A stretch of DNA of 64,000 nt from a virus, in the IMG/VR virus record IMGVR_UViG_3300015242_000020, positions 1 through 64,000 of that record; one strand, written 5' to 3'. The notes below the pieces were generated by a model. That model made no database searches and was not told the DNA's origin. It was given only the letters and a program-made list of their open reading frames with translations. The position numbers and the translations under genes were made by a program. Below are positions 1 to 64,000 of this stretch, one piece after another (position 1 is the stretch's first letter; each line of letters opens with the position of its first letter).

Positions 1-40
1 TAGGCCTTGTCACCATGCCACTCGATATCCGGCGGGATGA

Positions 41-742
41 TCACGATGCCTCTTCGACCTTCTGCCAGTAGGTATCCATTGCCGCCGCGAGCTTGACTGC
101 CTGTTGGTCATCCCTGGATCGGACGTAGGACTCCAGCAGCTCCAGGGCGATCCGGTCGTCCAGGGTGTGCAGCATGTCCTCGATCCTGCGCTCCCAGATG
201 GCCTCGGCCCGTGGATTGGCCAGGGCAAAGGACAGGCAGTCCACCTGCTCGCCACGGAACTCGCACTGCTCGATCGGCCCGGTGGAGGTGAAGCCCAGCT
301 GCCCGATCACCCAGCGGCTGGGTCGGTTGGTGACCTGACAGCGGGCGACCAGAGTGGGGAGGTGCAGTCGGTTGAAGGCGAAGCTGATCAGCAGCGTGCC
401 GGCCTTGGAGATCACGCCCTTGCCGGCCACACCCTGGGCCAGCCAGGCACCCATCTCGATGCCCAGACCAGCGCGCGGGGTCAGCCCGATGCAGCCAACG
501 AGGCTGTCCTCAACGAAGATTCCGAAGTGCCACGCCTGATTGCTGGCGAACTGCTCGGCGCAGCGGTGCAGGTAGTCGCTGGCATCCTTAAGCGTGCGGC
601 AGTGATCGGGCCACTCGAAGTAGCGGGAGAGCCACTCGCGGTTGGCCTCGACCTGGGTGAAGTACTCCTCGGGGTGATGCCGAGTGAGCACCTGCAGGCT
701 AACGTCGCCAGTGGCCAACAGGGTGGGGAGGGCCTGGGTCAT
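41..742 (-). CDS. GNAT-family N-acetyltransferase (RimJ/RimL-like)
   Basis: A 233-residue protein with the layout of a GNAT acetyltransferase: an N-terminal strand-helix part, a central beta-strand block around FGIFVEDSLVGCIGL, and an acetyl-CoA-loop-like stretch (QGVAGKGVISKAG) followed by the helix and the LVARCQVTNRPSRWVIGQLGF segment typical of RimJ/RimL-type enzymes. The family transfers acetyl groups from acetyl-CoA to protein N termini, amino acids or small molecules; the substrate here is unknown. I chose the ATG at 742 because it overlaps the upstream stop as ATGA. An extra C-terminal helical tail of about 60 residues follows the GNAT core. It is the last gene of a leftward small-gene operon. 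Family call is fairly secure, role is not. Confidence 0.75.
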   Translation of the reverse strand: MTQALPTLLATGDVSLQVLTRHHPEEYFTQVEANREWLSRYFEWPDHCRTLKDASDYLHRCAEQFASNQAWHFGIFVEDSLVGCIGLTPRAGLGIEMGAWLAQGVAGKGVISKAGTLLISFAFNRLHLPTLVARCQVTNRPSRWVIGQLGFTSTGPIEQCEFRGEQVDCLSFALANPRAEAIWERRIEDMLHTLDDRIALELLESYVRSRDDQQAVKLAAAMDTYWQKVEEAS

Positions 743-1221
743 GACGCCACGGCCGCGTTGGCCTCGTCGATCCATCCCTGGACCTCGGCACGGATTTCGG
801 CCGGCAGCGGCTCACTCAGCCACGCGGAGCCGTACTTGTAGCCGTCGTCCCGCAGCAGGCCGTGGGCCTCCAGCAGGGTGCAGGCCCAGTCGTAGTGGCT
901 GACCGGGTAGCCGGGGAACTCATCCTTGTGCTCGGCCAGCAGGGCCTCCTGGGCGGGCGTGCCGGCGTGCATGTCGTTGAGGTGCCAGCGATGCCAGACC
1001 TCGACGATCCTGGCCACCTTGGCGTCATCGGGAAAGAGCCGAGTGATCTCCTCGCGGTTCTGGCCGCTGGAGATGTGGTCGGTGCCGGGGCCGTTCCAGA
1101 TCGCTCCGACGATGGACAGGCGCTCGTCGGTCAGCGTGATCTCGATGGTGACTCGGTTGATCTTGCGGCCGTGCCAGCCGCTGTAGTCGACCTTGCCGAA
1201 GTCGAGGATTGCGTGGGACAT
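739..1221 (-). CDS. Conserved hypothetical phage protein
   Basis: A 160-residue soluble protein of unknown function. It contains the stretch HRWHLNDMHAG, a pattern I associate with conserved small proteins of actinobacteria and their phages, and an aromatic-rich C-terminal half. There is no signal peptide or membrane segment. The ATG at 1221 has the upstream purine-rich GGAGG as ribosome site (reverse complement of 1222-1232), and the stop overlaps the start of the GNAT gene by four bases, so the two are translationally coupled. A dyad (1273-1284) lies in the 84-bp gap upstream. Confidence 0.8.
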   Translation of the reverse strand: MSHAILDFGKVDYSGWHGRKINRVTIEITLTDERLSIVGAIWNGPGTDHISSGQNREEITRLFPDDAKVARIVEVWHRWHLNDMHAGTPAQEALLAEHKDEFPGYPVSHYDWACTLLEAHGLLRDDGYKYGSAWLSEPLPAEIRAEVQGWIDEANAAVAS

Positions 1222-1272
1222 CTGGAGCCTCCATCGGGAAACGAATCTGATGGAGACGACCGTAGCAGGTTC

Positions 1273-1284
1273 TAAGGATCCTTG
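1273..1284. promoter_or_regulatory. Dyad II site TAAGGATCCTTG
   Basis: A 12-bp near-perfect palindrome in the gap upstream of the gene starting at 1221. It is one of seven copies of the YAAGGATCCTTR family in this window, all at gene boundaries. Operator function is inferred. Confidence 0.5.
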
Positions 1285-1305
1285 GCAACTAGGTCGGTCA
1301 AGTCC

Positions 1306-1635
1306 TCACAGATACTGCATGAACTGCCGGCCGCATTTGATGCAGATGTCATCTTCGACGTGATGGGCGCATTCCTCACGAAAAAACTCGGTGAGGGCCG
1401 GCCGGACCTTGGCTCGCAGCTCACCATCGACGTACACGTCGCAGTCGGTCTGGCGCTCCTCCTGGTAGTAGACCTCGGGTAGCGGATGGCGCATGTCCTG
1501 CTGGATCCGCAGCGAGATTCCAAGGGCGCCGTCCTTGGTCGGCCGGATCCGCACACCGTCGCGGTAAAGCGCGGTCTCTTCGAACGTGGTGTGAGTTGCT
1601 CTCTTGATCGTCTTGAGGTCGAACCGGACCGTCAT
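1306..1635 (-). CDS. Hypothetical protein with C-terminal Cys pair
   Basis: A 109-residue protein of unknown function. The C-terminal third holds EECAHHVEDDICIKCGRQF, a Cys/His pattern (C-H-H-C-C) that could bind one zinc ion. The N-terminal part is a mixed beta region (TVRFDLKTIKRATH, YRDGVRIRPTKDG). I chose ATG 1635 rather than an upstream in-frame start because it overlaps the stop of the preceding gene as ATGA. Proteins of this type may be small nucleic-acid-binding factors, but that is inference only. Confidence 0.75.
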   Translation of the reverse strand: MTVRFDLKTIKRATHTTFEETALYRDGVRIRPTKDGALGISLRIQQDMRHPLPEVYYQEERQTDCDVYVDGELRAKVRPALTEFFREECAHHVEDDICIKCGRQFMQYL

Positions 1636-2054
1636 CGGGTCTCCTGGGTCGGGTAGTCCGGGCAGCTCGACTGGTAGATGTATCCGAGGATCTTGTGGCA
1701 GCGCGAGCACAGATACCGGTGCTGGCAGGTCCATTTCCGACGAGGGACCACGCCGCCGTTTCCGTCATAGGTCCGGTAGTTCAGCCAGCCACAGACCTTG
1801 TTGCCGTCCGGGCAAAACTGGACCTCGGAGGTGTGCTCGCGGCCGGGATGCCCACCACACCAGCGGGCCCGGTCTTTCTTGGCCGGATAGCTGCGGACCT
1901 CATCGTCAGGAAGGTCGTGACGATTGATCCGGCTGGGAGAGCCCAGCTCGCGCTGAAAGGTCACACCCTGGCGCTCGCCGTCGCCCTGCTGAGCAAACTT
2001 GTGCGGCTTGCACATGGCGCAGCCTTTCCAGCGCCGGTTCGACGTACGAGGCAT
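1632..2054 (-). CDS. Cys-rich small protein with CxxC pairs
   Basis: A 140-residue basic, Cys-rich protein. The N terminus carries RRWKGCAMCKPHKFAQQG, a pattern seen in actinobacterial zinc-ribbon-like small proteins, and the C terminus has CQHRYLCSRCHKILGY, a second potential zinc knuckle. It is probably a zinc-binding, perhaps RNA- or DNA-binding protein; no enzymatic motif is visible. It overlaps the next gene by four bases and its start overlaps the preceding stop (TGATG at 2054), which supports tight translational coupling in this leftward operon. Confidence 0.8.
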   Translation of the reverse strand: MPRTSNRRWKGCAMCKPHKFAQQGDGERQGVTFQRELGSPSRINRHDLPDDEVRSYPAKKDRARWCGGHPGREHTSEVQFCPDGNKVCGWLNYRTYDGNGGVVPRRKWTCQHRYLCSRCHKILGYIYQSSCPDYPTQETR

Positions 2055-2323
2055 CAGCCTTCCTCCCGGCCGAGACGATCGAGCGCATCTCGGTCTCTGA
2101 TGACAATCCTCTGGGCCAGGAGCCGAACCTGCTCTGTCTGAGCTATCGCCCGCACATGGTCAGCGAACATCAGCTCGGCATCGTCGTACTCGTGTGGGCT
2201 GGCCGGAAAGATTCCGATCGGGCCGTGTGCGGAGCAGTCCACCAGTAGGAACCTGCCGGCAGTGTCCGGCTCGCCATCCTCAGTGCACGGGGTCAGCCCC
2301 TCACGGACGCAACACTCAGCCAT
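2054..2323 (-). CDS. Hypothetical protein
   Basis: An 89-residue protein of unknown function. The N-terminal half has a beta-rich segment ending in DCSAHGPIGIFPAS, and the C-terminal half is an amphipathic helix rich in Arg, Glu and Leu (DHVRAIAQTEQVRLLAQRI). It overlaps its neighbour on both sides, as is usual in this operon. No family recognised. Confidence 0.7.
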   Translation of the reverse strand: MAECCVREGLTPCTEDGEPDTAGRFLLVDCSAHGPIGIFPASPHEYDDAELMFADHVRAIAQTEQVRLLAQRIVIRDRDALDRLGREEG

Positions 2324-2447
2324 GAATGACTCCTAGTCCTTGAAGCACATCAAGGACGAAGGCCGCGATCACACAGAGGAGGATGACGGCACCCGCGAAG
2401 GCGGCCAGTAGCCACAGGCTCTCCTCGTGCCGCTCCGAGTGCCGCAC
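2316..2447 (-). CDS. Small single-pass membrane protein
   Basis: A 43-residue protein starting at a GTG with a strong AGGAGG ribosome site five bases upstream. I prefer this start over longer in-frame versions because the longer ones run through the dyad at 2463-2474 and through a large inverted repeat. The product is a short charged N terminus (RHSERHEESL) followed by one hydrophobic helix of about 22 residues (LLAAFAGAVILLCVIAAFVLDV) and a short tail. Small membrane proteins of this kind in phages can be holins, superinfection-exclusion factors or antiholins; the lysis genes lie elsewhere (7135-8234), so no role is assigned. Confidence 0.65.
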   Translation of the reverse strand: MRHSERHEESLWLLAAFAGAVILLCVIAAFVLDVLQGLGVIHG

Positions 2448-2462
2448 GACTGCCTCCTGCGA

Positions 2463-2474
2463 GATAGAAGTATG
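2463..2474. promoter_or_regulatory. Dyad I site GATAGAAGTATG
   Basis: Copy of the GATAGAAGTATC-type dyad, 16 bases upstream of the GTG start at 2447 and immediately before its ribosome site. Placement suggests control of the membrane-protein gene. Confidence 0.5.
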
Positions 2475-2476
2475 TC

Positions 2477-2534
2477 GGGGTCTCACCGACCGAAGATCCG
2501 GCAGTAGCTTGGACCGTTCGGGCGGTGAGACCCC
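2477..2534. repeat. 12-bp inverted repeat (leader hairpin)
   Basis: GGGGTCTCACCG at 2477-2488 is perfectly complementary to CGGTGAGACCCC at 2523-2534, with a 34-base loop that itself contains CCGAA/TTCGG arms. It lies between the stop of the Cys-rich gene at 2631 and the next start. No U-run follows on either strand, so it is a structured leader or a weak terminator. Confidence 0.5.
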
Positions 2535-2630
2535 TTGCCGCTGCACACCCTTCTACGGGAGCGGCGCCCTTCAATGTCCCAACGACGGGATGAGGTGCCA
2601 GTCCACCGTAGTGCACCGTCTAAGGTTTCC

Positions 2631-3038
2631 TCAAGGGGTCAACCGAGGCTTGCCGGAGTTATCCGCCCAGGCCCACTTGCTCAGCGCCCAGGTGGCCACG
2701 CCGCACGGGGCGCAGTAGGTCTTTCCGGACTGTCGGGCGCCGGCCTCCCCGAAGTACTCCACGTACTGGCCGCCGGGGGAGATCTCCTTCGCGCAGTCCG
2801 GATGTGGGCAGGGCTGAGAGCCACCGGGGCAGGTGCAGGTCCGGTCCTTGGTCGAGACCCGGTAGCGGGCGTCGGCGATCAGCTCGGGCTCGGCGTAGAT
2901 GGTGGTGCCGCAGCACTCGCAGGTGTCGCCGGCAAACAGCTCGTGGTGCAGGGTCCGGGCACAGCCCACCGGCGAGGGACAGATAGAAGTATCAAACCGG
3001 GAGTAGTGCCGGGCGCCGTAGTGGCGTGGCTCGGTCAT
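2631..3038 (-). CDS. Cys-rich zinc-binding-like protein
   Basis: A 135-residue protein with at least ten cysteines in pairs (CECC, CTC, CPHPDC, CAPC), suggesting two or more zinc sites. It has no catalytic motif that I recognise. The ATG at 3038 overlaps the upstream stop as ATGA and has a GGAGGG ribosome site six bases upstream. A copy of the dyad I motif (2982-2993) lies inside the first 20 codons and encodes Asp-Thr-Ser-Ile, so this site is both coding and potentially regulatory. Confidence 0.75.
   Translation of the reverse strand: MTEPRHYGARHYSRFDTSICPSPVGCARTLHHELFAGDTCECCGTTIYAEPELIADARYRVSTKDRTCTCPGGSQPCPHPDCAKEISPGGQYVEYFGEAGARQSGKTYCAPCGVATWALSKWAWADNSGKPRLTP
2982..2993. promoter_or_regulatory. 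Dyad I site GATAGAAGTATC inside a coding start
   Basis: Full 12-base match to the dyad I consensus, located within codons 16-20 of the gene starting at 3038. Confidence 0.4.
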
Positions 3039-3601
3039 CGGGATCCCTCCGGTGCCTGATATACCCCATAGACACACCTTGATCCGTCTCGGCTCGGGTC
3101 GTCGGTGTCGTAGATGACTCCGTCGATCACCGCGCACAGGTGCTTGGAGCAGCGGGCGATGATCCGGCCAGGAGGTAGCTCGCTGGCTCTGAGATGGACG
3201 GTGGTGCCCGATCCGATGGCCATGGTCGGTGTCCACCTCCATCCCAGCTCTTGGGTCAGGTAGCGCTCATAGACCTGTCTGCTCACTCCGGTGCGAGCCG
3301 AGCCCCGGGCGCCTCTGGAGCCTTTCCGGGCGGCCTTGATCCGGTGGTTGATCGCGTCATAGACCTGCAGGTAGGGCAGCTCGGTGGCGATCGCGATGGC
3401 CCGGGTCACGCAGTCGCCGGTAGATCCGGTGAAGCCTGCTGCCTTGCGGCCACCGTCGGCGTACTTCCAGCCGATCGGGGAGCGCAGATCCAGGATGATC
3501 GGCTCGCCGCGCTGCCGTACTGGACCGCCAGGCCGGACGAGGACGGTGAAATCACGGGCCGGTGGATGGTCAAGCCTCCGGACTTCCGCTGATTGGGACA
3601 T
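3035..3601 (-). CDS. Putative papain-like cysteine peptidase-fold protein
   Basis: A 188-residue protein. A GDCVTRAIAIATELPYLQVYD segment places a Cys at the start of a helix, and further on SKHLCAVIDGVIYDT gives a His before a beta hairpin with an Asp. This Cys...His...Asp order and spacing resembles papain-like/C39-like domains found in many phage proteins of unknown role. I chose ATG 3601, which has a GGAGAG ribosome site; upstream in-frame codons run into a non-coding gap. The stop overlaps the next gene by four bases. Peptidase activity is not proven; it may instead be an amidase or an inactive fold. Confidence 0.6.
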   Translation of the reverse strand: MSQSAEVRRLDHPPARDFTVLVRPGGPVRQRGEPIILDLRSPIGWKYADGGRKAAGFTGSTGDCVTRAIAIATELPYLQVYDAINHRIKAARKGSRGARGSARTGVSRQVYERYLTQELGWRWTPTMAIGSGTTVHLRASELPPGRIIARCSKHLCAVIDGVIYDTDDPSRDGSRCVYGVYQAPEGSR

Positions 3602-3654
3602 TGTTCTCTCCAAGGGAAATAGTGGTGCTGATACCACCATTCTACCACACCTGT

Positions 3655-3666
3655 CAAGGATCCTTA
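3655..3666. promoter_or_regulatory. Dyad II site CAAGGATCCTTA
   Basis: Palindrome overlapping the stop codon of the gene at 3664 and upstream of the gene starting at 3601. Read leftward, it is directly followed by TTGACA and, 18 bases on, TATCAG, so it may flank a promoter. Confidence 0.5.
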
Positions 3667-4521
3667 GACAGACGCCAACTCCAGAGCCTGTCGTCGGCGG
3701 TGGGAGGCGGCCACCCAGGACTCCTCCTCGGCGGTGAGGATCAGATGGTCGGGGATGTCCATCGTGTCCTCGATCGTGGCGTCGGTGAAGCCGAGGTAGT
3801 GCATCATGGCCAGTCGACCGCCGGCCCCCAACTCCATGGTCTTGCGCCAGTGCTCCCGGCACCGGTCTTTGACCCGGGCCAGCCACTGCATGCGCTCCCG
3901 GTGGTGGGCCTGGCGTCGGGTGTTGAAGTGCTCGCGGCCATCCTCGGTCGGGGTGGCCAGGGTGAAGAGCAGGTGCAGAGAGCCTCGGGCCACCTTGACC
4001 GCGAATCCCTTGGCCTGCAGCCAGCGGGAGACTCGGTGCAGACGGGGCCGGTTGCCCAGCACGGCCAGCAGCTCTGTGGTGGTCAGCACGTGGTCACCCT
4101 CGCCGTAGAGCACCGCGATCGCCCAAGCCCAAGGGTCGGTCCAGTTGTCGGAGGCCGGATCCAGAAACTCCAGCTGGCGGTAATCCGCTCTGGTCCGGTC
4201 AGGATGATCGCCAGCGAGCCGGTAGTCCCCGGCCCATCGTCGCTCCTGGGGTCCGGACCAGCGGCCTCGGGTGACGCACCGGATCAGGCCGTGCGGGGAG
4301 GTCTGGCCCTCGGCGGGCAGATAGGCGGTGAGAGTCTCGCGGGAGAGACCGGAGTGAGCCTCCAGGGCCCGTATGCCCGCAGTGGTCAGGTGCGGGTACA
4401 GCAGCAGCGCGACCGCGATCCGGCACTCATAGATGAGAGCTTTGTCCAGTCGAGAGCCGTGAAGAAGGGCACGAATCCGTGTCAAGAGGATGTGTGGTTG
4501 GACAGTGGTGCAAGAGTCCAT
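3664..4521 (-). CDS. Winged-helix-like DNA-binding protein, putative
   Basis: A 285-residue basic protein. The N-terminal region (LTTAGIRALEAHSGLSRETLTAYLP) looks like a helix-turn-helix, and a second one follows near the middle (VLTTTELLAVLGNRPRLHRVSRWLQAKGFAVKVARGS), with the turn-wing layout of a winged helix. The C-terminal third is a helical, Arg-rich region. This is the first gene of the leftward operon and faces the structured region 4522-5061, so it could be a replication initiator-like or regulatory protein. No enzymatic motif is seen. Function remains inferred. Confidence 0.6.
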   Translation of the reverse strand: MDSCTTVQPHILLTRIRALLHGSRLDKALIYECRIAVALLLYPHLTTAGIRALEAHSGLSRETLTAYLPAEGQTSPHGLIRCVTRGRWSGPQERRWAGDYRLAGDHPDRTRADYRQLEFLDPASDNWTDPWAWAIAVLYGEGDHVLTTTELLAVLGNRPRLHRVSRWLQAKGFAVKVARGSLHLLFTLATPTEDGREHFNTRRQAHHRERMQWLARVKDRCREHWRKTMELGAGGRLAMMHYLGFTDATIEDTMDIPDHLILTAEEESWVAASHRRRQALELASV

Positions 4522-4652
4522 TAGCCTGGTCCTCAGCGTCGGAACGGATCCCCGAAGCCCTTCGACAAGGCTTCACTACAGGGGGTCCGTTTTGATTTGT
4601 CCTGGGGGACTCTAGACCTTCGATCTTTCCGGTGCCAAGTCCTCCTCTCCTG

Positions 4653-4788
4653 ATGGTTCACTTTCCGGCCAACTAGGGATGTGAGTACTCGGCTCGCGCG
4701 TATGCATGTGCGCCCGCGCGAGGACAAGTCCTGGTCTAAGTACTTACTCCTTCCCTAGAGAACCCCTGTGGTACGGAAAATGAACCAT
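4653..4788. repeat. 136-bp nested quasi-palindrome
   Basis: Four nested inverted-repeat pairs share one centre: 4653-4667 with 4774-4788 (14 of 15 positions), 4673-4679 with 4752-4758 (7 of 7), 4681-4689 with 4739-4747 (8 of 9) and 4693-4700 with 4715-4722 (8 of 8). It lies in the longest non-coding stretch of the left half, between a putative DNA-binding-protein gene and a tRNA. It could be a replication origin, a recombination site or a structured RNA. Three copies of AGTCCT sit in or next to it (near 4636, 4725 and 4791). Confidence 0.6.
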
Positions 4789-4854
4789 CGAGTCCTAGGT
4801 AAGATCATCTCCCGCACGGCACGTGCAGAGCCCCGGAACGCGTCCGGGAAGTGC

Positions 4855-4890
4855 GGCCCAGGTCGGGCTATCGTCACCTCGACCTGGGCC
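4855..4890. terminator. 11-bp hairpin, possible terminator or structured RNA
   Basis: GGCCCAGGTCG at 4855-4865 pairs perfectly with CGACCTGGGCC at 4880-4890 across a 14-base loop. No U-run follows on either strand, so termination is uncertain. The remainder of 4522-5061 contains no convincing gene on either strand. Confidence 0.35.
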
Positions 4891-5033
4891 TGCGCCATAC
4901 TGGTGGCCAGGCGGCGTCAACTCGGTCAACACGACGTACCATGGCGCCGACAAGGACACTCTTGACGGCATGCTTGATTCCGTGCCGAGGTGTACCTGCG
5001 CCGCCGCCCATAATCCCTAGACCGATCCGGTGA

Positions 5034-5045
5034 GATAGATCTATC
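5034..5045. promoter_or_regulatory. Dyad I site GATAGATCTATC
   Basis: Perfect 12-bp palindrome 17 bases upstream of the isolated tRNA-Cys gene. Confidence 0.55.
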
Positions 5046-5061
5046 CTGGATTGGCACGCAT

Positions 5062-5131
5062 GGCGATATGACCGGGCAGGCGAACGATGGCTGCAACCCA
5101 TCGGTTTCGAGTTCGACTCTCGATATCGCTT
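5062..5131 (+). tRNA. tRNA-Cys (GCA), atypical D arm
   Basis: Acceptor GGCGATA pairs with TATCGCT at 5124-5130 (one G-U pair). The anticodon stem GATGG/CCATC encloses CTGCAAC with GCA at 5093-5095. The T arm TCGAG-TTCGACT-CTCGA is complete. The D arm is short and lacks clear pairing, so the molecule is only about 70 nt. It is the only tRNA outside the main array and the only one on the + strand. No CCA is encoded. Confidence 0.6.
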
Positions 5132-5254
5132 CGACCGAGGCCCGGTGGGCCAAGGTAGTGATCGGTGGACTCGTTCGGACGGACTGTCTCCATCGGTCAT
5201 CTGATCAATGCCGAGCTGGAGGACGACTCCAACGATTGATGCCCGACCACATGA

Positions 5255-5288
5255 CCCCGCCCGCTGCCTGAAGGCATGGCGGGGTTTT
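5255..5288 (+). terminator. Intrinsic terminator
   Basis: CCCCGCC at 5255-5261 pairs with GGCGGGG at 5278-5284, followed by TTTT. It follows the tRNA-Cys region on the + strand and precedes the small gene at 5309. Confidence 0.7.
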
Positions 5289-5308
5289 CTACGATCGGAG
5301 TGAAGACC

Positions 5309-5491
5309 ATGCGCGCTGTCGTGATGGACATCGGCTGCCTAGAGTGCCATGTACCTAGCGAGCTGCTCGGGATCTACTCCTCGGCCTTCGAGGCTCTGGC
5401 CGCCCATCCCGAGGCCCAACTGGCCACCACGATGGACAGTGACTTGGACTGGTACGGGGACGTGGTCCAGGTCATCTTCACCGAGCCATAG
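5309..5491 (+). CDS. Small hypothetical protein
   Basis: A 60-residue acidic protein (MRAVVMDIGCLECHVPSE at the N terminus) of unknown function, with a CLEC motif. I chose the ATG at 5309, preceded by a GGAGTGA ribosome site; an upstream in-frame ATG at 5276 lies inside the terminator stem and is unlikely. It is the only rightward gene between the left operon and 7135, and it ends at a strong hairpin shared with the convergent gene at 5576. Confidence 0.6.
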   Translation: MRAVVMDIGCLECHVPSELLGIYSSAFEALAAHPEAQLATTMDSDLDWYGDVVQVIFTEP

Positions 5492-5492
5492 T

Positions 5493-5530
5493 GAAGCCGG
5501 CCGGTGTCCTGATACATTCCGGCCGGCTTC
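5493..5530. terminator. Bidirectional hairpin between convergent genes
   Basis: GAAGCCGGCC at 5493-5502 pairs with GGCCGGCTTC at 5521-5530. It lies between convergent stops (5491 and 5576). A second hairpin AGCCCC/GGGGCT follows at 5550-5567. Confidence 0.5.
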
Positions 5531-5549
5531 ATCGCTGTACGTGGCGCTC

Positions 5550-5567
5550 AGCCCCTCCCACGGGGCT
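5550..5567. terminator. Second hairpin before convergent stop
   Basis: AGCCCC at 5550-5555 pairs with GGGGCT at 5562-5567 around a six-base loop. No U-run. Confidence 0.35.
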
Positions 5568-5575
5568 CTCCTGGG

Positions 5576-6187
5576 CTAGCTGCCCACCTTGGCGACGGCC
5601 CGCTTGGTCAGCTCCAGGGCCAGGTCGATGGAGTCATCATCGGTCAGCGCCACCGTGATGCCGTGCGGGTTGCCTGGGTCGATGTTGCGGGGCACGATCC
5701 GGGCGTCCTTGCCGAGCAGGTCCCAGACGTCGGGACGCTGCAGCCGCAGATGCAGAGAGCCGGCCCAGGGCCGCAGGTAGACCACCGCACCAGAGCGCCT
5801 GACTCCCGGGCTGCACAGCCGGATGTAGTCGGTGTAGCCATCCCCCCAGGTGGTGCTGCGGGACTTTCCGACCCGGGCGATCAGACCCAGCTCGGTCTCG
5901 GCCCGGTTGAGCAGGGTCTCCATCCGGAAGGTCTCCGTGGGGCTGGTGGAGTTTCCGTAGAGGGACCGGCTGAACAGCACGTAGCGGACCAGCCGCTCCC
6001 GGCGGGCGATCGCGGCCTGACCGGGGGACTCCTCCTCGGGGGTGTCCTCTGTCGTGTCCTCGGTCTCGACCTCGGGGTCCTGCGCATGCGCCGGCTCGGG
6101 GTCCTGTACTGCAGTCGGGACGGTCGGTGTTTCGGTGAGCTTCCGGTAAGCAACCACCTCTTCGGGGGTGCCGGTGACGTATTCCAT
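5576..6187 (-). CDS. Hypothetical protein with acidic N-terminal region
   Basis: A 203-residue protein. Residues about 15-60 are acidic and low-complexity (Glu/Asp/Thr/Pro), and the rest is a predicted alpha/beta domain with RYVLFSRSLYG and a C-terminal LTDDDSIDLALELTKRAVAK helix. I chose ATG 6187, with GAAAGG upstream; the longer in-frame version has no ribosome site. No homologous family is recognised. It stands alone between two hairpin-rich gaps. Confidence 0.7.
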   Translation of the reverse strand: MEYVTGTPEEVVAYRKLTETPTVPTAVQDPEPAHAQDPEVETEDTTEDTPEEESPGQAAIARRERLVRYVLFSRSLYGNSTSPTETFRMETLLNRAETELGLIARVGKSRSTTWGDGYTDYIRLCSPGVRRSGAVVYLRPWAGSLHLRLQRPDVWDLLGKDARIVPRNIDPGNPHGITVALTDDDSIDLALELTKRAVAKVGS

Positions 6188-6299
6188 GATGGTTTTGCCT
6201 TTCGTCAGGTTCAGCAGTCCATTAGCGAATCTGCTGATGGGTACAGAACCTGTATACGGCATTAGTGGTCGGATCTGCAAACGATCCTTATAAGACACG

Positions 6300-6497
6300 C
6301 CGTTACCAGGCCGCTGCTACCCTGATCCTCGCCCCGCTCCACGGCCTGCAGCTTGCGAGCGGGGCACCCAGAGCCCGGCTGAGATGACCGCTGGCCGAAC
6401 GAGACCTCGATCCCTGAGGACCCAGTAATCTCTGACCGGTACGAGTCAGCTGCGCGCTGACGGAACGGCCGCCCCGGGCAGGGGGCGGCCGTTTTTA
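6300..6497 (+). ncRNA. Candidate small RNA ending at an intrinsic terminator
   Basis: About 200 nt with no + strand reading frame, but with three hairpins in a row: GCCCCGCT/AGCGGGGC (6331-6338, 6358-6365), GTCAGC/GCTGAC (6445-6450, 6456-6461) and a terminator (6464-6497). A TATAAG at 6289-6294 could serve as a -10 element; the -35 is poor. The nearest + strand gene ends 970 bases upstream, behind strong hairpins, so this terminator needs its own transcript. The start position is approximate. Confidence 0.4.
6464..6497 (+). terminator. Strong intrinsic terminator
   Basis: AACGGCCGCCCC at 6464-6475 pairs over 12 bp with GGGGCGGCCGTT at 6482-6493, loop of six, then a run of five T. The T-run shows + strand polarity. 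Confidence 0.8.
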
Positions 6498-6515
6498 CGT
6501 TCCATCTGATGCGGG

Positions 6516-6527
6516 GATAGATCTATG
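6516..6527. promoter_or_regulatory. Dyad I site GATAGATCTATG
   Basis: Copy of dyad I overlapping the stop codon of the GntR-like gene at 6523. Confidence 0.45.
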
Positions 6528-6963
6528 CGTCGAGCGCTTCCTCCAGCGCCCGGAACCCGACCAGGGTCTGATCCAGTCCGGCGACGATGGTCTGGACCGC
6601 GCTGAGTAGCTCCGGGGTGCGCTCCACGGCGAAGAAGACCGGCTCTGCCACCACCTCGACGTGCAGCTGTGCCTGCGGGCTGAAGATCTCGGCGTAGCGC
6701 TTCTCCGGGGTGCGCAGGATCTTGGTCGGCAGACCCTGCTGGGTCTGGGCGATGGTCTTCTCCTGGATCAGGATCTCCTCCCCGGCCCGCACCGTGCCGA
6801 TCGAGGCGCTGATCCCGAACAGCTCCACCGCGTGCTCGGACAGGTACTCCAGGTCCGGCAGATTAGACCCCGCCGGAAATTCCTTGTAATGGATCAGCTC
6901 GCGCAGACACTCCGCGATCCGCTCCTTCTTGGTCAGACTTGTGCCATTGAGGCTGGTGGTCAT
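6523..6963 (-). CDS. GntR-like winged-helix regulator, putative
   Basis: A 146-residue protein. The N-terminal region KKERIAECLRELIHYKEFPAGSNLPDLEYLSEH...GISASIGTVRAGEEILIQEKTIAQTQQGLPTKI follows the GntR winged-helix pattern: helix, PxGSxLP, recognition helix with GTVR, then a wing. The C-terminal 60 residues (VEVVAEPVFFAVERTPELLSAVQTI) are a short alpha/beta extension, not a full FadR or UTRA domain. ATG 6963 is chosen over the GTG at 6966. It starts divergently from the lysis genes at 7135. It is the best candidate in the window for a protein that binds the dispersed dyads, but no direct evidence links them. Confidence 0.55.
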   Translation of the reverse strand: MTTSLNGTSLTKKERIAECLRELIHYKEFPAGSNLPDLEYLSEHAVELFGISASIGTVRAGEEILIQEKTIAQTQQGLPTKILRTPEKRYAEIFSPQAQLHVEVVAEPVFFAVERTPELLSAVQTIVAGLDQTLVGFRALEEALDA

Positions 6964-7087
6964 CACTGCATCCCTTTCGTCGGCCTCTCAGCACTCACGG
7001 TAAGTCGGACAGACCGGCATCGGTGATCGTCTACCCAAGGAAATTTGGAACGGCGAAAGACCTGCCGGACCGCCGGATCTTCCGAGT

Positions 7088-7101
7088 GAAGAGGTAGGAG
7101 G
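7088..7101 (+). promoter_or_regulatory. GAAGAGGTAG boundary motif
   Basis: GAAGAGGTAGGAGG, 34 bases upstream of the start at 7135. The same core precedes genes at 24112, 27826, 34719 and 50965. It may be a leader or translation-enhancing element. Confidence 0.35.
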
Positions 7102-7134
7102 GATTCCTGCCCTCCCCTAGCCCAAGGGGATGCA

Positions 7135-7326
7135 ATGACCGACTCCACTCTGGCCCAACCCGATGACACAGCGCTACCGGATGCCGATGGTGATGGCGCC
7201 GAAGGGGATGACCTGACCACACTGCCGGATCTCCCGCCGCAGCAGGCCACCGACTCCGATGAGGGCGAGGACCTCGGCGACATCGAACGCCCGGATCCCT
7301 GCATCGCCGAAGGTGGGGGTGCCTGA
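7135..7326 (+). CDS. Small acidic protein preceding the endolysin
   Basis: A 63-residue, very acidic protein (Asp/Glu/Pro-rich) with no membrane segment, so it is not an obvious holin. It has an AAGGGG ribosome site, and its stop overlaps the endolysin start (TGATG), so the two are translationally coupled. It could be a chaperone-like or regulatory partner of lysis; the function is unknown. Confidence 0.6.
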   Translation: MTDSTLAQPDDTALPDADGDGAEGDDLTTLPDLPPQQATDSDEGEDLGDIERPDPCIAEGGGA

Positions 7327-8234
7327 TGGCTGCCCACTTCGGCAATTACAACCCGAGCAGTTTCGGCTGGTCGGCCGATGGCTCCCAAGTGGTTCCGTTC
7401 AGCTACAAGGGCGAGCCGTTCCCGTCCGGCTGCCACCGACTGGTGGTGGCACTGTTCACCGGGCTGAGCAATGACCTGACCGCCGCCGGTCTGCACATCC
7501 CCAGCACTCACAACCCACTAGTGGACGGCAACTGGGGCTACGAGCCGCGCAACGTTCGGGGCTCATCCAACCTTTCCTTCCACGCCTACGGCCTGGCTGT
7601 GGACTACGACGCCCCGCACAACGGGATGACCACCTCAACTACCTTCCGGGGCACCATGCCGGCCAACGCCACCGCGATCGCCCACAAGTGGGGCTGTGAG
7701 TGGGGTGGGGAGTGGTCGGGTCGCCGAGACGTGATGCATTACGAGGTGCATTTGTCCCCCGGAGATGTTTCTGGCGTGGTGTCGGCCAACCACGGAGGGG
7801 CCACGACGGCCCCCAGCAGCCCTCCAGGGCACCCAGTCCTGCGGCAGGGGTCTACCGGCAAGGATGTGGCCACCGTGCAGCGCAGGCTCAATCTGAAGCC
7901 TTCGCCGCATCCTGTGTTCGGCCCGGCCACCAAGGCCGCCGTGCAGATGTACCAGCGCCGGCACAAGATCACCGCCGACGGAGTCGTCGGCGCCACCACC
8001 TGGTCGCGGCTGCTCAGTGCCTCGATCTTGCCCGGCGAGCGGTCTGTCAGCCTGGGCTGCACCGGGCCGGATGTGGCCTGGCTGCAACGCCGGCTGGGTC
8101 TGGTGCCGGCCAAGCATCCGGCCTTCGGGATCAAGACCCAGTCCACCCTGGCGGCCTGGAAAGCCAAGCGCGGTCTCGGCGGAGGTGGCTCCGCTGGCCC
8201 CGTGACCTGGGCTGCCCTAGGAGCAAACGGCTAA
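7326..8234 (+). CDS. Endolysin: M15 peptidase with two peptidoglycan-binding domains
   Basis: A 302-residue protein. Residues 1-150 form a VanY/M15-type D,D-carboxypeptidase or L-alanyl-D-glutamate peptidase domain; SFHAYGLAVDYD supplies His86 and Asp93 and MHYEVH supplies Glu140 and His142, the usual zinc ligands and catalytic acid. After a Pro/Ser linker, two PG_binding_1-like repeats follow (about 170-232 and 240-300), each with the GxxGxDVxxxQRRL signature. There is no signal peptide, so release would need a holin, which I cannot identify here. The enzyme cuts the peptide part of the host cell wall at the end of infection. Confidence 0.85.
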   Translation: MAAHFGNYNPSSFGWSADGSQVVPFSYKGEPFPSGCHRLVVALFTGLSNDLTAAGLHIPSTHNPLVDGNWGYEPRNVRGSSNLSFHAYGLAVDYDAPHNGMTTSTTFRGTMPANATAIAHKWGCEWGGEWSGRRDVMHYEVHLSPGDVSGVVSANHGGATTAPSSPPGHPVLRQGSTGKDVATVQRRLNLKPSPHPVFGPATKAAVQMYQRRHKITADGVVGATTWSRLLSASILPGERSVSLGCTGPDVAWLQRRLGLVPAKHPAFGIKTQSTLAAWKAKRGLGGGGSAGPVTWAALGANG

Positions 8235-8243
8235 TATGGTGTT

Positions 8244-8312
8244 TTGACGGAAGGGACTCCGTCAACCAAGGGATAAAGCGCCCCTCCGGTAAGCAGTCAC
8301 CGGAGGGGCGCT
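8244..8312 (+). terminator. Tandem hairpins after the endolysin gene
   Basis: TTGACGGA/TCCGTCAA (8244-8251 with 8258-8265) is followed by a 14-bp perfect stem, 8277-8290 with 8299-8312, loop of eight. No U-run follows. They probably end or stabilise the lysis transcript. The rest of 8235-8391 holds only a dyad II site. Confidence 0.5.
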
Positions 8313-8339
8313 CCTGTGTGTTCGGTTGACGCACTCAGT

Positions 8340-8351
8340 CAAGGAACCTTA
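8340..8351. promoter_or_regulatory. Dyad II site CAAGGAACCTTA
   Basis: Dyad between the post-lysis hairpins and the start of the rightward small-gene operon at 8392; it probably marks a regulated promoter. Confidence 0.5.
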
Positions 8352-8391
8352 GAGTGACAGCACGATCTCGCACCATTCCCAAGGAGACCCC

Positions 8392-8595
8392 GTGCCCGAC
8401 CTTCATGGCCCCCTCGACTTCGGCAACATCCAGCAGGCGCTGAATATCGCCGTCCGGGAGCAGTACACCGACACCTGGGCCAATCGGTACCACGCCGACG
8501 TCACCGCGCTGCGGGACCACGTCCTGGAGCTGGAGGAAAAGCTCGCCCAGGCCAACTCGATGGAGCAGTCCCACGACAGCCAGGACCCCTCGTGA
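8392..8595 (+). CDS. Small coiled-coil protein
   Basis: A 67-residue protein starting at GTG with an AAGGAG ribosome site. The C-terminal half (VTALRDHVLELEEKLAQAN) is a heptad-patterned helix likely to form a coiled coil. It is the first gene of an operon of about 13 rightward genes, almost all overlapping by a few bases. Function unknown. Confidence 0.7.
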   Translation: MPDLHGPLDFGNIQQALNIAVREQYTDTWANRYHADVTALRDHVLELEEKLAQANSMEQSHDSQDPS

Positions 8596-8828
8596 CCTCC
8601 GGCCACCACAGCCTCAACAACCTGATCGAGGCGTGGCGGATGACCGACGCCGGCCGCAACCAGGAGATCTGGGAGTTCCTGGGCTGGAGCCGCGCTCAGT
8701 ACGAGTGCTGGCTCAACACCGACGAGATCCCCGACGTGCCGCTGTCCAGTGCGGCATTTGCGCTCCTGCAGTACTCCCAGGTCGCCGAGGTGCTGCTGGG
8801 TGGAGTCACGGAGAGGGAGCCGTCCTGA
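8592..8828 (+). CDS. Small protein with helix-turn-helix-like segment
   Basis: A 78-residue protein starting at GTG that overlaps the upstream stop by four bases. The stretch NQEIWEFLGWSRAQYECWLNTDEIP resembles a short helix-turn-helix, a layout common in small phage regulators. Confidence in DNA binding is low. Confidence 0.65.
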   Translation: MTSGHHSLNNLIEAWRMTDAGRNQEIWEFLGWSRAQYECWLNTDEIPDVPLSSAAFALLQYSQVAEVLLGGVTEREPS

Positions 8829-9112
8829 TGCCCAACATCCTGATCGAGATCGAGGGCGTGCCCCGACCGGTGCGGGAGCTGAGTTGGGCCTACCGCCTGC
8901 CGTGCGGCTGCATCCAAGGCTGCATGCTCCCGGATGTGTTCGAGGAGGAGGCGGCCTGGCACCAGTGGTTTGAGGAGATTGGCCGCAAGCGGGAGCGCAG
9001 CCGGGAGATCAATAAGCAGCGCGCCACCGGTTACACCCTAACCCTGGAGGTTCGGAAGGCGATCACCGCCGAGATCGTCGGACCACCGTGCCCGCATAAG
9101 GAGGACAGATGA
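8828..9112 (+). CDS. Hypothetical protein
   Basis: A 94-residue protein starting at the ATG of a TGATG overlap. It has a CGCIQGC cluster that may bind metal and a helical charged segment (EEIGRKRERSREINKQR). No family recognised. Overlaps the next gene by four bases. Confidence 0.7.
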   Translation: MPNILIEIEGVPRPVRELSWAYRLPCGCIQGCMLPDVFEEEAAWHQWFEEIGRKRERSREINKQRATGYTLTLEVRKAITAEIVGPPCPHKEDR

Positions 9113-9303
9113 CCGAGCGATACAAGCCCAAGGTGCTGCTGATCCTGCCGGGCAAGGGCAAGTGGGTGTACTGGGAGATCCTCGGAAACCTGGATTTCAT
9201 CCCCATCGGGAAGCGCAATGCAGCCATCGAGCTGTATGCCAGGACCGAGCCGATCGCCATCCGGAAATTAGCCAAGAAATTGCCAGAGCAGCTCATCTCA
9301 TGA
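9109..9303 (+). CDS. Small basic hypothetical protein
   Basis: A 64-residue basic protein (KPKVLLILPGKGKWVYWEIL, C-terminal KLAKKLPEQL). Coupled by ATGA overlaps to both neighbours. Function unknown. Confidence 0.7.
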   Translation: MTERYKPKVLLILPGKGKWVYWEILGNLDFIPIGKRNAAIELYARTEPIAIRKLAKKLPEQLIS

Positions 9304-9782
9304 CCGTGACTCCGGAGCGCGTCGCAGAGATTCGCGCAGCGTCGATCGAAGGCTCAGCGAATTGGGATAATCCGATCACTGATTGCCGCGATCTGTTGGA
9401 GTACGCTGATATGCTCAGGGCTTCGATCAGCCGGTACGAGGGCATGATCACATGGGGCACAAGCTGCTCAAACTGCGCCGACCTGCTGGACTCCTCATAC
9501 ATGGAAACCACACTGCGGGAAGAGGCTGAAGCTAAGGTCGCCCGGGTCGAGGCACTGTGGGCAGACAACGCAGTCAAGGGTGAGAGCGGCGGATCCGGGG
9601 GCGGCTGCTACATCACGCCTGATGAACTCCGGGCTGCGCTCGACGATACGACGCTGCCGACTTGGCAGGTCCAGCGAGATAACGGACCCTGGCTCACCGT
9701 GGAGTCCTGGGATGCGGCGCTGCGACTCAAGGGAGACCACCCGGATATCCAGATTCGGAAGTCCACCGATGCCACGACGTGA
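9300..9782 (+). CDS. Hypothetical protein
   Basis: A 160-residue protein starting at the ATG of an ATGA overlap. The N-terminal two thirds are helical (PERVAEIRAAS, DLLEYADMLRASISRYE, LREEAEAKVARVEALW) with a CSNC pair; a GGSGGG linker leads to a short C-terminal beta region. The opening pattern (TPERVAEIRA) is common in actinophage small proteins of unknown role. Confidence 0.7.
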   Translation: MTVTPERVAEIRAASIEGSANWDNPITDCRDLLEYADMLRASISRYEGMITWGTSCSNCADLLDSSYMETTLREEAEAKVARVEALWADNAVKGESGGSGGGCYITPDELRAALDDTTLPTWQVQRDNGPWLTVESWDAALRLKGDHPDIQIRKSTDATT

Positions 9783-10191
9783 GTATCTGCTGCAGTTGAA
9801 ATGCCCGGTGTCTGGCTGTGATGACCCCTGGACCGCCTACAGCTACGACACCCAGCGGGATTACCGGGAGGGTATGAAGCGGTACGGCAGCACACATCGG
9901 TGCGTCCGGCATAGTCAGCCGGAAGAGGTGCTGGATCCGGCAGACAATCCCCGGACCAGCGTTACTTACGTGTCGGTCGCCAAGACCTACTACAACAACG
10001 TCGAGAAAGAACATCGTCCCTTGGGTTTGTTTTGGGTGAAGGAATCGAAGCTGACCGAGAATAACCCGTCCGGTAATGGATTCGTCTGGGGTCCCGGATT
10101 TAAGGCGTACGCCAAGGACTTTCCTGAGGGCACCCGAGTGACTATTACGGCAGAGGTGCTGGTTCCATCCCTGGAGGAGATTGATGACTGA
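9769..10191 (+). CDS. Hypothetical protein
   Basis: A 140-residue protein overlapping the previous gene by 14 bases. The N-terminal region holds CPVSGC and a later CVRH, a possible zinc site; the C-terminal half is beta-rich (NGFVWGPGFKAYAKDFPEGTRVTITAEVLVP). Function not recognised. Confidence 0.7.
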   Translation: MPRREYLLQLKCPVSGCDDPWTAYSYDTQRDYREGMKRYGSTHRCVRHSQPEEVLDPADNPRTSVTYVSVAKTYYNNVEKEHRPLGLFWVKESKLTENNPSGNGFVWGPGFKAYAKDFPEGTRVTITAEVLVPSLEEIDD

Positions 10192-10459
10192 CTACGCCGC
10201 TTTGAGCAGACGGCAGATAGAGGAGCGTCTTGCTGCTGCGGAGGCCCTGTGTGTGGCTTTTGCATGGTCGCCGGCTCGGTCATCAACTGACACCGAGAAG
10301 GCCGCGCACGAGCTGTGGCGTCGGTGGTCACAGATATCCGGTGACTCTTGCAACCCGCAGGATCACCCCGAGTTGTCGCCATCTGTGATTGCTGCGTTGG
10401 CGCGTCGGCGCGATGAGATCCGCGCGGAGACACTGAATCGACTGCACGGGGATGGCTGA
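10184..10459 (+). CDS. Small helical hypothetical protein
   Basis: A 91-residue, mostly helical protein (SRRQIEERLAAAEALCVAFAW). I chose ATG 10184, which has GGAGGAG upstream and overlaps the previous stop by eight bases. Function unknown. Confidence 0.7.
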   Translation: MTDYAALSRRQIEERLAAAEALCVAFAWSPARSSTDTEKAAHELWRRWSQISGDSCNPQDHPELSPSVIAALARRRDEIRAETLNRLHGDG

Positions 10460-10461
10460 CC

Positions 10462-10728
10462 ATGAGCGAGCCGTTCTACGATCCGGCAACCTGGGCACCG
10501 CAGCCCGAGCTAGATCGAAAGCTGGCTGATGCGGAGATCAACGGTGAGGACGCCGAAGTGATGAAGGCGTTCGCCGAGTTTCTGACCAAAGCCTCGCTGA
10601 AGCCACATTCCCCAGGCGGAGACAAACCCACATCTGAGCAGATCCAGTGGACTCGGAATGCACTTCTCGATCCACAGTGGAGAGAGTTCATCGGACTGCC
10701 ACCGTTACCTGTCGAGGAGGATAAGTGA
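10462..10728 (+). CDS. Small hypothetical protein
   Basis: An 88-residue acidic protein with a helical middle (LDRKLADAEINGEDAEVMKAF) and a Pro-rich C terminus. The stop overlaps the next start (TGATG at 10728). No family recognised. Confidence 0.65.
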   Translation: MSEPFYDPATWAPQPELDRKLADAEINGEDAEVMKAFAEFLTKASLKPHSPGGDKPTSEQIQWTRNALLDPQWREFIGLPPLPVEEDK

Positions 10729-10973
10729 TGAGACACAGTATCGGGAACACCGAGGTACTGATCCGCGAGGCCGCCTACAACCTCGGCCTGAGAGAAGGCC
10801 ACGAAGGGGAGCGGAAGGCGATCGCCGACAGAGGAGACGTCATCGTCAGCCGCGAATCGATCGCTGCAGCTATCGAGCTGATCCAGGAGCACTGGGCCGG
10901 CTACGGGGATGAATCCGATGTTGGACGGCAGGCGTACGACGACCTTATAGCAGCAAGAGACCGCGATGTCTGA
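10728..10973 (+). CDS. Small hypothetical protein
   Basis: An 81-residue protein (VLIREAAYNLGLREGHEGERK, helix-rich, acidic C terminus). I chose ATG 10728 over the GTG at 10725. It overlaps the next gene by eight bases. Function unknown. Confidence 0.65.
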   Translation: MRHSIGNTEVLIREAAYNLGLREGHEGERKAIADRGDVIVSRESIAAAIELIQEHWAGYGDESDVGRQAYDDLIAARDRDV

Positions 10974-11172
10974 CGACCGCACCCGGAAGATCGAAGTCGA
11001 TCCGGATCTACTGAAACGGCTGCGCGCGTACACGATCCAGTTGGGTTGGCCTGAAGAGGGCGTCGAATTCTGGCTCTCGCAGATGAGTAAAGACGCCACG
11101 ATTGTCGCCGACCTGCTCGCCGGCAACCCGCCGGTGAAATCCGGATCCAAGGAAGGAACAGAGACCCAGTGA
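10966..11172 (+). CDS. Small hypothetical protein
   Basis: A 68-residue protein (RKIEVDPDLLKRLRAYTIQL) with two short amphipathic helices; the opening resembles the strand-helix start of ribbon-helix-helix proteins, but the match is weak. Its stop overlaps the next start by four bases. Confidence 0.65.
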   Translation: MSDDRTRKIEVDPDLLKRLRAYTIQLGWPEEGVEFWLSQMSKDATIVADLLAGNPPVKSGSKEGTETQ

Positions 11173-11531
11173 CCGATGCGGTCTTCACCTCAGCTTCCTT
11201 GTTTGCTCGGGCTCGTGATGTCGCCAAAGACATTGAGATCCGGCGCCCGGGGTATCACCTGGCAGTCGGCCAGGACGACACCGGGATCTACTTCCAGATC
11301 TACTGCCAGCGACCGGACACCTACACCGAAGCGATGGGTGAGGGTCAGGGCGGCAAGCGCTACCTGGCGTATCACACCACCCCTGATGAGATGGTGCGGA
11401 TCGCCTTCAGCATTCTCGACGCCTACGACCACCACGAGGATCGAGAGGCCTTCCTCTACAAGGGCAAGCGGGTATTCGGTCCGCATATCACGATCGACGC
11501 TCTGATGAGCGTCGCGGACCAGGTGGACTGA
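11169..11531 (+). CDS. Hypothetical protein
   Basis: A 120-residue alpha/beta protein (YHLAVGQDDTGIYFQIYCQRPD, TPDEMVRIAFSILDAYDHHE). The start is a GTG overlapping the upstream stop. Part of the rightward small-gene operon. Function not recognised. Confidence 0.7.
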   Translation: MTDAVFTSASLFARARDVAKDIEIRRPGYHLAVGQDDTGIYFQIYCQRPDTYTEAMGEGQGGKRYLAYHTTPDEMVRIAFSILDAYDHHEDREAFLYKGKRVFGPHITIDALMSVADQVD

Positions 11532-11532
11532 G

Positions 11533-11859
11533 ATGACCAAGTACATCAGCATGCCGCAGGAGATCGACGCAGTCCGGTGGAATGGCGATATCAACGCGCT
11601 GTTCACCTTCGTCGGCGAGCTGCACCCGGAGCTGAGCGGCATCGGCTATATGACCATCGGGGGCAGCACCATCGCCGATCTGGCGCTCGGCAAGGAGATG
11701 GGCATGCGACTGGTCGGCAAGGACCTGCAGCTGATGACCATCGACGATCAGTGGGTGCCGTGTCTGTGGGGGCACTACGTGATCGCCGAGCCGGTGCCCA
11801 ATCGCTACTATCCGTGCGCCCCTGAGGTGCTGACCGCCAAGTACTGCGAGGTGGACTGA
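11533..11859 (+). CDS. Small beta-rich phage protein
   Basis: A 108-residue protein that opens with KYISMPQEIDAVRWNGD and ends with YYPCAPEVLTAKYCEVD. This matches the pattern of a widespread small phage protein family whose members start with a VEAVRW-like strand and end in a P-x-F/L-x-x-x-Y-x segment. The function of the family is unknown to me. It follows the previous gene by one base. Confidence 0.7.
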   Translation: MTKYISMPQEIDAVRWNGDINALFTFVGELHPELSGIGYMTIGGSTIADLALGKEMGMRLVGKDLQLMTIDDQWVPCLWGHYVIAEPVPNRYYPCAPEVLTAKYCEVD

Positions 11860-11863
11860 GCCG

Positions 11864-12055
11864 GTGGCGATGACTGTCCTGGCCACCGTCGAGGCGGTCT
11901 ACCGGCACTGGGAGGCCGGCGACCGGACCTATCGGCTGCTGGATACCGACCGGTGGTGCTGGTGTGGCTCTCCCACCGTGGCCGATCGGCAGGAGCAGGC
12001 CATCTGTCTGGAGACTCCGTTTCACGCCCCGACTATTCGGCCACGCCATCGATGA
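11864..12055 (+). CDS. Small hypothetical protein, end of rightward operon
   Basis: A 63-residue protein (GTG start at 11864, alternative ATG at 11870) with a WCWC motif. Its last 23 bases overlap the convergent gene ending at 12033. No good ribosome site is visible, so it is less certain than its neighbours. Confidence 0.5.
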   Translation: MAMTVLATVEAVYRHWEAGDRTYRLLDTDRWCWCGSPTVADRQEQAICLETPFHAPTIRPRHR

Positions 12056-12404
12056 TCTGCTGGCCGTGCAGGTCCAGCTCACCCAGGCTCATCGCGATCC
12101 GCCGAAACTGGATCTGGCTCCACAGGATTTCCACACCATGTGCAAAAGCGTCCGGGGCGATGGCCACCCCGATCGGCATCTCAGCGGTGCCGGCCAGCTG
12201 CATGGAGTATTCCGGGCAGCTCAGCGCCACGCACAGGCTCACACACGGGGTCAGGGCGGTCACAGGCTCACCGTCGTGCTCGCACTCCACCAGGATGTCG
12301 CTCAGCCGCACGCCGTAGGTCACCTCATCGGCGGGGTCGGCCAGGGACTCCAGGGTCAGCCGGGCCAGATCCCCCAGCTGCTCCTCCATGCTGTTCACTG
12401 CCAC
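12033..12404 (-). CDS. Hypothetical protein
   Basis: A 123-residue acidic protein with a helical N terminus (MEEQLGDLARLTLESLADP) and a beta-rich remainder. It starts at a GTG with an AAAGGAG ribosome site. It is the last gene of a short leftward group behind the helicase. Function unknown. Confidence 0.7.
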   Translation of the reverse strand: MAVNSMEEQLGDLARLTLESLADPADEVTYGVRLSDILVECEHDGEPVTALTPCVSLCVALSCPEYSMQLAGTAEMPIGVAIAPDAFAHGVEILWSQIQFRRIAMSLGELDLHGQQIIDGVAE

Positions 12405-12570
12405 CGTGGCTCCTTTGGGTGTCCTCCACCTCTTCGGCCGCTTTTATCCACAGCGCCGGCAGGGTCACCCACAGCGGGATCGGGCCAGATAGATCTATCC
12501 CCGCATAATGATCATCGGCGGCCACCCAGTGCATGCAGACCGGCCGGTTCTCCCAGTAGGCCCTAACCAC
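12325..12570 (-). CDS. Small protein overlapping its neighbour, uncertain
   Basis: An 81-codon frame starting at a GTG eight bases inside the helicase 3' end. The first 55 residues (RAYWENRPVCMHWVAADDHY, then PLWVTLPALWIKAAEEVED) look like real protein, but the last 27 overlap the next gene in another frame, which is unusual here. A dyad I site at 12488-12499 lies within its codons. The true product may be shorter or the frame may be chance. Confidence 0.4.
   Translation of the reverse strand: MVRAYWENRPVCMHWVAADDHYAGIDLSGPIPLWVTLPALWIKAAEEVEDTQRSHGGSEQHGGAAGGSGPADPGVPGRPRR
12488..12499. promoter_or_regulatory. Dyad I site GATAGATCTATC
   Basis: Perfect palindrome 84 bases upstream of the GTG start at 12404. 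Confidence 0.5.
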
Positions 12571-14149
12571 CCAGCCGGGCCCGCTCGATGTAGCGACGCC
12601 GGATCTCAGCAGAGATCGCAGTCACGGCCGGGTCGATCAGCGTGTCGGCATCCACAGACAGCTCAGTGACCAGCTGGCGAGCCAGCTGGTGCTCCAGGGA
12701 TGCCTCATCGGGAGTCCCTCGGGCCACCTGCACCTGGATGTCCACCGAGTCATGGATGGAGTTGATCCGGTGGATCCGGTCCGAGCGCTGCTCGTGAATG
12801 GCCCACACCCCGGTGGGCTCGTAATGCAGCAGAGCATGTCCGCAGCCGAGGTTCAAACCTCTGCAGCCGGCGTCGGAGGACAGGAACAGCTGTCGATCGC
12901 CGCGTTTGAATGACTCGATGGCCTCGGTCTTCTGCCGCTGCCCGAGCGCGCCGTGGTTGATCGCCACGGTGAAACCATCCCGGGCCAGGGCATCAGCCAG
13001 CTCGGGGAGGACCGACTGGCCGAAAAAGGTGAAGATCACACCCTGCTCCGGCCCGAGCCGGGCCGCCCAGTCACACATCGCCTCAGTCTTGGCCGAGGGG
13101 ATCGCCTTCAGGCCCTCCGCGCCGACCTCCCAGACGATGCGCTGAGCCAGCTGTCCCTGGGAGCGCAGGATCGAGGCCGGGTGTCCGGCGATCTGTCGCA
13201 GCGTGCCGTAGGCCCGCTCGACCTGGGCGTCGTCTTCGATATCGACCAGGGAGGCCACCGTGGTCAGGAAGTCCTGGTGCCGGGGATGTAGGTCGATGAA
13301 GGTGGGAGCCTCCTCGACCTTGATCGGAAACTGATCCCGGATATCGGGGTCGCTCTTGCGCTTGCGGATCACCAGGTGGCTGACTAGCTCGGTCAGCGTC
13401 GGGATGTCTTTCTCGATCCGGGTGCTCGGCTCGATGTTCTTCCACTTGATCGGCACGCCGTAGTCGTCCTTGAGCAGCACGTAGCAGGCCTCGAACTGCG
13501 CCACCGTGGGCATGTGCTCGGGATCCATCAGCCGGGCGATGTTGAAGAAGTTATCCGGTCCGGTCTCTACCGGGGTCCCGGTCAGCCCGAGCACTCGCAA
13601 GTGGTCGGGTTTGCGCAGCTGCTTCAGGGCGTAGTCGTGGGCCTTGTACCGGCTGGAGGAGCGGTTACGCAGCTTCTGCACCTCGTCGTAGACCACCAGG
13701 GTGCGCTGCGGCACCAGATACTGCAGGAGTGGTCCGACGGCGAGCACTTTGCGGGTCTTCGGCTTGATCGTGCAGAAGTCCTTGGCCGCCGTCTCATAGG
13801 TGGTGATCAGCACTTCGGGGGGATCGGCCAGCACCTTGGCCCGCTGCTGGCCGAGGTAGACCTTGGCGGAGAGCCGGGTGAACTGGGCGAAGTCTTGGCG
13901 CCACTCGGCTAGCTTGATCGACTCACATACGATCAACACCCGGTCGATCAGGTCGTCTTCGAACAGCATTGCGGCCGTCGCCATGGCCAGATGGCTCTTA
14001 CCAGTGCCGAGATCAAAGATCGGCAGCATGGCCTTGGCGTAGTAGATCGAGGCCACCGCATCGGCCTGAAACGGATACAGGGTGGACAGATAGAGCGAGC
14101 CCCGGGCCTGCGGTGGAAGATCCAACAGATGGCCCGGGGTCTCGGTCAT
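12563..14149 (-). CDS. SNF2-like superfamily 2 DNA helicase
   Basis: A 528-residue protein with the full SF2 motif set: Walker A DLGTGKS (around Lys51), motif Ia VLIVCESIKLAEW, DEVQ box at about 155-158, LTGTP motif III at about 189-193, motif V SDAGCRGLNL and motif VI HEQRSDRIHR (Gln454, Arg455, Arg458, Arg461). The DExQ/H box and the QRSDRIHRINS form are typical of SNF2/SWI2-type ATP-dependent DNA translocases, which phages use in replication, recombination or displacement of DNA-bound proteins. Length is normal for compact phage members. It is the centre of a short leftward early-type group. Confidence 0.85.
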   Translation of the reverse strand: MTETPGHLLDLPPQARGSLYLSTLYPFQADAVASIYYAKAMLPIFDLGTGKSHLAMATAAMLFEDDLIDRVLIVCESIKLAEWRQDFAQFTRLSAKVYLGQQRAKVLADPPEVLITTYETAAKDFCTIKPKTRKVLAVGPLLQYLVPQRTLVVYDEVQKLRNRSSSRYKAHDYALKQLRKPDHLRVLGLTGTPVETGPDNFFNIARLMDPEHMPTVAQFEACYVLLKDDYGVPIKWKNIEPSTRIEKDIPTLTELVSHLVIRKRKSDPDIRDQFPIKVEEAPTFIDLHPRHQDFLTTVASLVDIEDDAQVERAYGTLRQIAGHPASILRSQGQLAQRIVWEVGAEGLKAIPSAKTEAMCDWAARLGPEQGVIFTFFGQSVLPELADALARDGFTVAINHGALGQRQKTEAIESFKRGDRQLFLSSDAGCRGLNLGCGHALLHYEPTGVWAIHEQRSDRIHRINSIHDSVDIQVQVARGTPDEASLEHQLARQLVTELSVDADTLIDPAVTAISAEIRRRYIERARLGG

Positions 14150-14168
14150 AAAGTGACTATAAGCTTTC

Positions 14169-14486
14169 TTAGTGGATGCTGGCTACCTCGGGCACGACCA
14201 CCGAGAATCGCCAGGAGACGGAGAATCCGACCTCCTCATCCGGCACCGCGACCGGGCGCACGGCGATGGTCTCACCGTTGAGCTGCAGCTCGGCGGTCAG
14301 AAACGGGGTGGTGACCCAGCACTGCGGGGCGAAGTCGGCCTCGATCACGATCGAGTCGACGGCCAGGGACCTGGCGGCCGGTGACACGGCACCCCCGACG
14401 GCGATCCCCCACTCGCCCTGGTCGTGGCAGGCCAGCTCAAGGAGATGGGCAGCGTGGACAGTGCGTGCGACGACGGAATCGAGCAC
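14169..14486 (-). CDS. Hypothetical beta-rich protein
   Basis: A 105-residue protein starting at GTG with AGGAAGG upstream. Long beta segments (FLTAELQLNGETIAVRPVAVP, GFSVSWRFSVVVPEV) dominate. It precedes the helicase gene by 19 bases and is the first gene of this leftward group. Function unknown. Confidence 0.7.
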   Translation of the reverse strand: MLDSVVARTVHAAHLLELACHDQGEWGIAVGGAVSPAARSLAVDSIVIEADFAPQCWVTTPFLTAELQLNGETIAVRPVAVPDEEVGFSVSWRFSVVVPEVASIH

Positions 14487-14513
14487 GGTGCACCTTCCTA
14501 CCCTTTCAGCCTA

Positions 14514-14525
14514 AATAGAAGTATC
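14514..14525. promoter_or_regulatory. Dyad I site AATAGAAGTATC
   Basis: 11 of 12 match to dyad I, 28 bases upstream of the start at 14486, in the gap that separates the tail genes from the helicase group. Confidence 0.5.
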
Positions 14526-14601
14526 TCTCTGGTGAGAATGCATGACAGATCAAGGACTGTCCAGTCTGATCCAGCAACTATTGCCCGTGCTATTCCGTGG
14601 A

Positions 14602-16548
14602 CTACCCGTTCTGCAGCAGCATGAACCGGAAGCTGACCCCTGATGTGGTGGATGCCTGGGTGCCATTGCCGAGGGTGAAGTACAGCGTGATCGCCGAACT
14701 CGTCACCGCCAGCACATGCGGCTCATAGGTGGTGGTCAAGGAGCCTCCGGACTGTCCACACACCACCAGACCGTCGGGGATCTCCCCGAGCGGGTTGGTC
14801 CAGGTGAATCGGCCGGCCGCCGTGGTGGTGATGCCTCCCACGGAGCCTGCGGTGATGACCTGCAGGCCATGGCCGCCGATGAGGATGGAGCCCATCGACA
14901 GCTGCCCAGTCACCGTGCCGGTGCCGGCTACCGTCAGGTTGCGCCCGGCCACCACATCCCGGCCGGCGTTGAGGTCACGCGGCCGGTTGGCCGCTGCCGC
15001 ACCGATGTCGGAGGCGTTGTCGGTGTTGAAGTCCAGCACACCCCCGAGCCGCAGCGCGGTGGTGTTGGAGGCATTGGCCAGCAGGATCGCAGCCACCTCG
15101 GCGGCGACCGTGGAGAGGGTCAGCGGCGTGATCGCTTTGGTGGAGTCTCGGAAGTAGTGGTGGTCCCCGGTGTAGTAAAGGCTCTTGGGCTGGGTCGCAC
15201 CGTTTTGCACGGCCGAGCCCTGGTTGCCGAAGTACACCGCACCGAGCTGGACATTGCCCGAGTCCGAAACCTGCACGCCTGCACCACCAGGAGAGGTGGG
15301 CTTGGGAGTCAGGGTGTAGTTCTGGGTCTTAACGGTGCCGGCGGAGTCGTCGGTGTAGACGTTGGAGGTTTGCCCGGAGCTGTCCACTATTCCCGCAGCG
15401 GTGGCACCAGCAGCTGCACCCTCCAGGGCCACCACGGTGTTGGTGACACCGGATTCCAGGGTGACGTTGGCGCCCTGGAATCCCTTCGTCCCGACCACCC
15501 GGTTGCCGGACTGGCTGATGTCTACGCCGGTGTCGATATCGGTGGCTGTGGTGCCCTTGCCTGGGATCAGCCCGGACACCGTGTTGCCGCCTACGTCGCT
15601 GACCGGCGGGGCCAGCCGGATGAACGCGGTGGCCGTGGCTCCGGAGGTCTTCACGCAGCCGGAGAAGGTCATGTTGGACAGCACCGAGCCGTTACCCTTG
15701 TGCGAGATGATCTCCCCGTTGGTGGGCAGGTGCAGCGAGTCGAACATCAGGTCGGTGAAGGAGTTGCCCGAGGAGGACAGCCCAGAGGCGGCGTCGAAGA
15801 CCCGCACCGCACCGGAGGCCCCCACATCGGCGGTGCTCAGCAGCGAGTGCAGCAGGATCGTGGAGAACCGGCAGCCCAGCACCGAGGCGGCGGAGATCCA
15901 GGCCACGTCGTTGGCGAGTGCCCCCACCGGGTTGGTGATCAGAATCCGGGAGAAGTCGCAGTAGTTGGCCCCGTTGATCGACAGTGGCGCGGCGCCACAG
16001 GCGGTGATGGTGAGGTCGGAGAAGCTGGCGTTGATCGCGGCGGGCAGCAGGATGCCGCACTTCACTCCGCCAGTGTCTGTGGTGCCATCCCCGACGATGT
16101 TGAACCCGGAGAAGACCGCCCGGCCGCCGTAGTCCGGCCACCGGTACCCGGTGAAGTTCAGCACCGGCCCGGTCTGGGACATGCACTTCAGGGTGGTGCC
16201 GCCAGCGACCGAGGCGGAATTCTGGCAGCCATCACCCCTGATCACCGAGGAGTAGCCCGACAGCGGCAGCGTCCCGGTGATCACATAGGTGCCGGTCGGG
16301 AAGTAGATGACCTTCCGGCCGCCGGAGTTTTCCGCTGCCTGAAAGGCCGCCTTGATCGCGGCAGTGTCATCGGCGGTGCCGTTGCCCACCGCGCCGAAGG
16401 ACCGCACGTTGTAGGGCATGTAGGCGGCGGTGGCGCCGCCGGCACCGGACTGGGCCAGCACCTGGAGGTAGTCGGCGGTCGCGTTGTGGTCGGTGATGTG
16501 CCCAGCGTCCCCGGCTTGGACCCCCTGGGTAGGCAGCGGAACGGTCAT
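14602..16548 (-). CDS. Tail spike/fibre with pectate-lyase-like beta helix
   Basis: A 648-residue virion protein. Residues about 45-75 carry the NVRSFGAVGNGTADDTAAIKAAF signature of pectate-lyase-superfamily beta-helix spikes, followed by VIYFPTGTYVITGTLPL and several hundred residues of beta-helix-like repeats (SVIRGDG, SFSDLTITACG, NSFTDLMFDSLHL). The C-terminal 250 residues are Gly/Thr/Ala-rich and end in a small beta domain. Such spikes bind or cut surface polysaccharide. It is the last gene of the late leftward tail operon, four bases from the start of its upstream neighbour. The enzyme activity is unknown. Confidence 0.75.
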   Translation of the reverse strand: MTVPLPTQGVQAGDAGHITDHNATADYLQVLAQSGAGGATAAYMPYNVRSFGAVGNGTADDTAAIKAAFQAAENSGGRKVIYFPTGTYVITGTLPLSGYSSVIRGDGCQNSASVAGGTTLKCMSQTGPVLNFTGYRWPDYGGRAVFSGFNIVGDGTTDTGGVKCGILLPAAINASFSDLTITACGAAPLSINGANYCDFSRILITNPVGALANDVAWISAASVLGCRFSTILLHSLLSTADVGASGAVRVFDAASGLSSSGNSFTDLMFDSLHLPTNGEIISHKGNGSVLSNMTFSGCVKTSGATATAFIRLAPPVSDVGGNTVSGLIPGKGTTATDIDTGVDISQSGNRVVGTKGFQGANVTLESGVTNTVVALEGAAAGATAAGIVDSSGQTSNVYTDDSAGTVKTQNYTLTPKPTSPGGAGVQVSDSGNVQLGAVYFGNQGSAVQNGATQPKSLYYTGDHHYFRDSTKAITPLTLSTVAAEVAAILLANASNTTALRLGGVLDFNTDNASDIGAAAANRPRDLNAGRDVVAGRNLTVAGTGTVTGQLSMGSILIGGHGLQVITAGSVGGITTTAAGRFTWTNPLGEIPDGLVVCGQSGGSLTTTYEPHVLAVTSSAITLYFTLGNGTQASTTSGVSFRFMLLQNG

Positions 16549-16550
16549 GA

Positions 16551-19500
16551 TTAGTACCCATCCGTGTAGGTATCGGAGTATGTGTCGCTGGGCGGAGTGG
16601 CGCCGCCGCCATCAGGTGGTGGCGTAATGCCGCCACCCTCCACCGGAGCGGCCAGCACCGGCGGGATAGCCGGGACCGGGTCCCACCAGGAGCGCGGGAT
16701 CGGGGCATCCCAGGCCTGCCACATCGGGTCGGTCTCGATCGGTGGGTACTGATCGACCACCGAGCGGTTGGGACCGGACACGCTCAGCGCGGTGTTGGTC
16801 GGCCGGGTCCGCAGCAGCCCCTCATACCAGGGCCGAATCGATAGCGCCGAGACGCTGGCCCCGGGGGTATACATCCGCAGCCGCCACTTCAGCTCGTTCC
16901 CGGAGACCGGCAGGGACAGCACCCCGTGGGGGTTGTTCACCACCCCGAACGAGTCATGCCAGGTGGTGCCACCGTCCACAGAGAAGCTCCAGGACACCGG
17001 CTCGTCGTAGAGGCTGAACCGTTCGACCGTCCAGTTGTCGGTGGTGCCGCCGATCTGGTCGAGCCGGACATAGACGTTGCCGGTGATCGGGGTGGATTCA
17101 TACGTGCCGTAGATGCCGGCCTCCAGCACCCCGTAGGTCTCACCCTCGATATCGCCGTACTTCTTCGGGATCTCCGCCGAGCCCACGATGTAGCCGACGC
17201 TGAAGTAGTCGGTCTGCCCGGCATAGAACATCTTCTGGGTGCTGACCAGCACCGTGTCGGTCAGCGCCGAGACGATCGAGAGCCGCAGCGGGGACTTCAG
17301 CGTCTGCGCGGCCGTCACCCGGGCGGCGGCGTAGAGCTGGCCGCCGTTGAGCGGCACGATCTGGCTGGACCGGATCCCGCCGTTGGCGTGCCCGCCAGGC
17401 TGTCCACCCTCCAGCTGGGAGTAGTCCAGGCCCTCCAGGTTGCCGTAGGTGCCGTAGACGTTCTGCTGGCGTGGACCCAGGTTGACCGAGTGCACCTGCC
17501 AGGAGCCGGGGTTGGCCACGGTGCCGAAATGCCCTGCGGTCAGCCGTACGGTCACCTCGGCGAGATTCCAGGTGATGGCGGTGTCGGCGACCTGCCGCTG
17601 CGCGGTCCAGGTGTTGCCGTCGGCGGAGGTCTCCCAGTAGACGTTCGAGCCGTCGTTACGGATCCGCCACCACACCTGGGTGGGATCCCAAGTCAGGGTG
17701 GTATCGGAGTTGATCCCCGACGAGCGCAGCCGCATCCGCAGCATGCCGGCGGACTTGCCGATCCCGATCAGGGAATCGGTGCCATCATCGGCCACCACCT
17801 GCAACAGGGCCTCGGTGTCGCCTGTATCGCCACCAGCGGCCGGCAGTGGCATCCCCGCACTGAAGACCTCGACCTGGCTGCCCAGGAGCGTCAGCGGCGC
17901 GCTGGCGGCCGTCTGCAGCACGCTGTAGGTGGTCCCGGCCGGCAGCGAGGCGATCCCGTCCTCCACTGTGGGACTGCCCGCCTGGGAGGCCCACACGTCA
18001 GAGATCCCCGAGGCGAAGGAGTCCACTACCGAGCCGACTGTGCCGGCGGTGTCGGCGGTGTCGATCTCCAGGTCGCCGTAGGTGAGCCGGAAGAAGCCTC
18101 GGTGCACGTCCATCGAGCCGTAGTGCGGCTTGAGCACCGCGTCGCCGTAGGCCTGCCAGTAGGGCGAGTTGTCATCGGCGGTGAAGTAGTCATCGGGCAG
18201 CACCTGGAAGTTGGCCGACTGCTGGGTGGCGTACTGCAGCGCGCGCACGTTCGAGGTGGAGGTGAAGGTCTCGGAGATGACCTCGCAGAAGCCGCCCTGG
18301 CTGGTGATCAGTCCCGGCGCGATGTCGACCCCGTTGAAGGAGGCGACGTGCACATCGTCGGTGAACTGCTCGACGTAGCAGTCGGTGTCGTTGTCGACCA
18401 GGTAATCCAGTCGGAACGCCTGCAGGGACTTGATCCCGACGAAGTAGCCGACCTTGGTGACGTGCTCGATCTCGACGGTCTCATAGGTGTGCCGGGTGGT
18501 CTGCAGAAACTGCGGTGCCGAGGAGCCCACGTGCCACGGCTGGAATCCCCAGATCCAGCCGGTGGAGGCGATCTGGGCAGCGGTGGCCGGGTCGTTGGCC
18601 ACCAGCGCAGCGGTGGGGTTGTGCGAGGAGCTGGAGGTCATCGCCTGCAAGGTCGCCACCGCGTCGGCATACTGCCCGGTGGTCAGGGCCTGGGAGGATG
18701 CCACGCCGGGCACGTTGGCCATCGTGGAGGATCGGGAGGATGCAGCGCCGGCCACCGCCTGCCAGTTCTGCACCGTGGTGGTGTTGAAGATCTTGAAGCT
18801 GCGCTTGATCGGGACAAAGTTCTCGTACGTCTCCGGGATCAGGTTGGTGAACTCGAACTTGAAGAACTTGGCCTTGGTCGGCGGGATATCCAGCATGCCG
18901 CGCTTCAGCGCGTAGTCCCGAGCCACCGGGGTCCACACCACGTCATCGAAGATATTGCCCACACCACCGACCAGGGCGGCCGGGCAGAGGGTCGCATCCG
19001 CCAGCGGAGGATCGAGCCGCAAGATAGAATTATCTGTGGTGTGAGTGTCGTCGGCCTCATACGGCGACCGGTGCACGTAATTCACCGAGTCCGCCAGATA
19101 TTTGTTGATATCGGTCTGGCTGGCCGGAACGGTCTTGAGGATGAAGTTACGGATCGAGATCCCCGGGATGCCCGGGTTGTTGGTGTCGGGGTATCCGCAG
19201 ATCCGCAGATTCGCGGGGTTGACGCCAAAGGGCGCCATCGCGAACGTCTGTGACACGGCCGGGTATTCACCGAGCTGATAGATCAGGGTGAGGCCGGCGT
19301 AGAAGTCGGCGGTGTCATGTGTGTTGTAGACGACCACAATCCGCCAGGTCGAGCCGAGCTGCTGGTGATCATCGAACGGAATGAACGCGGCCTGATTCTG
19401 GGAGTTGACGAACCGTACGCCACCGGGCACCGACTGCAGTACGTTCTGACCCCAGGAGAATATCGGGTGGGTCAGATCCGAATAGTGAATGTTGGGATCC

Positions 19501-20564
19501 TGGGTATTGCCGTCGGGGTAGAGAAACCGCGAGTTGATATCGAAGGCGAACCAGAACGGCTTGGCCGGATTCCACTGTAGATAGTGGTTATCGACATCGA
19601 TAAAGCACGGGTAGACGTGCGAAAACGCCACCTGGGTCGCAGTCGGGTGCGGCGGAAACTGCTCGGGGGTTGCGGACGTGCCCTGCAGCTGCACGAGCGG
19701 GTAAGCCAACGGCTCATCGGATGCGGTGAACGTGGAGTCAGGGACATCATTCGACCAGTACACGCTGGTGTGCGCACCCACCGTCAGCGGATCGATATTG
19801 AACCGATCGATCGTCTGGCCATTACCGTTGGCGTCGCGAGTGTCCACATAGAAATTCACCACCGCGAAACTGACTGGCATCGGATCGGAGCGCCAGTAAT
19901 CGGCGTCATCGCCGTCGATCACATTGGACGGGCTGTCCTGCTTCAGCGAAAAGGAGACCGGGCTGCCCAGCATGTCGGTGGTCTCGGCGAAATCAGCCGT
20001 GTAGTAGACCGGGTCGCCATAACGTGGCGCATCGGCCTTGGAGTAGATGTCGTAGCCGATCTGCACATTGCGCAGACCCAGCGAATAGGGAGCGAGCTTG
20101 CCGGCGGTGTCCTTGGGGAGATGACCTTTGGGGTTGCGAGTAAGCCGAAACCGGATCGCGGCCGTCTCGATCGGGGTGAGCGCGAAGGTGATCGGAATCC
20201 AGTGATGCGGCCCGTAGTGCTGGGTATGCGCCACGTTGGACAGCACGTTGATCTTGGCTGGGTAGGAGTCGGCCACCGTGTAGGTTGCGGGGCCGCCCTT
20301 GTTGGCCAGCTGTAGCGGCTTCCACAGGTTGTCGTCGGGATCCTGGTATTGCACCTGCATGGCGTGCGGAAAGTGCGCGGTCTCCACGTGAATTGCGTTG
20401 ATCAGTCGGGGGTTACGGAAATTCAGCTGCATGACGTCGGCGGAGGGGTCCGAGCCCAGCCGGGGGTTGGTCGACCAAAAGTTGGCCTGGGTCGGGTCGG
20501 CGGCGACCGAAGCGGAGGCCTGGGCGGTGGTCCCGCCGATCGTGATGGTGGCGACCGCGCTCAT
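16551..20564 (-). CDS. Large baseplate/tail fibre structural protein
   Basis: A 1337-residue protein, the largest complete one in the window. It is beta-rich with several modules that look like discoidin- or concanavalin-like jelly rolls (for example SNVIDGDDADYWRSDPMPVSFAVVNF and STVRLTAGHFG-type segments) and a Pro/Gly-rich C terminus. It lies directly downstream of the baseplate J-like and tail-protein-I-like genes, where other contractile phages encode receptor-binding or distal tail proteins. A GATAGAATTATC dyad lies within its coding sequence at 19023. No catalytic motif is recognised. Confidence 0.65.
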   Translation of the reverse strand: MSAVATITIGGTTAQASASVAADPTQANFWSTNPRLGSDPSADVMQLNFRNPRLINAIHVETAHFPHAMQVQYQDPDDNLWKPLQLANKGGPATYTVADSYPAKINVLSNVAHTQHYGPHHWIPITFALTPIETAAIRFRLTRNPKGHLPKDTAGKLAPYSLGLRNVQIGYDIYSKADAPRYGDPVYYTADFAETTDMLGSPVSFSLKQDSPSNVIDGDDADYWRSDPMPVSFAVVNFYVDTRDANGNGQTIDRFNIDPLTVGAHTSVYWSNDVPDSTFTASDEPLAYPLVQLQGTSATPEQFPPHPTATQVAFSHVYPCFIDVDNHYLQWNPAKPFWFAFDINSRFLYPDGNTQDPNIHYSDLTHPIFSWGQNVLQSVPGGVRFVNSQNQAAFIPFDDHQQLGSTWRIVVVYNTHDTADFYAGLTLIYQLGEYPAVSQTFAMAPFGVNPANLRICGYPDTNNPGIPGISIRNFILKTVPASQTDINKYLADSVNYVHRSPYEADDTHTTDNSILRLDPPLADATLCPAALVGGVGNIFDDVVWTPVARDYALKRGMLDIPPTKAKFFKFEFTNLIPETYENFVPIKRSFKIFNTTTVQNWQAVAGAASSRSSTMANVPGVASSQALTTGQYADAVATLQAMTSSSSHNPTAALVANDPATAAQIASTGWIWGFQPWHVGSSAPQFLQTTRHTYETVEIEHVTKVGYFVGIKSLQAFRLDYLVDNDTDCYVEQFTDDVHVASFNGVDIAPGLITSQGGFCEVISETFTSTSNVRALQYATQQSANFQVLPDDYFTADDNSPYWQAYGDAVLKPHYGSMDVHRGFFRLTYGDLEIDTADTAGTVGSVVDSFASGISDVWASQAGSPTVEDGIASLPAGTTYSVLQTAASAPLTLLGSQVEVFSAGMPLPAAGGDTGDTEALLQVVADDGTDSLIGIGKSAGMLRMRLRSSGINSDTTLTWDPTQVWWRIRNDGSNVYWETSADGNTWTAQRQVADTAITWNLAEVTVRLTAGHFGTVANPGSWQVHSVNLGPRQQNVYGTYGNLEGLDYSQLEGGQPGGHANGGIRSSQIVPLNGGQLYAAARVTAAQTLKSPLRLSIVSALTDTVLVSTQKMFYAGQTDYFSVGYIVGSAEIPKKYGDIEGETYGVLEAGIYGTYESTPITGNVYVRLDQIGGTTDNWTVERFSLYDEPVSWSFSVDGGTTWHDSFGVVNNPHGVLSLPVSGNELKWRLRMYTPGASVSALSIRPWYEGLLRTRPTNTALSVSGPNRSVVDQYPPIETDPMWQAWDAPIPRSWWDPVPAIPPVLAAPVEGGGITPPPDGGGATPPSDTYSDTYTDGY
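19023..19034. promoter_or_regulatory. Dyad I site GATAGAATTATC, intragenic
   Basis: Palindromic match inside the coding sequence of the 1337-residue protein; may be coincidental. Confidence 0.25.
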
Positions 20565-21847
20565 GCGGTGGCTCCTGCCGTGCTGCGGGCGGCCACAAAC
20601 GGCGCTGAGACCAGCTGGCCAGAGGCTGAGGCTTTACCCAGGGTGATGGCCGAGACGCTGGCCACGGCCTTCTCCGGGCCGTAGTCGACCCTCTTGCCGG
20701 CGACGGTGCGCACCTCAAAGTCGGTGCCGGGGATCTGGGCGCCAGTGGCGGACTCGGTGTAGGCGCTGGTGGAGATGACGTCGCCGTTGTAGGACCAGCT
20801 CTCTCCCTGATAGGCCGACAGCGCCGGCTTGGGCTGCACCACCGGCAGCCCGTTGGGGTCGACCTTGAGGTAGCTGGAAGCCTTGGCTGGGCTGGCCGCG
20901 ACCTTGCTGGTCACCTCCCAGTAGATCGAATCCGCCGCGACCGAAGGGATCGTGATCGGGTTGTGGATCGCCACCCCATTGGCGTCGATGGTCAGCAACG
21001 CCTCGGCCGGCTTCATCCGGCCCATCACCTTCATCAGGTGGTAGAGCATCTCGGCGGAAAACGGCCCGCGCGGCTGGATGACGAACTCGTTGCGCCCCTG
21101 ATCGGTGGTCCGACCGAAGGTGCCCGAGCCGCCCTCGATGTCGGCGTAGGTGCCCCTTTCCATCCCCGAGTAGTAGACAAAGTCGGTCGCCACGTCGCCG
21201 TAGGTGCGGGCATTCGCCGAAGGGGGCGCCCCACCGGGATTGCTGCCGTTATTGGCGTCGACCAGCATGTAGGTCTCATACAACGAGCAGTCCAGACCAG
21301 TGACAGCCTCGGCCATCGCCACGATGCCGTTCGGTGTTCCGGTCTGCCCGATCGCTCGACTGAAGGCCTCAATTCGCGAGCGGTAGGTGGCATCCCGGGC
21401 GTCGATGGCCGCCCACTCATCCGGGTCAGCAGTGTCGGTGTAGGGATCGAGGTCGAGCTTCTCATCTGTGAGCCGACCCACCCCGAGCACCGCACCGTAA
21501 AACAGGTCGAGGTCGGAGTACTTCGCGGTGAGCACCACCGACTGCATGTGGGAGGTCTGATACATCTTCCGGAGTTGGCCCACCCCGGCGTCTCCGAGCA
21601 GCACGTTCAGCAGCCGGGTCAGGTGCGAATCGGGGGAGAGGTCGTAGAGGTCGGGGTAAAAGTGGCTGAGATTGACGGCATTGTTGGTGGCTGGCAGCAG
21701 CGGGTCGGTCACCTGACTGAGCTGCTGGGAAATCGGGACGCCGATCAGCGGTGCCTGCAGTGCCAGGATCTCGGCAGTGTCCAGATAACGAGCGCCGGCA
21801 CCGGCCTGGATCAGCTCGCCGTCACCGGCATTTGAGACGAGTGCCAT
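20561..21847 (-). CDS. Tail protein, baseplate component (gpI-like position)
   Basis: A 428-residue protein located directly after the baseplate J-like gene, the place of P2 gpI-type wedge proteins. The N-terminal half is helical (TRLLNVLLGDAGVGQLRKMYQ, RIEAFSRAIGQTGTPNGIVAMAEAVTGLDC) and the C-terminal half beta-rich. It overlaps the upstream gene's stop by one base and its own stop overlaps the next start by four. Assignment rests mostly on gene order. Confidence 0.6.
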   Translation of the reverse strand: MALVSNAGDGELIQAGAGARYLDTAEILALQAPLIGVPISQQLSQVTDPLLPATNNAVNLSHFYPDLYDLSPDSHLTRLLNVLLGDAGVGQLRKMYQTSHMQSVVLTAKYSDLDLFYGAVLGVGRLTDEKLDLDPYTDTADPDEWAAIDARDATYRSRIEAFSRAIGQTGTPNGIVAMAEAVTGLDCSLYETYMLVDANNGSNPGGAPPSANARTYGDVATDFVYYSGMERGTYADIEGGSGTFGRTTDQGRNEFVIQPRGPFSAEMLYHLMKVMGRMKPAEALLTIDANGVAIHNPITIPSVAADSIYWEVTSKVAASPAKASSYLKVDPNGLPVVQPKPALSAYQGESWSYNGDVISTSAYTESATGAQIPGTDFEVRTVAGKRVDYGPEKAVASVSAITLGKASASGQLVSAPFVAARSTAGATA

Positions 21848-23682
21848 TACGAACCTGTGAAGGTGTTGGCTGCCTTTGGCAGGAAGGTGCAGTCGTACAG
21901 GACCGGGATGACGTTGTCGCCGAATTGCACGTCGATCGGCCGGCCGCTCACCTGCTGGAATGCGATATGGCCACCGGTAGAGCTGACCTGCTCCAGACCG
22001 TAGGAGCCAGAGGGAGTGGCCTCCGTCTGATTGGACAGCCGGATGTTGTCGACACCATCGACATTGTGTGCATTCTGGTGAATGTCGGAGACCTGCAGCG
22101 CCGCGTCGAATCCCTTACTGGCGAGGAAGTTCGCCAGCGAATTCTTGACAGCCTGATTCACCGTGGCCGAATCAAACCCGGCGGTATACATGATGACGAA
22201 ATTCAGCTTGTAGTACTGCTTGCGGGCGGCGTGCGCCCATACGTCGGTGGTGACCAATCGCCACTGCCGCACCCGGTCCTGTACGTCGGCCGGCACCGCG
22301 TTGTAAATGTAGGAGCTGGCCGATGACAGCACAATCTGTTGGGCATCGGCGGGAGCATGGGTGGAGAGCCACTCCAGACCAAATAGCGAGGTGGGGCCAT
22401 AGCCGAACGCGGTGTTGTCGTGCACCACCCAGTAGTCGGTGCCCTGGGTGTAGGTGGTGGTGGAGATGGTGAGGGTGGTCGGGAAGTCCACGATCGGGCC
22501 GAACGCGAGCTGGACGAAGTAGTTGCCGGATGTCGGGTGTGTGCCACCGGTCTTGAACCTCACGAAGTTGTTCACGTTCAGTGCGTTGCCCGAGGTGGTG
22601 TTGAAGGCTCGCGCGGTCCGGAAGTACGTGGTCTCCGTGGCGGTGACGTTGCGGGATCCGTTGACCCAGATGTCGACCCGGTTGGCGATCCCGTTGGCCG
22701 GGTCATTGCGGGAAGCAGAGGAGGAGTACTCGAAGTCCAGGTCGTAGAGGTTCAAGTCGACCAGACCACCGGACAGCGAGTGCACCACCGGCGGAATGAC
22801 GGTGTTGTCGAAGCTGTAGCTCATGCCCGGGACCAGGATCACGCCGTTGTCGATATCGGGACCGAAAAACTGGGTGCCGGGATAGATGTATTTTGCGTTG
22901 GCCGCCGGGATGGTGGAGGTGGCCGCGCCGGAGACCACCTGCAGCTGCTCGCGCCAGCGCTGGGAGGCACCAAGCACGTTGACGTTGGTGACCGGCAGGT
23001 CGGTGCTGGCCTCAGCGGCGTCCACGATGGCCTCGGTGGTGGAGACCTGCCCGGCCGAGGACTCCAGCGCGACAGCGGCGAACATGTCCTGAGTGCCGGC
23101 CAGTCCCCGGAACACGGTGGCCTTGAACCGGGCGATCAGCTGGGCATCGGTCTCGAAGTCGGTGCCGCCGGTGGTGGGGGAGGCATTGTCGACCGACATG
23201 ATGCCGTCGACCGGGGAGGCCAGGGTGGTCAGCTGGTGCGCGGTGAGGTTGCTGGAGGTGCCCCCGACGACGGCCTGGATCGGCACGTCGACCGAGGTCT
23301 GTCCGGTGGCGAGCACGGCCGGCGCGGTGGTGGCGAAGAGCACCTGGGTGCCGGAGGTGGTGGAGATCTGGGTGCCGGTGGGGATCGTGTAGTTCTGGGT
23401 GGCTGCGGCGGTCCGGGCGAAGGTCTCCACTCCGACTCCGCGCTGGGCCTGAAATCGGGTGAAGCCGAACATCAACACGAAGTCATCCAGGTCGGCGCCG
23501 GCCTTGGAGTTGATGTCGAAGGTGTAGTTGGCCAGGAACTGATCGGAGTAGGCGCCCGCGAGCTGTTCGGCGATCACATCCAGGATCTTGCGGACTGGAG
23601 TGCCGATCGAGGTGTCCAGCTGGGGCTCGACGGTAGCGAGCGCGCCCACCATCTGGGCGGAGAGATCTGCCGCGTCAGGCAT
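21847..23682 (-). CDS. Baseplate J-like protein
   Basis: A 611-residue protein with the hallmarks of the baseplate J/gp47 family: helical N terminus (SIGTPVRKILDVIAEQLAGAYSDQF), then AQRGVGVETFARTAAATQNYTIPTGTQIST, then the conserved VPIQAVVGGTSSNLTAHQLTTLASPVDGI region and TDAQLIARFKATVFR. These proteins form the inner wedge of contractile-tail baseplates. It sits next to the gp25-like gene as expected. An extra beta-rich domain of about 250 residues is inserted before the C-terminal portion. Confidence 0.85.
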   Translation of the reverse strand: MPDAADLSAQMVGALATVEPQLDTSIGTPVRKILDVIAEQLAGAYSDQFLANYTFDINSKAGADLDDFVLMFGFTRFQAQRGVGVETFARTAAATQNYTIPTGTQISTTSGTQVLFATTAPAVLATGQTSVDVPIQAVVGGTSSNLTAHQLTTLASPVDGIMSVDNASPTTGGTDFETDAQLIARFKATVFRGLAGTQDMFAAVALESSAGQVSTTEAIVDAAEASTDLPVTNVNVLGASQRWREQLQVVSGAATSTIPAANAKYIYPGTQFFGPDIDNGVILVPGMSYSFDNTVIPPVVHSLSGGLVDLNLYDLDFEYSSSASRNDPANGIANRVDIWVNGSRNVTATETTYFRTARAFNTTSGNALNVNNFVRFKTGGTHPTSGNYFVQLAFGPIVDFPTTLTISTTTYTQGTDYWVVHDNTAFGYGPTSLFGLEWLSTHAPADAQQIVLSSASSYIYNAVPADVQDRVRQWRLVTTDVWAHAARKQYYKLNFVIMYTAGFDSATVNQAVKNSLANFLASKGFDAALQVSDIHQNAHNVDGVDNIRLSNQTEATPSGSYGLEQVSSTGGHIAFQQVSGRPIDVQFGDNVIPVLYDCTFLPKAANTFTGS

Positions 23683-24112
23683 TGCCGCCTCCGATCGTGG
23701 CCGTCAGGACCAGGTCCTGCTCGTCGATGGTCTGAATGGCGATGTCGATGGTGATCGTGTCCAGGGCTGCAGTGACGGTGACCGAGGTGATCTGACCGAT
23801 CAGCTCGGCGGTAGAGAATCGGCTGGTGGCCTGGGCGAGAGCGTCGGTCTGCACCTGGTCGTACTGCACGGCCTGGTAGTTGCCGACCACCCGCAGCGCC
23901 TCCTGCTGCACCTGAAACAGCAACGTCTCCGTCATCGGCAATCCGATGAAGGTGAGCAGCGTGGAGCCCCAGCCCGGGTGGAACCGGTCGTTACCCAACG
24001 GCTCTCCCAGCGCAAGCCAGACATCCTGCTCGGTCTTCACCGCGCCGTCACAGAGCTGGTAGGAGCCACCGGAGATGGCCAGGTCTCCATCGATCAGCCG
24101 CAATCCGAACAC
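23675..24112 (-). CDS. Baseplate wedge protein, gp25-like
   Basis: A 145-residue protein. ISGGSYQLCDGAVKTEQDVWLALGEPLGNDRFHPGWGSTLLTFIG matches the GPW/gp25 pattern, where a short domain is set up to nucleate the sheath. The start is a GTG with GGAGG upstream. It overlaps the baseplate J-like gene by eight bases. In contractile systems this protein joins the baseplate to the first sheath ring. Confidence 0.8.
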   Translation of the reverse strand: MFGLRLIDGDLAISGGSYQLCDGAVKTEQDVWLALGEPLGNDRFHPGWGSTLLTFIGLPMTETLLFQVQQEALRVVGNYQAVQYDQVQTDALAQATSRFSTAELIGQITSVTVTAALDTITIDIAIQTIDEQDLVLTATIGGGNA

Positions 24113-24125
24113 CCGCCACCTCCCT

Positions 24126-24135
24126 CTACCTCTTC
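24126..24135 (-). promoter_or_regulatory. GAAGAGGTAG boundary motif
   Basis: Core GAAGAGGTAG 14 bases upstream of the gp25-like start at 24112, running into its ribosome site. Confidence 0.3.
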
Positions 24136-24183
24136 TGACGGCCTCCGACCTGACGCCGGCAGGGGATCACGAACGGCGGGAAA

Positions 24184-24195
24184 GATACTTCTATG
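24184..24195. promoter_or_regulatory. Dyad I site GATACTTCTATG
   Basis: Dyad overlapping the 3' end of the gene at 24191, 72 bases upstream of the gp25-like start. Confidence 0.45.
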
Positions 24196-24529
24196 CGCTG
24201 GTTCCGTCGGTCACCAGGCCAAGCTTCACCAGGGCCGCCAGGAGGCTCAGAGAGACCGGATCCGCCGCTGCTCGGCTTCCTGTGACCACCGGGGTGGCAG
24301 AGACGCTCAGCGCTGAGCTGAGCACCCAGGAGTAGCCATCCCGGGTCACCGTCCACAGATCACCGACAGCCGGTGCGGCTGAGCCCTTGGGGCGCCGGTC
24401 AAGCCGGACCTGGATCTCCTTGCCGAGTGTGGTGCGGGCCTGGGCGATCCCGGTGGTCAGATTCACGGCAGTGATCGAGGCACGCTGGTTGGCCAGCTTG
24501 GCCGGCTGCACGGCCGGGTTGCGACTCAT
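24191..24529 (-). CDS. Small baseplate-associated protein, gpV/spike-like position
   Basis: A 112-residue protein with a small OB-like beta region (ASITAVNLTTGIAQARTTLGK, VGDLWTVTRDGYSWVLSSAL). In contractile-tail gene order the position between hub and gp25-like genes is often occupied by the spike or a small hub accessory, and the short OB-like fold fits, but the similarity is weak. ATG 24529 overlaps the hub stop as ATGA. Confidence 0.55.
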   Translation of the reverse strand: MSRNPAVQPAKLANQRASITAVNLTTGIAQARTTLGKEIQVRLDRRPKGSAAPAVGDLWTVTRDGYSWVLSSALSVSATPVVTGSRAAADPVSLSLLAALVKLGLVTDGTSA

Positions 24530-26979
24530 AGGCTTGCGCCAATCGGGAGCCCACCGATGGTGGACTGCTTGCCGATGCTGCTCCAGCCGATTCCGGAGAA
24601 ACTGGTGGTGAAACCGCCGCCGGAACGCAGGTTGCCCGAATGGGTGACCTGCTGCACGTAGCACTGGATGCCCAGAGTGGGAAAGACCGCGATCATCCCC
24701 GGGTACAGCTCCGGCATAAAGGTGATGTTGACGCTGGCCGACCAGCGGGTGGCCCAGTTGAGAGTGAAGCGGAACACCGAGAAAAAGAACTCCTGCCGGT
24801 GCCCGGAGATGTTGTCCATCGGCTCGAACTGCGGCCGGGCGCCGTAGCGGGCCAGGAAGGACGCGCCGTTGTCGTCGAACTCGGTGCCCACTCGGAACAG
24901 CGCCTTCATCAAAGCCGGCATCTCCACCGAGGCGATACCGGCGGTGGAGACCTCCTGGGCGATCGTGGAGGAGTCCCCGGCGCCCTCCACCCCGGTGGTG
25001 GCCGAGGTGACGAACCAGTGGGTCTTCATCGTCTGATCCGAGCGGGCAATGGCGAAGTTTTCCAGCATCTCGATCGGCTGGATGAGCATCTTGCCGGCGG
25101 TACCCCACCAGCCGAAGTAGTCCGGAAACCAGGCGATGAAGTCGCCGTTGGGGGCCGAGCAGTACTGCCGCAGCCCGGTGGTCATCAGCGAGTCCACGGT
25201 GTTCATGACCGGCTCGTCGTTCATCAGCGCGCGGGCGCCGGAGAGCAGCTCGCCGCCGAAGGAGTTGTTGCCGATCCACTGCCACACGTTGTAGAGCGAC
25301 GTGCCGATATTACCGTCCAATGAGGACGATCCAGTGGTGGTGGTCGTGCCGGTACTTCCGGTCGTGCCGGTGGTGGTCTTTCCCGGAGTGCCGCCGGTGC
25401 CGCTCAAGGTGGCCCCGTTGTAATCCAGAGAGGGGATCAGCCCGGCCAACGTCCAGTGGTTGCTGCCCTTCCCGGAAAACGGGTAGGTACCGACCTCACC
25501 CTGGGTGCGGGCCTCGGCGGTGGTGCCATCGCCCATGGAGATCCCGACGTGGTGCACGCCGGACGCGGAGTTATTGGAGGTGAGGAATACCAGCGCCCCC
25601 TTGGTCTTCTTCGCCACATCGATGGTGATCGGCTTGCAGTAGGAGGCCCACCCCGAGGAGGTATTGCCACTGGGAGATTGACCGTTGCGGGCCATCGCCC
25701 AATTCACCACGCCCGAGCAGTCCATCGCGGCGGGGTGCGCATTCTTTCCATCTCCAGGGTGACCACCGCCCCAGAGATAATTCACGTTCCCCGATAGGCA
25801 CCACGCCGCTGCGGTATCGGCGAAGGTGACCGAGGAATTCACCTTGAGGTTTTTCAGCCCCTGCGCCTGGGTGGGGTCCACCGCCGTGCTGGTGGTGTTC
25901 TGTTTGCCGATCTTCATGCCGGCCGGCGCGAACGCAACGTGCAGCGGCAGCTCGGGGGTATTGTTCTTCGCGCCCAGATCCCCCAGCACTTGCTGACTGG
26001 TCGAGCCGATGATCCGAGTGGCCGACTTGGATAGACCAGGGTCGTAGGAGGGTCCCCAGCCGGCGGCGGCCACGCAGACCGCGTTGCCGTTTTTCGGATT
26101 GACCAGCAGCAGCTTGCGGCCCATCCACCAGGCACGTGCCTTGGCCTCATCGACTCCGGAGATCGGAACAACGCTGCCGGAGTGCGCTCCGGCGAGACTG
26201 GTTTGCAGGTACGGCCACGCCATGGTGGCGAAGTAGGCCCCCGAGGGCTTCGTGGCCTTCGCATCGAGCTGGTTGGAGATCCTGTCATACAACGCGAAAC
26301 CACCGGAGACCTGTGGCAGATCACCGGTGCCTTTCCCGATTCCGGGAATGGATGCCTCACCGGTGCTATACGGGTTGATGCCGTTGACGTAAGAGTCGCT
26401 GCCAACCTGCGCCATCATCGAGAGCTGATCGGCCTCATTGATGATGTCCTGGGCGACCTTGGCAACGGCCTGAAACCAGTCCTCCGGCACTGCTCCGATA
26501 TGGATCTGAGCCTTGGGCCATCCACAGACCTGGGTGAGCAGATCGATGGTTTTCTGCGCCAATCCGCCATCGGTGAGCTTCGACTTCCCCATCGAGTCCG
26601 GAGACAGGTACAGCAGGCTATTCGCTGCGGATGTGGTGGGATCCCAAAACCAGTTCTGCAGCCGCTTCAGCGTGCACGATGCCTGCAGCTGCACCGAGAT
26701 CGGGCTGGTGGAGAATACCGGCACCACGTCGAGATATCCGGTGAAGACTAGTAGGCGGCGGATCCGGGTCAGATACAGCGCGACCTTGTCCATCTCGGTG
26801 AAGAGGTTGTCGTATTTCCGACCAGCGTTGGCCAGCGTAAAGCTGACCGTGGAGACGCCATTGGTAATTCGCTGCACCTGAAACTGGGTGATGTCGGAGC
26901 TGACGTTATAGATCGTGCCGTCGGCGGTCTGCAAATGAATCTCGACCGACGGAGAGTAAACCAGAGAACGTTCAGCCAT
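24526..26979 (-). CDS. Tail hub protein with inserted NlpC/P60 hydrolase domain
   Basis: An 817-residue protein. The N-terminal 110 residues (VEIHLQTADGTIYNVSSDITQFQVQR) and the C-terminal 150 (FRFTLNWATRWSASVNITFMPELYPGMIAVFPTLGIQ) look like the two halves of a gp27/late-control-D-type hub. Between them, residues about 390-525 carry an NlpC/P60 cell-wall hydrolase: WCLSGNVNYLWGGGHPGD, AAMDCSGVVNWAM with the catalytic Cys near 420, and VHHVGISMGDG with the His near 475. A Thr/Gly linker follows. The hub would deliver the peptidase to the wall during injection. Confidence 0.8.
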   Translation of the reverse strand: MAERSLVYSPSVEIHLQTADGTIYNVSSDITQFQVQRITNGVSTVSFTLANAGRKYDNLFTEMDKVALYLTRIRRLLVFTGYLDVVPVFSTSPISVQLQASCTLKRLQNWFWDPTTSAANSLLYLSPDSMGKSKLTDGGLAQKTIDLLTQVCGWPKAQIHIGAVPEDWFQAVAKVAQDIINEADQLSMMAQVGSDSYVNGINPYSTGEASIPGIGKGTGDLPQVSGGFALYDRISNQLDAKATKPSGAYFATMAWPYLQTSLAGAHSGSVVPISGVDEAKARAWWMGRKLLLVNPKNGNAVCVAAAGWGPSYDPGLSKSATRIIGSTSQQVLGDLGAKNNTPELPLHVAFAPAGMKIGKQNTTSTAVDPTQAQGLKNLKVNSSVTFADTAAAWCLSGNVNYLWGGGHPGDGKNAHPAAMDCSGVVNWAMARNGQSPSGNTSSGWASYCKPITIDVAKKTKGALVFLTSNNSASGVHHVGISMGDGTTAEARTQGEVGTYPFSGKGSNHWTLAGLIPSLDYNGATLSGTGGTPGKTTTGTTGSTGTTTTTGSSSLDGNIGTSLYNVWQWIGNNSFGGELLSGARALMNDEPVMNTVDSLMTTGLRQYCSAPNGDFIAWFPDYFGWWGTAGKMLIQPIEMLENFAIARSDQTMKTHWFVTSATTGVEGAGDSSTIAQEVSTAGIASVEMPALMKALFRVGTEFDDNGASFLARYGARPQFEPMDNISGHRQEFFFSVFRFTLNWATRWSASVNITFMPELYPGMIAVFPTLGIQCYVQQVTHSGNLRSGGGFTTSFSGIGWSSIGKQSTIGGLPIGASL

Positions 26980-26982
26980 TGC

Positions 26983-27630
26983 TCACCATATCGACTCGTG
27001 CTGCCTGCCACCGCCGCCTCCGCCACCACTGGTGGTGTCGGGGATCTGAGAGACGGGGATCGGGTCGTAGAGCGTGCCCTGCAGAGAGACCGCTCCGGAC
27101 TGCTGGTTACCGGCCGGATAAAAGTAGGGCGCCTCCTTGGTGTCCTTGCTGGGCAACTTGAACTGCGAAATACCCGCCAACGCGCTCTTCTGCCCTACCG
27201 CCGAGATCGGGCTGGACGCACCTACGAACCGCATCTGGGCTGTGTACTGCAGCACCGGGGGCGTCTGCTCGCCGTAAGTCAGCGGACCCAGCGGGATCCC
27301 GTTGAAGGCGGTGTTGCGAGCCGGCACCTGCACGAAGACGTATCCGCCGATCGACTGGTTGGAGGAGACCTTGCGCATGTAGTTGCGCAGCCAGTTGTTG
27401 AGGGAATCCCGCTCGGCCTTTGACTTGAAGGCGAAGATCAGGTCGTAGGCGGCGATGTACTGATTCAGCGGGTAGTAGACCCGTTGAGCAGCGGCCTCGT
27501 CCTCTGTGGACCCGATGGTCAGGGCGTAGGAGACGTCGGTGCACCGTACGGCCGCCGAGCCGTACTTGCGCACGGTCAGCAGGCAGTTGAACCCCTCGGG
27601 GTAGCCGGAGATCGTGACCTTACTGGGCAC
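26983..27630 (-). CDS. Baseplate or tail-tip protein
   Basis: A 215-residue protein (SKVTISGYPEGFNCLLTVRKYG, KAERDSLNNWLRNYMRKV) ending in a run of glycines. I chose GTG 27630, with GGAGAG upstream, over ATG 27651, which overlaps the previous gene more deeply and has no ribosome site. It lies between the hub and an SLT-bearing tail protein, so a tail-tip or baseplate role is likely; no family was recognised. Confidence 0.65.
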   Translation of the reverse strand: MPSKVTISGYPEGFNCLLTVRKYGSAAVRCTDVSYALTIGSTEDEAAAQRVYYPLNQYIAAYDLIFAFKSKAERDSLNNWLRNYMRKVSSNQSIGGYVFVQVPARNTAFNGIPLGPLTYGEQTPPVLQYTAQMRFVGASSPISAVGQKSALAGISQFKLPSKDTKEAPYFYPAGNQQSGAVSLQGTLYDPIPVSQIPDTTSGGGGGGGRQHESIW

Positions 27631-27826
27631 GGATCTCTCCGGTCGGACCATAGGAGTTGCCGATCAGCTCTTCCCGGTCGGTGGAGGTCAGGTCGTGCAC
27701 GAGCCCCTGGGTGGTGAACAGGAAGCCACCCATCTCCGCTGTGTTGCCTCCCGGGTCGGTGGTAATGACCTGCGGCATCGAGATCGGGCAGTCAGCGCCC
27801 CATTGCGGGGTCACGGGTGTGGTCAT
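27620..27826 (-). CDS. Small baseplate-region protein
   Basis: A 68-residue protein with an ATG start preceded by AAGAGGTAGGAGG. The sequence (MPQVITTDPGGNTAEMGGFLFTTQGLVHDL) resembles DUF2634-type small wedge or tail proteins only loosely. Context is the baseplate cluster. Overlaps the next gene by 11 bases. Confidence 0.6.
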   Translation of the reverse strand: MTTPVTPQWGADCPISMPQVITTDPGGNTAEMGGFLFTTQGLVHDLTSTDREELIGNSYGPTGEIRAQ

Positions 27827-27837
27827 TGGCTCGCCTC

Positions 27838-27846
27838 CTACCTCTT
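27838..27846 (-). promoter_or_regulatory. AAGAGGTAG boundary motif
   Basis: AAGAGGTAG leading directly into GGAGG, 12 bases upstream of the start at 27826. Confidence 0.3.
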
Positions 27847-27867
27847 AGGTGGTCATTAGTCGATCGG

Positions 27868-28893
27868 CTAATAGCCCACGTAGGCACGCCCCGCGCGGAG
27901 GGCCACCAGACCTGGGACATTGTGGATGGATCCATACCGACCCTCGGCATACCGGATTCCACCGATGATGTTGGACACCGGATCGAAGATATCGGTGTTG
28001 TACGGCGCCACCGAGTTCTCGGCGAACGTGGTGTCGATGAGCTGCATCAGCCCCTTGGACGGGTGCCCGGCCGCTGCGTTCGAGTCGCCCCCGTTGACCG
28101 CCTTGGGGTTGTTGGTCGACTCGTACTGGATGATCGTGGCGACGTCGTTGATGTCCTGCGCCGATGGCGTACGGCCGAGGACTTCGAACGCAGTCTGGAT
28201 GTAGGACCGAATCTGGGCGGTCCCCACGGTGCCAGTTGTGCTGCCGCTGGTGTTGCTGCCACTGGTTCCCGGAGTCGTGGTGGTGGCGTTCGCGTCCTTG
28301 CCCTGCGCCACGTTGTTGAGGGTGTTCTCCACGAAGGTGACCACCGACTGGCCCTTGAGAGTGGTGGCCACATCCTGGGCAGACGGCCCGTTGTACTGGG
28401 TCTGACGCCAGCCCACCCCGGTCATCAGCCGAGACAGATAGGCGTCCTTGATGCCCTTGGTGACCACACCGGTGGAATCGGCCACGATAAACAGCGTCAA
28501 CGTCCACTGTGGATTAATGATCTCGTCGTTGTGGTGCACCGAATTACCGTCAGAGGAAGTAAATCCCTTGACGAAGACCTGGAAATCCCACTTGTAAGCC
28601 GGAAAAAGAAACCGCAGCGGCTTGGCGCCGGAGTTGGAGATGGCCTGCTCGGTCCAGGTCTGGACCTGCTTACGGAACCGCTCCTGCGCCTGCCATCCCT
28701 CGGTATCTCCCCGGGCCCGACTGCCATTACCGAAGGATCCGGTAACCGTCATGTCACCGAGATTCACCCCGAATACCTGCACCACTGTGCCGCCCAGCGT
28801 CCGCTGCTGCGCGGTCTTCATCTGATACGTCCAGTTCACGGCGGATGGCTCGATCGGAAAGGTGAGCCCACCCAGGCTCGCCAGCGCCACCAT
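27868..28893 (-). CDS. Tail protein with C-terminal lytic transglycosylase (SLT) domain
   Basis: A 341-residue protein. The N-terminal 150 residues are a beta-rich structural domain (GGLTFPIEPSAVNWTYQMKTAQQRTLGGTVVQVFG), then a Thr/Ser/Gly linker (TTTTPGTSGSNTSGSTTG), then an SLT/lysozyme-like domain from about 235: IIQYESTNNPKAV supplies the catalytic Glu near 259, followed by KGLMQLIDTTF and NIIGGIRYAEGRYGS. SLT domains cut peptidoglycan glycan strands. With the hub's NlpC/P60 domain this gives the tail both a glycan- and a peptide-cutting activity. Confidence 0.8.
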   Translation of the reverse strand: MVALASLGGLTFPIEPSAVNWTYQMKTAQQRTLGGTVVQVFGVNLGDMTVTGSFGNGSRARGDTEGWQAQERFRKQVQTWTEQAISNSGAKPLRFLFPAYKWDFQVFVKGFTSSDGNSVHHNDEIINPQWTLTLFIVADSTGVVTKGIKDAYLSRLMTGVGWRQTQYNGPSAQDVATTLKGQSVVTFVENTLNNVAQGKDANATTTTPGTSGSNTSGSTTGTVGTAQIRSYIQTAFEVLGRTPSAQDINDVATIIQYESTNNPKAVNGGDSNAAAGHPSKGLMQLIDTTFAENSVAPYNTDIFDPVSNIIGGIRYAEGRYGSIHNVPGLVALRAGRAYVGY

Positions 28894-31704
28894 TTAGTTC
28901 CCCGTAGCCGACGGGTATTGGCTGGGGTCGGGCAGGAATGCCGGTGCCGGCACGCCGTTGCGGTTGGCCTGATCGATACTCGCACCGCCGGAGGCAGCAA
29001 AGGTGAACCATCGCGCCAGCTCGTCGCTCGGCTTGATCGTGACCTCGCCGGACCCCGCCGTGGTGCTGACGTCCTTGGCTCCCTTGGGTGCCTTACGTCC
29101 GGCCGACTTGGTCGTGGTGAGACTGCCGCCAGTGCCCGGCGTATTCAGCTCATCGGCACCAGAGAGTTCATTGCCGGTATCGGCATCCCGCACATTGCCG
29201 GTGACGAGCTGGTCCTTATAGGAGTTGAACAGCTCCTGGTAGCTGACCTCTTTCTCACCCGAACTGGTATCGACAATGAAATGCTTGTTCTTGTAGGACT
29301 TCTCATTCTTCAGCAGCGCCTCGGCGATCGCGCTGCGCTTACCGGTGGAGTTGACCATCTGCACGTACTTCTCGGCCTCGCCCGACTTGGTGCCGGCCGC
29401 CGAGTACAGCTCCTGGGTCTGCTTGCTGAGGGCGATCTCTCCCTTGCTCGCATTGGCCGGCGTCAATCCCGCTGCGCCGATGCCCTTGCCTTGGGAGGTC
29501 GCCGAGTTCGTCTGTCCGGTCGACTGACCGGTGACGATCTTCTGGCCGTTGATCTCGGTGGGGTGGTTCGCGGCCTCGCCACCGGAGGCCTGCTTGTTGG
29601 CCTCGGCAGTGGCACCGATATCGCCACCATTGAGCGCGAGCGCACCGAGCATCTGCATGGCCTTGTCCTGGCTCCAGGTGCCCAGACCCAGGGTGGAGGC
29701 CATGCTGATCACCGTGTTCGGCGACAGCTGCCGCTCCTGCACGATCTGCAGCGCCACCTGCTTCTGATCGGACGAGCCGGCGATGTACTTGCCCGTCGAC
29801 TTGTCCTGAGACAGGTTCAGGCTGCCCGCGATCTGCTGGGCCATGTCGGTGAGGTCTTGGCCGCCCAGGTCCTGCCATAGCGTGCGGTAGCTGCCCTCGG
29901 TGACCTGGCCCTGCACCCGGGTGCCGGCGGCGCCACCCACCGCGACCTGGGCCTGGGCGTTGATCGGATTCAGACCGGCCGCCGTGGCACCGATCATGAA
30001 ACCCTGCCCCTGGGTGGTGCCCAGAAAGTTCTCCGAGGTCAGCCCGGCCGAGCGCCCCCACGAGGTCTGCAGGTTGGTGAAGGTCGAGGCGATCTGACTG
30101 GCGGTGGCGCCCGAGCCGGTGGTGTTGCCCAGCAACATTCCATACATCTGGGAGAAGTTCTTGATCGCCATCATCGAGTTTTCCCCGGCACCCTTGGCGG
30201 TGTCGGAGACGGAAGTGATGGCGGTGTTGAGGTTGTTGAAGCTGTCCACTCCGTGCTCGATGTTGGTCCGGATCAGGTTCATCGAGTCGGCCACGTCCAT
30301 GCCGGTCTTCCGGTACTGGTGGACAGCGAAGTCCAACGCGCCAGACTGTGCCCCCCGGGACTCTTCTGTCTGCCCCGGTGCGCTGGCGATGACGCCCTGG
30401 TAGATCTCGCGGGCGGTCGAGCCGGGCATCGTGAGCATGTTGCGCAGGGAGAAGCCCTCCTGCCCGATCCGGTTGGAGAATGCCGAGCTGAAGCTGCCGC
30501 CGGTGGCCTGCTGAAAGGACTGGTTCAGCTGGCGTTGCCGCTGCATCTGGTGCACGCCCATCACGGCACCACCCACAATCAGGCCACCGGGGCCCTCCAG
30601 TGGCCCCAAGAGGGCTCCCATCCGGCCTTCAGAAGCAAAGCTGCCGAGCTTGCCGCCCAGGCCGGACACAGTGCCCTGAACGCCCCGTGAGATCGGGCCT
30701 GCTTCGGCCCGAGTGAAGTCCTCCGGTCCAGGCCCGGTGGGGACCTTGCGGTAGACCTTGGTGATGTTCCCGCTCTCGTCGGTGTCGTAATCGAAATGCC
30801 GCGACTCATAGTCCGACAGCCGCTGCGAGAGGTGGCCAGACACTGCCTGTGCCACACCCGGAATCGACAGGTCAGCGCGGCCTCCTCCCGAGGACCGTCT
30901 CACCGGGGCGCCATGGGCTCCTCCAGGATGAGCAGTCGGGCCGGCTGGACCGGCTGGTCCACGCTGATGCTGCGGTATGGGCCCCAGCGGCTCCTGCTGA
31001 ACGTCAGGCGGGATCGGCCCTGAGGTCATGCCACCGCTGCGAGTGGCATACGGTTCGGACATTCCGGCCGGGAGCTGCTGGCCAGCTCGCCGACCGAACC
31101 TCTGATGGCCAGTAGTGATCGTCGCTGCCGCCGGGGAGGGGGTGGCCTCAGGAGCGTCGGGTGGATGGGCATCAGTAGCCGTGTCCGCGTCCTGAGCGCC
31201 CTGCTGCGCGACCTTCCCCTCATCAACGGGGTGAGTGCCCTCACCGAGCCGGTGTCGGCCGCCTCCGGCCGCCTGAGCGGCTCCCGGACCCAGCTCGTTC
31301 TTGATCTGGGTGAGGATGTGGTCGATCGACTGGGTCTGCAGCGCGGTCATCTCGGCGGTGTGCCGGCGCATCTCGGAGAAGTCCTTGGTGATCTCCTTGG
31401 TCTGCGCGCGCATCGTGTCGTGCATCTGGCTCAGGATCTGGGTGGAAAGCATGTTCTGGTCGGCCTGCTGCTGCAGCAGCTGCTGCAGAGCATTCATCGA
31501 GTCGGTCATCGGGGTGTTGCCGATCGAGCCCATGATCCCGGCCGGCGTCGCAGCGGGCAGCATCCCTGAGGGCATGTAGACCATCTGGTTGGTGGGGGAC
31601 TGCTGGGCGGAGTTCTGCGGCGAGGAGGAGTAGATCGGGACCCCGTCGGGGCCGACCACCTGCGGGCCGAAGCCAGCAGTCAGCGGAGGCAGCGGCCCAG
31701 TCAC
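28894..31704 (-). CDS. Tape measure protein
   Basis: A 936-residue protein of mostly helical, Gly/Ala/Gln-rich composition, in the expected place just downstream of the two tail-assembly-chaperone frames. The N-terminal region includes a coiled-coil (NALQQLLQQQADQNMLSTQILSQMHD) and a Pro-rich, low-complexity section (about 150-290); the central part has a predicted hydrophobic region around GGLIVGGAVMGVHQMQ. At 936 residues the predicted tail length would be roughly 1.5 angstrom per residue, about 140 nm, using the usual rule for helical tape measures. Confidence 0.75.
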   Translation of the reverse strand: MTGPLPPLTAGFGPQVVGPDGVPIYSSSPQNSAQQSPTNQMVYMPSGMLPAATPAGIMGSIGNTPMTDSMNALQQLLQQQADQNMLSTQILSQMHDTMRAQTKEITKDFSEMRRHTAEMTALQTQSIDHILTQIKNELGPGAAQAAGGGRHRLGEGTHPVDEGKVAQQGAQDADTATDAHPPDAPEATPSPAAATITTGHQRFGRRAGQQLPAGMSEPYATRSGGMTSGPIPPDVQQEPLGPIPQHQRGPAGPAGPTAHPGGAHGAPVRRSSGGGRADLSIPGVAQAVSGHLSQRLSDYESRHFDYDTDESGNITKVYRKVPTGPGPEDFTRAEAGPISRGVQGTVSGLGGKLGSFASEGRMGALLGPLEGPGGLIVGGAVMGVHQMQRQRQLNQSFQQATGGSFSSAFSNRIGQEGFSLRNMLTMPGSTAREIYQGVIASAPGQTEESRGAQSGALDFAVHQYRKTGMDVADSMNLIRTNIEHGVDSFNNLNTAITSVSDTAKGAGENSMMAIKNFSQMYGMLLGNTTGSGATASQIASTFTNLQTSWGRSAGLTSENFLGTTQGQGFMIGATAAGLNPINAQAQVAVGGAAGTRVQGQVTEGSYRTLWQDLGGQDLTDMAQQIAGSLNLSQDKSTGKYIAGSSDQKQVALQIVQERQLSPNTVISMASTLGLGTWSQDKAMQMLGALALNGGDIGATAEANKQASGGEAANHPTEINGQKIVTGQSTGQTNSATSQGKGIGAAGLTPANASKGEIALSKQTQELYSAAGTKSGEAEKYVQMVNSTGKRSAIAEALLKNEKSYKNKHFIVDTSSGEKEVSYQELFNSYKDQLVTGNVRDADTGNELSGADELNTPGTGGSLTTTKSAGRKAPKGAKDVSTTAGSGEVTIKPSDELARWFTFAASGGASIDQANRNGVPAPAFLPDPSQYPSATGN

Positions 31705-32102
31705 GGGGTATGTCCATTCAGCTTGGGCGCCAGGTCAGCCCCGGTGATCTGCCCGGTCATGTGCTGCGCCATCCACTGCTCGATCCCGAGCCGCTCCTCT
31801 GGCGAGGGCGGTGGCAGGTCAGCTTCCTTCTCCTGCGACAGCTCCTCGGAGTTTCCGGAGATCCCCAGCTCGGGGATGAACTTGTCCAGCATGCCGACGG
31901 GGTCGGGCATGCGGGCGGCCACCGTAGCCAGGAAGCCATGCCAAAAGTCCTCGGCGTGCTCCCGGGCCTTCTTGCCGCGCTCGATCAGGTTGCGGTTGTG
32001 ATCCAGCAGCACCAAGGTCTCCACCGCACACTCCTGGATCGGGTTGATCCGGTACCCGGTCAACAGTCCGCGTCGCTCGGCTAGCCGAAATTGATGCTCC
32101 AA
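31701..32102 (-). CDS. Tail assembly chaperone, frameshifted extension (T part)
   Basis: The frame is open upstream of its first listed start codon, back to a slippery site at 32132-32138, so it is most likely expressed only as the -1 frameshift extension of the upstream gene. The region (LAERRGLLTGYRINPIQECAVETLVLLDHNRN and the following helices) is helical and ends in ADLAPKLNGHTP. This G-GT arrangement is standard before tape-measure genes and supplies the chaperone needed for tail assembly. The stop overlaps the tape-measure start by four bases. Confidence 0.75.
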   Translation of the reverse strand: MEHQFRLAERRGLLTGYRINPIQECAVETLVLLDHNRNLIERGKKAREHAEDFWHGFLATVAARMPDPVGMLDKFIPELGISGNSEELSQEKEADLPPPSPEERLGIEQWMAQHMTGQITGADLAPKLNGHTP

Positions 32103-32119
32103 ATAGGGATCAATGCCGT

Positions 32120-32653
32120 CTAGCCGGAAGGTTTTCCCAGTTCATCGATCAGCTCCCGCACCGTGGACTCCAGCTCGTAAAACTGGGTGAAGACGTAATC
32201 GATGGTCGGTGCGAACCAGCGATACATCACGTACTCGAACCGGGCCGCAATGTTGGTGTCGTTCTCCCCGTTGCTGATCGGCATCACCGGGAGGTCTTTG
32301 CCATCGACGGAGATGATGCAGGCGGCCACTGTGGCCGCCTGATATGCCTTGGCGGCGAAGTCGGTGTCTCGGTAGCGGCCGGCGGCCACCGCGATCTCGG
32401 CGTACTCCCCCACGTTGAGGGTCCGAATGACGAACCGGTGTCCCATCCACTCGAAGCTTTTCTTCAACGCGCCCAGAAATAGCAGTCCGTTGAGGTCGTC
32501 TCGGTAGCGATCGTCGAACCGGGGAATCTCCGTCTCGGTGGGGGCAGGAGCCACCTCATCGCCACTCTCCAGCCCCGAGAGCGGGGCTACCAGGGTGGGA
32601 TCGAGGGTGTCGTACATCGCCTGGTCCGGCGACGGCTCCTCCGAGACCGGCAT
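32120..32653 (-). CDS. Tail assembly chaperone (G part)
   Basis: A 177-residue protein in the place of lambda gpG-type chaperones. The acidic N terminus leads into a helical domain (LKKSFEWMGHRFVIRTLNVGEYAEIAVAAGRYRD) and the C terminus ELIDELGKPSG carries the slip site GGGAAAA nine codons before the stop region. Its start codon coincides with a dyad I site (32651-32662), so binding there could block translation or transcription of this gene. ATG 32653 has AAGGAG upstream. Confidence 0.8.
   Translation of the reverse strand: MPVSEEPSPDQAMYDTLDPTLVAPLSGLESGDEVAPAPTETEIPRFDDRYRDDLNGLLFLGALKKSFEWMGHRFVIRTLNVGEYAEIAVAAGRYRDTDFAAKAYQAATVAACIISVDGKDLPVMPISNGENDTNIAARFEYVMYRWFAPTIDYVFTQFYELESTVRELIDELGKPSG
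32132..32138 (-). other. Programmed -1 frameshift slippery site GGGAAAA
   Basis: Read leftward, the codons are CTG GGA AAA CCT. A -1 slip on GGGAAAA continues as Thr-Phe-Arg-Leu-Asp-Gly-Ile-Asp-Pro-Tyr-Leu-Glu and joins the downstream open frame. The zero-frame stop (TAG at 32120-32122) lies four codons further on. Confidence 0.85.
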
Positions 32654-32662
32654 ATTTCTATC
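32651..32662. promoter_or_regulatory. Dyad I site on a start codon
   Basis: Leftward reading GATAGAAATATG, whose last three bases are the ATG of the chaperone gene starting at 32653. Confidence 0.5.
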
Positions 32663-32677
32663 TCCTTGATAAACGGA

Positions 32678-33199
32678 CTAAAGAGCCGTTGTATGGGTAT
32701 AAGCAATAGTAATGGTCTTAGCGACCGAAAGTGCGCCGATCTGGACGGTGTCCCCGTCCTCGACGTTGACGATCGTGCAGCGGTGGTAGACCTTGCCGTA
32801 GCGCGAGCCCGAGCCCGACGGCGGCGTGATGATCTTCGTGCAGGTGACGTATTGCGGGGTCTGCGCCAGCTTCTTGAAGATGTCCACGATGGTCTTGGTG
32901 CCTGCCAGACCCTGCATCTGCTCCCAGACCTCTTTGTTCCACAGCTCGCGGATCGAGAGCGTCAACGTGCCGCCATCGAGCACCCGGGAGGTGACGATGT
33001 CGGTGGGCACCTCATACCCCAGCGGGTGGATGAACTCGTAGCCGGCACCGCCGGTGGACAGCGCCCGCTGCCCGGAGTCCTGAACGCCCTCCAGGTAGGC
33101 AATCGGCTTGCCCTGATATTGGAAGGTCGTGTAGTTGGACCCGACGGTACGGACGCCGGTCTGCCTGGTGTCGCTCGGCACCACGCCTGGTGAAGTCAT
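32678..33199 (-). CDS. Tail tube protein
   Basis: A 173-residue protein between the sheath and the tail-assembly chaperones, the standard place for the major tube protein of contractile tails. Beta-rich with a compact layout (YTTFQYQGKPIAYLEGVQDSG, IVTSRVLDGGTLTLSIRELWNKEVWEQMQGL). Size fits the family (about 150-180 residues). It forms the inner tube through which DNA passes. Confidence 0.8.
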   Translation of the reverse strand: MTSPGVVPSDTRQTGVRTVGSNYTTFQYQGKPIAYLEGVQDSGQRALSTGGAGYEFIHPLGYEVPTDIVTSRVLDGGTLTLSIRELWNKEVWEQMQGLAGTKTIVDIFKKLAQTPQYVTCTKIITPPSGSGSRYGKVYHRCTIVNVEDGDTVQIGALSVAKTITIAYTHTTAL

Positions 33200-33210
33200 T
33201 GTTCAGCCCC

Positions 33211-34719
33211 TCAGGAGGTCGTCGAGCCGGACGTCGTACTGGTGGCCTCAGTACTGGTCAAGCCGGTCGTGGTGTCGATCGAGAACACGATCGAGATGTA
33301 GTTGATCGGGTAGGCCGGCTGGTAGGCGAACTCGACTTCCATCACCGAGGGATTCACCGACTCCTGCCGTACCGCCAGGCCGGTGTAGCCCAAGATGGCG
33401 CCCTGCAGGCTGGCGTGCTCCAGCAGACCGGCGACCACCGCCTTGATCGAGTCCGGGGTGTCGGCGGTGATCGGGGTCCCGATCAGGCCAGCCTGGTCCG
33501 TGCCGATCTGGATGAGCTGCAGCAGGTAGTCGTTGGTCCGGACCAGCGAGATCTCCCCGGAGGTGAGGTTGGTCGGCCCCATCGTGGTGACCCCGTGCCG
33601 GCACACCGTGTTGCCCAGCCGGTCAGCCTCGGTGATGGCCACGCCACCGGAGGCGTAGCGGTTCTTCAGGCTGGCCGAGACCGGGATACCACCCAGACCG
33701 GCGAAGGACCGGATGACCTGCTTGGTGAGGCCCTGCTGCACCGGCAGTGCGGAGAGCAAGCCGGCATAGGCGGCAGCGAGGTACTGGTGGCCCAGTGTCA
33801 GGTTCTGATTCGCCGAACCGTTGTAGTAGGCCATGCCTTGGGGGCAGGCGTAGGCGAGCACCATCCGGGAATCGGAGAAGCTGCCGGCGGAGATGATCTG
33901 ATCCGGCGCGGTGGCCACGGTGGGGTCAAACCCCAGCAGCCCCATCCGGTAGTAGCCATCGGCGGAGGAGGTCTCGACGTGGGCCCGCAGGTCGTTGCCG
34001 GCAGCGGCCGTGTCGGAGTCCTGCAGGCCATCGGTGACCGGGACGATCAGCGCGGCGGAGTAGTTGGTGGCGATCTTCACGTAGGCGTCAGACAGTGCCG
34101 ATCGCTGCGCGGCGGAGATGGCCGCCGGATCGGTCAGGGAGGGATCCGGTGGTGTGGCGGCGCACAGGATCAGTTCGCCGGCACCGTTCTCGAAGGCGAT
34201 CTTGGCGGCCAGCGAGATCGGAGAGGTCACCGGCACGTAGCTGGTGTCCCCGGCGGTGGGCGCGGTCAGCGCGAGCGGCTCGCCGAAGACGGCCTTGACG
34301 TCGCCGAAGTTGTCCAGCACACGCGGCATGTAGTAATCCGGCGTGGTGTAGCGGTAGCTGATTGTGCACAAGGTGTCGGCGGTCAGCGCGCCACCGATCA
34401 CCCGAGCCACCGTGACGTGGTAGGTCTGCCCCGAGCCGGCGCCCTGCACGGCGGTGTAGTCGGCCGAGACGGTCAGGGTGGCGCTGGTATCGGTGCGGAC
34501 CACCACGATCGAGGTCAGGTCGATGCCCTGCTGGGCGAGCTGGGCGTCGGTCGTGGTGAGCACCACCTGCTCGGTGTAGCTCTGGTAGCCGATCCCTGGC
34601 CCGACGATGGCGACGTCGCTCGGCGGGATACCGGTCGAGGTGACCTGCGTCGTCGGGGTCTCGGTCACGTACACGCCCGGTGGCGAATACCCACCGGTCA
34701 AAAACGCAGGTGTGGTCAT
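33211..34719 (-). CDS. Tail sheath protein
   Basis: A 502-residue protein with the sheath pattern: N-terminal GGYSPPGVYVTETPT, a large variable protease-resistant middle, and a conserved C-terminal domain where the TNDYLLQLIQIGTDQAGLIGTPITADTPDSIKAVVAGLLE and MEVEFAYQPAYPINYISIVFSIDTTTG segments match sheath proteins of contractile tails. Contraction of this sheath drives the tube through the host envelope. It identifies the phage as a myovirus. Confidence 0.9.
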   Translation of the reverse strand: MTTPAFLTGGYSPPGVYVTETPTTQVTSTGIPPSDVAIVGPGIGYQSYTEQVVLTTTDAQLAQQGIDLTSIVVVRTDTSATLTVSADYTAVQGAGSGQTYHVTVARVIGGALTADTLCTISYRYTTPDYYMPRVLDNFGDVKAVFGEPLALTAPTAGDTSYVPVTSPISLAAKIAFENGAGELILCAATPPDPSLTDPAAISAAQRSALSDAYVKIATNYSAALIVPVTDGLQDSDTAAAGNDLRAHVETSSADGYYRMGLLGFDPTVATAPDQIISAGSFSDSRMVLAYACPQGMAYYNGSANQNLTLGHQYLAAAYAGLLSALPVQQGLTKQVIRSFAGLGGIPVSASLKNRYASGGVAITEADRLGNTVCRHGVTTMGPTNLTSGEISLVRTNDYLLQLIQIGTDQAGLIGTPITADTPDSIKAVVAGLLEHASLQGAILGYTGLAVRQESVNPSVMEVEFAYQPAYPINYISIVFSIDTTTGLTSTEATSTTSGSTTS

Positions 34720-34749
34720 CGATCCGGACTCCCTGTCGACGAGGCTTCT

Positions 34750-34759
34750 CTACCTCTTC
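34750..34759 (-). promoter_or_regulatory. GAAGAGGTAG boundary motif
   Basis: 31 bases upstream of the sheath start. About 45 bases of flanking sequence resemble the copy at 50994. Confidence 0.4.
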
Positions 34760-34813
34760 AACCGGCCGCCCGAATTGAGGGCACAGGGGGAGACTCAGGA
34801 TGGGTCAATCGCA

Positions 34814-34825
34814 GATATTTCTATC
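34814..34825. promoter_or_regulatory. Dyad I site GATATTTCTATC
   Basis: Lies directly after the stop codon of the gene at 34826 and 95 bases upstream of the sheath start. Confidence 0.5.
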
Positions 34826-35455
34826 TCACTGCCAACCCGGTCCGGCCGTCTCGATCGGTGGAGTCTGACCCTCGATCCAGTCGTAGACCTTGATCGCCGA
34901 CAGCGGCACCAGCACCAGCGCCTCCGGGTCGACCCGAAAGAGCCCGGTGCAGTCCATCGAGACCGTCTGCTCGTAGACCACCTCATTGGTGCCCCAGGGG
35001 GTGCCTTGGCTCTCGGCCTTGCCGTTGACACCGAACCGGTCCCACTGCGGATCCACCGCGATCAGGTCATTGCCCAGGAGCTTCTGCCGGAACACCGCGC
35101 GCTCGGGGTTGAGCAGGCCGAAGGCCAGCACCTTGGTCATCTCATCGACCAGCCGGTCACGCTCCAGGGAGGTCAGCGCCACGCAGGTGAAGGAGATGGT
35201 GCCGCCGTAGCGAAAGACCGCCGTACGCCGAGGGTTGTCCTCCCCCTCCACCACGATCCACTCAGCATGGTTGATGCCGGCGGACTGGATCGGCTGGGTC
35301 GGAGTGAAGTCGATCCAGACCCCGGGATAGTTCGCCTGCTCCATCGGGTACTCGATCGACACGTCGACCCCGGTGAAGTCGAACTCCGGGTAGTCGCCTA
35401 CAAAGGTCGCCTGCAGGGACTCGACGAGCGCGGTCTTCAAGGAAGAGATAAACAT
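34826..35455 (-). CDS. Neck/tail-terminator-region protein
   Basis: A 209-residue beta-rich protein. Its place just upstream of the sheath gene is where contractile phages encode the tail terminator, and the overall layout (ISSLKTALVESLQATFVGDYPEFDFTGVDVSIEYPM, RTAVFRYGGTISFTCVALTSLERDRLVDEMTKVL) fits that class. The assignment rests mainly on position. Confidence 0.6.
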   Translation of the reverse strand: MFISSLKTALVESLQATFVGDYPEFDFTGVDVSIEYPMEQANYPGVWIDFTPTQPIQSAGINHAEWIVVEGEDNPRRTAVFRYGGTISFTCVALTSLERDRLVDEMTKVLAFGLLNPERAVFRQKLLGNDLIAVDPQWDRFGVNGKAESQGTPWGTNEVVYEQTVSMDCTGLFRVDPEALVLVPLSAIKVYDWIEGQTPPIETAGPGWQ

Positions 35456-35462
35456 GGCGCTC

Positions 35463-36128
35463 CTACTTCTGGTGGATCTGCGGGTTGCCGAATCCGGAGA
35501 CGGCAGCGACGGTCAGGATCGCATGGTGCAGGAAATGCTTGGGCGTGATGCCGGGGTTGAACCAGCGGACACCAACATTGCGCACCGCGATCTTCCCACT
35601 GGAGGGTCCGGGGTATTTGACCACCTGCCGGCGGGTAATGCGCCCGGGGGCGCCCGGATAGGAGCTGGGCACGTCCACCATCTGGAAGGTGCCGCGCACC
35701 TTGCGCTTCACCGTCTTGCGATCACCCACTTTGGCGGCCCGACGGAAGATCAGCACCTGCGTCTTGCCCGACGCCGTCACGCGCACCTTGGCCGAGGGGC
35801 TCTTGCTGCGCTCCTTACCGGTCGGGTCATCGATCCACATCGGAATTGTCTTGCCGGCCAGGTTGGTCATCACCCTGGGCTTGGTGCCGGCCTCCTGATA
35901 CCAAGTCCAAGGGTCGAGCCACCGGATGCCGTAAAAGCCGGCTCCGAAATAGGTCCGCAAGTTCTGCGAGGAGTGGCCAGTCAGTTTGGGCGCGAGGTTC
36001 TGGGCGATCCTTACGGCTTGCTGCGAGAGGTCCCATGCCTGATGCTCAGGCAGCCCGTCAATAAGCACGTAGAGTCGGTCGGGGGTGTTGGCTCCCGACG
36101 TCGTGATGGACTGCCCAGGCTGGCTCAT
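35463..36128 (-). CDS. Neck protein, HK97 gp10-like position
   Basis: A 221-residue protein. LSQQAVRIAQNLAPKLTGHSSQNLRTYFG resembles the N-terminal helix-plus-loop of HK97 gp10-type head-tail joining proteins (KxAKxLAPxxTGxLRxSI), and the C terminus KHFLHHAILTVAAV is also of that type. Middle positions are basic and beta-rich. It lies among the neck genes, as expected. Confidence 0.65.
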   Translation of the reverse strand: MSQPGQSITTSGANTPDRLYVLIDGLPEHQAWDLSQQAVRIAQNLAPKLTGHSSQNLRTYFGAGFYGIRWLDPWTWYQEAGTKPRVMTNLAGKTIPMWIDDPTGKERSKSPSAKVRVTASGKTQVLIFRRAAKVGDRKTVKRKVRGTFQMVDVPSSYPGAPGRITRRQVVKYPGPSSGKIAVRNVGVRWFNPGITPKHFLHHAILTVAAVSGFGNPQIHQK

Positions 36129-36839
36129 CTACGGCACCAGTGGGCCATTAATTTGTTCCAGCGCACTGAAGTCCGGGGGCCAGTGAGTGCCGGTAGTCAC
36201 CCGGAGAATAGCCGAGAGCCGGTCGGCCGATGGCGGGATCATGTAGGCCACCGAGGCTGGGTCCTCCAGCCGAGCCTGGGAGATCTGGCCGGCCACCGAC
36301 TTCTGATAGTCCGGCACATCAAACCCGGACCGGATCCAGGTGCCGGACAGCTCCTCTCCCTGATACCGGCCACCATCGGCTCGGAAGACGTAGTCCCCAT
36401 GCCGGAAGGAAAAGTCCTCGGTCGTCTCGATCACCATGGCGTCGCTGGATGCCTCGCCACGGGGGGTGTGCTGGGTGTCGGTGTTGGAGTCGGTCCACAG
36501 TGACGGGCGCACGATCTGAGCCCGGATGCCCCCCTGAAAATGGGTGCCGTAGCAGTCCGGGCACTTCTCCCTGGTGGGCTGCTCGTAGGCGTGTGACATC
36601 CGGCCGAGCACCGAGTCGCTCAGCGTGCAGGTGGGGCACAGCGCCACGAGTCCCTTGTCGTAGTCCTTGGCGTACCAGAGCAGCGTGAAGACAGCGAACT
36701 CGCCCATCTGGTAGAGGGCCTCGGTATGAGAATCCCGGACCTGCTGCTGCGCCCACAGCTCGCGCTGGTCCAGCCAGGAGGTGGTCTGACCGAGAGGGAG
36801 CTGCGGCTGGGGGGATGCAATCGGGAAAGGGATAGGCAT
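36129..36839 (-). CDS. Neck-region protein with a Cys4 zinc motif
   Basis: A 236-residue protein. CPTC about residue 65 and CPDC about residue 95 form a likely four-Cys zinc site; this pattern appears in head-tail connector proteins of some large phages. The remaining sequence is beta-rich (ETTEDFSFRHGDYVFRADGGRYQGEELSGTWIRSGFDVPDYQK). Located one base from the gp10-like gene. Role inferred from context. Confidence 0.6.
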   Translation of the reverse strand: MPIPFPIASPQPQLPLGQTTSWLDQRELWAQQQVRDSHTEALYQMGEFAVFTLLWYAKDYDKGLVALCPTCTLSDSVLGRMSHAYEQPTREKCPDCYGTHFQGGIRAQIVRPSLWTDSNTDTQHTPRGEASSDAMVIETTEDFSFRHGDYVFRADGGRYQGEELSGTWIRSGFDVPDYQKSVAGQISQARLEDPASVAYMIPPSADRLSAILRVTTGTHWPPDFSALEQINGPLVP

Positions 36840-36844
36840 ACGAC

Positions 36845-37315
36845 TCAGCTTTCCAGCTCGATGTTGTACGACATATTGGCGGGAATTGTCGCCCCGGTGA
36901 CTACCCGGAGCACGGTCGTCACCGACGGAGGACAGTAAACCTCACGTCCGAGTGGCCACAGGAATGGCAGTGCACTGGCGTACCAATTCTTGATAACCCT
37001 CAAGGTTCCCGTGTTGATTACAGCCTCAGCGGTAAACGCCCCCACCGTTACCGTAGCCCCGGGGAAAGCAATGCTCTGACCTTCTCCATTTAGCCTGTCT
37101 GGGGTGAAAGCCGTACCGCCGGTCGCTGCGGTAAACGTGCTCGTGAACCGGACGATCTGGACCAGTGGCAGCGTAGTTTTGGAGACGTCGTCGATACCCA
37201 CGTCACAAACGACGATTCGACAGGCTTGCGTAGAGGATGTGACCACTTGGGCAAAAGCCTTGGTCGACGAGGCAGTCAGCGCGAATGAACCGGCTACCGA
37301 GTAGGTCTCAGCCAT
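36845..37315 (-). CDS. Virion structural protein, small beta-rich
   Basis: A 156-residue Ser/Thr/Val-rich beta protein (FALTASSTKAFAQVVTSSTQACRIVVCDVGIDD). It resembles other small head or tail surface proteins and marks the beginning of a long block of fibre-like genes. No family recognised. Confidence 0.55.
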   Translation of the reverse strand: MAETYSVAGSFALTASSTKAFAQVVTSSTQACRIVVCDVGIDDVSKTTLPLVQIVRFTSTFTAATGGTAFTPDRLNGEGQSIAFPGATVTVGAFTAEAVINTGTLRVIKNWYASALPFLWPLGREVYCPPSVTTVLRVVTGATIPANMSYNIELES

Positions 37316-37329
37316 GAAAGTATTGCTCC

Positions 37330-38712
37330 TTACCAGGTAGACGATCGGAAATGTGCTACAGGAGAGATGGGAATACGCCGTGGTGAGACAGCTGCTACAG
37401 CAGCTGCCTTGATCTCCATCAGCGCCATGTTGTAGTTCTCAGCCGCAGGCGCGGTGAGGTTCATGGTTTGCGATCCGGCAGCACCAGCCACCAGAAGACG
37501 CCAAAAGTGCGCGGTGTAATTACTGGCATCATTGAAGTCATCGACCATATATTGCCCGGAGCCCACAGTGCCCAAGCCGGTCGCCCCCCAGTCCGCTACC
37601 ATCGCCAAAACTTGGGAATTGTTGGCGATGGTCAAACTTCCCGATGGAAGACCCGAGGCATTCGCCGCAGCACTGATAGCCCCCGTGTAGGTGGCTCCCT
37701 CATCATGAGTGACCTGCACCAAATGCGCGCGCACAATCCAGGACACGGTGGTGGCGCCGGCATTGGGTGTCACCGTGACGGTGATGGCGCTCGTTCCAGT
37801 GGTGTACGCCTCCCAAATCTCCGCGCTCGTACCGGTCGACCCAGCCCCGCCAGTTGAGCCCGCGTTCAGACTCTTCCACGGTCTCTTCGTCCAGGTGAGC
37901 GCTCCATCAGCTACCGAAGTGATCGTGGCATCACCGGCCGAAGGCTTGTTCGCCCCAACTGCCACCAGGAGTCGAGTGCCTGCGCCCCCTCCGCGAGGAA
38001 TGAACGTAAAGGTTGCCGTGGTGGAGGAAGTGGTGGTAGTGGGAGCTAGCGAACAGTCCAGATCGAGCAGCACGCTGGCGGTATCAGCCACGACGTCGAT
38101 CGCAATGATGCCCCAAAAGTCTGAGGTCAGAGTGTGGGTCATCGTGACGGTGCTGGCTCCGGAGGCGCTGGCCATGGCAGCGCAGCCGCCGCCGGAAAGG
38201 GTGGAGAAGTTGTCCAACCACCGCTGAGTGTTTCCAGTGGCCGAGATAGCACTTCCACAGGACGCCGAGCTGAGCACCATATTGCCGGTCTGACTCGGAA
38301 TGGTCAGCGACATCGAGGTGCTATTGCCATACGCGGTATTGGCGTTGCGATAGGGCTGGGTCTGGTGCACTCCTGAAAAGCTGACTGATCCGCCCACGAT
38401 GCTGGTGATCGATTTATTGACCGTGACCACCACGTTGTGCGCACCGCTGGGCGGGTTGATCATCATGAACAGTTCGGCGTATCCAGAGCCGCTCCCGTTC
38501 GCCGCACACCGGCCGATCGACGTCATGGCGACACCGTTGTAAGTGGCTGTGGTCGTCACCGTCAGATCGGCGGTCCCCATACCGGTGTCAGCAGCGGCAA
38601 ACAGCGCCATGTTGGTGCCCGCACCCACGGTGTGGGACCAGGTCAGTGAGGATGCGGTCAACGCGCCGGTGCCCGATGAGCTAGGTCCGACCGCATCAAA
38701 GGCGACGCTCAT
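37330..38712 (-). CDS. Virion surface protein with repeated jelly-roll-like domains
   Basis: A 460-residue protein made of two related beta domains of about 200 residues, each beginning with a pattern such as SLTWSHTVGAGTNMALFAAAD or ATFTFIPRGGGAGTRLLVAVGA and each having a W-containing middle. Similar domains occur twice in the GDPD protein at 45000-48299. These are typical of lectin-like modules on phage tails and capsids. It overlaps the repeat protein by four bases. Confidence 0.6.
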   Translation of the reverse strand: MSVAFDAVGPSSSGTGALTASSLTWSHTVGAGTNMALFAAADTGMGTADLTVTTTATYNGVAMTSIGRCAANGSGSGYAELFMMINPPSGAHNVVVTVNKSITSIVGGSVSFSGVHQTQPYRNANTAYGNSTSMSLTIPSQTGNMVLSSASCGSAISATGNTQRWLDNFSTLSGGGCAAMASASGASTVTMTHTLTSDFWGIIAIDVVADTASVLLDLDCSLAPTTTTSSTTATFTFIPRGGGAGTRLLVAVGANKPSAGDATITSVADGALTWTKRPWKSLNAGSTGGAGSTGTSAEIWEAYTTGTSAITVTVTPNAGATTVSWIVRAHLVQVTHDEGATYTGAISAAANASGLPSGSLTIANNSQVLAMVADWGATGLGTVGSGQYMVDDFNDASNYTAHFWRLLVAGAAGSQTMNLTAPAAENYNMALMEIKAAAVAAVSPRRIPISPVAHFRSSTW

Positions 38713-40169
38713 TGTGGTGGCTCCCAGCTATCGCCGTCCAGATGTCGCAGAGTGCCGCCGGTGCGCCAGCTGGTTCCGTCCCAGCGTTTCATCGTGCCGC
38801 CGGTGCGGAAGGAGCTGCCATCCCAGCGCTTCAGGACAGCCCCGGGGGCCGCTGTGTGGGCCGTGAGCGCGTCAGATCCCGATCCGGAGTCAGAGAGACC
38901 GACCGCCGCTCCGACGCTGCACAGCTCGCTCCCAGAGCCACTGTCGCCGAAGTTGAGGAGCACGGTGATGGCATAGGACTCCTGAGCGGATCCGGAGTCG
39001 GTCAGGGTGACCGCCGCGTTCACCCCAAGCTGCTCGGTCGCGGATCCGGAGTCGATCAGGGTGGTTACCACAGTGACGGTCAGGCTGTCGGTTGCGGTCC
39101 CGGAGTCGGCCAGAGAGACGGCAGCACCCACAGCGAGGTGGTCTGTGCCCGCACCAGAGTCAGCGACTCCCAGCGAGCCGGAGACAGCCAGGGTCTGCGT
39201 GCTGGTGCCGGTATCGGCCAGAGGAGCGCTGGCGACCACAGAGAGCGACTCAGATCCAGCCCCGAAGTCGTCCAAGGTGGGATTTCCGGAGCCGGAGACC
39301 GAGAATCCATCCGCTCCAGTGCCGGTATCGGTGAGAGACACGGCGACCGTGACCGATATCGACTCCGAGCCGGTACCGGAGTCAAGCAGTACCGGCGTTT
39401 CGACCGCCACCAAAGAATCCGAGCCAGCACCGGTATCGGCGAGCGGAACCGAGGCGGCCACCGCCAAGGTGTCAGATCCTGCTCCGGAGTCGGCGAGGCC
39501 AACGAGGTTGATGTGGGAGAGGCTGTCGGTAGCGGCGCCGGTATCGGCGAGTGGGATTGCCCCCGTGATGCTGAGGCTGTCGGTGGCGATCCCCGCATCC
39601 GCCAGTGGAATAGCAGCCGATACGCCCAGCGAGTCACCGCCTACACCATTCTCGATCAGCGGCACAGCTGCAGTCGCAGAGAGGTTTTCCGTGGCGGCGG
39701 CTGAGTCAGCGAGTGGCACTGTGGCGGTGGGGGAAAGGCTATCCGTACCGACCCCGGAATCGGTGAGGGAGACCTGGTTGACGCCGAGGAAACTGTCGGT
39801 ACCGGCACCGGAATCATTGAGTGGGATCGCGGCCTGAAGACTGAGGGAATCGGCAGCCGAGCCGGAATCCGCGAGGGAGACATTCCCAATCCAGCTCAGT
39901 GAGTCCGAGCCCGATCCCGAATCGGAAAGAGGCACAGCGACAGTTTCCGTGATGGAATCAGTCGCGGCACCCGAATCAGAAATGGGGATGTTGGCTGCTA
40001 CCGCAAGGGTGTCGCTGCTCGCGCCGGAGTCCGCCAGTGGAAGTGCCGCAGTGACAGAAAGGGCATCACTGCCGGCACCTGAATCGGTGAGAGTCTTGGA
40101 TGTCGTCGATTGGACGTTCGGGCGGACGATGATCGGCCGTGCCGGAAATCCACGACCCAGTCTCGACAC
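38709..40169 (-). CDS. Fibre-like protein with 23 copies of an 18-residue repeat
   Basis: A 486-residue protein. After a 25-residue basic head (RLGRGFPARPIIVRPNVQST), about 23 tandem 18-residue repeats of the form LADSGxGxDSLxVxAxVP occupy residues 26-440. The end has three W-D-G repeats (KRWDGSSFRTGGT, KRWDGTSWRTGGT, RHLDGDSW). The alternating pattern of Asp-Ser-Gly turns and short strands suggests a beta-solenoid or fibrous rod with a small tip. It sits in the fibre gene block. I know no characterised homologue. Confidence 0.65.
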   Translation of the reverse strand: MSRLGRGFPARPIIVRPNVQSTTSKTLTDSGAGSDALSVTAALPLADSGASSDTLAVAANIPISDSGAATDSITETVAVPLSDSGSGSDSLSWIGNVSLADSGSAADSLSLQAAIPLNDSGAGTDSFLGVNQVSLTDSGVGTDSLSPTATVPLADSAAATENLSATAAVPLIENGVGGDSLGVSAAIPLADAGIATDSLSITGAIPLADTGAATDSLSHINLVGLADSGAGSDTLAVAASVPLADTGAGSDSLVAVETPVLLDSGTGSESISVTVAVSLTDTGTGADGFSVSGSGNPTLDDFGAGSESLSVVASAPLADTGTSTQTLAVSGSLGVADSGAGTDHLAVGAAVSLADSGTATDSLTVTVVTTLIDSGSATEQLGVNAAVTLTDSGSAQESYAITVLLNFGDSGSGSELCSVGAAVGLSDSGSGSDALTAHTAAPGAVLKRWDGSSFRTGGTMKRWDGTSWRTGGTLRHLDGDSWEPPQ

Positions 40170-40191
40170 GACCCATCACCTCCCCACCAGA

Positions 40192-40581
40192 TCAGTATTC
40201 GGAAACGTACAAGTTCGCTATGCCTTGCGCATCGGCATAATAGAACAATCGACCTATTCCCAACTCGATCGGATCCGGAAAATCGAATCCACCAGATATC
40301 CCCGCTCCGACGTACTTTTGAACGAATAGTTCAGACGAGTACCCCGTTGAGATCTCCTGAACTCGCCAACCTGAATCAGTCCCCTGGTGACGGACTGGTC
40401 CTTGATATTGAGGCGACACATCAGGGCCAGAGACTGGTCCCGTCGTACGTGTCACCGTCAACAACGTCAGTGCCGGACAAGTAAACTCGAATCTGTGCAC
40501 CAGTAGACCCCGGACATTTGTTTCCGGTGGAACTAAGGCGTAGGAAGTTGAGCCCACCATCTGGTGTGATATCAAATCCAT
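40192..40581 (-). CDS. Hypothetical fibre-region protein
   Basis: A 129-residue beta-rich protein in the fibre cluster (LFVQKYVGAGISGGFDFPDPIEL). Base composition is slightly more AT-rich than neighbouring genes, possibly a recent acquisition. No family recognised. Confidence 0.55.
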   Translation of the reverse strand: MDLISHQMVGSTSYALVPPETNVRGLLVHRFEFTCPALTLLTVTRTTGPVSGPDVSPQYQGPVRHQGTDSGWRVQEISTGYSSELFVQKYVGAGISGGFDFPDPIELGIGRLFYYADAQGIANLYVSEY

Positions 40582-40594
40582 TGCAAGATATTCC

Positions 40595-41236
40595 TTACGT
40601 GAAGTTGATGGCAGCCGTAGCCGCCCAGGTCTGATTTACAACCTTGGTACCCTGGTTGGATACCGCTCGGTTTAGCAAGAGAGCATTGACCGTGGTACCG
40701 CCTGTGACCGTCGGAGTACCAACATCAAGACCGAACTCAGCCCACGCGAAGTTGCCGTCGTTGATTCCGAAGGTCGCCGCAAACGACACCTTCTCTGTAG
40801 CCGATGCGTCCCCGGTCGCCAACGTACCCGCCCCTGAAACAGGCTGGAAAAACCTGTTCGTCGAACCTGACGCTGCGGATAGATCCGTCTGAGAGATAGC
40901 GGCAGCCGTACTGGAATTTCCCACGCCGATACGCACAGCCGTAGCGCTCAGTGCCTGAGGTGAGCCACTGGCGATCGCCAGGTTCAATAGGCGCACCCAC
41001 CCAGCGGTGGTGATCAGGTTGCCGTGATGCTCGGTAACACTATAGGGGTTGACGTTGAGCGCGTGGAAATCACTCGCCTCTGGAGCTACCAGCCCAGACT
41101 GACGCTTGACCCATTCGGTCTGCTCGGCATCCCACCGCTCGAACATCCAGTTGGTAGTGCCATATGCACTGTCGGAAATGGGCGCTAGCACACCGACACT
41201 GATGGAGTCTCGGCCCAGGCCCTTGTCTGCAGTCAT
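40595..41236 (-). CDS. Hypothetical tail-surface protein
   Basis: A 213-residue protein. I chose ATG 41236 because the longer frame has atypical composition and overlaps the next gene deeply. Beta-rich C terminus with NDGNFAWAEFGLDVGTPTVTGGTTVNALLLNRAVSNQGTK, a pattern like phage tail-fibre shaft or cap domains. Function not known. Confidence 0.6.
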   Translation of the reverse strand: MTADKGLGRDSISVGVLAPISDSAYGTTNWMFERWDAEQTEWVKRQSGLVAPEASDFHALNVNPYSVTEHHGNLITTAGWVRLLNLAIASGSPQALSATAVRIGVGNSSTAAAISQTDLSAASGSTNRFFQPVSGAGTLATGDASATEKVSFAATFGINDGNFAWAEFGLDVGTPTVTGGTTVNALLLNRAVSNQGTKVVNQTWAATAAINFT

Positions 41237-41249
41237 GATTGCTGCCCTT

Positions 41250-41648
41250 TCATTGTTCGGTTGACGTGTCGAACCAGAGCCGGTCCGGTAGGAGTCCCGT
41301 GGTATCGGGGGCCGTGCTGCTGACGATGATCTGTTTCTGCTGCTCGATGCGGTCCGCCAGTACCGCATCGAGCCGATAGGAGCCGCTCGCCCCCGCTGGC
41401 TGAGTCCACAGTGATGTGACCTCCTCCAAGTCGGTGGTGTCCGGACCCAGGAATAACGGCAGCAGGGTGTCGCTGCCGATCGAGATGACATTCCCGATCG
41501 AGTGACCGGAAAGGTCCTGCAGGTCGGCCGGCTGGGTGCAGTCCTGATCCAGAAACACCGACAGAGAGGCGCCAGCAGGCACTGGGTACAGCGGGCCACC
41601 GAGGGAGTAGCTGTAGACCAGTCGATCCTGAGGGAATGTCCAGCGCAT
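41250..41648 (-). CDS. Small fibre-anchor-like protein
   Basis: A 132-residue protein whose first 60 residues (LSVFLDQDCTQPADLQDLSGHSIGNVISIGSDTLLPLFLGPD) share a pattern with the N-terminal domain of the beta-helix spike at 41659-43770 (VTFYTDSGATTPADMLSYPAQVAVVGSHFWVQRSRLVPGFYGPD). Shared features are an acidic strand, T-x-P-A-D and LxPxFxGPD. Both may dock onto the same site of the virion. Confidence 0.6.
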   Translation of the reverse strand: MRWTFPQDRLVYSYSLGGPLYPVPAGASLSVFLDQDCTQPADLQDLSGHSIGNVISIGSDTLLPLFLGPDTTDLEEVTSLWTQPAGASGSYRLDAVLADRIEQQKQIIVSSTAPDTTGLLPDRLWFDTSTEQ

Positions 41649-41658
41649 CTATTCTCCC

Positions 41659-43770
41659 CTAGTTCTGCACGGCGATGATGTTCACTTGCACTGAAGCGGC
41701 AGAGCTGGCGATTGTCGACTGGACAGCAGCAGTCAGAGACTTCACATAATGCCCATCCTTTGCCAGCAATAGATAGGTATTCGTCGAAAAAAGAACGGTG
41801 AGGGTAGTGATTGACCCCTGCGTAACAGTCGACGTTGTGTTGTCGTCGAATGTCGCGGTAAAAGATACAGTTAATGTCTCACTGGCTACCCCCGCAGGAG
41901 TTACTGAGCCCAGCACGATCGAATAGCCAAGCTGAGTCACCGACGGTGACATAGTGGCCGCTGTGCCGAGCGTGGCCGCCGTCGCCGACGGGGTGAGTGT
42001 GCCGGAGTTCCATTTGCGGTTTGAAGCCGCGTACTTCAATACCCCGTTCACCGTCTCCGGTCCATCGACCAGCGTCCCCAGTGGTGAGCTACTCGCCCCC
42101 GTTGATAGACCAGGGTTGGTTCCCCAGGTGCCGCCGGTGATCGACGAGCCGCCCGCGTACAGGTTCGCCCCCGTCAGGTTGCCGTTGCAGTTGTTCGCCT
42201 GCACGGTCGCCGACACCAGCGTTCCGGTCGCGGTCAAATACAGGCCGTAGGTCTGAGTTTTGGTGGTCTGGTTGTCCCAGCACCGGTTGCCGATGATCAT
42301 CGATCCGATGTTGATCGCATTGAGTGAGATACCGGATCGTAGATCAGTCGTATCAGTTGTAGTGGTTCCGTTGTTGCGAATCCGGTTGCCGCTGATCGTG
42401 CCGTCGGACTGTTGTGCATCGACCCGGATTCCCGCATCTCCGTTGCCATAAATGTCGTTGTTGACGACAGCGATCTCTTTGCTGGTCGATGCATTGCTGG
42501 GACTGTTGCCGAGGTGGACGCCGTGACCGGTGTTGCCGGAGATCCTGTTGTTGGAAATCTGGTAGCCAAACGCACCGTCACCGATCAGGACACCATCGAG
42601 GTTTCCGGAGATGACATTATTAGTCAGCACCCCGTTGCGGCCGACGATGCCAACGACACCTTTCGCACTGATGTCGAATCCTGCTGCAGTGTTGTTGATG
42701 ATCGTATTGCCGTCGACTACCAGCCCGTCTGCGCCCCAGTCACCAATGCCGTACCGGTTACCTTCGACGTGATTCCCGACGATCCGGACGCCGGTGGTCT
42801 TGGTGGTGAAAGCACCGTTTTGGTGTTCGACGAATATGCCGTGGGTGCCGTTGTTCTTCGCGGTGCAACCCGAGATGATCAGCGGCTGTATCGGGTTGTA
42901 GGAGGTACCGATCCCGATCCCGGCACCGCCGAACTGGGTCCCGTCGTTCCCGCGACCACAGTTGTTGACGACACAGTTGGTGATCGCTGAGTCGATCAGC
43001 TGGTCACAGCCGATCCCAGTCGCCAGGGTGTCATGAATGTAGAGGTTGATGAATCGGGCGCGAAGCATGAACAGGATGTTGAGGCCCTTGGATCCGACGT
43101 CGTAGCTGCTGGTGGTGACCAGCAGTCCGTCGATTTCGAAGTCGGCAAAGGTGCAGTCCGTCAAGGGGGTCGAGGTCGACCCGTCGGTGATGTTGTAGAT
43201 GGGGGAGAACCCGGTCGCCGGCCCTGAGTTGTTCGGCTTGAGGATGCTCTTGCCCTGTCCGGAGCCGACCAGGCTGATGCCGGACTTCCACTTCACTCCC
43301 GACCGCAGCAGATAGGTGCCCTTCGGCAGGAAGATCACCGATCCAGCTGGAAGAGCCGTAACCAGCGCCTGCAGAGCAGCCTGGTCATCGGTGGTTCCGT
43401 CCCCCTTCACCCCATGATCTTTGGCGTTGTAGACCAGGGAGTCGATCGCGACCGTCCCACCAACCACTGGAGGAGGAGTGGAGGGGTCGGTGCCGGCGGT
43501 GACAGCACGGGTTGCTGCAACACCCTGGGCCCGGCCATACAGCGTGGTGACGCCATCTGGCCCGTAGAAGCCTGGCACCAGACGGCTGCGCTGCACCCAA
43601 AAGTGCGAGCCCACCACGGCGACCTGAGCGGGATAGCTGAGCATGTCAGCCGGCGTAGTCGCCCCGGAGTCGGTGTAAAAGGTCACCAGCACCTGATCAG
43701 GGGTTGAGCCCACATCGGTGCTGCCGAAATACAGGCTCAGAGAGCTTGGGGAGAAATAGCTGCGCGCCAC
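41659..43770 (-). CDS. Tail spike with right-handed beta-helix (pectate-lyase-like)
   Basis: A 703-residue protein. After an N-terminal anchor of about 75 residues and a linker, residues about 110-140 carry YNAKDHGVKGDGTTDDQAALQALV, the signature of beta-helix spikes, followed by IFLPKGTYLL and roughly 350 residues of NNxI/GNxI-type helical rungs (NCVVNNCG, NHVEGNRYG, NNVISGNLDG, NRISGNTGHG). Such repeats are typical of polysaccharide-binding or depolymerase spikes. The C-terminal 200 residues form a trimerisation or receptor domain. It is a second spike in addition to 14602-16548. Confidence 0.8.
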   Translation of the reverse strand: MARSYFSPSSLSLYFGSTDVGSTPDQVLVTFYTDSGATTPADMLSYPAQVAVVGSHFWVQRSRLVPGFYGPDGVTTLYGRAQGVAATRAVTAGTDPSTPPPVVGGTVAIDSLVYNAKDHGVKGDGTTDDQAALQALVTALPAGSVIFLPKGTYLLRSGVKWKSGISLVGSGQGKSILKPNNSGPATGFSPIYNITDGSTSTPLTDCTFADFEIDGLLVTTSSYDVGSKGLNILFMLRARFINLYIHDTLATGIGCDQLIDSAITNCVVNNCGRGNDGTQFGGAGIGIGTSYNPIQPLIISGCTAKNNGTHGIFVEHQNGAFTTKTTGVRIVGNHVEGNRYGIGDWGADGLVVDGNTIINNTAAGFDISAKGVVGIVGRNGVLTNNVISGNLDGVLIGDGAFGYQISNNRISGNTGHGVHLGNSPSNASTSKEIAVVNNDIYGNGDAGIRVDAQQSDGTISGNRIRNNGTTTTDTTDLRSGISLNAINIGSMIIGNRCWDNQTTKTQTYGLYLTATGTLVSATVQANNCNGNLTGANLYAGGSSITGGTWGTNPGLSTGASSSPLGTLVDGPETVNGVLKYAASNRKWNSGTLTPSATAATLGTAATMSPSVTQLGYSIVLGSVTPAGVASETLTVSFTATFDDNTTSTVTQGSITTLTVLFSTNTYLLLAKDGHYVKSLTAAVQSTIASSAASVQVNIIAVQN

Positions 43771-43783
43771 GGTTATTCAGTCC

Positions 43784-44989
43784 TCACCAGTAGAATCTCG
43801 CCGGGAAATAGCCACGTGCCGCCGCCATACCGAGGCCGCCGTAGGCCACGCTGGGGCCAAACCGTCCGTAGGCGCCGCCAGAGATCAGGGCCGCCGACTG
43901 ACCCAGACCCATATTGGCGATCTTGAAGGTGTCCATCATCAAGTCGAGGTCTTTCTGCTCCATCACGTAGACGTCCTGCCAGCGCTGCATGTAATCGCGC
44001 CGGTCCAACCGGGACACTGCCGAGGAGAGATTGACCTGTGGTTGCTCCACATAGGACCGAATCAGATGCTTGATGATTTCCACGTAGCCGATCTGCTCCA
44101 GCAGGGGCCCCCACTGGCTGACCGGGAAGGGGCTCTGGGCGTCATCGAGCGTATAGGTCTGATAGGGCTGGGCCACGGTGTTCATCCGGCCGACCCCGAC
44201 CCGCAGCAGCTGGGAGATACGGTTGCGGGTGAAATGGCTCTGCAGCAGGGTCTGCAGGTACGGCCCACCCAGCGGGGAGTCGAAGAGGTCAGCGAACCGG
44301 TGCCAGATGTTTTCCACGATCAGCTTGTAGCTGGGGTCCAGGGAGTCGTAGTCCGGATAGGACGGTCCGACCTGCAGCGGCACCACGTTGATATCGGCGA
44401 CGGCGCTGAGAGTGTAGGTGTAGTGGATATCGAAGACGCCGATAGTCGCCGTCTCCAAGCCGGAAAGGGTCAGCCCGTAAATGCCGGTACCGATATGGGC
44501 TGCAGCTCGGGAAAAGAGCACCACCCCGGTGGCAGCATTCACCATCTGTCCGGTCACCGCGTTGGCGTCCACGTCGGTGGGGGTGCCACCGACGACCACG
44601 GTGAAGCCGACCTGCTGGGTGGAGTACTGCGAGACGTAGAGCCGGTCATTCAGCGACGGCGGTGAGCCGGTGGGGGTCGGGGTGGTGGTGTCGGCTCCTA
44701 CCACGGTGACGGTCTCGGCGGCCTGCACCGGCTGGTGGTTGGAGTCGGTGCCGACCCAAGATACAAGTATCTCACCGGGGGGCGGCGGGATGTCCGGGGC
44801 CCAGACGAAGGCATAGTGCCCAACAGCAGGGTGGGTGATCCCGGCGGTGGTGGTGCCCAGGTAGGTGACGCTGCCCTCGATCGAGGTCACCGTGATCGAA
44901 AGAGTGAGCAGGTCGATGGAGGTGCCCCCGTCGAAGGTGTACCACTCCGAGGTCAGGGTGACCGCCTGTCCACGGGTCATCGTGGTCAT
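43784..44989 (-). CDS. Tail fibre-associated structural protein
   Basis: A 401-residue protein: the N-terminal 180 residues are two Ig-like beta domains (VTLTSEWYTFDGGTSIDLLTLSITVTSI and LYVSQYSTQQVGFTVVVGGTPTDVD), followed by a helical C-terminal domain (YKLIVENIWHRFADLFDSPLGGPYLQTLL, RLDRRDYMQRWQDVYVMEQKDLDLMMDTF). A structural adaptor between tail and fibres is plausible. A dyad I-like site lies inside at 44760. Confidence 0.55.
   Translation of the reverse strand: MTTMTRGQAVTLTSEWYTFDGGTSIDLLTLSITVTSIEGSVTYLGTTTAGITHPAVGHYAFVWAPDIPPPPGEILVSWVGTDSNHQPVQAAETVTVVGADTTTPTPTGSPPSLNDRLYVSQYSTQQVGFTVVVGGTPTDVDANAVTGQMVNAATGVVLFSRAAAHIGTGIYGLTLSGLETATIGVFDIHYTYTLSAVADINVVPLQVGPSYPDYDSLDPSYKLIVENIWHRFADLFDSPLGGPYLQTLLQSHFTRNRISQLLRVGVGRMNTVAQPYQTYTLDDAQSPFPVSQWGPLLEQIGYVEIIKHLIRSYVEQPQVNLSSAVSRLDRRDYMQRWQDVYVMEQKDLDLMMDTFKIANMGLGQSAALISGGAYGRFGPSVAYGGLGMAAARGYFPARFYW
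44760..44771. promoter_or_regulatory. Dyad I-like site GATACAAGTATC, intragenic
   Basis: Perfect palindrome within the coding sequence; may be coincidence. Confidence 0.25.
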
Positions 44990-44999
44990 CGCTGACTCC

Positions 45000-47900
45000 T
45001 CACGTCAGGTCCAGCAATCGGGCACGGACCACGGCGCCGGACTGCACCACGCCGAGCACATAGGCGGTTTGCAGCCGGCCGCCGACCATCACCCCAAGCA
45101 CCGCCGGGTTGTGGGTGGGTCGCGCGCTGCCCTTGGCCAGCAGCACCAGGTGCGCCATCGCCAACAGGTGGGCACGGGCGATGGCCATCCGGGCCACTAG
45201 GGAGAGGGTGGCGTTCACCTTTAGCCGTGCCCGGCCGGAGACGTGCCCGGTGGCCGTCAGGGCGAGCCGGGCGGTGCCCTTGGTCTTGACCGAGACCGGA
45301 TGCACCAGCGCGGCACTCAGGGCCAGTACGGCAGTACCCCGAGCCGGGACGTGCAGCGGGTGCACGGTCAGGGTCAGGGTCAACGCGGCGGTGCCGTGCG
45401 GGGCACCGGAGATCCGGGTGACGTGCGCGGCCAAGACCAACACCGCGTGCCCCGGCGGGGCGATCGTAGGTCCCCGTGCCCCCAGGGTGAGGCTGGCGGT
45501 GCCCGTGGTCGGCGTTCCGGCGTGCGCCGCTGTGGCGAGTAGGGCCAGGACTGCGGTGGCGCGTAGGACCGCGTGGGGGCTCGTAATGGCCAAGGTGAGC
45601 GTGAGAGCTGCGGTGGCATGCGTGGGGGCAAGGACCGAACCGGCAGCGAACAGCTCGACGTCGGCCGCGCCAGAGGCCGGGACCGGGCCGCTAGAGGCAA
45701 CAGCCTCCAGGTCCACTGCGGCGGTGGCCGCTAGTCGGGCCTTGACCGAGCCAGAGGCACCCAGGGTGAGGTTCGCGGTAGCCGGCGCGATCTCGGCCGG
45801 CACGATCTCCATGACACCGGAGGCCATGATGCCCTTGGCGCCACGACCGAAGGAAGTGTTCGCCCCGGAGAGGGTGGGCACGATGTGGGCCAGCACCGGC
45901 TTGCCGATTCCGGTGGCGGCCGTCCAGTCCCCGGTGGTCCCGGTGTAGTCCATGCCCAGGATCGACCAGTGGCTCTGGGTGGCGACCATGTTGCCGCTGG
46001 ACACGTCAGCGTCATAGAAGTATCCCCAGGTCTGATACCCCCGGGCGGTCGCGGCGTCGGCCTTGGTGAGGTCGGAGATGCCGGTGCCCTTGATGATGAA
46101 CCGGGTGTTGCCGCCATAGGTGTCGAGCAGGTCCAGGTGCGCTGACATGGTCTGGGTGCCCTTGTTGTCGACCATGATCACGCGGCTGCCGGCGGCGTAG
46201 AGGTCGAGCACGTCGGTGAGCTGGGACATCGGAAATCCACCGGAGGTGGTGGTCAGCGGCTGCAGGGTGGCCCACGGCGTGGAGGGAATGTCGTAGTTGG
46301 TGCCGAAGACCCGGCCGGTGGTCTGGTCGTGGCTGCAGACCCACACCCCGTCGGAGGACTTCCAGACCGAAATCTCCAGCGCCAACGTGGAGGACCAGGC
46401 GGCGGAGTGCGCGTAGGCGAAGAGGGTCTCCTCCACCCAATCCGCCGAGCCGCCCCGGTGCGCGACGTACCAGCGCGAGCGCGCCATCCAGGCCAGGATC
46501 GGAGTGGTCTGACCAGCCACCAGCGACAGCGACGCGGTGGAGATCGCGATAGGCACCTTGGCGCCGCCGGAGGCACCCAGGGTGAGGGATCCGGTGCCGG
46601 TGGCGGCGATTGCCCCGGAGGTGGCGCCGGTTGCCGCCAGGTCCAGGGACGCGGTGGCAGTGGCCGTCCCGGTGGCCGGGGTAAGGGCGACCACCAGGCC
46701 GCCGGTGCCCGAGGCGACGGTGCCGCCACCGGAAAAGGTGGAGGTGCGTGTCCCGGTGGATCCGGCGGCGGTGAGCACCTGCCGGAAGACCGTCAGCGCC
46801 ATGTTCAGGGTGGCGCCGGTGTTAGCGTGGCTGACCTGCCCGAGCTGACTCATCCCCGACGGCAGGGACGGCACGATCGCAGTAGAGCCGGCAGCGTTGG
46901 AGGAGTACGCCAGGACAAGCATCGGATCGGTGGCTCCGGTCGGGGAGACCGAGGGCATGGCCACCGAAGACACGTTCTGCAGTCGGATCTGGGAGGTGGA
47001 GACATCCACCGGGGTGCCGTTGGCGGTCTCCACCCAGATCATGCCCATCGCCCGGTCGACGGTGGCTGAGGAGACGAAGTCATAGGAGACCGCCGTCTCC
47101 GCTGCCGCCGAGGGGACCGACTTGTAGTACAGGTGCAGGTCGACGTAATCGGTGGCCGAGGAGGGGATCTCCGCCCAGCTGGAGGGCAGCGTCTTGGTGC
47201 CGCCGGGATTGCGCCACAAGCAGGCGGCGAACAGCATCTGGCCGTCACCGAGGTTGGCCGGCTTCAGCAGCGTGATGGTGGTCGATGAGGCCGAGGAGTA
47301 GGTGTTGACCGCTGCCGAGGTGGCGCTGGCCTCCAGGTCGAGCGCGGCAGTGGCGGTGGCTCGCGCTGAGGGGGTGCCGCTGGCCCCCAGCGTCACCGTG
47401 GCGCTGCCGATGGTGGATCCGGTGGAGAAGGCCGACCCGGTGGCTCCCAGGGTCAGGGGAGCCGTTGCGGTAATCCCCACCGACGGGGTGCCGGAAGCAA
47501 CCAAGGACAGTCCAGCGGTCCCCGTCGGTGGGGCATACGCAGCGGTGCCGGAGGCTGTCAGGGAGAGCACTCCGGTGCCGCTGGCTTGAGGGATGCTGCT
47601 GGCCGTACCGGTCGCACCCAGGGTGATGGCTGCGGAGGCGGTCGGGGAGGCGACAGAGGGCAGCAGGGAGAAGACCACACCCCCGGCGCCGGCCGCGACC
47701 GTGTTGCCCCCGGCGAAGGTCGAGGTGCGGGTCCCGGTGGCACCGGAGGAGGTCAGGGTCTGCCGAAAGACCTGCACCGCCATGTTCAACGTGTTGGCCA
47801 CGTTCGCCGAGTCGAGTTCCTGCAGCAGCGTCATCCCGGTGGGGGTATTGGCAGTGCAGGCGGTGGAGTTGGCCGCGTTCGTGGAGTAGGTGACCACGAT

Positions 47901-48299
47901 CAGGTCATCGCGCGCGCCCGTCGTGGTGACGGTCGGCATCGCCACCGAGGACACATTGGTCTGCCGAGTCAGGCTCGCGGTGCCATCGAACGGCGAGCTA
48001 GCCGCGCAGGACTCGGCCCACATGATGCCCAGCCCGCGCTCGGCGGCGGCGGTGGTGGAGAAGGCGTAGCTGGTGGAGGTTTCTCCAGCGGCGGAGGGAA
48101 TCTGCTTGTAGTAGACGTGGACGTCGAGGTAGTCAGTGGCCGAGACCCCGATCTCAGTCCAGCCTGAGGCCGGGGTCTTGGTCCCACCGATGGTCCGCCA
48201 CACGCAGAGGGCGAACAGCATCTGCCCGTCCGCGACATCCGCCTTGCTCAGCGTGATGGTCTGCGTACTGGCATTCGCATAGGTGGTGACCGGTGCCAT
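45000..48299 (-). CDS. Large fibre protein with GDPD domain and repeated modules
   Basis: A 1099-residue protein. Residues about 1-211 and 333-540 are two copies of one beta module (QTITLSKADVADGQMLFAL / TTITLLKPANLGDGQMLFAA and matching ends TRTSTFAGGNTVAAG / TRTSTFSGGGTVASG). About 605-830 is a glycerophosphodiester phosphodiesterase (GDPD) domain: YVAHRGGSADWVEET, ALEISVWKSSDGVWVCSHDQTTGRV and the later EIVPAEI. The linker and C terminus are runs of xATAxLxLxAxG repeats. GDPD enzymes cut glycerophosphodiesters, including those of glycerol-type teichoic acids, so this may attack host wall polymers during adsorption. Confidence 0.75.
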   Translation of the reverse strand: MAPVTTYANASTQTITLSKADVADGQMLFALCVWRTIGGTKTPASGWTEIGVSATDYLDVHVYYKQIPSAAGETSTSYAFSTTAAAERGLGIMWAESCAASSPFDGTASLTRQTNVSSVAMPTVTTTGARDDLIVVTYSTNAANSTACTANTPTGMTLLQELDSANVANTLNMAVQVFRQTLTSSGATGTRTSTFAGGNTVAAGAGGVVFSLLPSVASPTASAAITLGATGTASSIPQASGTGVLSLTASGTAAYAPPTGTAGLSLVASGTPSVGITATAPLTLGATGSAFSTGSTIGSATVTLGASGTPSARATATAALDLEASATSAAVNTYSSASSTTITLLKPANLGDGQMLFAACLWRNPGGTKTLPSSWAEIPSSATDYVDLHLYYKSVPSAAAETAVSYDFVSSATVDRAMGMIWVETANGTPVDVSTSQIRLQNVSSVAMPSVSPTGATDPMLVLAYSSNAAGSTAIVPSLPSGMSQLGQVSHANTGATLNMALTVFRQVLTAAGSTGTRTSTFSGGGTVASGTGGLVVALTPATGTATATASLDLAATGATSGAIAATGTGSLTLGASGGAKVPIAISTASLSLVAGQTTPILAWMARSRWYVAHRGGSADWVEETLFAYAHSAAWSSTLALEISVWKSSDGVWVCSHDQTTGRVFGTNYDIPSTPWATLQPLTTTSGGFPMSQLTDVLDLYAAGSRVIMVDNKGTQTMSAHLDLLDTYGGNTRFIIKGTGISDLTKADAATARGYQTWGYFYDADVSSGNMVATQSHWSILGMDYTGTTGDWTAATGIGKPVLAHIVPTLSGANTSFGRGAKGIMASGVMEIVPAEIAPATANLTLGASGSVKARLAATAAVDLEAVASSGPVPASGAADVELFAAGSVLAPTHATAALTLTLAITSPHAVLRATAVLALLATAAHAGTPTTGTASLTLGARGPTIAPPGHAVLVLAAHVTRISGAPHGTAALTLTLTVHPLHVPARGTAVLALSAALVHPVSVKTKGTARLALTATGHVSGRARLKVNATLSLVARMAIARAHLLAMAHLVLLAKGSARPTHNPAVLGVMVGGRLQTAYVLGVVQSGAVVRARLLDLT

Positions 48300-48318
48300 C
48301 GAGTCCCAACAAGATCAA

Positions 48319-48687
48319 TCAGGAGGCGCTGAGGGTGAGGGCGCCGGCCGACACCGTGATGGAGGCTGCCGTCACCGAGGAGCCCAGCGCGCCACCGATG
48401 GCGTAGTTGCTGCCGGTGGAGGCCGAGGCGGTGCCGAAGTAGGTGACCGCCACCGTGCCGGCCGTGGAAAAAGTCAGCGCGCTGGAGTTGGTCTTGGCCC
48501 CCGACGTGGTGGCGGAGTTCCAGGTGCATGCCTGTCGGGCATAGCCGCCGGTCGCGGCGTTCTCACTCGATCCGGCGGTGCCCGGGTCGGCAGTATGGAG
48601 TGAGACGTAGGCGATGACGTTGGTCGCCTGGGTGGCGTCCAGGCCGTTGAGGGCGGCCTGCTCGGCGGTACCGGATGCGCGGGCCAT
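48319..48687 (-). CDS. Small virion protein of a tail-fibre family
   Basis: A 122-residue protein. The pattern ALNGLDATQATNVIAYVSLHTADPGTAGSSENAATGGYARQACTW is that of a common phage surface protein family with a YVSLHTxDPG motif and beta sandwich. Function: likely a minor tail or decoration protein. Confidence 0.65.
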   Translation of the reverse strand: MARASGTAEQAALNGLDATQATNVIAYVSLHTADPGTAGSSENAATGGYARQACTWNSATTSGAKTNSSALTFSTAGTVAVTYFGTASASTGSNYAIGGALGSSVTAASITVSAGALTLSAS

Positions 48688-48690
48688 GAA

Positions 48691-48969
48691 TCAGCTCTCC
48701 TGCGTGTTGGTGTCGTGCACGAACGGGGTGGTCTCGTCGTGGGCCGGGTGCCCGTCGGCGGCATAGCGGTCTCCCACCAGGCCAGCGACCTCGGCTGCGT
48801 GATCGGGATGAACCTCGACCGCCGCCTCGGTCACGTCGTAGGTGGTGCCATCGGTGGTGGTGACCTCACCGGAGATCGGCCCGGTCAGCACCACGTGGCC
48901 GTCGGAGGCGTAGTGAAAGTGCGGGGTGCCATCGGCGTTGGTGCCGAGGCGGGTCTTCTGGATAGCCAC
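48691..48969 (-). CDS. Small hypothetical structural protein
   Basis: A 92-residue protein with an N-terminal beta hairpin (DGTPHFHYASDGHVVLTGPISGEVTTTDGTTYDV) and an acidic C terminus. The position in the fibre block suggests a virion role. No family recognised. Confidence 0.6.
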   Translation of the reverse strand: MAIQKTRLGTNADGTPHFHYASDGHVVLTGPISGEVTTTDGTTYDVTEAAVEVHPDHAAEVAGLVGDRYAADGHPAHDETTPFVHDTNTQES

Positions 48970-48986
48970 AGGGCGCTCCTTGTCGG

Positions 48987-49247
48987 TTATGGGCTGGGTG
49001 CGAGCTGGATGACGACGGTGCCGTCGGGGGTGCCATCAGGAGGGCCAGAGGCGTCGGAGGCGATCACGATGCAGGGGGCGAACGGGGCACCGGCATGGGC
49101 ACCGGCGATCGCGGTGTCGACGTAGTGCTTGGTGGCGGCCTGCAGGTTGGTGGTGGGGTCGGCCGCGAGCACCAGCGCACCGGTCATCGTGTCGCCGGCC
49201 ACGCTGACCTTGTCTGGGTCGCCCCCTGAGGTCCCGATCGCTGGCAT
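48987..49247 (-). CDS. Short fibre protein with Phage_fiber_2-like repe﻿at
   Basis: An 86-residue protein. VAGDTMTGALVLAADPTTNLQAATKHYVDTA is the phage fibre repeat typically placed near the C-terminal end of tail fibres. It may be an independent tip or cap of a fibre encoded by a neighbour. Confidence 0.65.
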   Translation of the reverse strand: MPAIGTSGGDPDKVSVAGDTMTGALVLAADPTTNLQAATKHYVDTAIAGAHAGAPFAPCIVIASDASGPPDGTPDGTVVIQLAPSP

Positions 49248-49249
49248 GG

Positions 49250-49927
49250 CTACAGCTCCACGACGGCGATCGAGGCCGAACCGCCGGCCCCGTCGGTCCC
49301 GATGTTGGCCGTGCCCCCGCCGGCATACGCCGCGACCCGGAACTGGAAGCTCCAGGAGTAGGTGCCGGCCGAGAGGCCGGAGCGCTCGTAGGCGGAGTAG
49401 CTCGCGCCGGTGCCGCCCTGATGGGATCCAGACGGATCGTCGATCATCTGCCAGGTGCCCAGCACGGTGCCGGTATTGGCGGTGGCCGACCTAAAGATCG
49501 AGCCCACCCCCAGTTCGTGGCTGCCAGTGAAGGTCTTCCAGGTGGCGATGATCTCCAGTGGTCGCATCCCGTCAGGGACCACGATGTTCTGCGCGACCAC
49601 CACCACGGTGAACGTGGAGGAGTCGGAGTTGGAGACCGATGAGGACTGATAGGTGATCGCCGGCTGCCCACCGGTGGTCTTCAGTAGTCCGGCCGGTCCG
49701 ATCCGACGCCACGCGGTACCTGACCACCACCACTCCAGGCCGGTGTCGGTCTCGAAGATCCGCATACCGGTCTGGTTGGTGCTCCAAGTCGGCCGGGTGG
49801 AGGAGGTGCAGATGGTGATGCCGGGAGCGGCGTCGATCTTGCCCCAGTTGTTGAAGATGTCCTGGGTGACAAAGGAGTCGGAGGTAGTCGGTTTCAGCAG
49901 CCCCAAATGCGGCGACGAGGTTGGCAT
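49250..49927 (-). CDS. Minor tail protein / fibre tip
   Basis: A 225-residue protein. The N-terminal HLGLLKPTTSDSFVTQDIFNNWGKIDAAPG motif is common to phage fibre-tip proteins, followed by an ETDTGLEWWWSGTAWRRIG motif and a C-terminal beta domain. Likely a receptor-binding subunit. Confidence 0.65.
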   Translation of the reverse strand: MPTSSPHLGLLKPTTSDSFVTQDIFNNWGKIDAAPGITICTSSTRPTWSTNQTGMRIFETDTGLEWWWSGTAWRRIGPAGLLKTTGGQPAITYQSSSVSNSDSSTFTVVVVAQNIVVPDGMRPLEIIATWKTFTGSHELGVGSIFRSATANTGTVLGTWQMIDDPSGSHQGGTGASYSAYERSGLSAGTYSWSFQFRVAAYAGGGTANIGTDGAGGSASIAVVEL

Positions 49928-50007
49928 CCCGAATCCTTCCGGCCTGATCGGTCTCTAGTCCTTAGATGGGCCGGATTCGGGTGGGCGCAGGGTGTCCGGA
50001 CATGCAG

Positions 50008-50040
50008 CGGCCCCCGCCGGGCTATCCCAGACGGGGGCCG
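50008..50040. terminator. 9-bp hairpin between fibre genes
   Basis: CGGCCCCCG at 50008-50016 pairs with CGGGGGCCG at 50032-50040. No U-run; perhaps a weak terminator or RNA stabiliser. Confidence 0.35.
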
Positions 50041-50076
50041 GAGCCGATTAAGGAGCGATCACATGATCTGGTCGCC

Positions 50077-50424
50077 CTACTCTGCCGGGGCGGCTTCTGC
50101 CTCCGGGGTGACTGCCGCTGCCGGCTCAACGACCGGGCCGGTCGTGGAGGCCGGGGATCCCACCGTCAGCTCGGCCGGGTCCTCGACGTCATCAGGGGTC
50201 AGAGCTGCCGCGCGCTGCCCGGGGGTCAGGAAGTACTCGTCCTGGGTCAGCTCGCCCTCTTCGCCCGAGCCGCCATGCAGATCCCGAAACAGCGGAGTGG
50301 CGAATTCCAGGCTCTGGGTCTGGTCGATGTTCCCGTGGGTGAGCACCTGGCCGTACTGGTCGGTCGGGTTGGGGACATGGTCTTCGGACTCGACGTAGCG
50401 CTCCGGCTGCACCGATTCGGACAT
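50077..50424 (-). CDS. Acidic hypothetical protein
   Basis: A 115-residue acidic protein (SEESVQPERYVESEDH-like opening, LTQDEYFLTPGQRAAALTPDDVEDPAELT, Pro/Ala-rich end). I chose ATG 50424; longer frames overlap the upstream gene. Composition resembles scaffold-like or decoration-related proteins, but no function is assigned. Confidence 0.6.
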   Translation of the reverse strand: MSESVQPERYVESEDHVPNPTDQYGQVLTHGNIDQTQSLEFATPLFRDLHGGSGEEGELTQDEYFLTPGQRAAALTPDDVEDPAELTVGSPASTTGPVVEPAAAVTPEAEAAPAE

Positions 50425-50473
50425 GATGGAAGATCCTTCCGTTGGTCGGGGCCGGTGGCCCTCGTGCGTGGTC

Positions 50474-50965
50474 TTACTGGGAGGTACGTACCCAATAATT
50501 GGGCTGCTCCCCACCGTCGACCAGGGCGTACTGGCCGGCCAGTGAAGCGTGCTCGGTGCAGAGTGGAGGGATTTGGTTACGCCGGCTGAGCAACATGATC
50601 GCCTGCTGCTCGCAGGTCACCCCCGCGCGAGTGCCGGGGCCAATGCAGGGCAAGCCCACCATCACGTTCTCGGTGGACTGCACGTCGATGACGTCCTTAA
50701 CCGCTTGCGCTGCGTGGCTGGCCTGAGCCTGCCCGGCATGCCGCTGCGCCTCATACGCCCGGTCGATCTCCTCCTCGTTGTCCATCAGCTCCAGGCTGCC
50801 GAGCTTGATGGCACGGCGGATCGAGATGTCATCGCGCAACTCATCCGAGATCATCTGGATGTCCTCCCCCGATGGATCGCCAGCGGCACGCCAGATCAGG
50901 GGTCGCTGATCGTGCGGGTGCACCAGCACCGGGTTGGAGAGGCGGTTGCGCAGCGCGTAGGGCAC
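50474..50965 (-). CDS. Hypothetical protein
   Basis: A 163-residue helical protein with a GTG start and AGGAG ribosome site. PLIWRAAGDPSGEDIQMISDELRDDISIRRAIKLGSLEL and a Cys pair later on. Possibly a structural protein of the head-tail region. A boundary motif precedes it by 29 bases. Confidence 0.6.
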   Translation of the reverse strand: MPYALRNRLSNPVLVHPHDQRPLIWRAAGDPSGEDIQMISDELRDDISIRRAIKLGSLELMDNEEEIDRAYEAQRHAGQAQASHAAQAVKDVIDVQSTENVMVGLPCIGPGTRAGVTCEQQAIMLLSRRNQIPPLCTEHASLAGQYALVDGGEQPNYWVRTSQ

Positions 50966-50993
50966 GAGGGGCTCCTAGTGGTCGGAGATTCTT

Positions 50994-51003
50994 CTACCTC
51001 TTC
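50994..51003 (-). promoter_or_regulatory. GAAGAGGTAG boundary motif
   Basis: Core GAAGAGGTAG 29 bases upstream of the start at 50965; flanking 40-45 bases resemble those at 34750. Confidence 0.4.
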
Positions 51004-51040
51004 AACGAGCACCCGAGAGAGAGGGAACAGGGCAGGGCAG

Positions 51041-51081
51041 CACACAGCCCCGGTGAGGAGCTGAGTCACCGGGGCTGTGTG
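51041..51081. terminator. 16-bp perfect hairpin
   Basis: 51041-51056 pairs with 51066-51081 over 16 bp around a nine-base loop. It directly follows the leftward gene ending at 51090. No U-run, but the stem is very strong. Confidence 0.55.
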
Positions 51082-51089
51082 GTCGTGGG

Positions 51090-51536
51090 TCAGACGGTCG
51101 GCTGGTCGGTGCTTCCGCCGTCGGTCAGAGTGGATCCATCGGTCGGAGCACCACCGTCGGCCGGCGGGGCGGTCACGACCGGGTCGGAGGTGCTGATGCT
51201 GGCCACGGTGGCATCCATCTGCGCTACCGCTGCATCGAGCTTGGCCTGATCTTCGGGGGAAACCTGACCGATCGCAGCCTTCAGGGCTGCATAGTCGGCT
51301 TCCAGGCGCGTAACGCCGTCAGCGAGGGTCTGGCTGACTGCTACGAGGTCGTCAAAGCTGGACACGAAGTGCTCCATTCGTTGGTCGGCGGCATCAAGGC
51401 GCCGATGAATTGCCTTGAGTTCTTCCCGGATCGCTTCCAGCAGCCAGTCGAAGACCAGCCCCTGGTGGCGAACGATCCTGCCCACCCACTCCGGCTGCCC
51501 GGGATGGCTGTTCCACATCGGGCGCTGTGGGCTCAC
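51090..51536 (-). CDS. Coiled-coil protein with Thr/Asp/Gly-rich tail
   Basis: A 148-residue protein. The central region (REELKAIHRRLDAADQRMEHFVSSFDDLVAVSQTLADGVTRLEADYAALKAAIGQ) is a long coiled coil, typical of small phage structural or accessory proteins; the C terminus is low-complexity. I chose GTG 51536, which has GGGGGA upstream. Function unknown. Confidence 0.6.
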   Translation of the reverse strand: MSPQRPMWNSHPGQPEWVGRIVRHQGLVFDWLLEAIREELKAIHRRLDAADQRMEHFVSSFDDLVAVSQTLADGVTRLEADYAALKAAIGQVSPEDQAKLDAAVAQMDATVASISTSDPVVTAPPADGGAPTDGSTLTDGGSTDQPTV

Positions 51537-51706
51537 AGATGCTCCCCCGCACACGTCAGGAATCTTTCCGGATAGACCGCTCAGCCGTGGCCCTCGATGG
51601 GTGCTCGTGCATCGCGGCGGACGAGGGGATGCTAGCCGAGAAACCTTTGAGCGAATAGGGGCACGCCGGAGGACAGCCGATCCGGAATTATTGCCGGAAT
51701 AGTTGC

Positions 51707-51943
51707 TCAGTCCAGCCAGTGCAATTCGGTGTCGTCGTCATCGATATCGATCGGCACCCGGAGCACGGACCGGACGGCGTCCAGGCGTTGGACAGCTCGG
51801 ATGGCCTGGAGGATCTCGATCGGGGAGTGCTTCAGGTCCAGGTGGATGGCCACCGCCGTATCGGCCTCCTCCACCGGTGCCGCGCTGAGATAGACCCAGG
51901 GGCAGATCGGGCAGGGATAGGACGTCAGAGTGTCCGTCGGCAT
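51707..51943 (-). CDS. Small hypothetical protein
   Basis: A 78-residue protein with a CPICPW motif and a helical middle (LDLKHSPIEILQAIRAVQRLDAVRS). Its ATG start lies within a dyad I site, and AAGGAG precedes it, so repressor binding could control it. Function unknown. Confidence 0.65.
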   Translation of the reverse strand: MPTDTLTSYPCPICPWVYLSAAPVEEADTAVAIHLDLKHSPIEILQAIRAVQRLDAVRSVLRVPIDIDDDDTELHWLD

Positions 51944-51952
51944 AGAACTATC
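51941..51952. promoter_or_regulatory. Dyad I site on a start codon
   Basis: Leftward reading GATAGTTCTATG with ATG as the start of the gene at 51943. Confidence 0.5.
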
Positions 51953-51966
51953 TCCTTCAGAGAGCA

Positions 51967-51993
51967 CAAAACCCCGGCACGTAAGATGCCAGG
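51967..51993 (-). terminator. Intrinsic terminator of the 52112 gene
   Basis: Read leftward: CCCTGGCA, loop of seven, TGCCGGGG, then TTTTGT. One mismatch in the stem. It ends the transcript of the two genes upstream, so the gene at 51943 probably has its own promoter near the dyad. Confidence 0.6.
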
Positions 51994-52076
51994 GCTCGCG
52001 CAACGGGGGTTGGACTCTCAACTCAGGTTGGTCAGCGGCCTCACCTTTCCCTCCACTCTTGTCTGAAGAGTAGAGC

Positions 52077-52088
52077 CAAGGATCTTTG
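52077..52088. promoter_or_regulatory. Dyad II site CAAGGATCTTTG
   Basis: Between the genes ending at 52112 and starting at 51943. Confidence 0.45.
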
Positions 52089-52111
52089 GAACGCAAGCAG
52101 ACATGCCGGAT

Positions 52112-52378
52112 TTATGTCTCGGCCAGTCGATACATCGCCGCGTCCAGCAGCACCTTGGCCTCCGAGGGGCTGTCGCAGTGCATCAGCTCGGCACACACCT
52201 GGCTCTGCAGACTCGCGGGGAAGGCCTCCAGGTGAAAGTGCTCGCCGTGGTTGTCCGCCGGCCACCAGATGAGCTGGATGACCTCACCGGACCGGCGCCG
52301 GACGACCATCACCAGGTCCCCGACCCCGACCTTGCTGATGCTGGAGGCGCGCTGAGCGAGTCGCTGCCGGAGCTTCAC
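52112..52378 (-). CDS. Small hypothetical protein
   Basis: An 88-residue protein starting at GTG overlapping the upstream stop. Basic N-terminal helix, then beta region (VGDLVMVVRRRSGEVIQLIWWPADNHGE). Function unknown. Confidence 0.65.
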   Translation of the reverse strand: MKLRQRLAQRASSISKVGVGDLVMVVRRRSGEVIQLIWWPADNHGEHFHLEAFPASLQSQVCAELMHCDSPSEAKVLLDAAMYRLAET

Positions 52379-52680
52379 GACTCGACCCCCTCTGTGGCCT
52401 CGCCGGCCTCCACCTGAACCACACCGCGCTCGATCGAGGCTTTGGGGTCCTCATCTACCTCATCGTCTGGTCCACCGGCCACGGCCAACACAGCCCCGCG
52501 CACGCAGCCCTTCTTGCAGGCGAACCACTCGCCGCCGATGCCACCGCGCTCGTTGATCAGGCTGGCAGTGCCGTGGTAGCCCCAGGGCACCGCCTCGTCG
52601 TATTCCGGGTCGTGCAGGACCACCCGGCCGCAGGCGGGGTTGTCGCAGGTGTACTGGTCGACCTTGATCTCGGTCTTCAT
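52375..52680 (-). CDS. Zinc-ribbon-like small protein
   Basis: A 101-residue protein with YTCDNPACGRVVL and FACKKGCVRGAV, a C-x4-C plus C-x3-C arrangement suited to one zinc ion, and an acidic C terminus. Translationally coupled to the next gene. Function unknown. Confidence 0.65.
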   Translation of the reverse strand: MKTEIKVDQYTCDNPACGRVVLHDPEYDEAVPWGYHGTASLINERGGIGGEWFACKKGCVRGAVLAVAGGPDDEVDEDPKASIERGVVQVEAGEATEGVES

Positions 52681-52736
52681 CAGGGCATCCTTTGTCTCAG
52701 AGGTCGAGGGAGAAGCATAGAGCGCAGAGGCAAGAC

Positions 52737-52767
52737 CGCCGGGGTAGTCCAGCGCCCCGGCGGTCGC
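52737..52767. terminator. 11-bp hairpin downstream of the tiny WDG-like gene
   Basis: ACCGCCGGGG-type arm pairs with CCCCGGCGGT across about ten bases. It follows the stop at 52773 in leftward direction, so it may end that transcript. No U-run. Confidence 0.45.
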
Positions 52768-52772
52768 CGTGC

Positions 52773-52856
52773 TTAGACCGTCCAGGTCAGGCCGTCACGT
52801 TTGGCCCATGTCGCGCCATCGCGCAACCAAGACGTACCTCTCGTATTTTTCACCAT
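52773..52856 (-). CDS. Very small protein with W-D-G-like repeats
   Basis: A 27-residue protein, MVKNTRGTSWLRDGATWAKR followed by DGLTWTV. The ATG at 52856 has a strong GGGAGGT ribosome site. A longer in-frame start exists at 52889 (38 residues) but lacks a ribosome site. The W-x-x-DG-x-x-W pattern echoes the W-D-G repeats at the end of the 18-residue-repeat protein (38709-40169). Too short for automatic gene finding. Could be a small virion or binding module. Confidence 0.5.
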   Translation of the reverse strand: MVKNTRGTSWLRDGATWAKRDGLTWTV

Positions 52857-52974
52857 TACCTTCACCTCCCGGACCGTGATCGGAGGCATGTCACGCTCAG
52901 CCGGATTCGTCGGCGATGAGCCAGGTAACTGCCAGGGACCCCTCAATCACACTGAGTGGGGGATGATCTGATGT

Positions 52975-52986
52975 TAAGGATTCTTG
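52975..52986. promoter_or_regulatory. Dyad II site TAAGGATTCTTG
   Basis: Upstream of the small gene at 52856. Apart from this, 52890-53191 shows no convincing gene. Confidence 0.45.
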
Positions 52987-53191
52987 GAACCCATGTCAAG
53001 CAAAGGCCGGCGACCCTTTAGGACTGCCGGCCGGGGGGAAGATGTCGCAGGAGGGCTACACGGTTTACCGCAGCCCTCGGACTGTCCGGATGCGCTGTCC
53101 GGCCTTACCGAGTGGCTCGCTCTGCCGCTAGCCGGATTCGTGGTGCACCACTACTACCGACGCGCCTCGCTGAGACTGGCGCCCTCCCGCG

Positions 53192-53264
53192 CTTCCCCAC
53201 CAGGACTCGAACCTGGAACCGTCGCCTTAACAGGGCGCTGCGCTGCCAGTTGCGCTATAGGGAA
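53192..53264 (-). tRNA. tRNA-Asn (GTT)
   Basis: Acceptor TTCCCTA pairs with TGGGGAA; anticodon stem GCGCC/GGCGA (one mismatch) encloses CTGTTAA; T arm CAGG-TTCGAGT-CCTG. Discriminator G; no encoded CCA. Confidence 0.85.
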
Positions 53265-53272
53265 TTGGGTTT

Positions 53273-53304
53273 GAGAGGGGGCCCAGTTACCCGGGCCCCC
53301 TCTC
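53273..53304. other. 12-bp hairpin between tRNA-Asn and tRNA-Met
   Basis: GAGAGGGGGCCC at 53273-53284 pairs with GGGCCCCCTCTC at 53293-53304 around an eight-base loop. It fills the gap between the two tRNA genes. Confidence 0.6.
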
Positions 53305-53308
53305 ACCG

Positions 53309-53383
53309 TAGCGGGTGAAGGATTTGAACCTTCGACCTTTGGGATATGAGCCCAACGAGCTGACCGAGCTGCTCTAACCCGCC
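53309..53383 (-). tRNA. tRNA-Met (CAT)
   Basis: Acceptor GGCGGGT/ACCCGCT; anticodon stem TTGGG/CCCAA with loop CTCATAT; T arm GAAGG-TTCAAAT-CCTTC. The three G-C pairs next to the loop are as in initiator tRNAs, but the acceptor lacks the 1-72 mismatch (it has G-U). Elongator, initiator or Ile(CAU) cannot be decided. Confidence 0.85.
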
Positions 53384-53402
53384 ATGTCCTTGCATCGTAC
53401 AG

Positions 53403-53478
53403 TCCGGGGAGCAGGATTTGAACCTGCGCATCGCCTGTTTATAAGACAGGAGCCTTACCCCGACTTGGCCATCCCCGG
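53403..53478 (-). tRNA. tRNA-Ile (TAT)
   Basis: Acceptor CCGGGGA/TCCCCGG; stem CCTGT/ACAGG with loop CTTATAA, anticodon TAT reading ATA codons, which are rare in high-GC hosts. T arm GCAGG-TTCAAAT-CCTGC. Discriminator A. Confidence 0.85.
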
Positions 53479-53490
53479 CAGGGATGATCG

Positions 53491-53565
53491 TCCCGGAGGC
53501 TGGATTTGAACCAGCGACACCATCCGTATCAGGGATGCGCTCTACCCAAGCTGAGCTACTCCGGA
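53491..53565 (-). tRNA. tRNA-Ile (GAT)
   Basis: Acceptor TCCGGAG/CTCCGGG; stem CATCC/GGATG with loop CTGATAC; T arm GCTGG-TTCAAAT-CCAGC. Confidence 0.85.
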
Positions 53566-53568
53566 TCG

Positions 53569-53631
53569 GCTCCGGGAGAGTCATCCTCCCGAAGGTCATG
53601 CTCTAAGGCCCCTTACCCGGATGACCGGAGC
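53569..53631 (-). ncRNA. Stem-closed spacer RNA between tRNA-Ile(GAT) and tRNA-Val
   Basis: GCTCCGG (53569-53575) pairs with CCGGAGC (53625-53631); a GGGAG/CTCCC hairpin lies inside. It occupies most of the gap between two tRNAs. Confidence 0.35.
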
Positions 53632-53649
53632 TGCAGCGCAGGGCACTTG

Positions 53650-53722
53650 TCGACGTGGCGTGACTCGAACACGCATACCTGCTGGGTGTAAACCAGTTGC
53701 TCGCCAGTTGAGCTACACGTCG
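53650..53722 (-). tRNA. tRNA-Val (TAC)
   Basis: Acceptor CGACGTG/CACGTCG; anticodon loop TTTACAC with stem ACTGG/CCAGC (27-43 mismatch); T arm GCGTG-TTCGAGT-CACGC. Confidence 0.85.
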
Positions 53723-53730
53723 CTGGCATC

Positions 53731-53807
53731 GGGCCAACGCCACTGCTGGCAAGCAGTGCCCCGGGGAAAGGAAGGGGGATGCCGCCCCAGACCTCCGCGT
53801 TGGACCC
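53731..53807 (-). ncRNA. Stem-closed spacer RNA between tRNA-Val and tRNA-Phe
   Basis: GGG plus CCAACGC (53731-53740) pairs with GCGTTGG, a one-base bulge and CCC (53797-53807), a 10-bp closing stem. Inside is CACTGC/GCAGTG (53741-53758). The element is tRNA-sized and sits within nine bases of both tRNAs. Confidence 0.45.
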
Positions 53808-53813
53808 TCCGCG

Positions 53814-53888
53814 CCGACCCCCTCGGCATCGAACCGAGAACCCCCGGTACTTCACACCGGTGCTACTACCCGACTGAGCTTGAGGCCG
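53814..53888 (-). tRNA. tRNA-Phe (GAA)
   Basis: Acceptor CGGCCTC/GGGGTCG (two G-U pairs); stem CCGGT/ACCGG with loop GTGAAGT; T arm CTCGG-TTCGATG-CCGAG. Discriminator reads as G, unusual for Phe. Confidence 0.75.
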
Positions 53889-54000
53889 TTGCCCTCGGCC
53901 TTCTCGCAGAGAGTTGGCCGAGGTCGTGCTAGTCCCTTCACCGGCTGACAGTTGAGGCTCGTGGTGAGCCCGGATGCCAGTCCGTCCTGCGACGGGTCTG

Positions 54001-54012
54001 CAAGAAACCTTA
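54001..54012. promoter_or_regulatory. Dyad II site CAAGAAACCTTA
   Basis: Weaker copy in the gap between tRNA-Phe and tRNA-Gly. The gap also holds hairpins GACGAC/GTCGTC (54013-54030), CGCAA/TTGCG (54032-54044) and an 8-bp stem at 53893-53923. Confidence 0.4.
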
Positions 54013-54044
54013 GACGACCGAGTAGTCGTCGCGCAAGTCTTGCG

Positions 54045-54117
54045 AGCAGGTGACGGGATTCGAACCCGCAACAGCGACCTTGGAAGGGTCGTACACGTCC
54101 AGTTGTGATTCACCTGC
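54045..54117 (-). tRNA. tRNA-Gly (TCC)
   Basis: Acceptor GCAGGTG/CACCTGC; stem CGACC/GGTCG with loop CTTCCAA; T arm GCGGG-TTCGAAT-CCCGT. Confidence 0.85.
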
Positions 54118-54120
54118 ATG

Positions 54121-54242
54121 GAGTACGCCCCTGGCTATCCTCGCGAGATGGACGTCAGCGGAGACTGAAAAGCCTAGTAAACACCGGAATCTCTCCGGCT
54201 TACTCTTCGGGCCCCGTACGGCCATAGCCAGGGACGTACCTC
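54121..54242 (-). ncRNA. Stem-closed structured RNA between tRNA-Gly and tRNA-His
   Basis: About 120 nt closed by a 16-bp stem: 54123-54138 with 54224-54239. The single non-Watson-Crick position is a G-U pair in the leftward transcript but an A-C mismatch in the other, which fits a leftward RNA. Inner hairpins include a GTAA-CCGG/CCGG-TTAC stem (54177-54202). The element sits 1-3 bases from the flanking tRNAs. No reading frame or T-loop motif was found. I know no matching RNA family. Confidence 0.55.
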
Positions 54243-54243
54243 G

Positions 54244-54316
54244 GGTGACGGACGGGGCTCGAACCCGCAGCCTCCGGATTCACAATCCGGCGTCCTACCA
54301 ATCGGACTTCCGTCAC
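54244..54316 (-). tRNA. tRNA-His (GTG)
   Basis: Acceptor GTGACGG/CCGTCAC; stem CCGGA/TCCGG with loop TTGTGAA; T arm GCGGG-TTCGAGC-CCCGT; discriminator C, as required for His. Confidence 0.9.
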
Positions 54317-54318
54317 AG

Positions 54319-54391
54319 CACGAGCGCGAGGAGTCGAACCTCGATTATCCGGTTTTGGAGACCGGTGTGTTCCCAGTTACACCACGCCCGC
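54319..54391 (-). tRNA. tRNA-Trp (CCA)
   Basis: Acceptor GCGGGCG/CGCTCGT; stem CCGGT/ACCGG with loop CTCCAAA; T arm CGAGG-TTCGACT-CCTCG; discriminator G. Confidence 0.85.
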
Positions 54392-54513
54392 AGAGATACC
54401 TCGGGGATGGTGTCGATGCCATCGGTTCATCATGCGGGCGCTCCTCTCTTAGGATCGTGCTGTGCGGTTCCAGGAACCCACCGTAGCAGCAGAATCCCTG
54501 GAGCCGCCAGCGT

Positions 54514-55011
54514 TTAGTTGCCCTTCCATCGCTGTCCATGGACGATCCTGTGAATTTGCGGTCGACCAACACCAAATCGATCCGAGAGATCGCACTGGCG
54601 TTGACCATCAGCGAACAGACTGCGGATCTCGACCACCTGATTCCACGTGAGCTTGGCCTCATGATGTTGTTCGCCAGGACGACCGCGTTTCCGATCGCGA
54701 CCACGCTCGATCATGTCTCGGATATTGTCCGCCTGCGTTCCTCCGAGCCAATGAGCGGGATTCTGGCACGGAGGCACGTCACAAGTGTGACGCACTACCC
54801 GAGGAGGCATCATGTCGTACTCCAGTAGCCATCCTGCTCGGTGCGCGGTCCAGATCAAGTGCTTGCCTGTGTCGTCGTTGCCGACATAGATCGAGCCGTG
54901 GCCGAATGGGTGCGTGGCCGCCGTCCATAACCAGCAATCATCAGGACCACGGCGCACGTACTTCTCTTCGTACCTTTCTCGCAATGTGAGGCTGACTTGC
55001 ACCCTATGCAC
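54514..55011 (-). CDS. HNH endonuclease (homing-type)
   Basis: A 165-residue protein. VVRHTCDVPPCQNPAHWLGGTQADNIRDMIERGR is a typical HNH_3 zinc/catalytic region, preceded by the WTAHRAGWLLEYD strand-helix and followed by a helix-turn-helix DNA-binding tail (VVEIRSLFADGQRQCDLSDRFGVGRPQIHRIVHG). Such free-standing homing nucleases insert among conserved genes, here between RtcB and the tRNAs. The start is a GTG at 55011 overlapping the RtcB stop by eight bases. Expressed on the same leftward transcript. Confidence 0.85.
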   Translation of the reverse strand: MHRVQVSLTLRERYEEKYVRRGPDDCWLWTAATHPFGHGSIYVGNDDTGKHLIWTAHRAGWLLEYDMMPPRVVRHTCDVPPCQNPAHWLGGTQADNIRDMIERGRDRKRGRPGEQHHEAKLTWNQVVEIRSLFADGQRQCDLSDRFGVGRPQIHRIVHGQRWKGN

Positions 55012-56194
55012 CCTTTACGTTCAGAAATTGCCGCAGCTCGTGCCGGATCTCGACCATGTCCGCCGCATCCGCCATCACGGTGTCGATCGGCTTGTACGCG
55101 TCCGGGTGCTCATCCAGGAATGCATCGGACTCACCCCAGACCACGCCGGCCGCCGCCATCTTGGCGTTCAGGTCCTCCCGGGTAAACAGCGACTTGGCCG
55201 CCGACCGGGAGTGTGCCCGACCAGCACCATGTGGAGCGGAGTTCAGCGAGTCGCTGTTGCCCTTACCGATGACCACGTAGCTCCTGGTACCCATCGAGCC
55301 CGGAATGAGCCCAGCGACGCCCTCAGCCGCGTTGATGGCGCCCTTGCGGGATACCCACACCGGCTTGCCGCCCCAGACCTCGGCCACGGTGTAGTTGTGG
55401 TGGCAGGAGATCTCCTCCAGTCGCTGCACCGACTTGCCCGAGTCGGTCCAGACGCCCAGGCAGTCCAGCACCCGGTCCATCATCTCGGCTCGGTTCAGCC
55501 GCGCCCACAGCTGCGCCCAGTTCAGCGCCTCCATGTACCGGACGAACCCCGGTGTGCCCTCCTCCAGGTAGGCCAGGTCCTTGTTCGGCAGCGGAGTCTT
55601 GTCGTGCTCGCACTGGGCCTTGGCGATCTTGATGTGCTGCTGGGCCAGTTTGTTGCCCACGCCTCGGGATCCGGAGTGCAGGAAGGCCCAGACCCGGTCC
55701 TCTTCGTCGTAGGACAGCTCGATGAAGTGGTTTCCGGAGCCCAGCGAGCCCAGCTGTGCTCGCCAGTCCACGCCGGTGTTGTCTGCCTGCTCGACACTCC
55801 AGGTCAGCTCCAGCTCGAAAATCCGGCGCTTGGCCGTGGTCGAAATGGTCTGGTTGCGGGCGCCGGCCGAGAGCGGTACCGCCGAGGCGATCGAGCGATG
55901 CAGGTCCCGCAGGCTCTTCCCGTCCTGCACCAGATAATCAATGGTTGTCTTGGTGTACGGGGTGAGCACTGCATCCATTCCGCAGCCAATATCCACTCCG
56001 ACCGCCGAGGGCATGATCGCCTGGTAGGTAGGAATGACCGAGCCGACCGTGGCGCCCAGGCCGAGATGGGCATCCGGCATCAATGCCAGGTGCGGATGGA
56101 TGAACGGCATGCTGGCGGTCTCATACGCCTGAGCCAGGGTCTTGGGATCCAGGATCGATGCGTAGTTGACCAGCTTGTCGGTGAGGCGCTCCAC
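55004..56194 (-). CDS. rtcB: RtcB-type RNA ligase
   Basis: A 396-residue protein with all RtcB motifs: PDAHLG near 40, VGVDIGCGM with Asp68 and Cys71, GSGNHF with His156, HSGSRG with His173, CHHNY with His265/266, and SAPHGAGR with His322, the GMP-accepting His. RtcB joins 2',3'-cyclic phosphate and 5'-OH RNA ends in a GTP- and Mn-dependent reaction; such ends arise when anticodon nucleases cut tRNAs. Its location inside the tRNA array is strong context for tRNA repair. A dyad I site lies 27 bases upstream of the ATG. Full length for the compact form. Confidence 0.93.
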   Translation of the reverse strand: MERLTDKLVNYASILDPKTLAQAYETASMPFIHPHLALMPDAHLGLGATVGSVIPTYQAIMPSAVGVDIGCGMDAVLTPYTKTTIDYLVQDGKSLRDLHRSIASAVPLSAGARNQTISTTAKRRIFELELTWSVEQADNTGVDWRAQLGSLGSGNHFIELSYDEEDRVWAFLHSGSRGVGNKLAQQHIKIAKAQCEHDKTPLPNKDLAYLEEGTPGFVRYMEALNWAQLWARLNRAEMMDRVLDCLGVWTDSGKSVQRLEEISCHHNYTVAEVWGGKPVWVSRKGAINAAEGVAGLIPGSMGTRSYVVIGKGNSDSLNSAPHGAGRAHSRSAAKSLFTREDLNAKMAAAGVVWGESDAFLDEHPDAYKPIDTVMADAADMVEIRHELRQFLNVKGA

Positions 56195-56220
56195 GGTGGG
56201 ACTCCTTGGGGTCGTCAGGG

Positions 56221-56232
56221 GATATTTCTATC
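56221..56232. promoter_or_regulatory. Dyad I site GATATTTCTATC
   Basis: 27 bases upstream of the RtcB start codon and 6 bases from the 3' end of tRNA-Ser(GGA). Confidence 0.55.
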
Positions 56233-56237
56233 TTGCG

Positions 56238-56322
56238 CGGAGAGCGAAGGATTCGCACCCTCGTCGGGTTACCCCGAGCCTCCGGATTCCAACCGGGCAC
56301 ATTGCTGCTCTGTCAGCTCTCC
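56238..56322 (-). tRNA. tRNA-Ser (GGA)
   Basis: Class II tRNA of 85 nt. Acceptor GGAGAGC/GCTCTCC; stem CCCGG/CCGGA (outer mismatch) with loop TTGGAAT; long variable arm; T loop TGCGAAT; discriminator G. Confidence 0.8.
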
Positions 56323-56326
56323 ATGG

Positions 56327-56412
56327 CGGAAGATGCACGACTTGAACGTGCGCCGGGTCTCCCCGGGCCTCGGTTTAGCAAACCGGCGCCTTGCCAACTC
56401 AGCCAATCTTCC
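56327..56412 (-). tRNA. tRNA-Ser (GCT)
   Basis: Class II. Acceptor GGAAGAT/ATCTTCC; loop TTGCTAA; variable arm CCCGGGGAGACCCGG-like; T arm GCACG-TTCAAGT-CGTGC; discriminator G. Confidence 0.85.
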
Positions 56413-56422
56413 ATGATCATCG

Positions 56423-56507
56423 AAGAGGGTAACGGAGTCGAACCGTCGGGACGCACTGCCCGGTCTGGGTTTCGAAGCCAGTCGCCTACCACTAAGCACT
56501 ACCCTCC
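56423..56507 (-). tRNA. tRNA-Ser (CGA)
   Basis: Class II. Acceptor GGAGGGT/ACCCTCT; loop TTCGAAA; anticodon stem CTGGC/CCCAG with a C-C mismatch at 31-39; T arm GACGG-TTCGACT-CCGTT; discriminator T rather than the usual G. Confidence 0.7.
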
Positions 56508-56517
56508 ATACATTGCG

Positions 56518-56590
56518 CATCTCCGCCTGGATTCGAACCAAGACTGTCCGCGTCCAAAGCGCGGCGGGCTGCCGATTACCCCACGGAGAT
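56518..56590 (-). tRNA. tRNA-Gln (TTG)
   Basis: Acceptor ATCTCCG/CGGAGAT; stem CCGCG/CGCGG with loop CTTTGGA; T arm CTTGG-TTCGAAT-CCAGG; discriminator G. Confidence 0.85.
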
Positions 56591-56601
56591 TTACTGACGA
56601 G

Positions 56602-56673
56602 CACCGGTATCTGGACTCGAACCAAAACGACCTGGCTCAGAACCAGGCAGGCTGCCAATTACCTCATACCGAT
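56602..56673 (-). tRNA. tRNA-Gln (CTG)
   Basis: Acceptor ATCGGTA/TACCGGT; stem CCTGG/CCAGG with loop TTCTGAG; T arm TTTGG-TTCGAGT-CCAGA; discriminator G. Confidence 0.85.
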
Positions 56674-56682
56674 CTGACCTCG

Positions 56683-56755
56683 CGCGCTGCACCCGATTCG
56701 AACAGGTGACCCCTGCCTTCGGAGGGCAGTGCTCTATCCACTGAGCTAGCAGCGC
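56683..56755 (-). tRNA. tRNA-Arg (CCG)
   Basis: Acceptor GCGCTGC/GCAGCGC; stem CTGCC/GGCAG with loop CTCCGAA; T arm ACCTG-TTCGAAT-CGGGT. Confidence 0.85.
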
Positions 56756-56759
56756 TTGG

Positions 56760-56833
56760 TTTCCCAGAGAGGATTCGAACCTCCGACTTCTGCATCCGTA
56801 GTGCAGCGCTCTAATCCACTGAGCTACTGGGAA
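56760..56833 (-). tRNA. tRNA-Arg (ACG)
   Basis: Acceptor TTCCCAG/CTGGGAA; stem CTGCA/TGCAG with loop CTACGGA; T arm GGAGG-TTCGAAT-CCTCT. The A34 is probably deaminated to inosine. Confidence 0.85.
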
Positions 56834-56837
56834 ATGG

Positions 56838-56910
56838 TGCCTCCGACAGGATTCGAACCTGCATACCATCGGGGTAGGGGCCCGGCGCTCATCCGTTGAG
56901 CTACGAAGGC
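56838..56910 (-). tRNA. tRNA-Arg (CCT) with C33
   Basis: Acceptor GCCTTCG/CGGAGGC; stem CCGGG/CCCGA with loop CCCCTAC, so position 33 is C instead of the near-universal U. T arm GCAGG-TTCGAAT-CCTGT. Anticodon assigned by stem alignment. Confidence 0.65.
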
Positions 56911-56913
56911 TTG

Positions 56914-56945
56914 GCTCCCATGGACTTATTTGTGAGCCTGGGAGC
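56914..56945 (-). ncRNA. Hairpin spacer between tRNA-Arg(CCT) and tRNA-Asp
   Basis: GCTCCCA (56914-56920) pairs with TGGGAGC (56939-56945), followed by a CTTCGAAG palindrome. Part of an 83-base gap with no gene. Confidence 0.35.
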
Positions 56946-56993
56946 TTCGAAGCCACAGAATGAGACGGTGATCAGGCGCCCCTATCTATGCTG

Positions 56994-57065
56994 CGATCCT
57001 GACGGGAATTGAACCCGCACAATCCACCGTGACAGGGTGGCGCTCTACCGTTAAGCCACAGGATC
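56994..57065 (-). tRNA. tRNA-Asp (GTC)
   Basis: Acceptor GATCCTG/CAGGATC; stem CCACC/GGTGG with loop CTGTCAC; T arm GCGGG-TTCAATT-CCCGT; discriminator G. Confidence 0.85.
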
Positions 57066-57072
57066 TTAGTGT

Positions 57073-57109
57073 CCTTCCGAGAAAGCCCGTACATGGAGAA
57101 CTCGGAAGG
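57073..57109 (-). ncRNA. 9-bp stem-closed spacer between tRNA-Asp and tRNA-Lys(CTT)
   Basis: CCTTCCGAG (57073-57081) pairs with CTCGGAAGG (57101-57109), filling almost the whole gap (57066-57113). Confidence 0.45.
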
Positions 57110-57113
57110 AACG

Positions 57114-57186
57114 TCCGCCCCGAGGGACTCGAACCCTCGACCCACCGAGTAAGAGTCGGTTGTCTCTGCCGCTGAGCTAGAGGCGG
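57114..57186 (-). tRNA. tRNA-Lys (CTT)
   Basis: Acceptor CCGCCTC/GGGGCGG; stem ACCGA/TCGGT with loop CTCTTAC; T arm GAGGG-TTCGAGT-CCCTC. Acceptor identical to tRNA-Lys(TTT). Confidence 0.85.
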
Positions 57187-57191
57187 TTATT

Positions 57192-57275
57192 GACGGGGGA
57201 TTGGGATGTACTGGGAATCGAACCCAGCACCGAAGGGCCTCTCCGGCCGTATCCACACGTAATCCCACCCCCGTC
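57192..57275 (-). ncRNA. tRNA-like stem-closed RNA lacking an anticodon loop
   Basis: A 14-bp stem with a two-base bulge closes the element: 57192-57199 and 57202-57207 pair with 57262-57275. Inside is a perfect T arm (CTGGG-TTCGATT-CCCAG, 57211-57227) and a GGCC/GGCC hairpin, but no seven-base loop with U33. It could be a decayed tRNA (tRNA-Pro is the one identity missing from the set) or a distinct tRNA-like RNA. Confidence 0.45.
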
Positions 57276-57322
57276 GGGGTGCCGGTTTCTCATCCGGCTC
57301 TGCGGCCGTACGAACCGCATTG

Positions 57323-57395
57323 TGGAGATGACAGGCTTCGAACCCGCGACATCCTGGTTGCAGGCCAGGCGCTCTACCAACTGAGCTACATCCCC
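57323..57395 (-). tRNA. tRNA-Ala (TGC) with C33
   Basis: Acceptor GGGGATG/CATCTCC, including the G3-U70 Ala identity pair; stem CCTGG/CCAGG encloses CCTGCAA, so position 33 is C. T arm GCGGG-TTCGAAG-CCTGT; discriminator A. Confidence 0.8.
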
Positions 57396-57407
57396 TTGAT
57401 CTAAACG

Positions 57408-57482
57408 TCCGCCCCCTCGGATTCGAACCGAGACTCTGACGTGGTAAAAGCACGCGGTTTTGGCCAATTAAACTAGAGGCGG
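57408..57482 (-). tRNA. tRNA-Lys (TTT)
   Basis: Acceptor CCGCCTC/GGGGCGG; stem GCGTG/CACGT with loop CTTTTAC; T arm CTCGG-TTCGAAT-CCGAG. Confidence 0.85.
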
Positions 57483-57484
57483 TT

Positions 57485-57580
57485 ATAGCCCCAACCCGGC
57501 GCAAGGTCACCATTATGGATCGGTCGGTTACGTGATCCGCCTCGCTATTCGCGGTCCGACAACCGTCCGGGTTGGGGTAT
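57485..57580 (-). ncRNA. Stem-closed structured RNA between tRNA-Lys(TTT) and tRNA-Glu
   Basis: 96 nt closed by an 11-bp perfect stem (57489-57499 with 57567-57577) extended by ATA/TAT after one bulged base. Inner hairpins CGC/GCG and GGATC/GATCC are present. It lies two bases from one tRNA and one base from the other, so it fills the slot completely. No reading frame. Confidence 0.55.
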
Positions 57581-57581
57581 G

Positions 57582-57653
57582 CAGTCCCGGTGGGAATCGA
57601 ACCCACACCCTCTGATTGAGAATCAGGAATCCAGACCACTAGACGACGGGACC
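57582..57653 (-). tRNA. tRNA-Glu (CTC)
   Basis: Acceptor GGTCCCG/CGGGACT; loop TTCTCAA with stem CCTGA/TCAGA; T arm GTGGG-TTCGATT-CCCAC; discriminator G. Confidence 0.8.
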
Positions 57654-57692
57654 AAAAGTATTGAGTTTTCAAAGGCCAGATGTAACTGTGCG

Positions 57693-57766
57693 TACCGCAG
57701 GTGAGAGTCGAACTCACATCAACCTGATCCTAAATCAGGCGCCTCGCCGGTTTGGGCTACTGCGGC
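57693..57766 (-). tRNA. tRNA-Leu (TAG), short variable loop
   Basis: Acceptor GCCGCAG/CTGCGGT; stem CCTGA/TCAGG with loop TTTAGGA; variable loop of only about five bases, unlike normal bacterial tRNA-Leu; T arm GTGAG-TTCGACT-CTCAC; discriminator A. Confidence 0.75.
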
Positions 57767-57782
57767 ATATTCAGTTGTGACG

Positions 57783-57856
57783 TGCCCCCGGAGTGATTCG
57801 AACACTCACCACCTGGGATTTGACTCCAGTGCATCTGCCAATTGTGCTACGGAGGC
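57783..57856 (-). tRNA. tRNA-Leu (CAA), short variable loop
   Basis: Acceptor GCCTCCG/CGGGGGC; loop GTCAAAT; stem CTGGA/CCCAG with an A-C mismatch at 31-39; variable loop about five bases; T arm GAGTG-TTCGAAT-CACTC; discriminator A. Confidence 0.65.
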
Positions 57857-57864
57857 GTACCTGG

Positions 57865-57949
57865 TGCGTAGGGGAGGAATCGAACCTCCGCCGTCCAGAG
57901 GATCCGGCTTTACAGGCCGGCGCAGCCAACCAACAGCTACCTCCTACGC
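57865..57949 (-). tRNA. tRNA-Tyr (GTA)
   Basis: Class II, 85 nt. Acceptor GCGTAGG/CCTACGC; stem CCGGC/GCCGG with loop CTGTAAA; T arm GGAGG-TTCGATT-CCTCC; discriminator A. Confidence 0.9.
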
Positions 57950-57953
57950 GCGG

Positions 57954-58029
57954 GGCCGGTGACAGGAATTGAACCTGCGTTCGCCTGATTACTAAACAGG
58001 TGCTGTGAGCCAACGTCAGCTACACCGGC
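57954..58029 (-). tRNA. tRNA-Thr (AGT)
   Basis: Acceptor GCCGGTG/CACCGGC; loop TTAGTAA; stem CCTGT/TCAGG with a T-T mismatch at 31-39; T arm GCAGG-TTCAATT-CCTGT; discriminator C. AGT is an uncommon bacterial Thr anticodon. First tRNA of the leftward array. Confidence 0.7.
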
Positions 58030-58041
58030 CGGTCTGGGGAA

Positions 58042-58176
58042 TCAGAGATATCGAGCCGTTGTGGCTCGCTGATCCTCATCGGCGCTGGAGGTTCGTTGAT
58101 CTCGCTGTCGGAGGGATTCCCGGGCACGCAGGGATGACCGCTTTCGCAGTCTCAGGCCGAGTCGTTTCGCTCGCAT
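58042..58176 (-). CDS. Small highly basic protein heading the tRNA operon
   Basis: A 44-residue protein with 15 Arg/Lys (RAKRLGLRLRKRSSLRARE at the N terminus). The ATG at 58176 has a strong GAGGAGG ribosome site. It ends 12 bases before tRNA-Thr, so it is co-transcribed with the array. Such a basic peptide could bind RNA or DNA; function unknown. It may also be a leader whose translation affects the tRNA transcript. Longer upstream frames have no ribosome site. Confidence 0.5.
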   Translation of the reverse strand: MRAKRLGLRLRKRSSLRARESLRQRDQRTSSADEDQRATTARYL

Positions 58177-58413
58177 CGCGTGCCTCCTCTCCGTGGTCTT
58201 GTATGACCAGTGAAGCATCCCTAGAACCCGGGTGTCAACTGGTTTCCTCCTCCGGTATGCTCGCCGGCATCCCGTACTGAGTAGGCCGTGACTGGCCGAG
58301 GGGGCGCGGTGCAATGCGGGGTGTACTGCGTGAGACGACCTGCACCCGCTCGGTCGGCTGGTCAAGGCGCCTTGTCAGCGCTGTTTCCAGTCGGCCGGTC
58401 GGTCGGGCGGACT
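58177..58413 (-). promoter_or_regulatory. Probable promoter region of the tRNA operon
   Basis: The gap between two leftward genes contains TTGACA (read leftward, 58237-58232) without a clear -10 at standard spacing, and a dyad II site at 58363-58374. It is the only sizeable gap upstream of the array. Confidence 0.35.
58363..58374. promoter_or_regulatory. Dyad II site CAAGGCGCCTTG
   Basis: Perfect 12-bp palindrome, within the likely promoter region of the tRNA operon; variant centre GC instead of AT. Confidence 0.45.
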
Positions 58414-58785
58414 TCAGCCCCGGGTCGGAGTGAGCGCGAGCCGCTCGTGCGCCTGGTAGCCGTCCACCACCGCCGAGTCCTCCGGCGGAGGGGCACCCGG
58501 ACCGGTCCAGACGAACCGTAGGACGCCGTCAGCGATCGGGTAGGCCAAGGACCAGCCGGCGCCCTCCATGTCCCGCAGCCGGCGCCTGAGGGCCTTGAGC
58601 ACCTCGGTCAGGATGTCCAGCTCGGCGATACCCTCGAACATCTCGGCGAAGTTGTCGGACGGGGTATAGGCGTTGCCGGCCTCACCATAGTGCCGGGGAT
58701 CGTCACGAGGATCGCAATCATCATGGCCGGTAGAGCACCGCACCGGAGGGCTCTCCAGCTCGAAGCCGGGGTTGCTCAGCGCCAT
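58414..58785 (-). CDS. Hypothetical protein
   Basis: A 123-residue acidic protein with a coiled-coil-like helix (ITELDILTEVLKALRRRLRDMEGAG region) and a beta C terminus. ATG 58785 has GAGAGGT upstream and a dyad I site 20 bases upstream. Located between the capsid genes and the tRNA array. Function unknown. Confidence 0.6.
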   Translation of the reverse strand: MALSNPGFELESPPVRCSTGHDDCDPRDDPRHYGEAGNAYTPSDNFAEMFEGIAELDILTEVLKALRRRLRDMEGAGWSLAYPIADGVLRFVWTGPGAPPPEDSAVVDGYQAHERLALTPTRG

Positions 58786-58804
58786 GGTGGACCTCTCATC
58801 AGGG

Positions 58805-58816
58805 GATAGATCTATC
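58805..58816. promoter_or_regulatory. Dyad I site GATAGATCTATC
   Basis: Perfect palindrome 20 bases upstream of the ATG at 58785. Confidence 0.55.
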
Positions 58817-58828
58817 CCGCCCAGCATG

Positions 58829-58867
58829 CCACGGCTCCGAAGACCGTGGGAGTCTCCGGAGCCGTGG
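58829..58867 (-). terminator. Hairpin after the gene at 58883
   Basis: CCACGGCTCCG pairs with CGGAGCCGTGG over 11 bp. It follows the leftward stop at 58883 and precedes the dyad at 58805, separating two transcription units. Confidence 0.55.
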
Positions 58868-58882
58868 ACGATCTTACGGAGG

Positions 58883-59206
58883 TCAGACAGAGGGTGCGCT
58901 CTCGGCGGTGATCGTGATCTCGGGGATCGTCACCGTGGTGGTTGTCGAGCCGGCTGAAGCCGAATCATTAAACGATGCCACGAGGGTATCCAGAGCAGCC
59001 TGGGCGTCGGTCTGACTGGTATATCCAAGAGCCAGAGCAAATCTTACGAAAGTGGAGGCTGAATAGAAGGTGGCGATGGGATAGTAATGTCCATCTGCCG
59101 AATTCTGATCCACAAAAAGAGATGTTGCCTTGGTGATATCGAAATAGGCAGAGAGTGCAGTGACAGTGGTGGTGGAATTGTAGCCATTGGAACTGGGGAC
59201 TAACAT
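58883..59206 (-). CDS. Small capsid-region protein
   Basis: A 107-residue protein of mixed composition (YFDITKATSLFVDQNSADGHYYPIATFYSASTFVRFALALGY) with a Thr-rich C terminus. ATG 59206 has AGGAAA upstream. It follows the major capsid gene, separated by a terminator; a decoration or accessory role is possible. Confidence 0.6.
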   Translation of the reverse strand: MLVPSSNGYNSTTTVTALSAYFDITKATSLFVDQNSADGHYYPIATFYSASTFVRFALALGYTSQTDAQAALDTLVASFNDSASAGSTTTTVTIPEITITAESAPSV

Positions 59207-59229
59207 GTCATTTTCCTTTCTGAAGGGTA

Positions 59230-59263
59230 AGCAAAAGAGCCGCCCCGAAGGGTGGCTCTTTTG
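59230..59263 (-). terminator. Intrinsic terminator after the major capsid gene
   Basis: AAAAGAGCC(G)CC pairs with GG(T)GGCTCTTTT around ccgaag-type loop. Read leftward it ends in TCTTTTGCTT. Symmetric, so it may act in both directions. Confidence 0.75.
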
Positions 59264-59279
59264 TTGTGACGATATGAAA

Positions 59280-60428
59280 TTAGCCGCTGTGAGTAACAGC
59301 CCCAGAAGGAAGACCAGGTGCCACCACAGGCGCCGCCTCGGTTGAGGTGCTGGTGTAGTACTGGTTGATCGGCTGGGAGTACAACGGGTAGGCAGTCGGG
59401 TTGCCCAGAGGCACCGGCGAAAGGATCGTCTGGTTCGCAACCTTTGTAATGCTGGCGATACCGCGTGGGTTGAGAATCGCCATTGAGACGAACTCGTCCA
59501 TCACCCAGCCTCGGTAGAATTCCTCGACGTTGTTGTTCTCCTCGACGTCCAAGGAGTACAGCACCGGGAAGACACCCAGGAACTCCGGCTCCGGCAGCAG
59601 GTACACGGTGTTGCGAGGCACCATGACCGACCGCTGGATCTGGAACTCACCGAACGTGGTGATCTTCTGACCCGCGACCACTCGGTCCTTCATCGCCCAA
59701 CCGGTCTCGGCCTGCGGGAAGAGGTAGAAGTCCCGGTAGTCGGCCACGTTCATCAGCAGTCGGGCCGACTCGATCTCACGCAGGTCCGTCATCGTGACGG
59801 CGGTGTAGAGCGCCGCCGGGCTGATCGGGCCGTTGTCACCAATGACCACCGTCTGGGCACCCGGAGTGGGGTTGTCCGGCCGGGTGGCATAGGCGGTCAG
59901 GGCGGCCTGTAGCAGGATCATCAGCCGCGAGTCCTCTTGCTTGAGGATCGCCTGCTTCGACTCGTCCTGGGCGTGCTCGACCATATTGACCTTGAGCTGG
60001 TACAGGTCCTCTTTCCGGATCGCCGGACGGGAGGCGATACGGAAGAAGTCTACCCGAGTCCGCTTGCCCTCGAACGGGGTGACCCGGACCTCACCGTCGT
60101 GCCCAGAGAGCAGGTAAGCCTGTCCGAGGTCATCGATGATGTCGTAGACGGTCTCCGTACCGGGGGTGATCGGGTCTTCCAGCAGCACGTTGCGGACCAT
60201 GCCCTCGTACCGCAACTTCAGCTGGATCGGGCCAATCATGCCGACGCCAAGCCGGTGGAATCCGGCCACCCGGTCGGACATGATCTTTTCCATCCGCGCG
60301 GTCTTCTGCGCGGTGGTGGGCTTGGGCACGTTGCCCTGAGCGTCGGCGTGCTTCAGATACTCAGCAACGTAATCGTCGCTCTTCTTGGCGGTGCGGTACA
60401 TCCCACCGGCCAGGACTGGAGCCGTCAT
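59280..60428 (-). CDS. Major capsid protein (HK97-fold type)
   Basis: A 382-residue protein directly downstream of the capsid-assembly polyprotein. Features are consistent with HK97-like major capsid proteins: a helical N-terminal region (AEYLKHADAQGNVPKPTTAQKTARMEKIM), an E-loop-like strand region, and a C-terminal beta domain (WVMDEFVSMAILNPRGIASITKV). I chose ATG 60428 over upstream in-frame codons. Its position, strong terminators around it and size support the assignment; the fold itself was not computed. Confidence 0.75.
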   Translation of the reverse strand: MTAPVLAGGMYRTAKKSDDYVAEYLKHADAQGNVPKPTTAQKTARMEKIMSDRVAGFHRLGVGMIGPIQLKLRYEGMVRNVLLEDPITPGTETVYDIIDDLGQAYLLSGHDGEVRVTPFEGKRTRVDFFRIASRPAIRKEDLYQLKVNMVEHAQDESKQAILKQEDSRLMILLQAALTAYATRPDNPTPGAQTVVIGDNGPISPAALYTAVTMTDLREIESARLLMNVADYRDFYLFPQAETGWAMKDRVVAGQKITTFGEFQIQRSVMVPRNTVYLLPEPEFLGVFPVLYSLDVEENNNVEEFYRGWVMDEFVSMAILNPRGIASITKVANQTILSPVPLGNPTAYPLYSQPINQYYTSTSTEAAPVVAPGLPSGAVTHSG

Positions 60429-60462
60429 GCTTGTTCCTCTCTCAGTCTCTCGACGGGATGTG

Positions 60463-60984
60463 TTAGGCCGAAGCGCCGACGTCGCCGGTCTGCAGGCCAC
60501 CGATGCACAGCTGGCTGGCAGAGTCGACACGGATCAGTCGGGCGATGGCGCGGGTGGATCCGGTCGTGCCCTGCGGCACGAGCTTGCCTCGGTTGGCACC
60601 GGTGTTCGACGCCGAGATCAGCGCCACCGTGCCGTTGCCCGGGTCGGTCCAGGTCTTGGTGGTGTCGAATGCTGGTGCCTGCACGAGCGCCTCGCCATCA
60701 GGGTCGAGCACCCAGCAAGCCAGGGCGTTCACGTTGGCATCGAGCAGCTCGTCGATGCCGTCGCCGCCGATGTAGTTGCCGAAGAACCCGTACGGCACGC
60801 CGGTGGAGTTCACCAGCGTGACCAGGTCTCCGGTCGTCTTCATGGCGACCATGCCCGGCCAGATCGCGATCGAGCGGTCCCAGGCGGGGTCGAGAAACTT
60901 GTTCTGCGGGGTCGCCTGGGTCCATCCGTACTGGATTTTCCAGGGCCGAGACAAGTACGGCTTGGAAAGGGGTACACGTAGCAC
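60463..60984 (-). CDS. Capsid-associated protein
   Basis: A 173-residue beta-rich protein (WDRSIAIWPGMVAMKTTGDLVTLVNSTGVPYGFFGNYIGG) between the polyprotein and the major capsid gene. The GTG at 60984 has GGAGGGA upstream. In similar gene orders this slot is used by head decoration or stabilising proteins. No family recognised with certainty. Confidence 0.6.
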   Translation of the reverse strand: MLRVPLSKPYLSRPWKIQYGWTQATPQNKFLDPAWDRSIAIWPGMVAMKTTGDLVTLVNSTGVPYGFFGNYIGGDGIDELLDANVNALACWVLDPDGEALVQAPAFDTTKTWTDPGNGTVALISASNTGANRGKLVPQGTTGSTRAIARLIRVDSASQLCIGGLQTGDVGASA

Positions 60985-61088
60985 GCCATTCCCTCCTCTG
61001 TCAGATGTTCCTGTCGGGAGGAGTGGCAATCCCGACTACTCCCTCTAGCCCTTGGGAAAGCCAAAACGCCTTAATCGACAGGGGGAGA

Positions 61089-61100
61089 GGTACTTCTATC
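61089..61100. promoter_or_regulatory. Dyad I site GGTACTTCTATC
   Basis: 11 of 12 match, after the terminator of the polyprotein gene and 105 bases upstream of the GTG at 60984. Confidence 0.45.
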
Positions 61101-61115
61101 TCGGCGTAAGAAAAG

Positions 61116-61155
61116 GCCCCCGGCTACTCCAGGGATGCGAGGAGTAGCCGGGGGC
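61116..61155 (-). terminator. 15-bp intrinsic terminator
   Basis: 61116-61130 pairs perfectly with 61141-61155 around a ten-base loop. Read leftward a CTTTTCTT run follows. It ends the capsid polyprotein transcript, so the capsid genes at 60984 probably restart from a promoter near the dyad I site. Confidence 0.85.
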
Positions 61156-61179
61156 GGAACTGGGAGAGGGACAGAAATA

Positions 61180-63996
61180 CTAGATCAGGTCACCGAACTC
61201 TTCGGAGCTGACCGCACCGGTGGATGCCTGGGTGCGGATCCCACCGGCCAAGCTCGGCCGGGAGCGCTGACCCTCTGGCCGGTTCTGGGCCTGGGGAACC
61301 AAGTTGGTCGAGGCTGTGCGCTGAGTCTGGCGGGCCTGCGCCGCCGCGATCACCGTCTGCAGCTCCTGGCTGATCGCCTGGATAACCGGCAGCGGAGAGT
61401 CAGAGTCGGCGATCTTCTGGGCCGCCACCAGCTCATCCTCGGCCGAGATGCCGGCGGTGTTGCGGAGCTTGGCCAGATGCATCGCCGCGAACAGCCGGGT
61501 CTGCGGCTCCCCCTTAGAGGCCCAGGAGATGTTATCCGGGCCGCCAGTGTTGAAGCTGGAGGAGTTGTCCGCCGGCACCCCGACCACCACGTCGATGGGA
61601 GCCTTGGCGCCGTCTGGGCTGGGCACGTCATCCACACCCGGCTCGGCGGCCTGCACGTTCTCCTTCTCCGCGTTGTCCTCGGTCAGGTTGGTCGAGGTGG
61701 GCGCGGAGTCCACCGAGGTGGTCGCATCCGGCGTCACGTTGGTGTTGGCGCTGGAGGGGACCGAGCCGATGTTGGACGGATCATCCTTGGCGGCCGGCGC
61801 GCGCTCGGAGGCGTTGTCCTCAGAGGTCTTCTTCAGCGCCAGGTAGGCCTGCCGGCGGCGATCCCGCAGCGAGGAGGACTTGGAGGAGTCCGAGTCGCTG
61901 CCGCTGTCGGAGTCATCGTCGGAATCGTCATCGTCATGTTCGTCGCTGTCGGAGGAGTCCGAGTCGTCGTCGCTGTCGTCGTCAGAGTCGTCGTCCTTCT
62001 TGCCCGACTCATCGGACTTGGCGTCGGAACTGTCGTCGTCCTTCTTCTTGAACTGCGGCGGCATCTCCCCGGCGCTCTTCAGATAGGCCAGCAGCTGGTT
62101 CTGGCCGGCGACGATCTCTTCGATCTTCTCCCCCAGCGCGTCGATCCTCTTGTGGGCGTTCTGGGCTCGGGCAGCCGTGTTGTTGGTCATCCCAACTTCC
62201 TCTCGTGAAACCGTGGTACGGGGGTGACCGCTGCCCAGATAGAGCGGCGGTTGGGGACTTTCGTCATCCATCGGCTCGCCATCGTTGCGGTCCGCCTCTT
62301 GGGCCTTGCTGGTATCGGGGGTACCGAATGGCTCCGGCGGACCCTCCCAGCCACAGTTGGTGCACTGGTTGTTATTCCAGGAGTCCACATCGCCACAGAT
62401 GGGGCAGGCTTCCGGCAGCAGGGTGTTGACACTGGGCGGGGCGGTCTGGGCCGCCAGCGTGACGCTGAGGGCCGGGAGAACCCCCTGCTGTACGGCGATC
62501 CGGTTCTCCGGGGCATCTTCGCCGCGACCGAACTGCCGGTAATGCTGATTCGCCGCCGCCAGGGCCGAGTTCAGGTCGGGGTGCATTTCCTCCGACGTGT
62601 AGCTTCCGGCGCTCTCGCCGGGCTCGTCGTTGTTGTAGATCTGGTAGCGGTAGCCGTTGCTGCGCTGACCGGCATCGTCCTTTGTGAAGTACTGATGGAC
62701 TCGGCCCACCGGCCTACCGATCTGTGGGTCGTGCAGGACCATCATGCTCGGCTCGAACATGGAGGGCTGAGCGACCAGGTCAGCGGTCTTCCTCATGGAG
62801 GCGACCTTTCTGGAGGCGGCGTGGTATCCGGGACCGACCAGGTCCGGGTAGTGCTCCCCGGCGTAGGAGTTCCAGTCCTCGCCGGCCCGCACCCGGCCCC
62901 GTTCCCGGCCCAGACCCAGCGGCTTACCGGCGGCATGATCGGCCTCGGCGTTCTCCCGCTGCCGGACCAGCCAGGTGGTGGCCTGCACCTGGTGGGGATA
63001 CACCGGATGTCCGAGCTTGGCGGTGAGCTGGTCGGCGGCGTCCTTGTACTGCCGGACGAAGTGCCCGTAGTAGTGCCGGTTGGAGACCGGGGCACCTTCC
63101 AGGTCGTCATCAGTGAGCCGGCGCCCGGCCGCGACCGACATGGCGTGTCGGTCGACCACCACGTGCGGCTGAGTGGGGTCGGCATCCCCACCGTGCTCGA
63201 TCAGGTGCGCGAAGTCGGAGATCTTCGGGCTCTTCAGTACGTTCTCGTGCCGCTCCCCGTTGATGATCCGCTGCGCCTGATTGGCCATGGAGGCGGTCGC
63301 GAACACGCCGGAGCCCTTGCCACCGATCGCCTTCCCGGAGGACAGCGCGTGCGCGGCGTTGAGCATGTTCACCGGCCACAGCGTCTGCGGGGAGTAGGCC
63401 GCGAGCACTCCGGCGCCCTTGTGGGTGTTTCCGTTGCCCAGCGCCTTGGCCACGATCTGGGCGTCGGGGTACCAGCGGGAGCCCTGCTCGATGTCCTCGG
63501 GGGTGGCCCGGTTCCAGTGGTCCATGATGTTCTGCGAGCTGACCGGGTGAGTCTGAAACCACGGGTGCTGATCCGGTGCCCACTTCGGCCCGGCCGCTGC
63601 CGTACGGAGATCCTCCACCACGTCGGGCTCGACGCACATCGGCCGAAAGACGAACGCTAGTCTCGCAGCCAATGCCGGACGCACCAGATCCGGAACACCA
63701 CGGGTGTCGATGTCGAACATGTGCGCCGTTGGGTCTGCGGGATCCTCGACCAGAACTGAGTTTTCGAAGAAGTGCAGCCCGTGGCAGTCCTCGTAGACCA
63801 GCACGGCCTGCTTCTTGCCGTTGACGGTCTTCAGGACGCGCTGGCCCTTCATCCGGGCGATGTGGTTGCAGTACTGGGCGGGGGTCTCAGCCTTGTTGCC
63901 GCAGACCGAGCACAGCGTGTATGCCACGGCGGTGCCCATCGAGGTGCGGTCGACTTCGCCGGTGACGATGGCTTCGGCCAGCTTGGGAAACTTCAC
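61180..63996 (-). CDS. Capsid-assembly fusion protein (protease-like, scaffold-like), partial
   Basis: At least 938 residues; the frame is open at the window edge, so the N terminus may be missing. Visible order: SMGTAVAYTLCSVCGNKAETPAQYCNHI near 19-46, a metal-binding prohead-core/protease-like start; a domain from about 150 to 365 with LAAYSPQTLWPVNM, VVVDRHAMSVAAGR and VQATTWLVRQRENAE, which resembles a conserved phage domain of unknown function; CPICGD...CTNCGW zinc ribbon near 529-548; coiled coil; a very acidic Asp/Ser run near 649-709 typical of scaffolds; and a helical C terminus. It precedes the major capsid gene. Probably cleaved during maturation. Confidence 0.65.
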   Translation of the reverse strand: MKFPKLAEAIVTGEVDRTSMGTAVAYTLCSVCGNKAETPAQYCNHIARMKGQRVLKTVNGKKQAVLVYEDCHGLHFFENSVLVEDPADPTAHMFDIDTRGVPDLVRPALAARLAFVFRPMCVEPDVVEDLRTAAAGPKWAPDQHPWFQTHPVSSQNIMDHWNRATPEDIEQGSRWYPDAQIVAKALGNGNTHKGAGVLAAYSPQTLWPVNMLNAAHALSSGKAIGGKGSGVFATASMANQAQRIINGERHENVLKSPKISDFAHLIEHGGDADPTQPHVVVDRHAMSVAAGRRLTDDDLEGAPVSNRHYYGHFVRQYKDAADQLTAKLGHPVYPHQVQATTWLVRQRENAEADHAAGKPLGLGRERGRVRAGEDWNSYAGEHYPDLVGPGYHAASRKVASMRKTADLVAQPSMFEPSMMVLHDPQIGRPVGRVHQYFTKDDAGQRSNGYRYQIYNNDEPGESAGSYTSEEMHPDLNSALAAANQHYRQFGRGEDAPENRIAVQQGVLPALSVTLAAQTAPPSVNTLLPEACPICGDVDSWNNNQCTNCGWEGPPEPFGTPDTSKAQEADRNDGEPMDDESPQPPLYLGSGHPRTTVSREEVGMTNNTAARAQNAHKRIDALGEKIEEIVAGQNQLLAYLKSAGEMPPQFKKKDDDSSDAKSDESGKKDDDSDDDSDDDSDSSDSDEHDDDDSDDDSDSGSDSDSSKSSSLRDRRRQAYLALKKTSEDNASERAPAAKDDPSNIGSVPSSANTNVTPDATTSVDSAPTSTNLTEDNAEKENVQAAEPGVDDVPSPDGAKAPIDVVVGVPADNSSSFNTGGPDNISWASKGEPQTRLFAAMHLAKLRNTAGISAEDELVAAQKIADSDSPLPVIQAISQELQTVIAAAQARQTQRTASTNLVPQAQNRPEGQRSRPSLAGGIRTQASTGAVSSEEFGDLI

Positions 63997-64000
63997 CGCG

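What the first reader, a model, noticed from the sequence alone, without database searches (positions are those of the whole stretch)
54121..54242. Structured RNA filling the slot between tRNA-His and tRNA-Gly
A 16-bp closing stem joins both ends of a 120-nt segment, with internal hairpins. The one imperfect pair is G-U only in the leftward transcript, the direction of the tRNAs. The element almost abuts both tRNAs, so it would be released as a separate RNA by tRNA 5' and 3' processing. I recognise no family.
Basis: partly seen in the sequence, partly recalled or inferred. Interest (0 to 1): 0.75.

Follow-up and report, generated by a model that had tools for sequence, protein, structure and literature searches.

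The report
Stem-closed spacer between phage tRNA genes
Between two tRNA genes of an unnamed actinobacterial-type phage sits a 125-base spacer whose two ends zip into a 16-17 base-pair stem, stopping just short of each tRNA; many other spacers in related phages are built the same way, which points to a role in cutting tRNAs out of a long transcript rather than to one special RNA.

Summary
The stem is real. In the leftward transcript (the tRNA direction) 54224-54239 pairs with 54123-54138 (16 bp, one G-U; 17 bp with the next G-U), 2 nt after tRNA-His and 4 nt before tRNA-Gly. No shuffle of the spacer reproduces it, but the 85 nt inside fold no better than chance, so the internal hairpins are not evidence. 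Rfam, ARAGORN, BLAST and nhmmer find no family and no homologue.

The main new result is that the slot is not unique. Closing stems of at least 8 bp, starting 0-3 nt after one tRNA and ending 4-7 nt before the next, occur in 4 of 10 spacers of this array (0.09 expected), 13 of 49 in cluster C mycobacteriophages (0.32 expected), and 15 of 86 in relatives fetched after the rule was set (0.48 expected). They are longer in the tRNA sense than antisense (20 versus 7). The element's 4-nt leader, CCAU, matches the array-wide leader (Y-C-A-U).

I conclude it is a self-closed pre-tRNA spacer, with linkers limited by tRNA end processing and probably released as a ~125-nt RNA. A trans-acting RNA remains possible. 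It is not a Y RNA: those motifs occur in Ro-encoding relatives, and Ro is absent here.

The parts
54243..54316 (-). tRNA-His(GTG), upstream neighbour; CCA not encoded
   Evidence: ARAGORN; Rfam; sequence
54224..54240 (-). 5' arm of closing stem (GGUACGUCCCUGGCUAU), starts 2 nt after tRNA-His
   Evidence: pair probability about 1.0 over most of the stem
54139..54223 (-). inner 85 nt; folds no better than shuffles (z -0.1)
54122..54138 (-). 3' arm of closing stem (AUAGCCAGGGGCGUACU)
54118..54121 (-). CCAU, 4-nt single-stranded 5' leader of tRNA-Gly; matches the array-wide YCAU leader consensus
54044..54117 (-). tRNA-Gly(TCC), downstream neighbour
   Evidence: ARAGORN; Rfam
53265..53307 (-). sister spacer closed by a 15-bp stem (arms 53291-53305 / 53272-53286), offsets 2 and 7
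   Evidence: p 0.001, z -5.5
57066..57112 (-). sister spacer closed by a 10-bp stem, offsets 2 and 6
   Evidence: p 0.016
57483..57580 (-). sister spacer closed by an 11-bp stem, offsets 3 and 6
   Evidence: p 0.004
55004..56194 (-). RtcB RNA ligase gene embedded in the tRNA array (context)
   Evidence: Pfam PF01139 E 3e-105; phage RtcB matches

Best explanation
The slot is a self-closed spacer unit of a polycistronic pre-tRNA. Its ends zip into a 16-17 bp helix, so the only single-stranded RNA left between tRNA-His and tRNA-Gly is 2 nt of trailer and a 4-nt leader (CCAU). RNase P cuts at the 5' end of tRNA-Gly, and a 3' processing nuclease (tRNase Z type, since CCA is not encoded) cuts behind tRNA-His. 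This releases a ~125-nt RNA with base-paired ends. The helix keeps spacer sequence from pairing with the tRNAs and holds the linkers at the size the processing enzymes need. The inner sequence is largely free to vary. Shown: the stem, its position, recurrence of the same geometry in many spacers of related arrays with unrelated sequences, sense-strand bias and the leader consensus. Inferred: co-transcription, the enzymes, release and the insulating role.
For: Closing stem not reached in 1000 shuffles. Near-end geometry (5' offset 0-3, 3' offset 4-7, at least 8 bp): 4/10 here against 0.09 expected; 13/49 in cluster C phages against 0.32; replicated in relatives at 15/86 against 0.48 (largest shuffle 3). 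Control offset boxes are enriched far less. Offsets peak at 0-3 and 4-7 over all 211 spacers. Stems are longer in the tRNA sense than antisense in 20 cases against 7, as RNA-level selection predicts. Most spacers share a Y-C-A-U leader and this one has CCAU. The inner part folds at chance level, and two sister spacers are bare 43-47 nt hairpins, so the shared feature is the stem and not the inside.
Against: No expression data. Lukilu and Tonenili are related and share some spacers, so counts are not fully independent. Most spacers (175 of 211) lack such a stem, so it is not needed for tRNA processing in general. The enzyme-footprint reasoning for the 4-7 nt leader is from general knowledge and was not tested here. 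In Ro-encoding relatives some stem-closed spacers are recognisable Y-RNA-like RNAs, so the geometry also fits genuine ncRNAs.
Confidence: 0.55

Rival explanations
1. It is a distinct trans-acting small RNA (like T4 rnaC/rnaD or PAK_P3 sRNA2) that uses the tRNA slot for its maturation; the inner 85 nt carry the function.
For: Length ~125 nt equals that of Y-RNA-like spacers in Ro-encoding relatives (119-126 nt in Lukilu and Magritte). RNA-seq shows an abundant RNA between two tRNAs in PAK_P3 (PMC4933390). T4 rnaC/rnaD are annotated small stable RNAs beside tRNA-Arg. Good Y-RNA-like spacers can also have inner z near -0.5, so a weak inner fold does not exclude function.
Against: Inner fold z -0.1. 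No conserved homologue in phages, viral contigs or relatives. Sister spacers in the same array have the same geometry with no room for a domain.
Confidence: 0.25
2. It is a Y RNA (YrlA type), partner of a Ro/TROVE protein, with a tRNA-mimic domain.
For: Same kind of slot and size as the Y-RNA-like spacers of Lukilu, Tonenili, Phabba, Myrna and Magritte. RtcB lies next door, and rsr-yrl-rtcBA operons exist (PMC7790460).
Against: No YrlA match in the slot at E up to 10. No TROVE gene in the 135.6 kb record. No CGGUUAUC box in the array and no T-loop GGUUCRA in the spacer. Apart from one antisense near-match in L023, the [A/G]GG(C/U)(C/U)GA...GGUUAUC motif was seen only in phages with TROVE (6 of the 8 records with TROVE). 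Stem-closed spacers also occur in phages where no TROVE was found.
Confidence: 0.03
3. It is a decayed tRNA gene or an inserted palindromic element (MITE-like).
For: tRNA-Pro is missing from the ARAGORN list of this window. An acceptor stem would sit at similar offsets.
Against: No tRNA signal at Rfam E up to 10. The stem is 16-17 bp, not 7. Only one copy in the genome. Stems of different spacers share no obvious sequence, so no single element family.
Confidence: 0.07
4. Chance palindrome in GC-rich sequence, no function.
For: A 16-bp stem spanning 90-150 nt turns up in about 1 of 10 shuffled single-strand windows, and the finding was picked by eye.
Against: Its ends fall at 2 and 4 nt from the tRNAs. 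At least 10 bp at such offsets is expected 0.00 times in 10 spacers and was seen 4 times. The geometry replicated in later-fetched relatives.
Confidence: 0.1

Closest known systems
Y-RNA-like spacers in tRNA arrays of Ro-encoding actinophages (YrlA family, RF02553)
   Same: 119-126 nt units in tRNA-to-tRNA slots, closed by a stem 0-3 nt after one tRNA and mostly 4-7 nt before the next
   Different: No Ro gene, no GGYCGA/CGGUUAUC box and no T-loop mimic here; the stem is longer, 16-17 bp against 8-11
T4 species 1 and 2 RNAs (rnaC, rnaD)
   Same: Small RNAs of 139 and 119 nt encoded in a phage tRNA cluster, function unknown (PMC4933390)
   Different: Their own folds show no 16-bp closing stem; no sequence relation found
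PAK_P3 sRNA2
   Same: About 100-130 nt RNA between two phage tRNAs, abundant by RNA-seq (PMC4933390; L058 26345-26478)
   Different: It lies in a 204-nt spacer, carries a T-arm-like GGTTCGATTCC and has no end-to-end stem of this kind
Simple hairpin spacers of the same and related arrays (53265-53307; Lukilu L041 12319-12377; L071 11964-12008)
   Same: Closing stem of 15-18 bp at about the same offsets from the tRNAs
   Different: 43-59 nt in all, with little or no inner sequence

Membership tests
YrlA / bacterial Y RNA | match to the RF02553 covariance model | tested here: not met
   No match in the slot at E up to 10
YrlA / bacterial Y RNA | Ro60/TROVE protein encoded in the genome | tested here: not met
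   PF05731 absent from the 135,564-base record, which may be incomplete; present in all seven named tRNA-array phages tested
YrlA / bacterial Y RNA | conserved box and tRNA-mimic T-loop next to the closing stem | tested here: not met
   No GGTTATC in the array; no GGTTCRA in the spacer sequence
tRNA gene | cloverleaf with T-loop and anticodon arm | tested here: not met
   ARAGORN and Rfam at E up to 10 find none in 54118-54242
Stem-closed pre-tRNA spacer (geometry defined here) | helix of at least 8 bp starting 0-3 nt after the upstream tRNA and ending 4-7 nt before the downstream tRNA | tested here: met
   17 bp at offsets 2 and 4
Stem-closed pre-tRNA spacer (geometry defined here) | conservation of pairing by compensatory change | tested here: inconclusive
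   No homologue of this spacer found. For another slot (Met to Ala, Phabba against Myrna) the outer stem pairs differ between the two phages and remain paired (read, not counted formally)
Phage tRNA-cluster small stable RNA (T4 rnaC/D type) | accumulates as a discrete RNA in infection | not testable with these tools
   No transcriptome for this phage
Intrinsic terminator | stem followed by a U tract | tested here: not met
   The stem is followed by CCAU and tRNA-Gly; no terminator-like site on the minus strand at this position

The most novel reading that the evidence does not exclude
Stem-closed spacers are a widespread, sequence-independent class of RNA units in actinophage tRNA arrays. Selection fixes only their closing stem and its distance to the neighbouring tRNA ends. 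They are cut out by the tRNA enzymes as stable RNAs with paired ends that can be filled with new functions; Y RNAs in Ro-encoding phages would be one such filling.
Probability: 0.3. Interest if true: 0.7.

Novelty: new variant of a known kind. Interest (0 to 1): 0.45.

Why it matters
Phage tRNA arrays are usually read as lists of tRNAs with meaningless gaps. If the gaps obey a geometric rule set by tRNA end processing, arrays become a natural experiment on how polycistronic pre-tRNAs are folded and cut. The rule also tells annotators where small stable RNAs (Y RNAs, T4 species 1/2-like RNAs) are likely to sit. It can be tested in laboratory M. smegmatis phages that carry the same kind of stem.

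Tried and rejected
Y RNA: rejected by Rfam, absence of the TROVE gene, and motif tests. Exact 5'-arm matches in 12 viral contigs: no tRNA nearby and no complementary arm in the sequence that follows, taken as chance. UCCA after the stem as a tRNA-like CCA end: dropped, because CAU/YCAU is the leader of most tRNAs in these arrays. Hidden or intron-bearing tRNA: relaxed ARAGORN gives thousands of spurious calls and Rfam gives none. Relatives by RtcB gave arrays only in L002 and L023; single-sequence MCP scans gave none; the MCP alignment gave the arrays used for replication. tRNA-Gly and tRNA-His pattern scans: no hits. One BLAST of the element ran with a wrong query after a file-name clash and was redone; the window row had the same fault and was also redone. 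A Y-RNA covariance model was not built because the alignments misaligned the 3' arms.

Full report
What is there. The window is bases 1-64000 of a 135,564-base virus record. Its major capsid protein is 52-56% identical to those of cluster C mycobacteriophages. A tRNA array on the minus strand runs from 58029 to 53191 and contains an RtcB ligase gene. Between tRNA-His and tRNA-Gly lies a 125-nt spacer. Its ends pair over 16 bp with one G-U, or 17 bp counting the next G-U, leaving 2 nt and 4 nt to the tRNAs.

Is it more than chance. The minus strand folds at -59.2 kcal/mol, z about -4.2, against z -2.4 for the plus strand. None of 1000 shuffles of the spacer has so long a closing stem. Without regard to position it is less striking: two such stems occur on the minus strand of the window and 2 in 20 shuffled single-strand windows. 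The inner 85 nt fold at chance level (z -0.1), so only the closing stem carries signal.

No family, no homologue. Rfam gives nothing in the slot even at E up to 10, and phage BLAST gives nothing. Exact arm matches in viral contigs lack tRNAs and the partner arm. The tRNA-anchored scans are empty, and BLAST and nhmmer against all fetched loci find no related spacer. The genome holds a single copy.

A general geometry. In this array three more spacers are closed by 10-15 bp stems at offsets 2-3 and 6-7. I then defined a box: a helix of at least 8 bp whose 5' arm starts 0-3 nt after the upstream tRNA and whose 3' arm ends 4-7 nt before the downstream tRNA. Observed against expected from dinucleotide shuffles: 4/10 against 0.09 in the window, 13/49 against 0.32 in Lukilu, Tonenili, Phabba and Myrna, and 3/49 against 0.27 in GiJojo, A3Wally and Magritte. 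The box was drawn after seeing the offsets, so these counts are partly circular. After that I found relatives by an MCP alignment, two of them with arrays in the flank, and fetched arrays from three of their records. With L071 these gave 15/86 against 0.48, with much weaker enrichment in shifted boxes. L071 had been inspected before the pooled count; without it the count is 13/69. L071 carries a 45-nt spacer closed by 16 bp at offsets 0 and 4, in an array downstream of the capsid gene.

RNA level and direction. Over 211 spacers, near-end stems of at least 8 bp number 36 in the tRNA sense and 20 antisense. Where the two differ, the sense stem is longer in 20 cases and the antisense in 7. Most spacers share a leader ending Y-C-A-U before the tRNA, and the element has CCAU.

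Relation to known RNAs. In Ro-encoding phages some spacers look like Y RNAs: closing stem, [A/G]GG(C/U)(C/U)GA, a CGGUUAUC-like box, and a T-loop GGUUCRA. The box motif was seen in Lukilu, Tonenili, Phabba, Myrna, A3Wally and Magritte, all with a TROVE gene; GiJojo and L002 have TROVE without the pattern hit, and L023, without TROVE, has one antisense near-match. The window lacks both the motif and the gene. Phage Y RNAs have been proposed before (Chen et al. 2014, as cited in PMC12282133). RNAs between phage tRNAs are documented for PAK_P3 (PMC4933390), and T4 rnaC/rnaD lie beside tRNA-Arg.

Mechanism. The best reading is a self-closed spacer in a polycistronic pre-tRNA. The stem sequesters the spacer and leaves just enough single strand for cleavage at the 3' end of tRNA-His and the 5' end of tRNA-Gly. 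The released RNA would have paired ends and could be stable. That bacterial RNase P contacts roughly nucleotides -4 to -8 of the leader is general knowledge and was not tested here; it would explain the 4-7 nt limit. Whether the released RNA does anything is open. Variation of spacer length and stem at equivalent junctions of related arrays (Lukilu, Tonenili, Phabba, Myrna; G019 against G022) suggests that individual stems come and go while the geometry is kept.

Limits. No expression data; related phages inflate counts; most spacers have no such stem; literature search was limited to open papers, and I found none that describes this offset rule.

Noticed in passing
window 4651-4790: A second strongly folded stretch in a ~750-nt gap without a clear gene, 270 nt before tRNA-Cys: end-to-end 16-bp stem (G-U on minus, C-A on plus), 140 nt, z -6.0 (+) and -6.4 (-), no Rfam or phage BLAST match. 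Statistically stronger than the finding itself; function unknown.
   Followed up: partly
window 57192-57275 (-): A tRNA-like unit with a good T-arm (CTGGGTTCGATTCCCAG) but a 5-nt anticodon loop, wrapped in an extra 8-bp stem GACGGGGG/CCCCCGTC; Rfam gives only a weak tmRNA match.
   Followed up: partly
window 56424-56507 (-): Probable tRNA-Ser(CGA) missed by ARAGORN; Rfam matches the tRNA-Sec model at 32.9 bits, below cut-off.
   Followed up: partly
L041 9153-9278, 10082-10200, 44495; L046 4612-4737, 5701-5821; L047 11372-11492, 13352, 13566-13687; L048 12690-12828, 14672, 14891; L051 11972-12096, 15751, 16038: Candidate phage Y RNAs in tRNA arrays and near Ro genes, most with the shared motif [A/G]GG(C/U)(C/U)GA...GGUUAUC (L041 10082-10200 and L046 5701-5821 are variants). 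Those in L041 were not reported by the Rfam YrlA model at gathering threshold, so phage versions seem under-detected.
   Followed up: partly
L058 26345-26478 (PAK_P3 sRNA2): The RNA-seq-defined small RNA between two tRNAs contains a T-arm-like GGAGGTTCGATTCCTC, suggesting a tRNA-mimic RNA.
   Followed up: no
tRNA arrays of 15 loci: Most spacers end in a Y-C-A-U leader just before the tRNA, a possible shared RNase P leader signal.
   Followed up: partly
L002 5926-5962: An abiF RNA (RF03085, 51 bits) sits directly upstream of the RtcB gene in a phage contig that also has a large tRNA array.
   Followed up: no
window 54514-55011 (-): ORF between tRNA-Trp and RtcB with an HNH-like sequence pattern by eye; no Pfam match. 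HNH genes sit inside tRNA arrays of several related phages.
   Followed up: no
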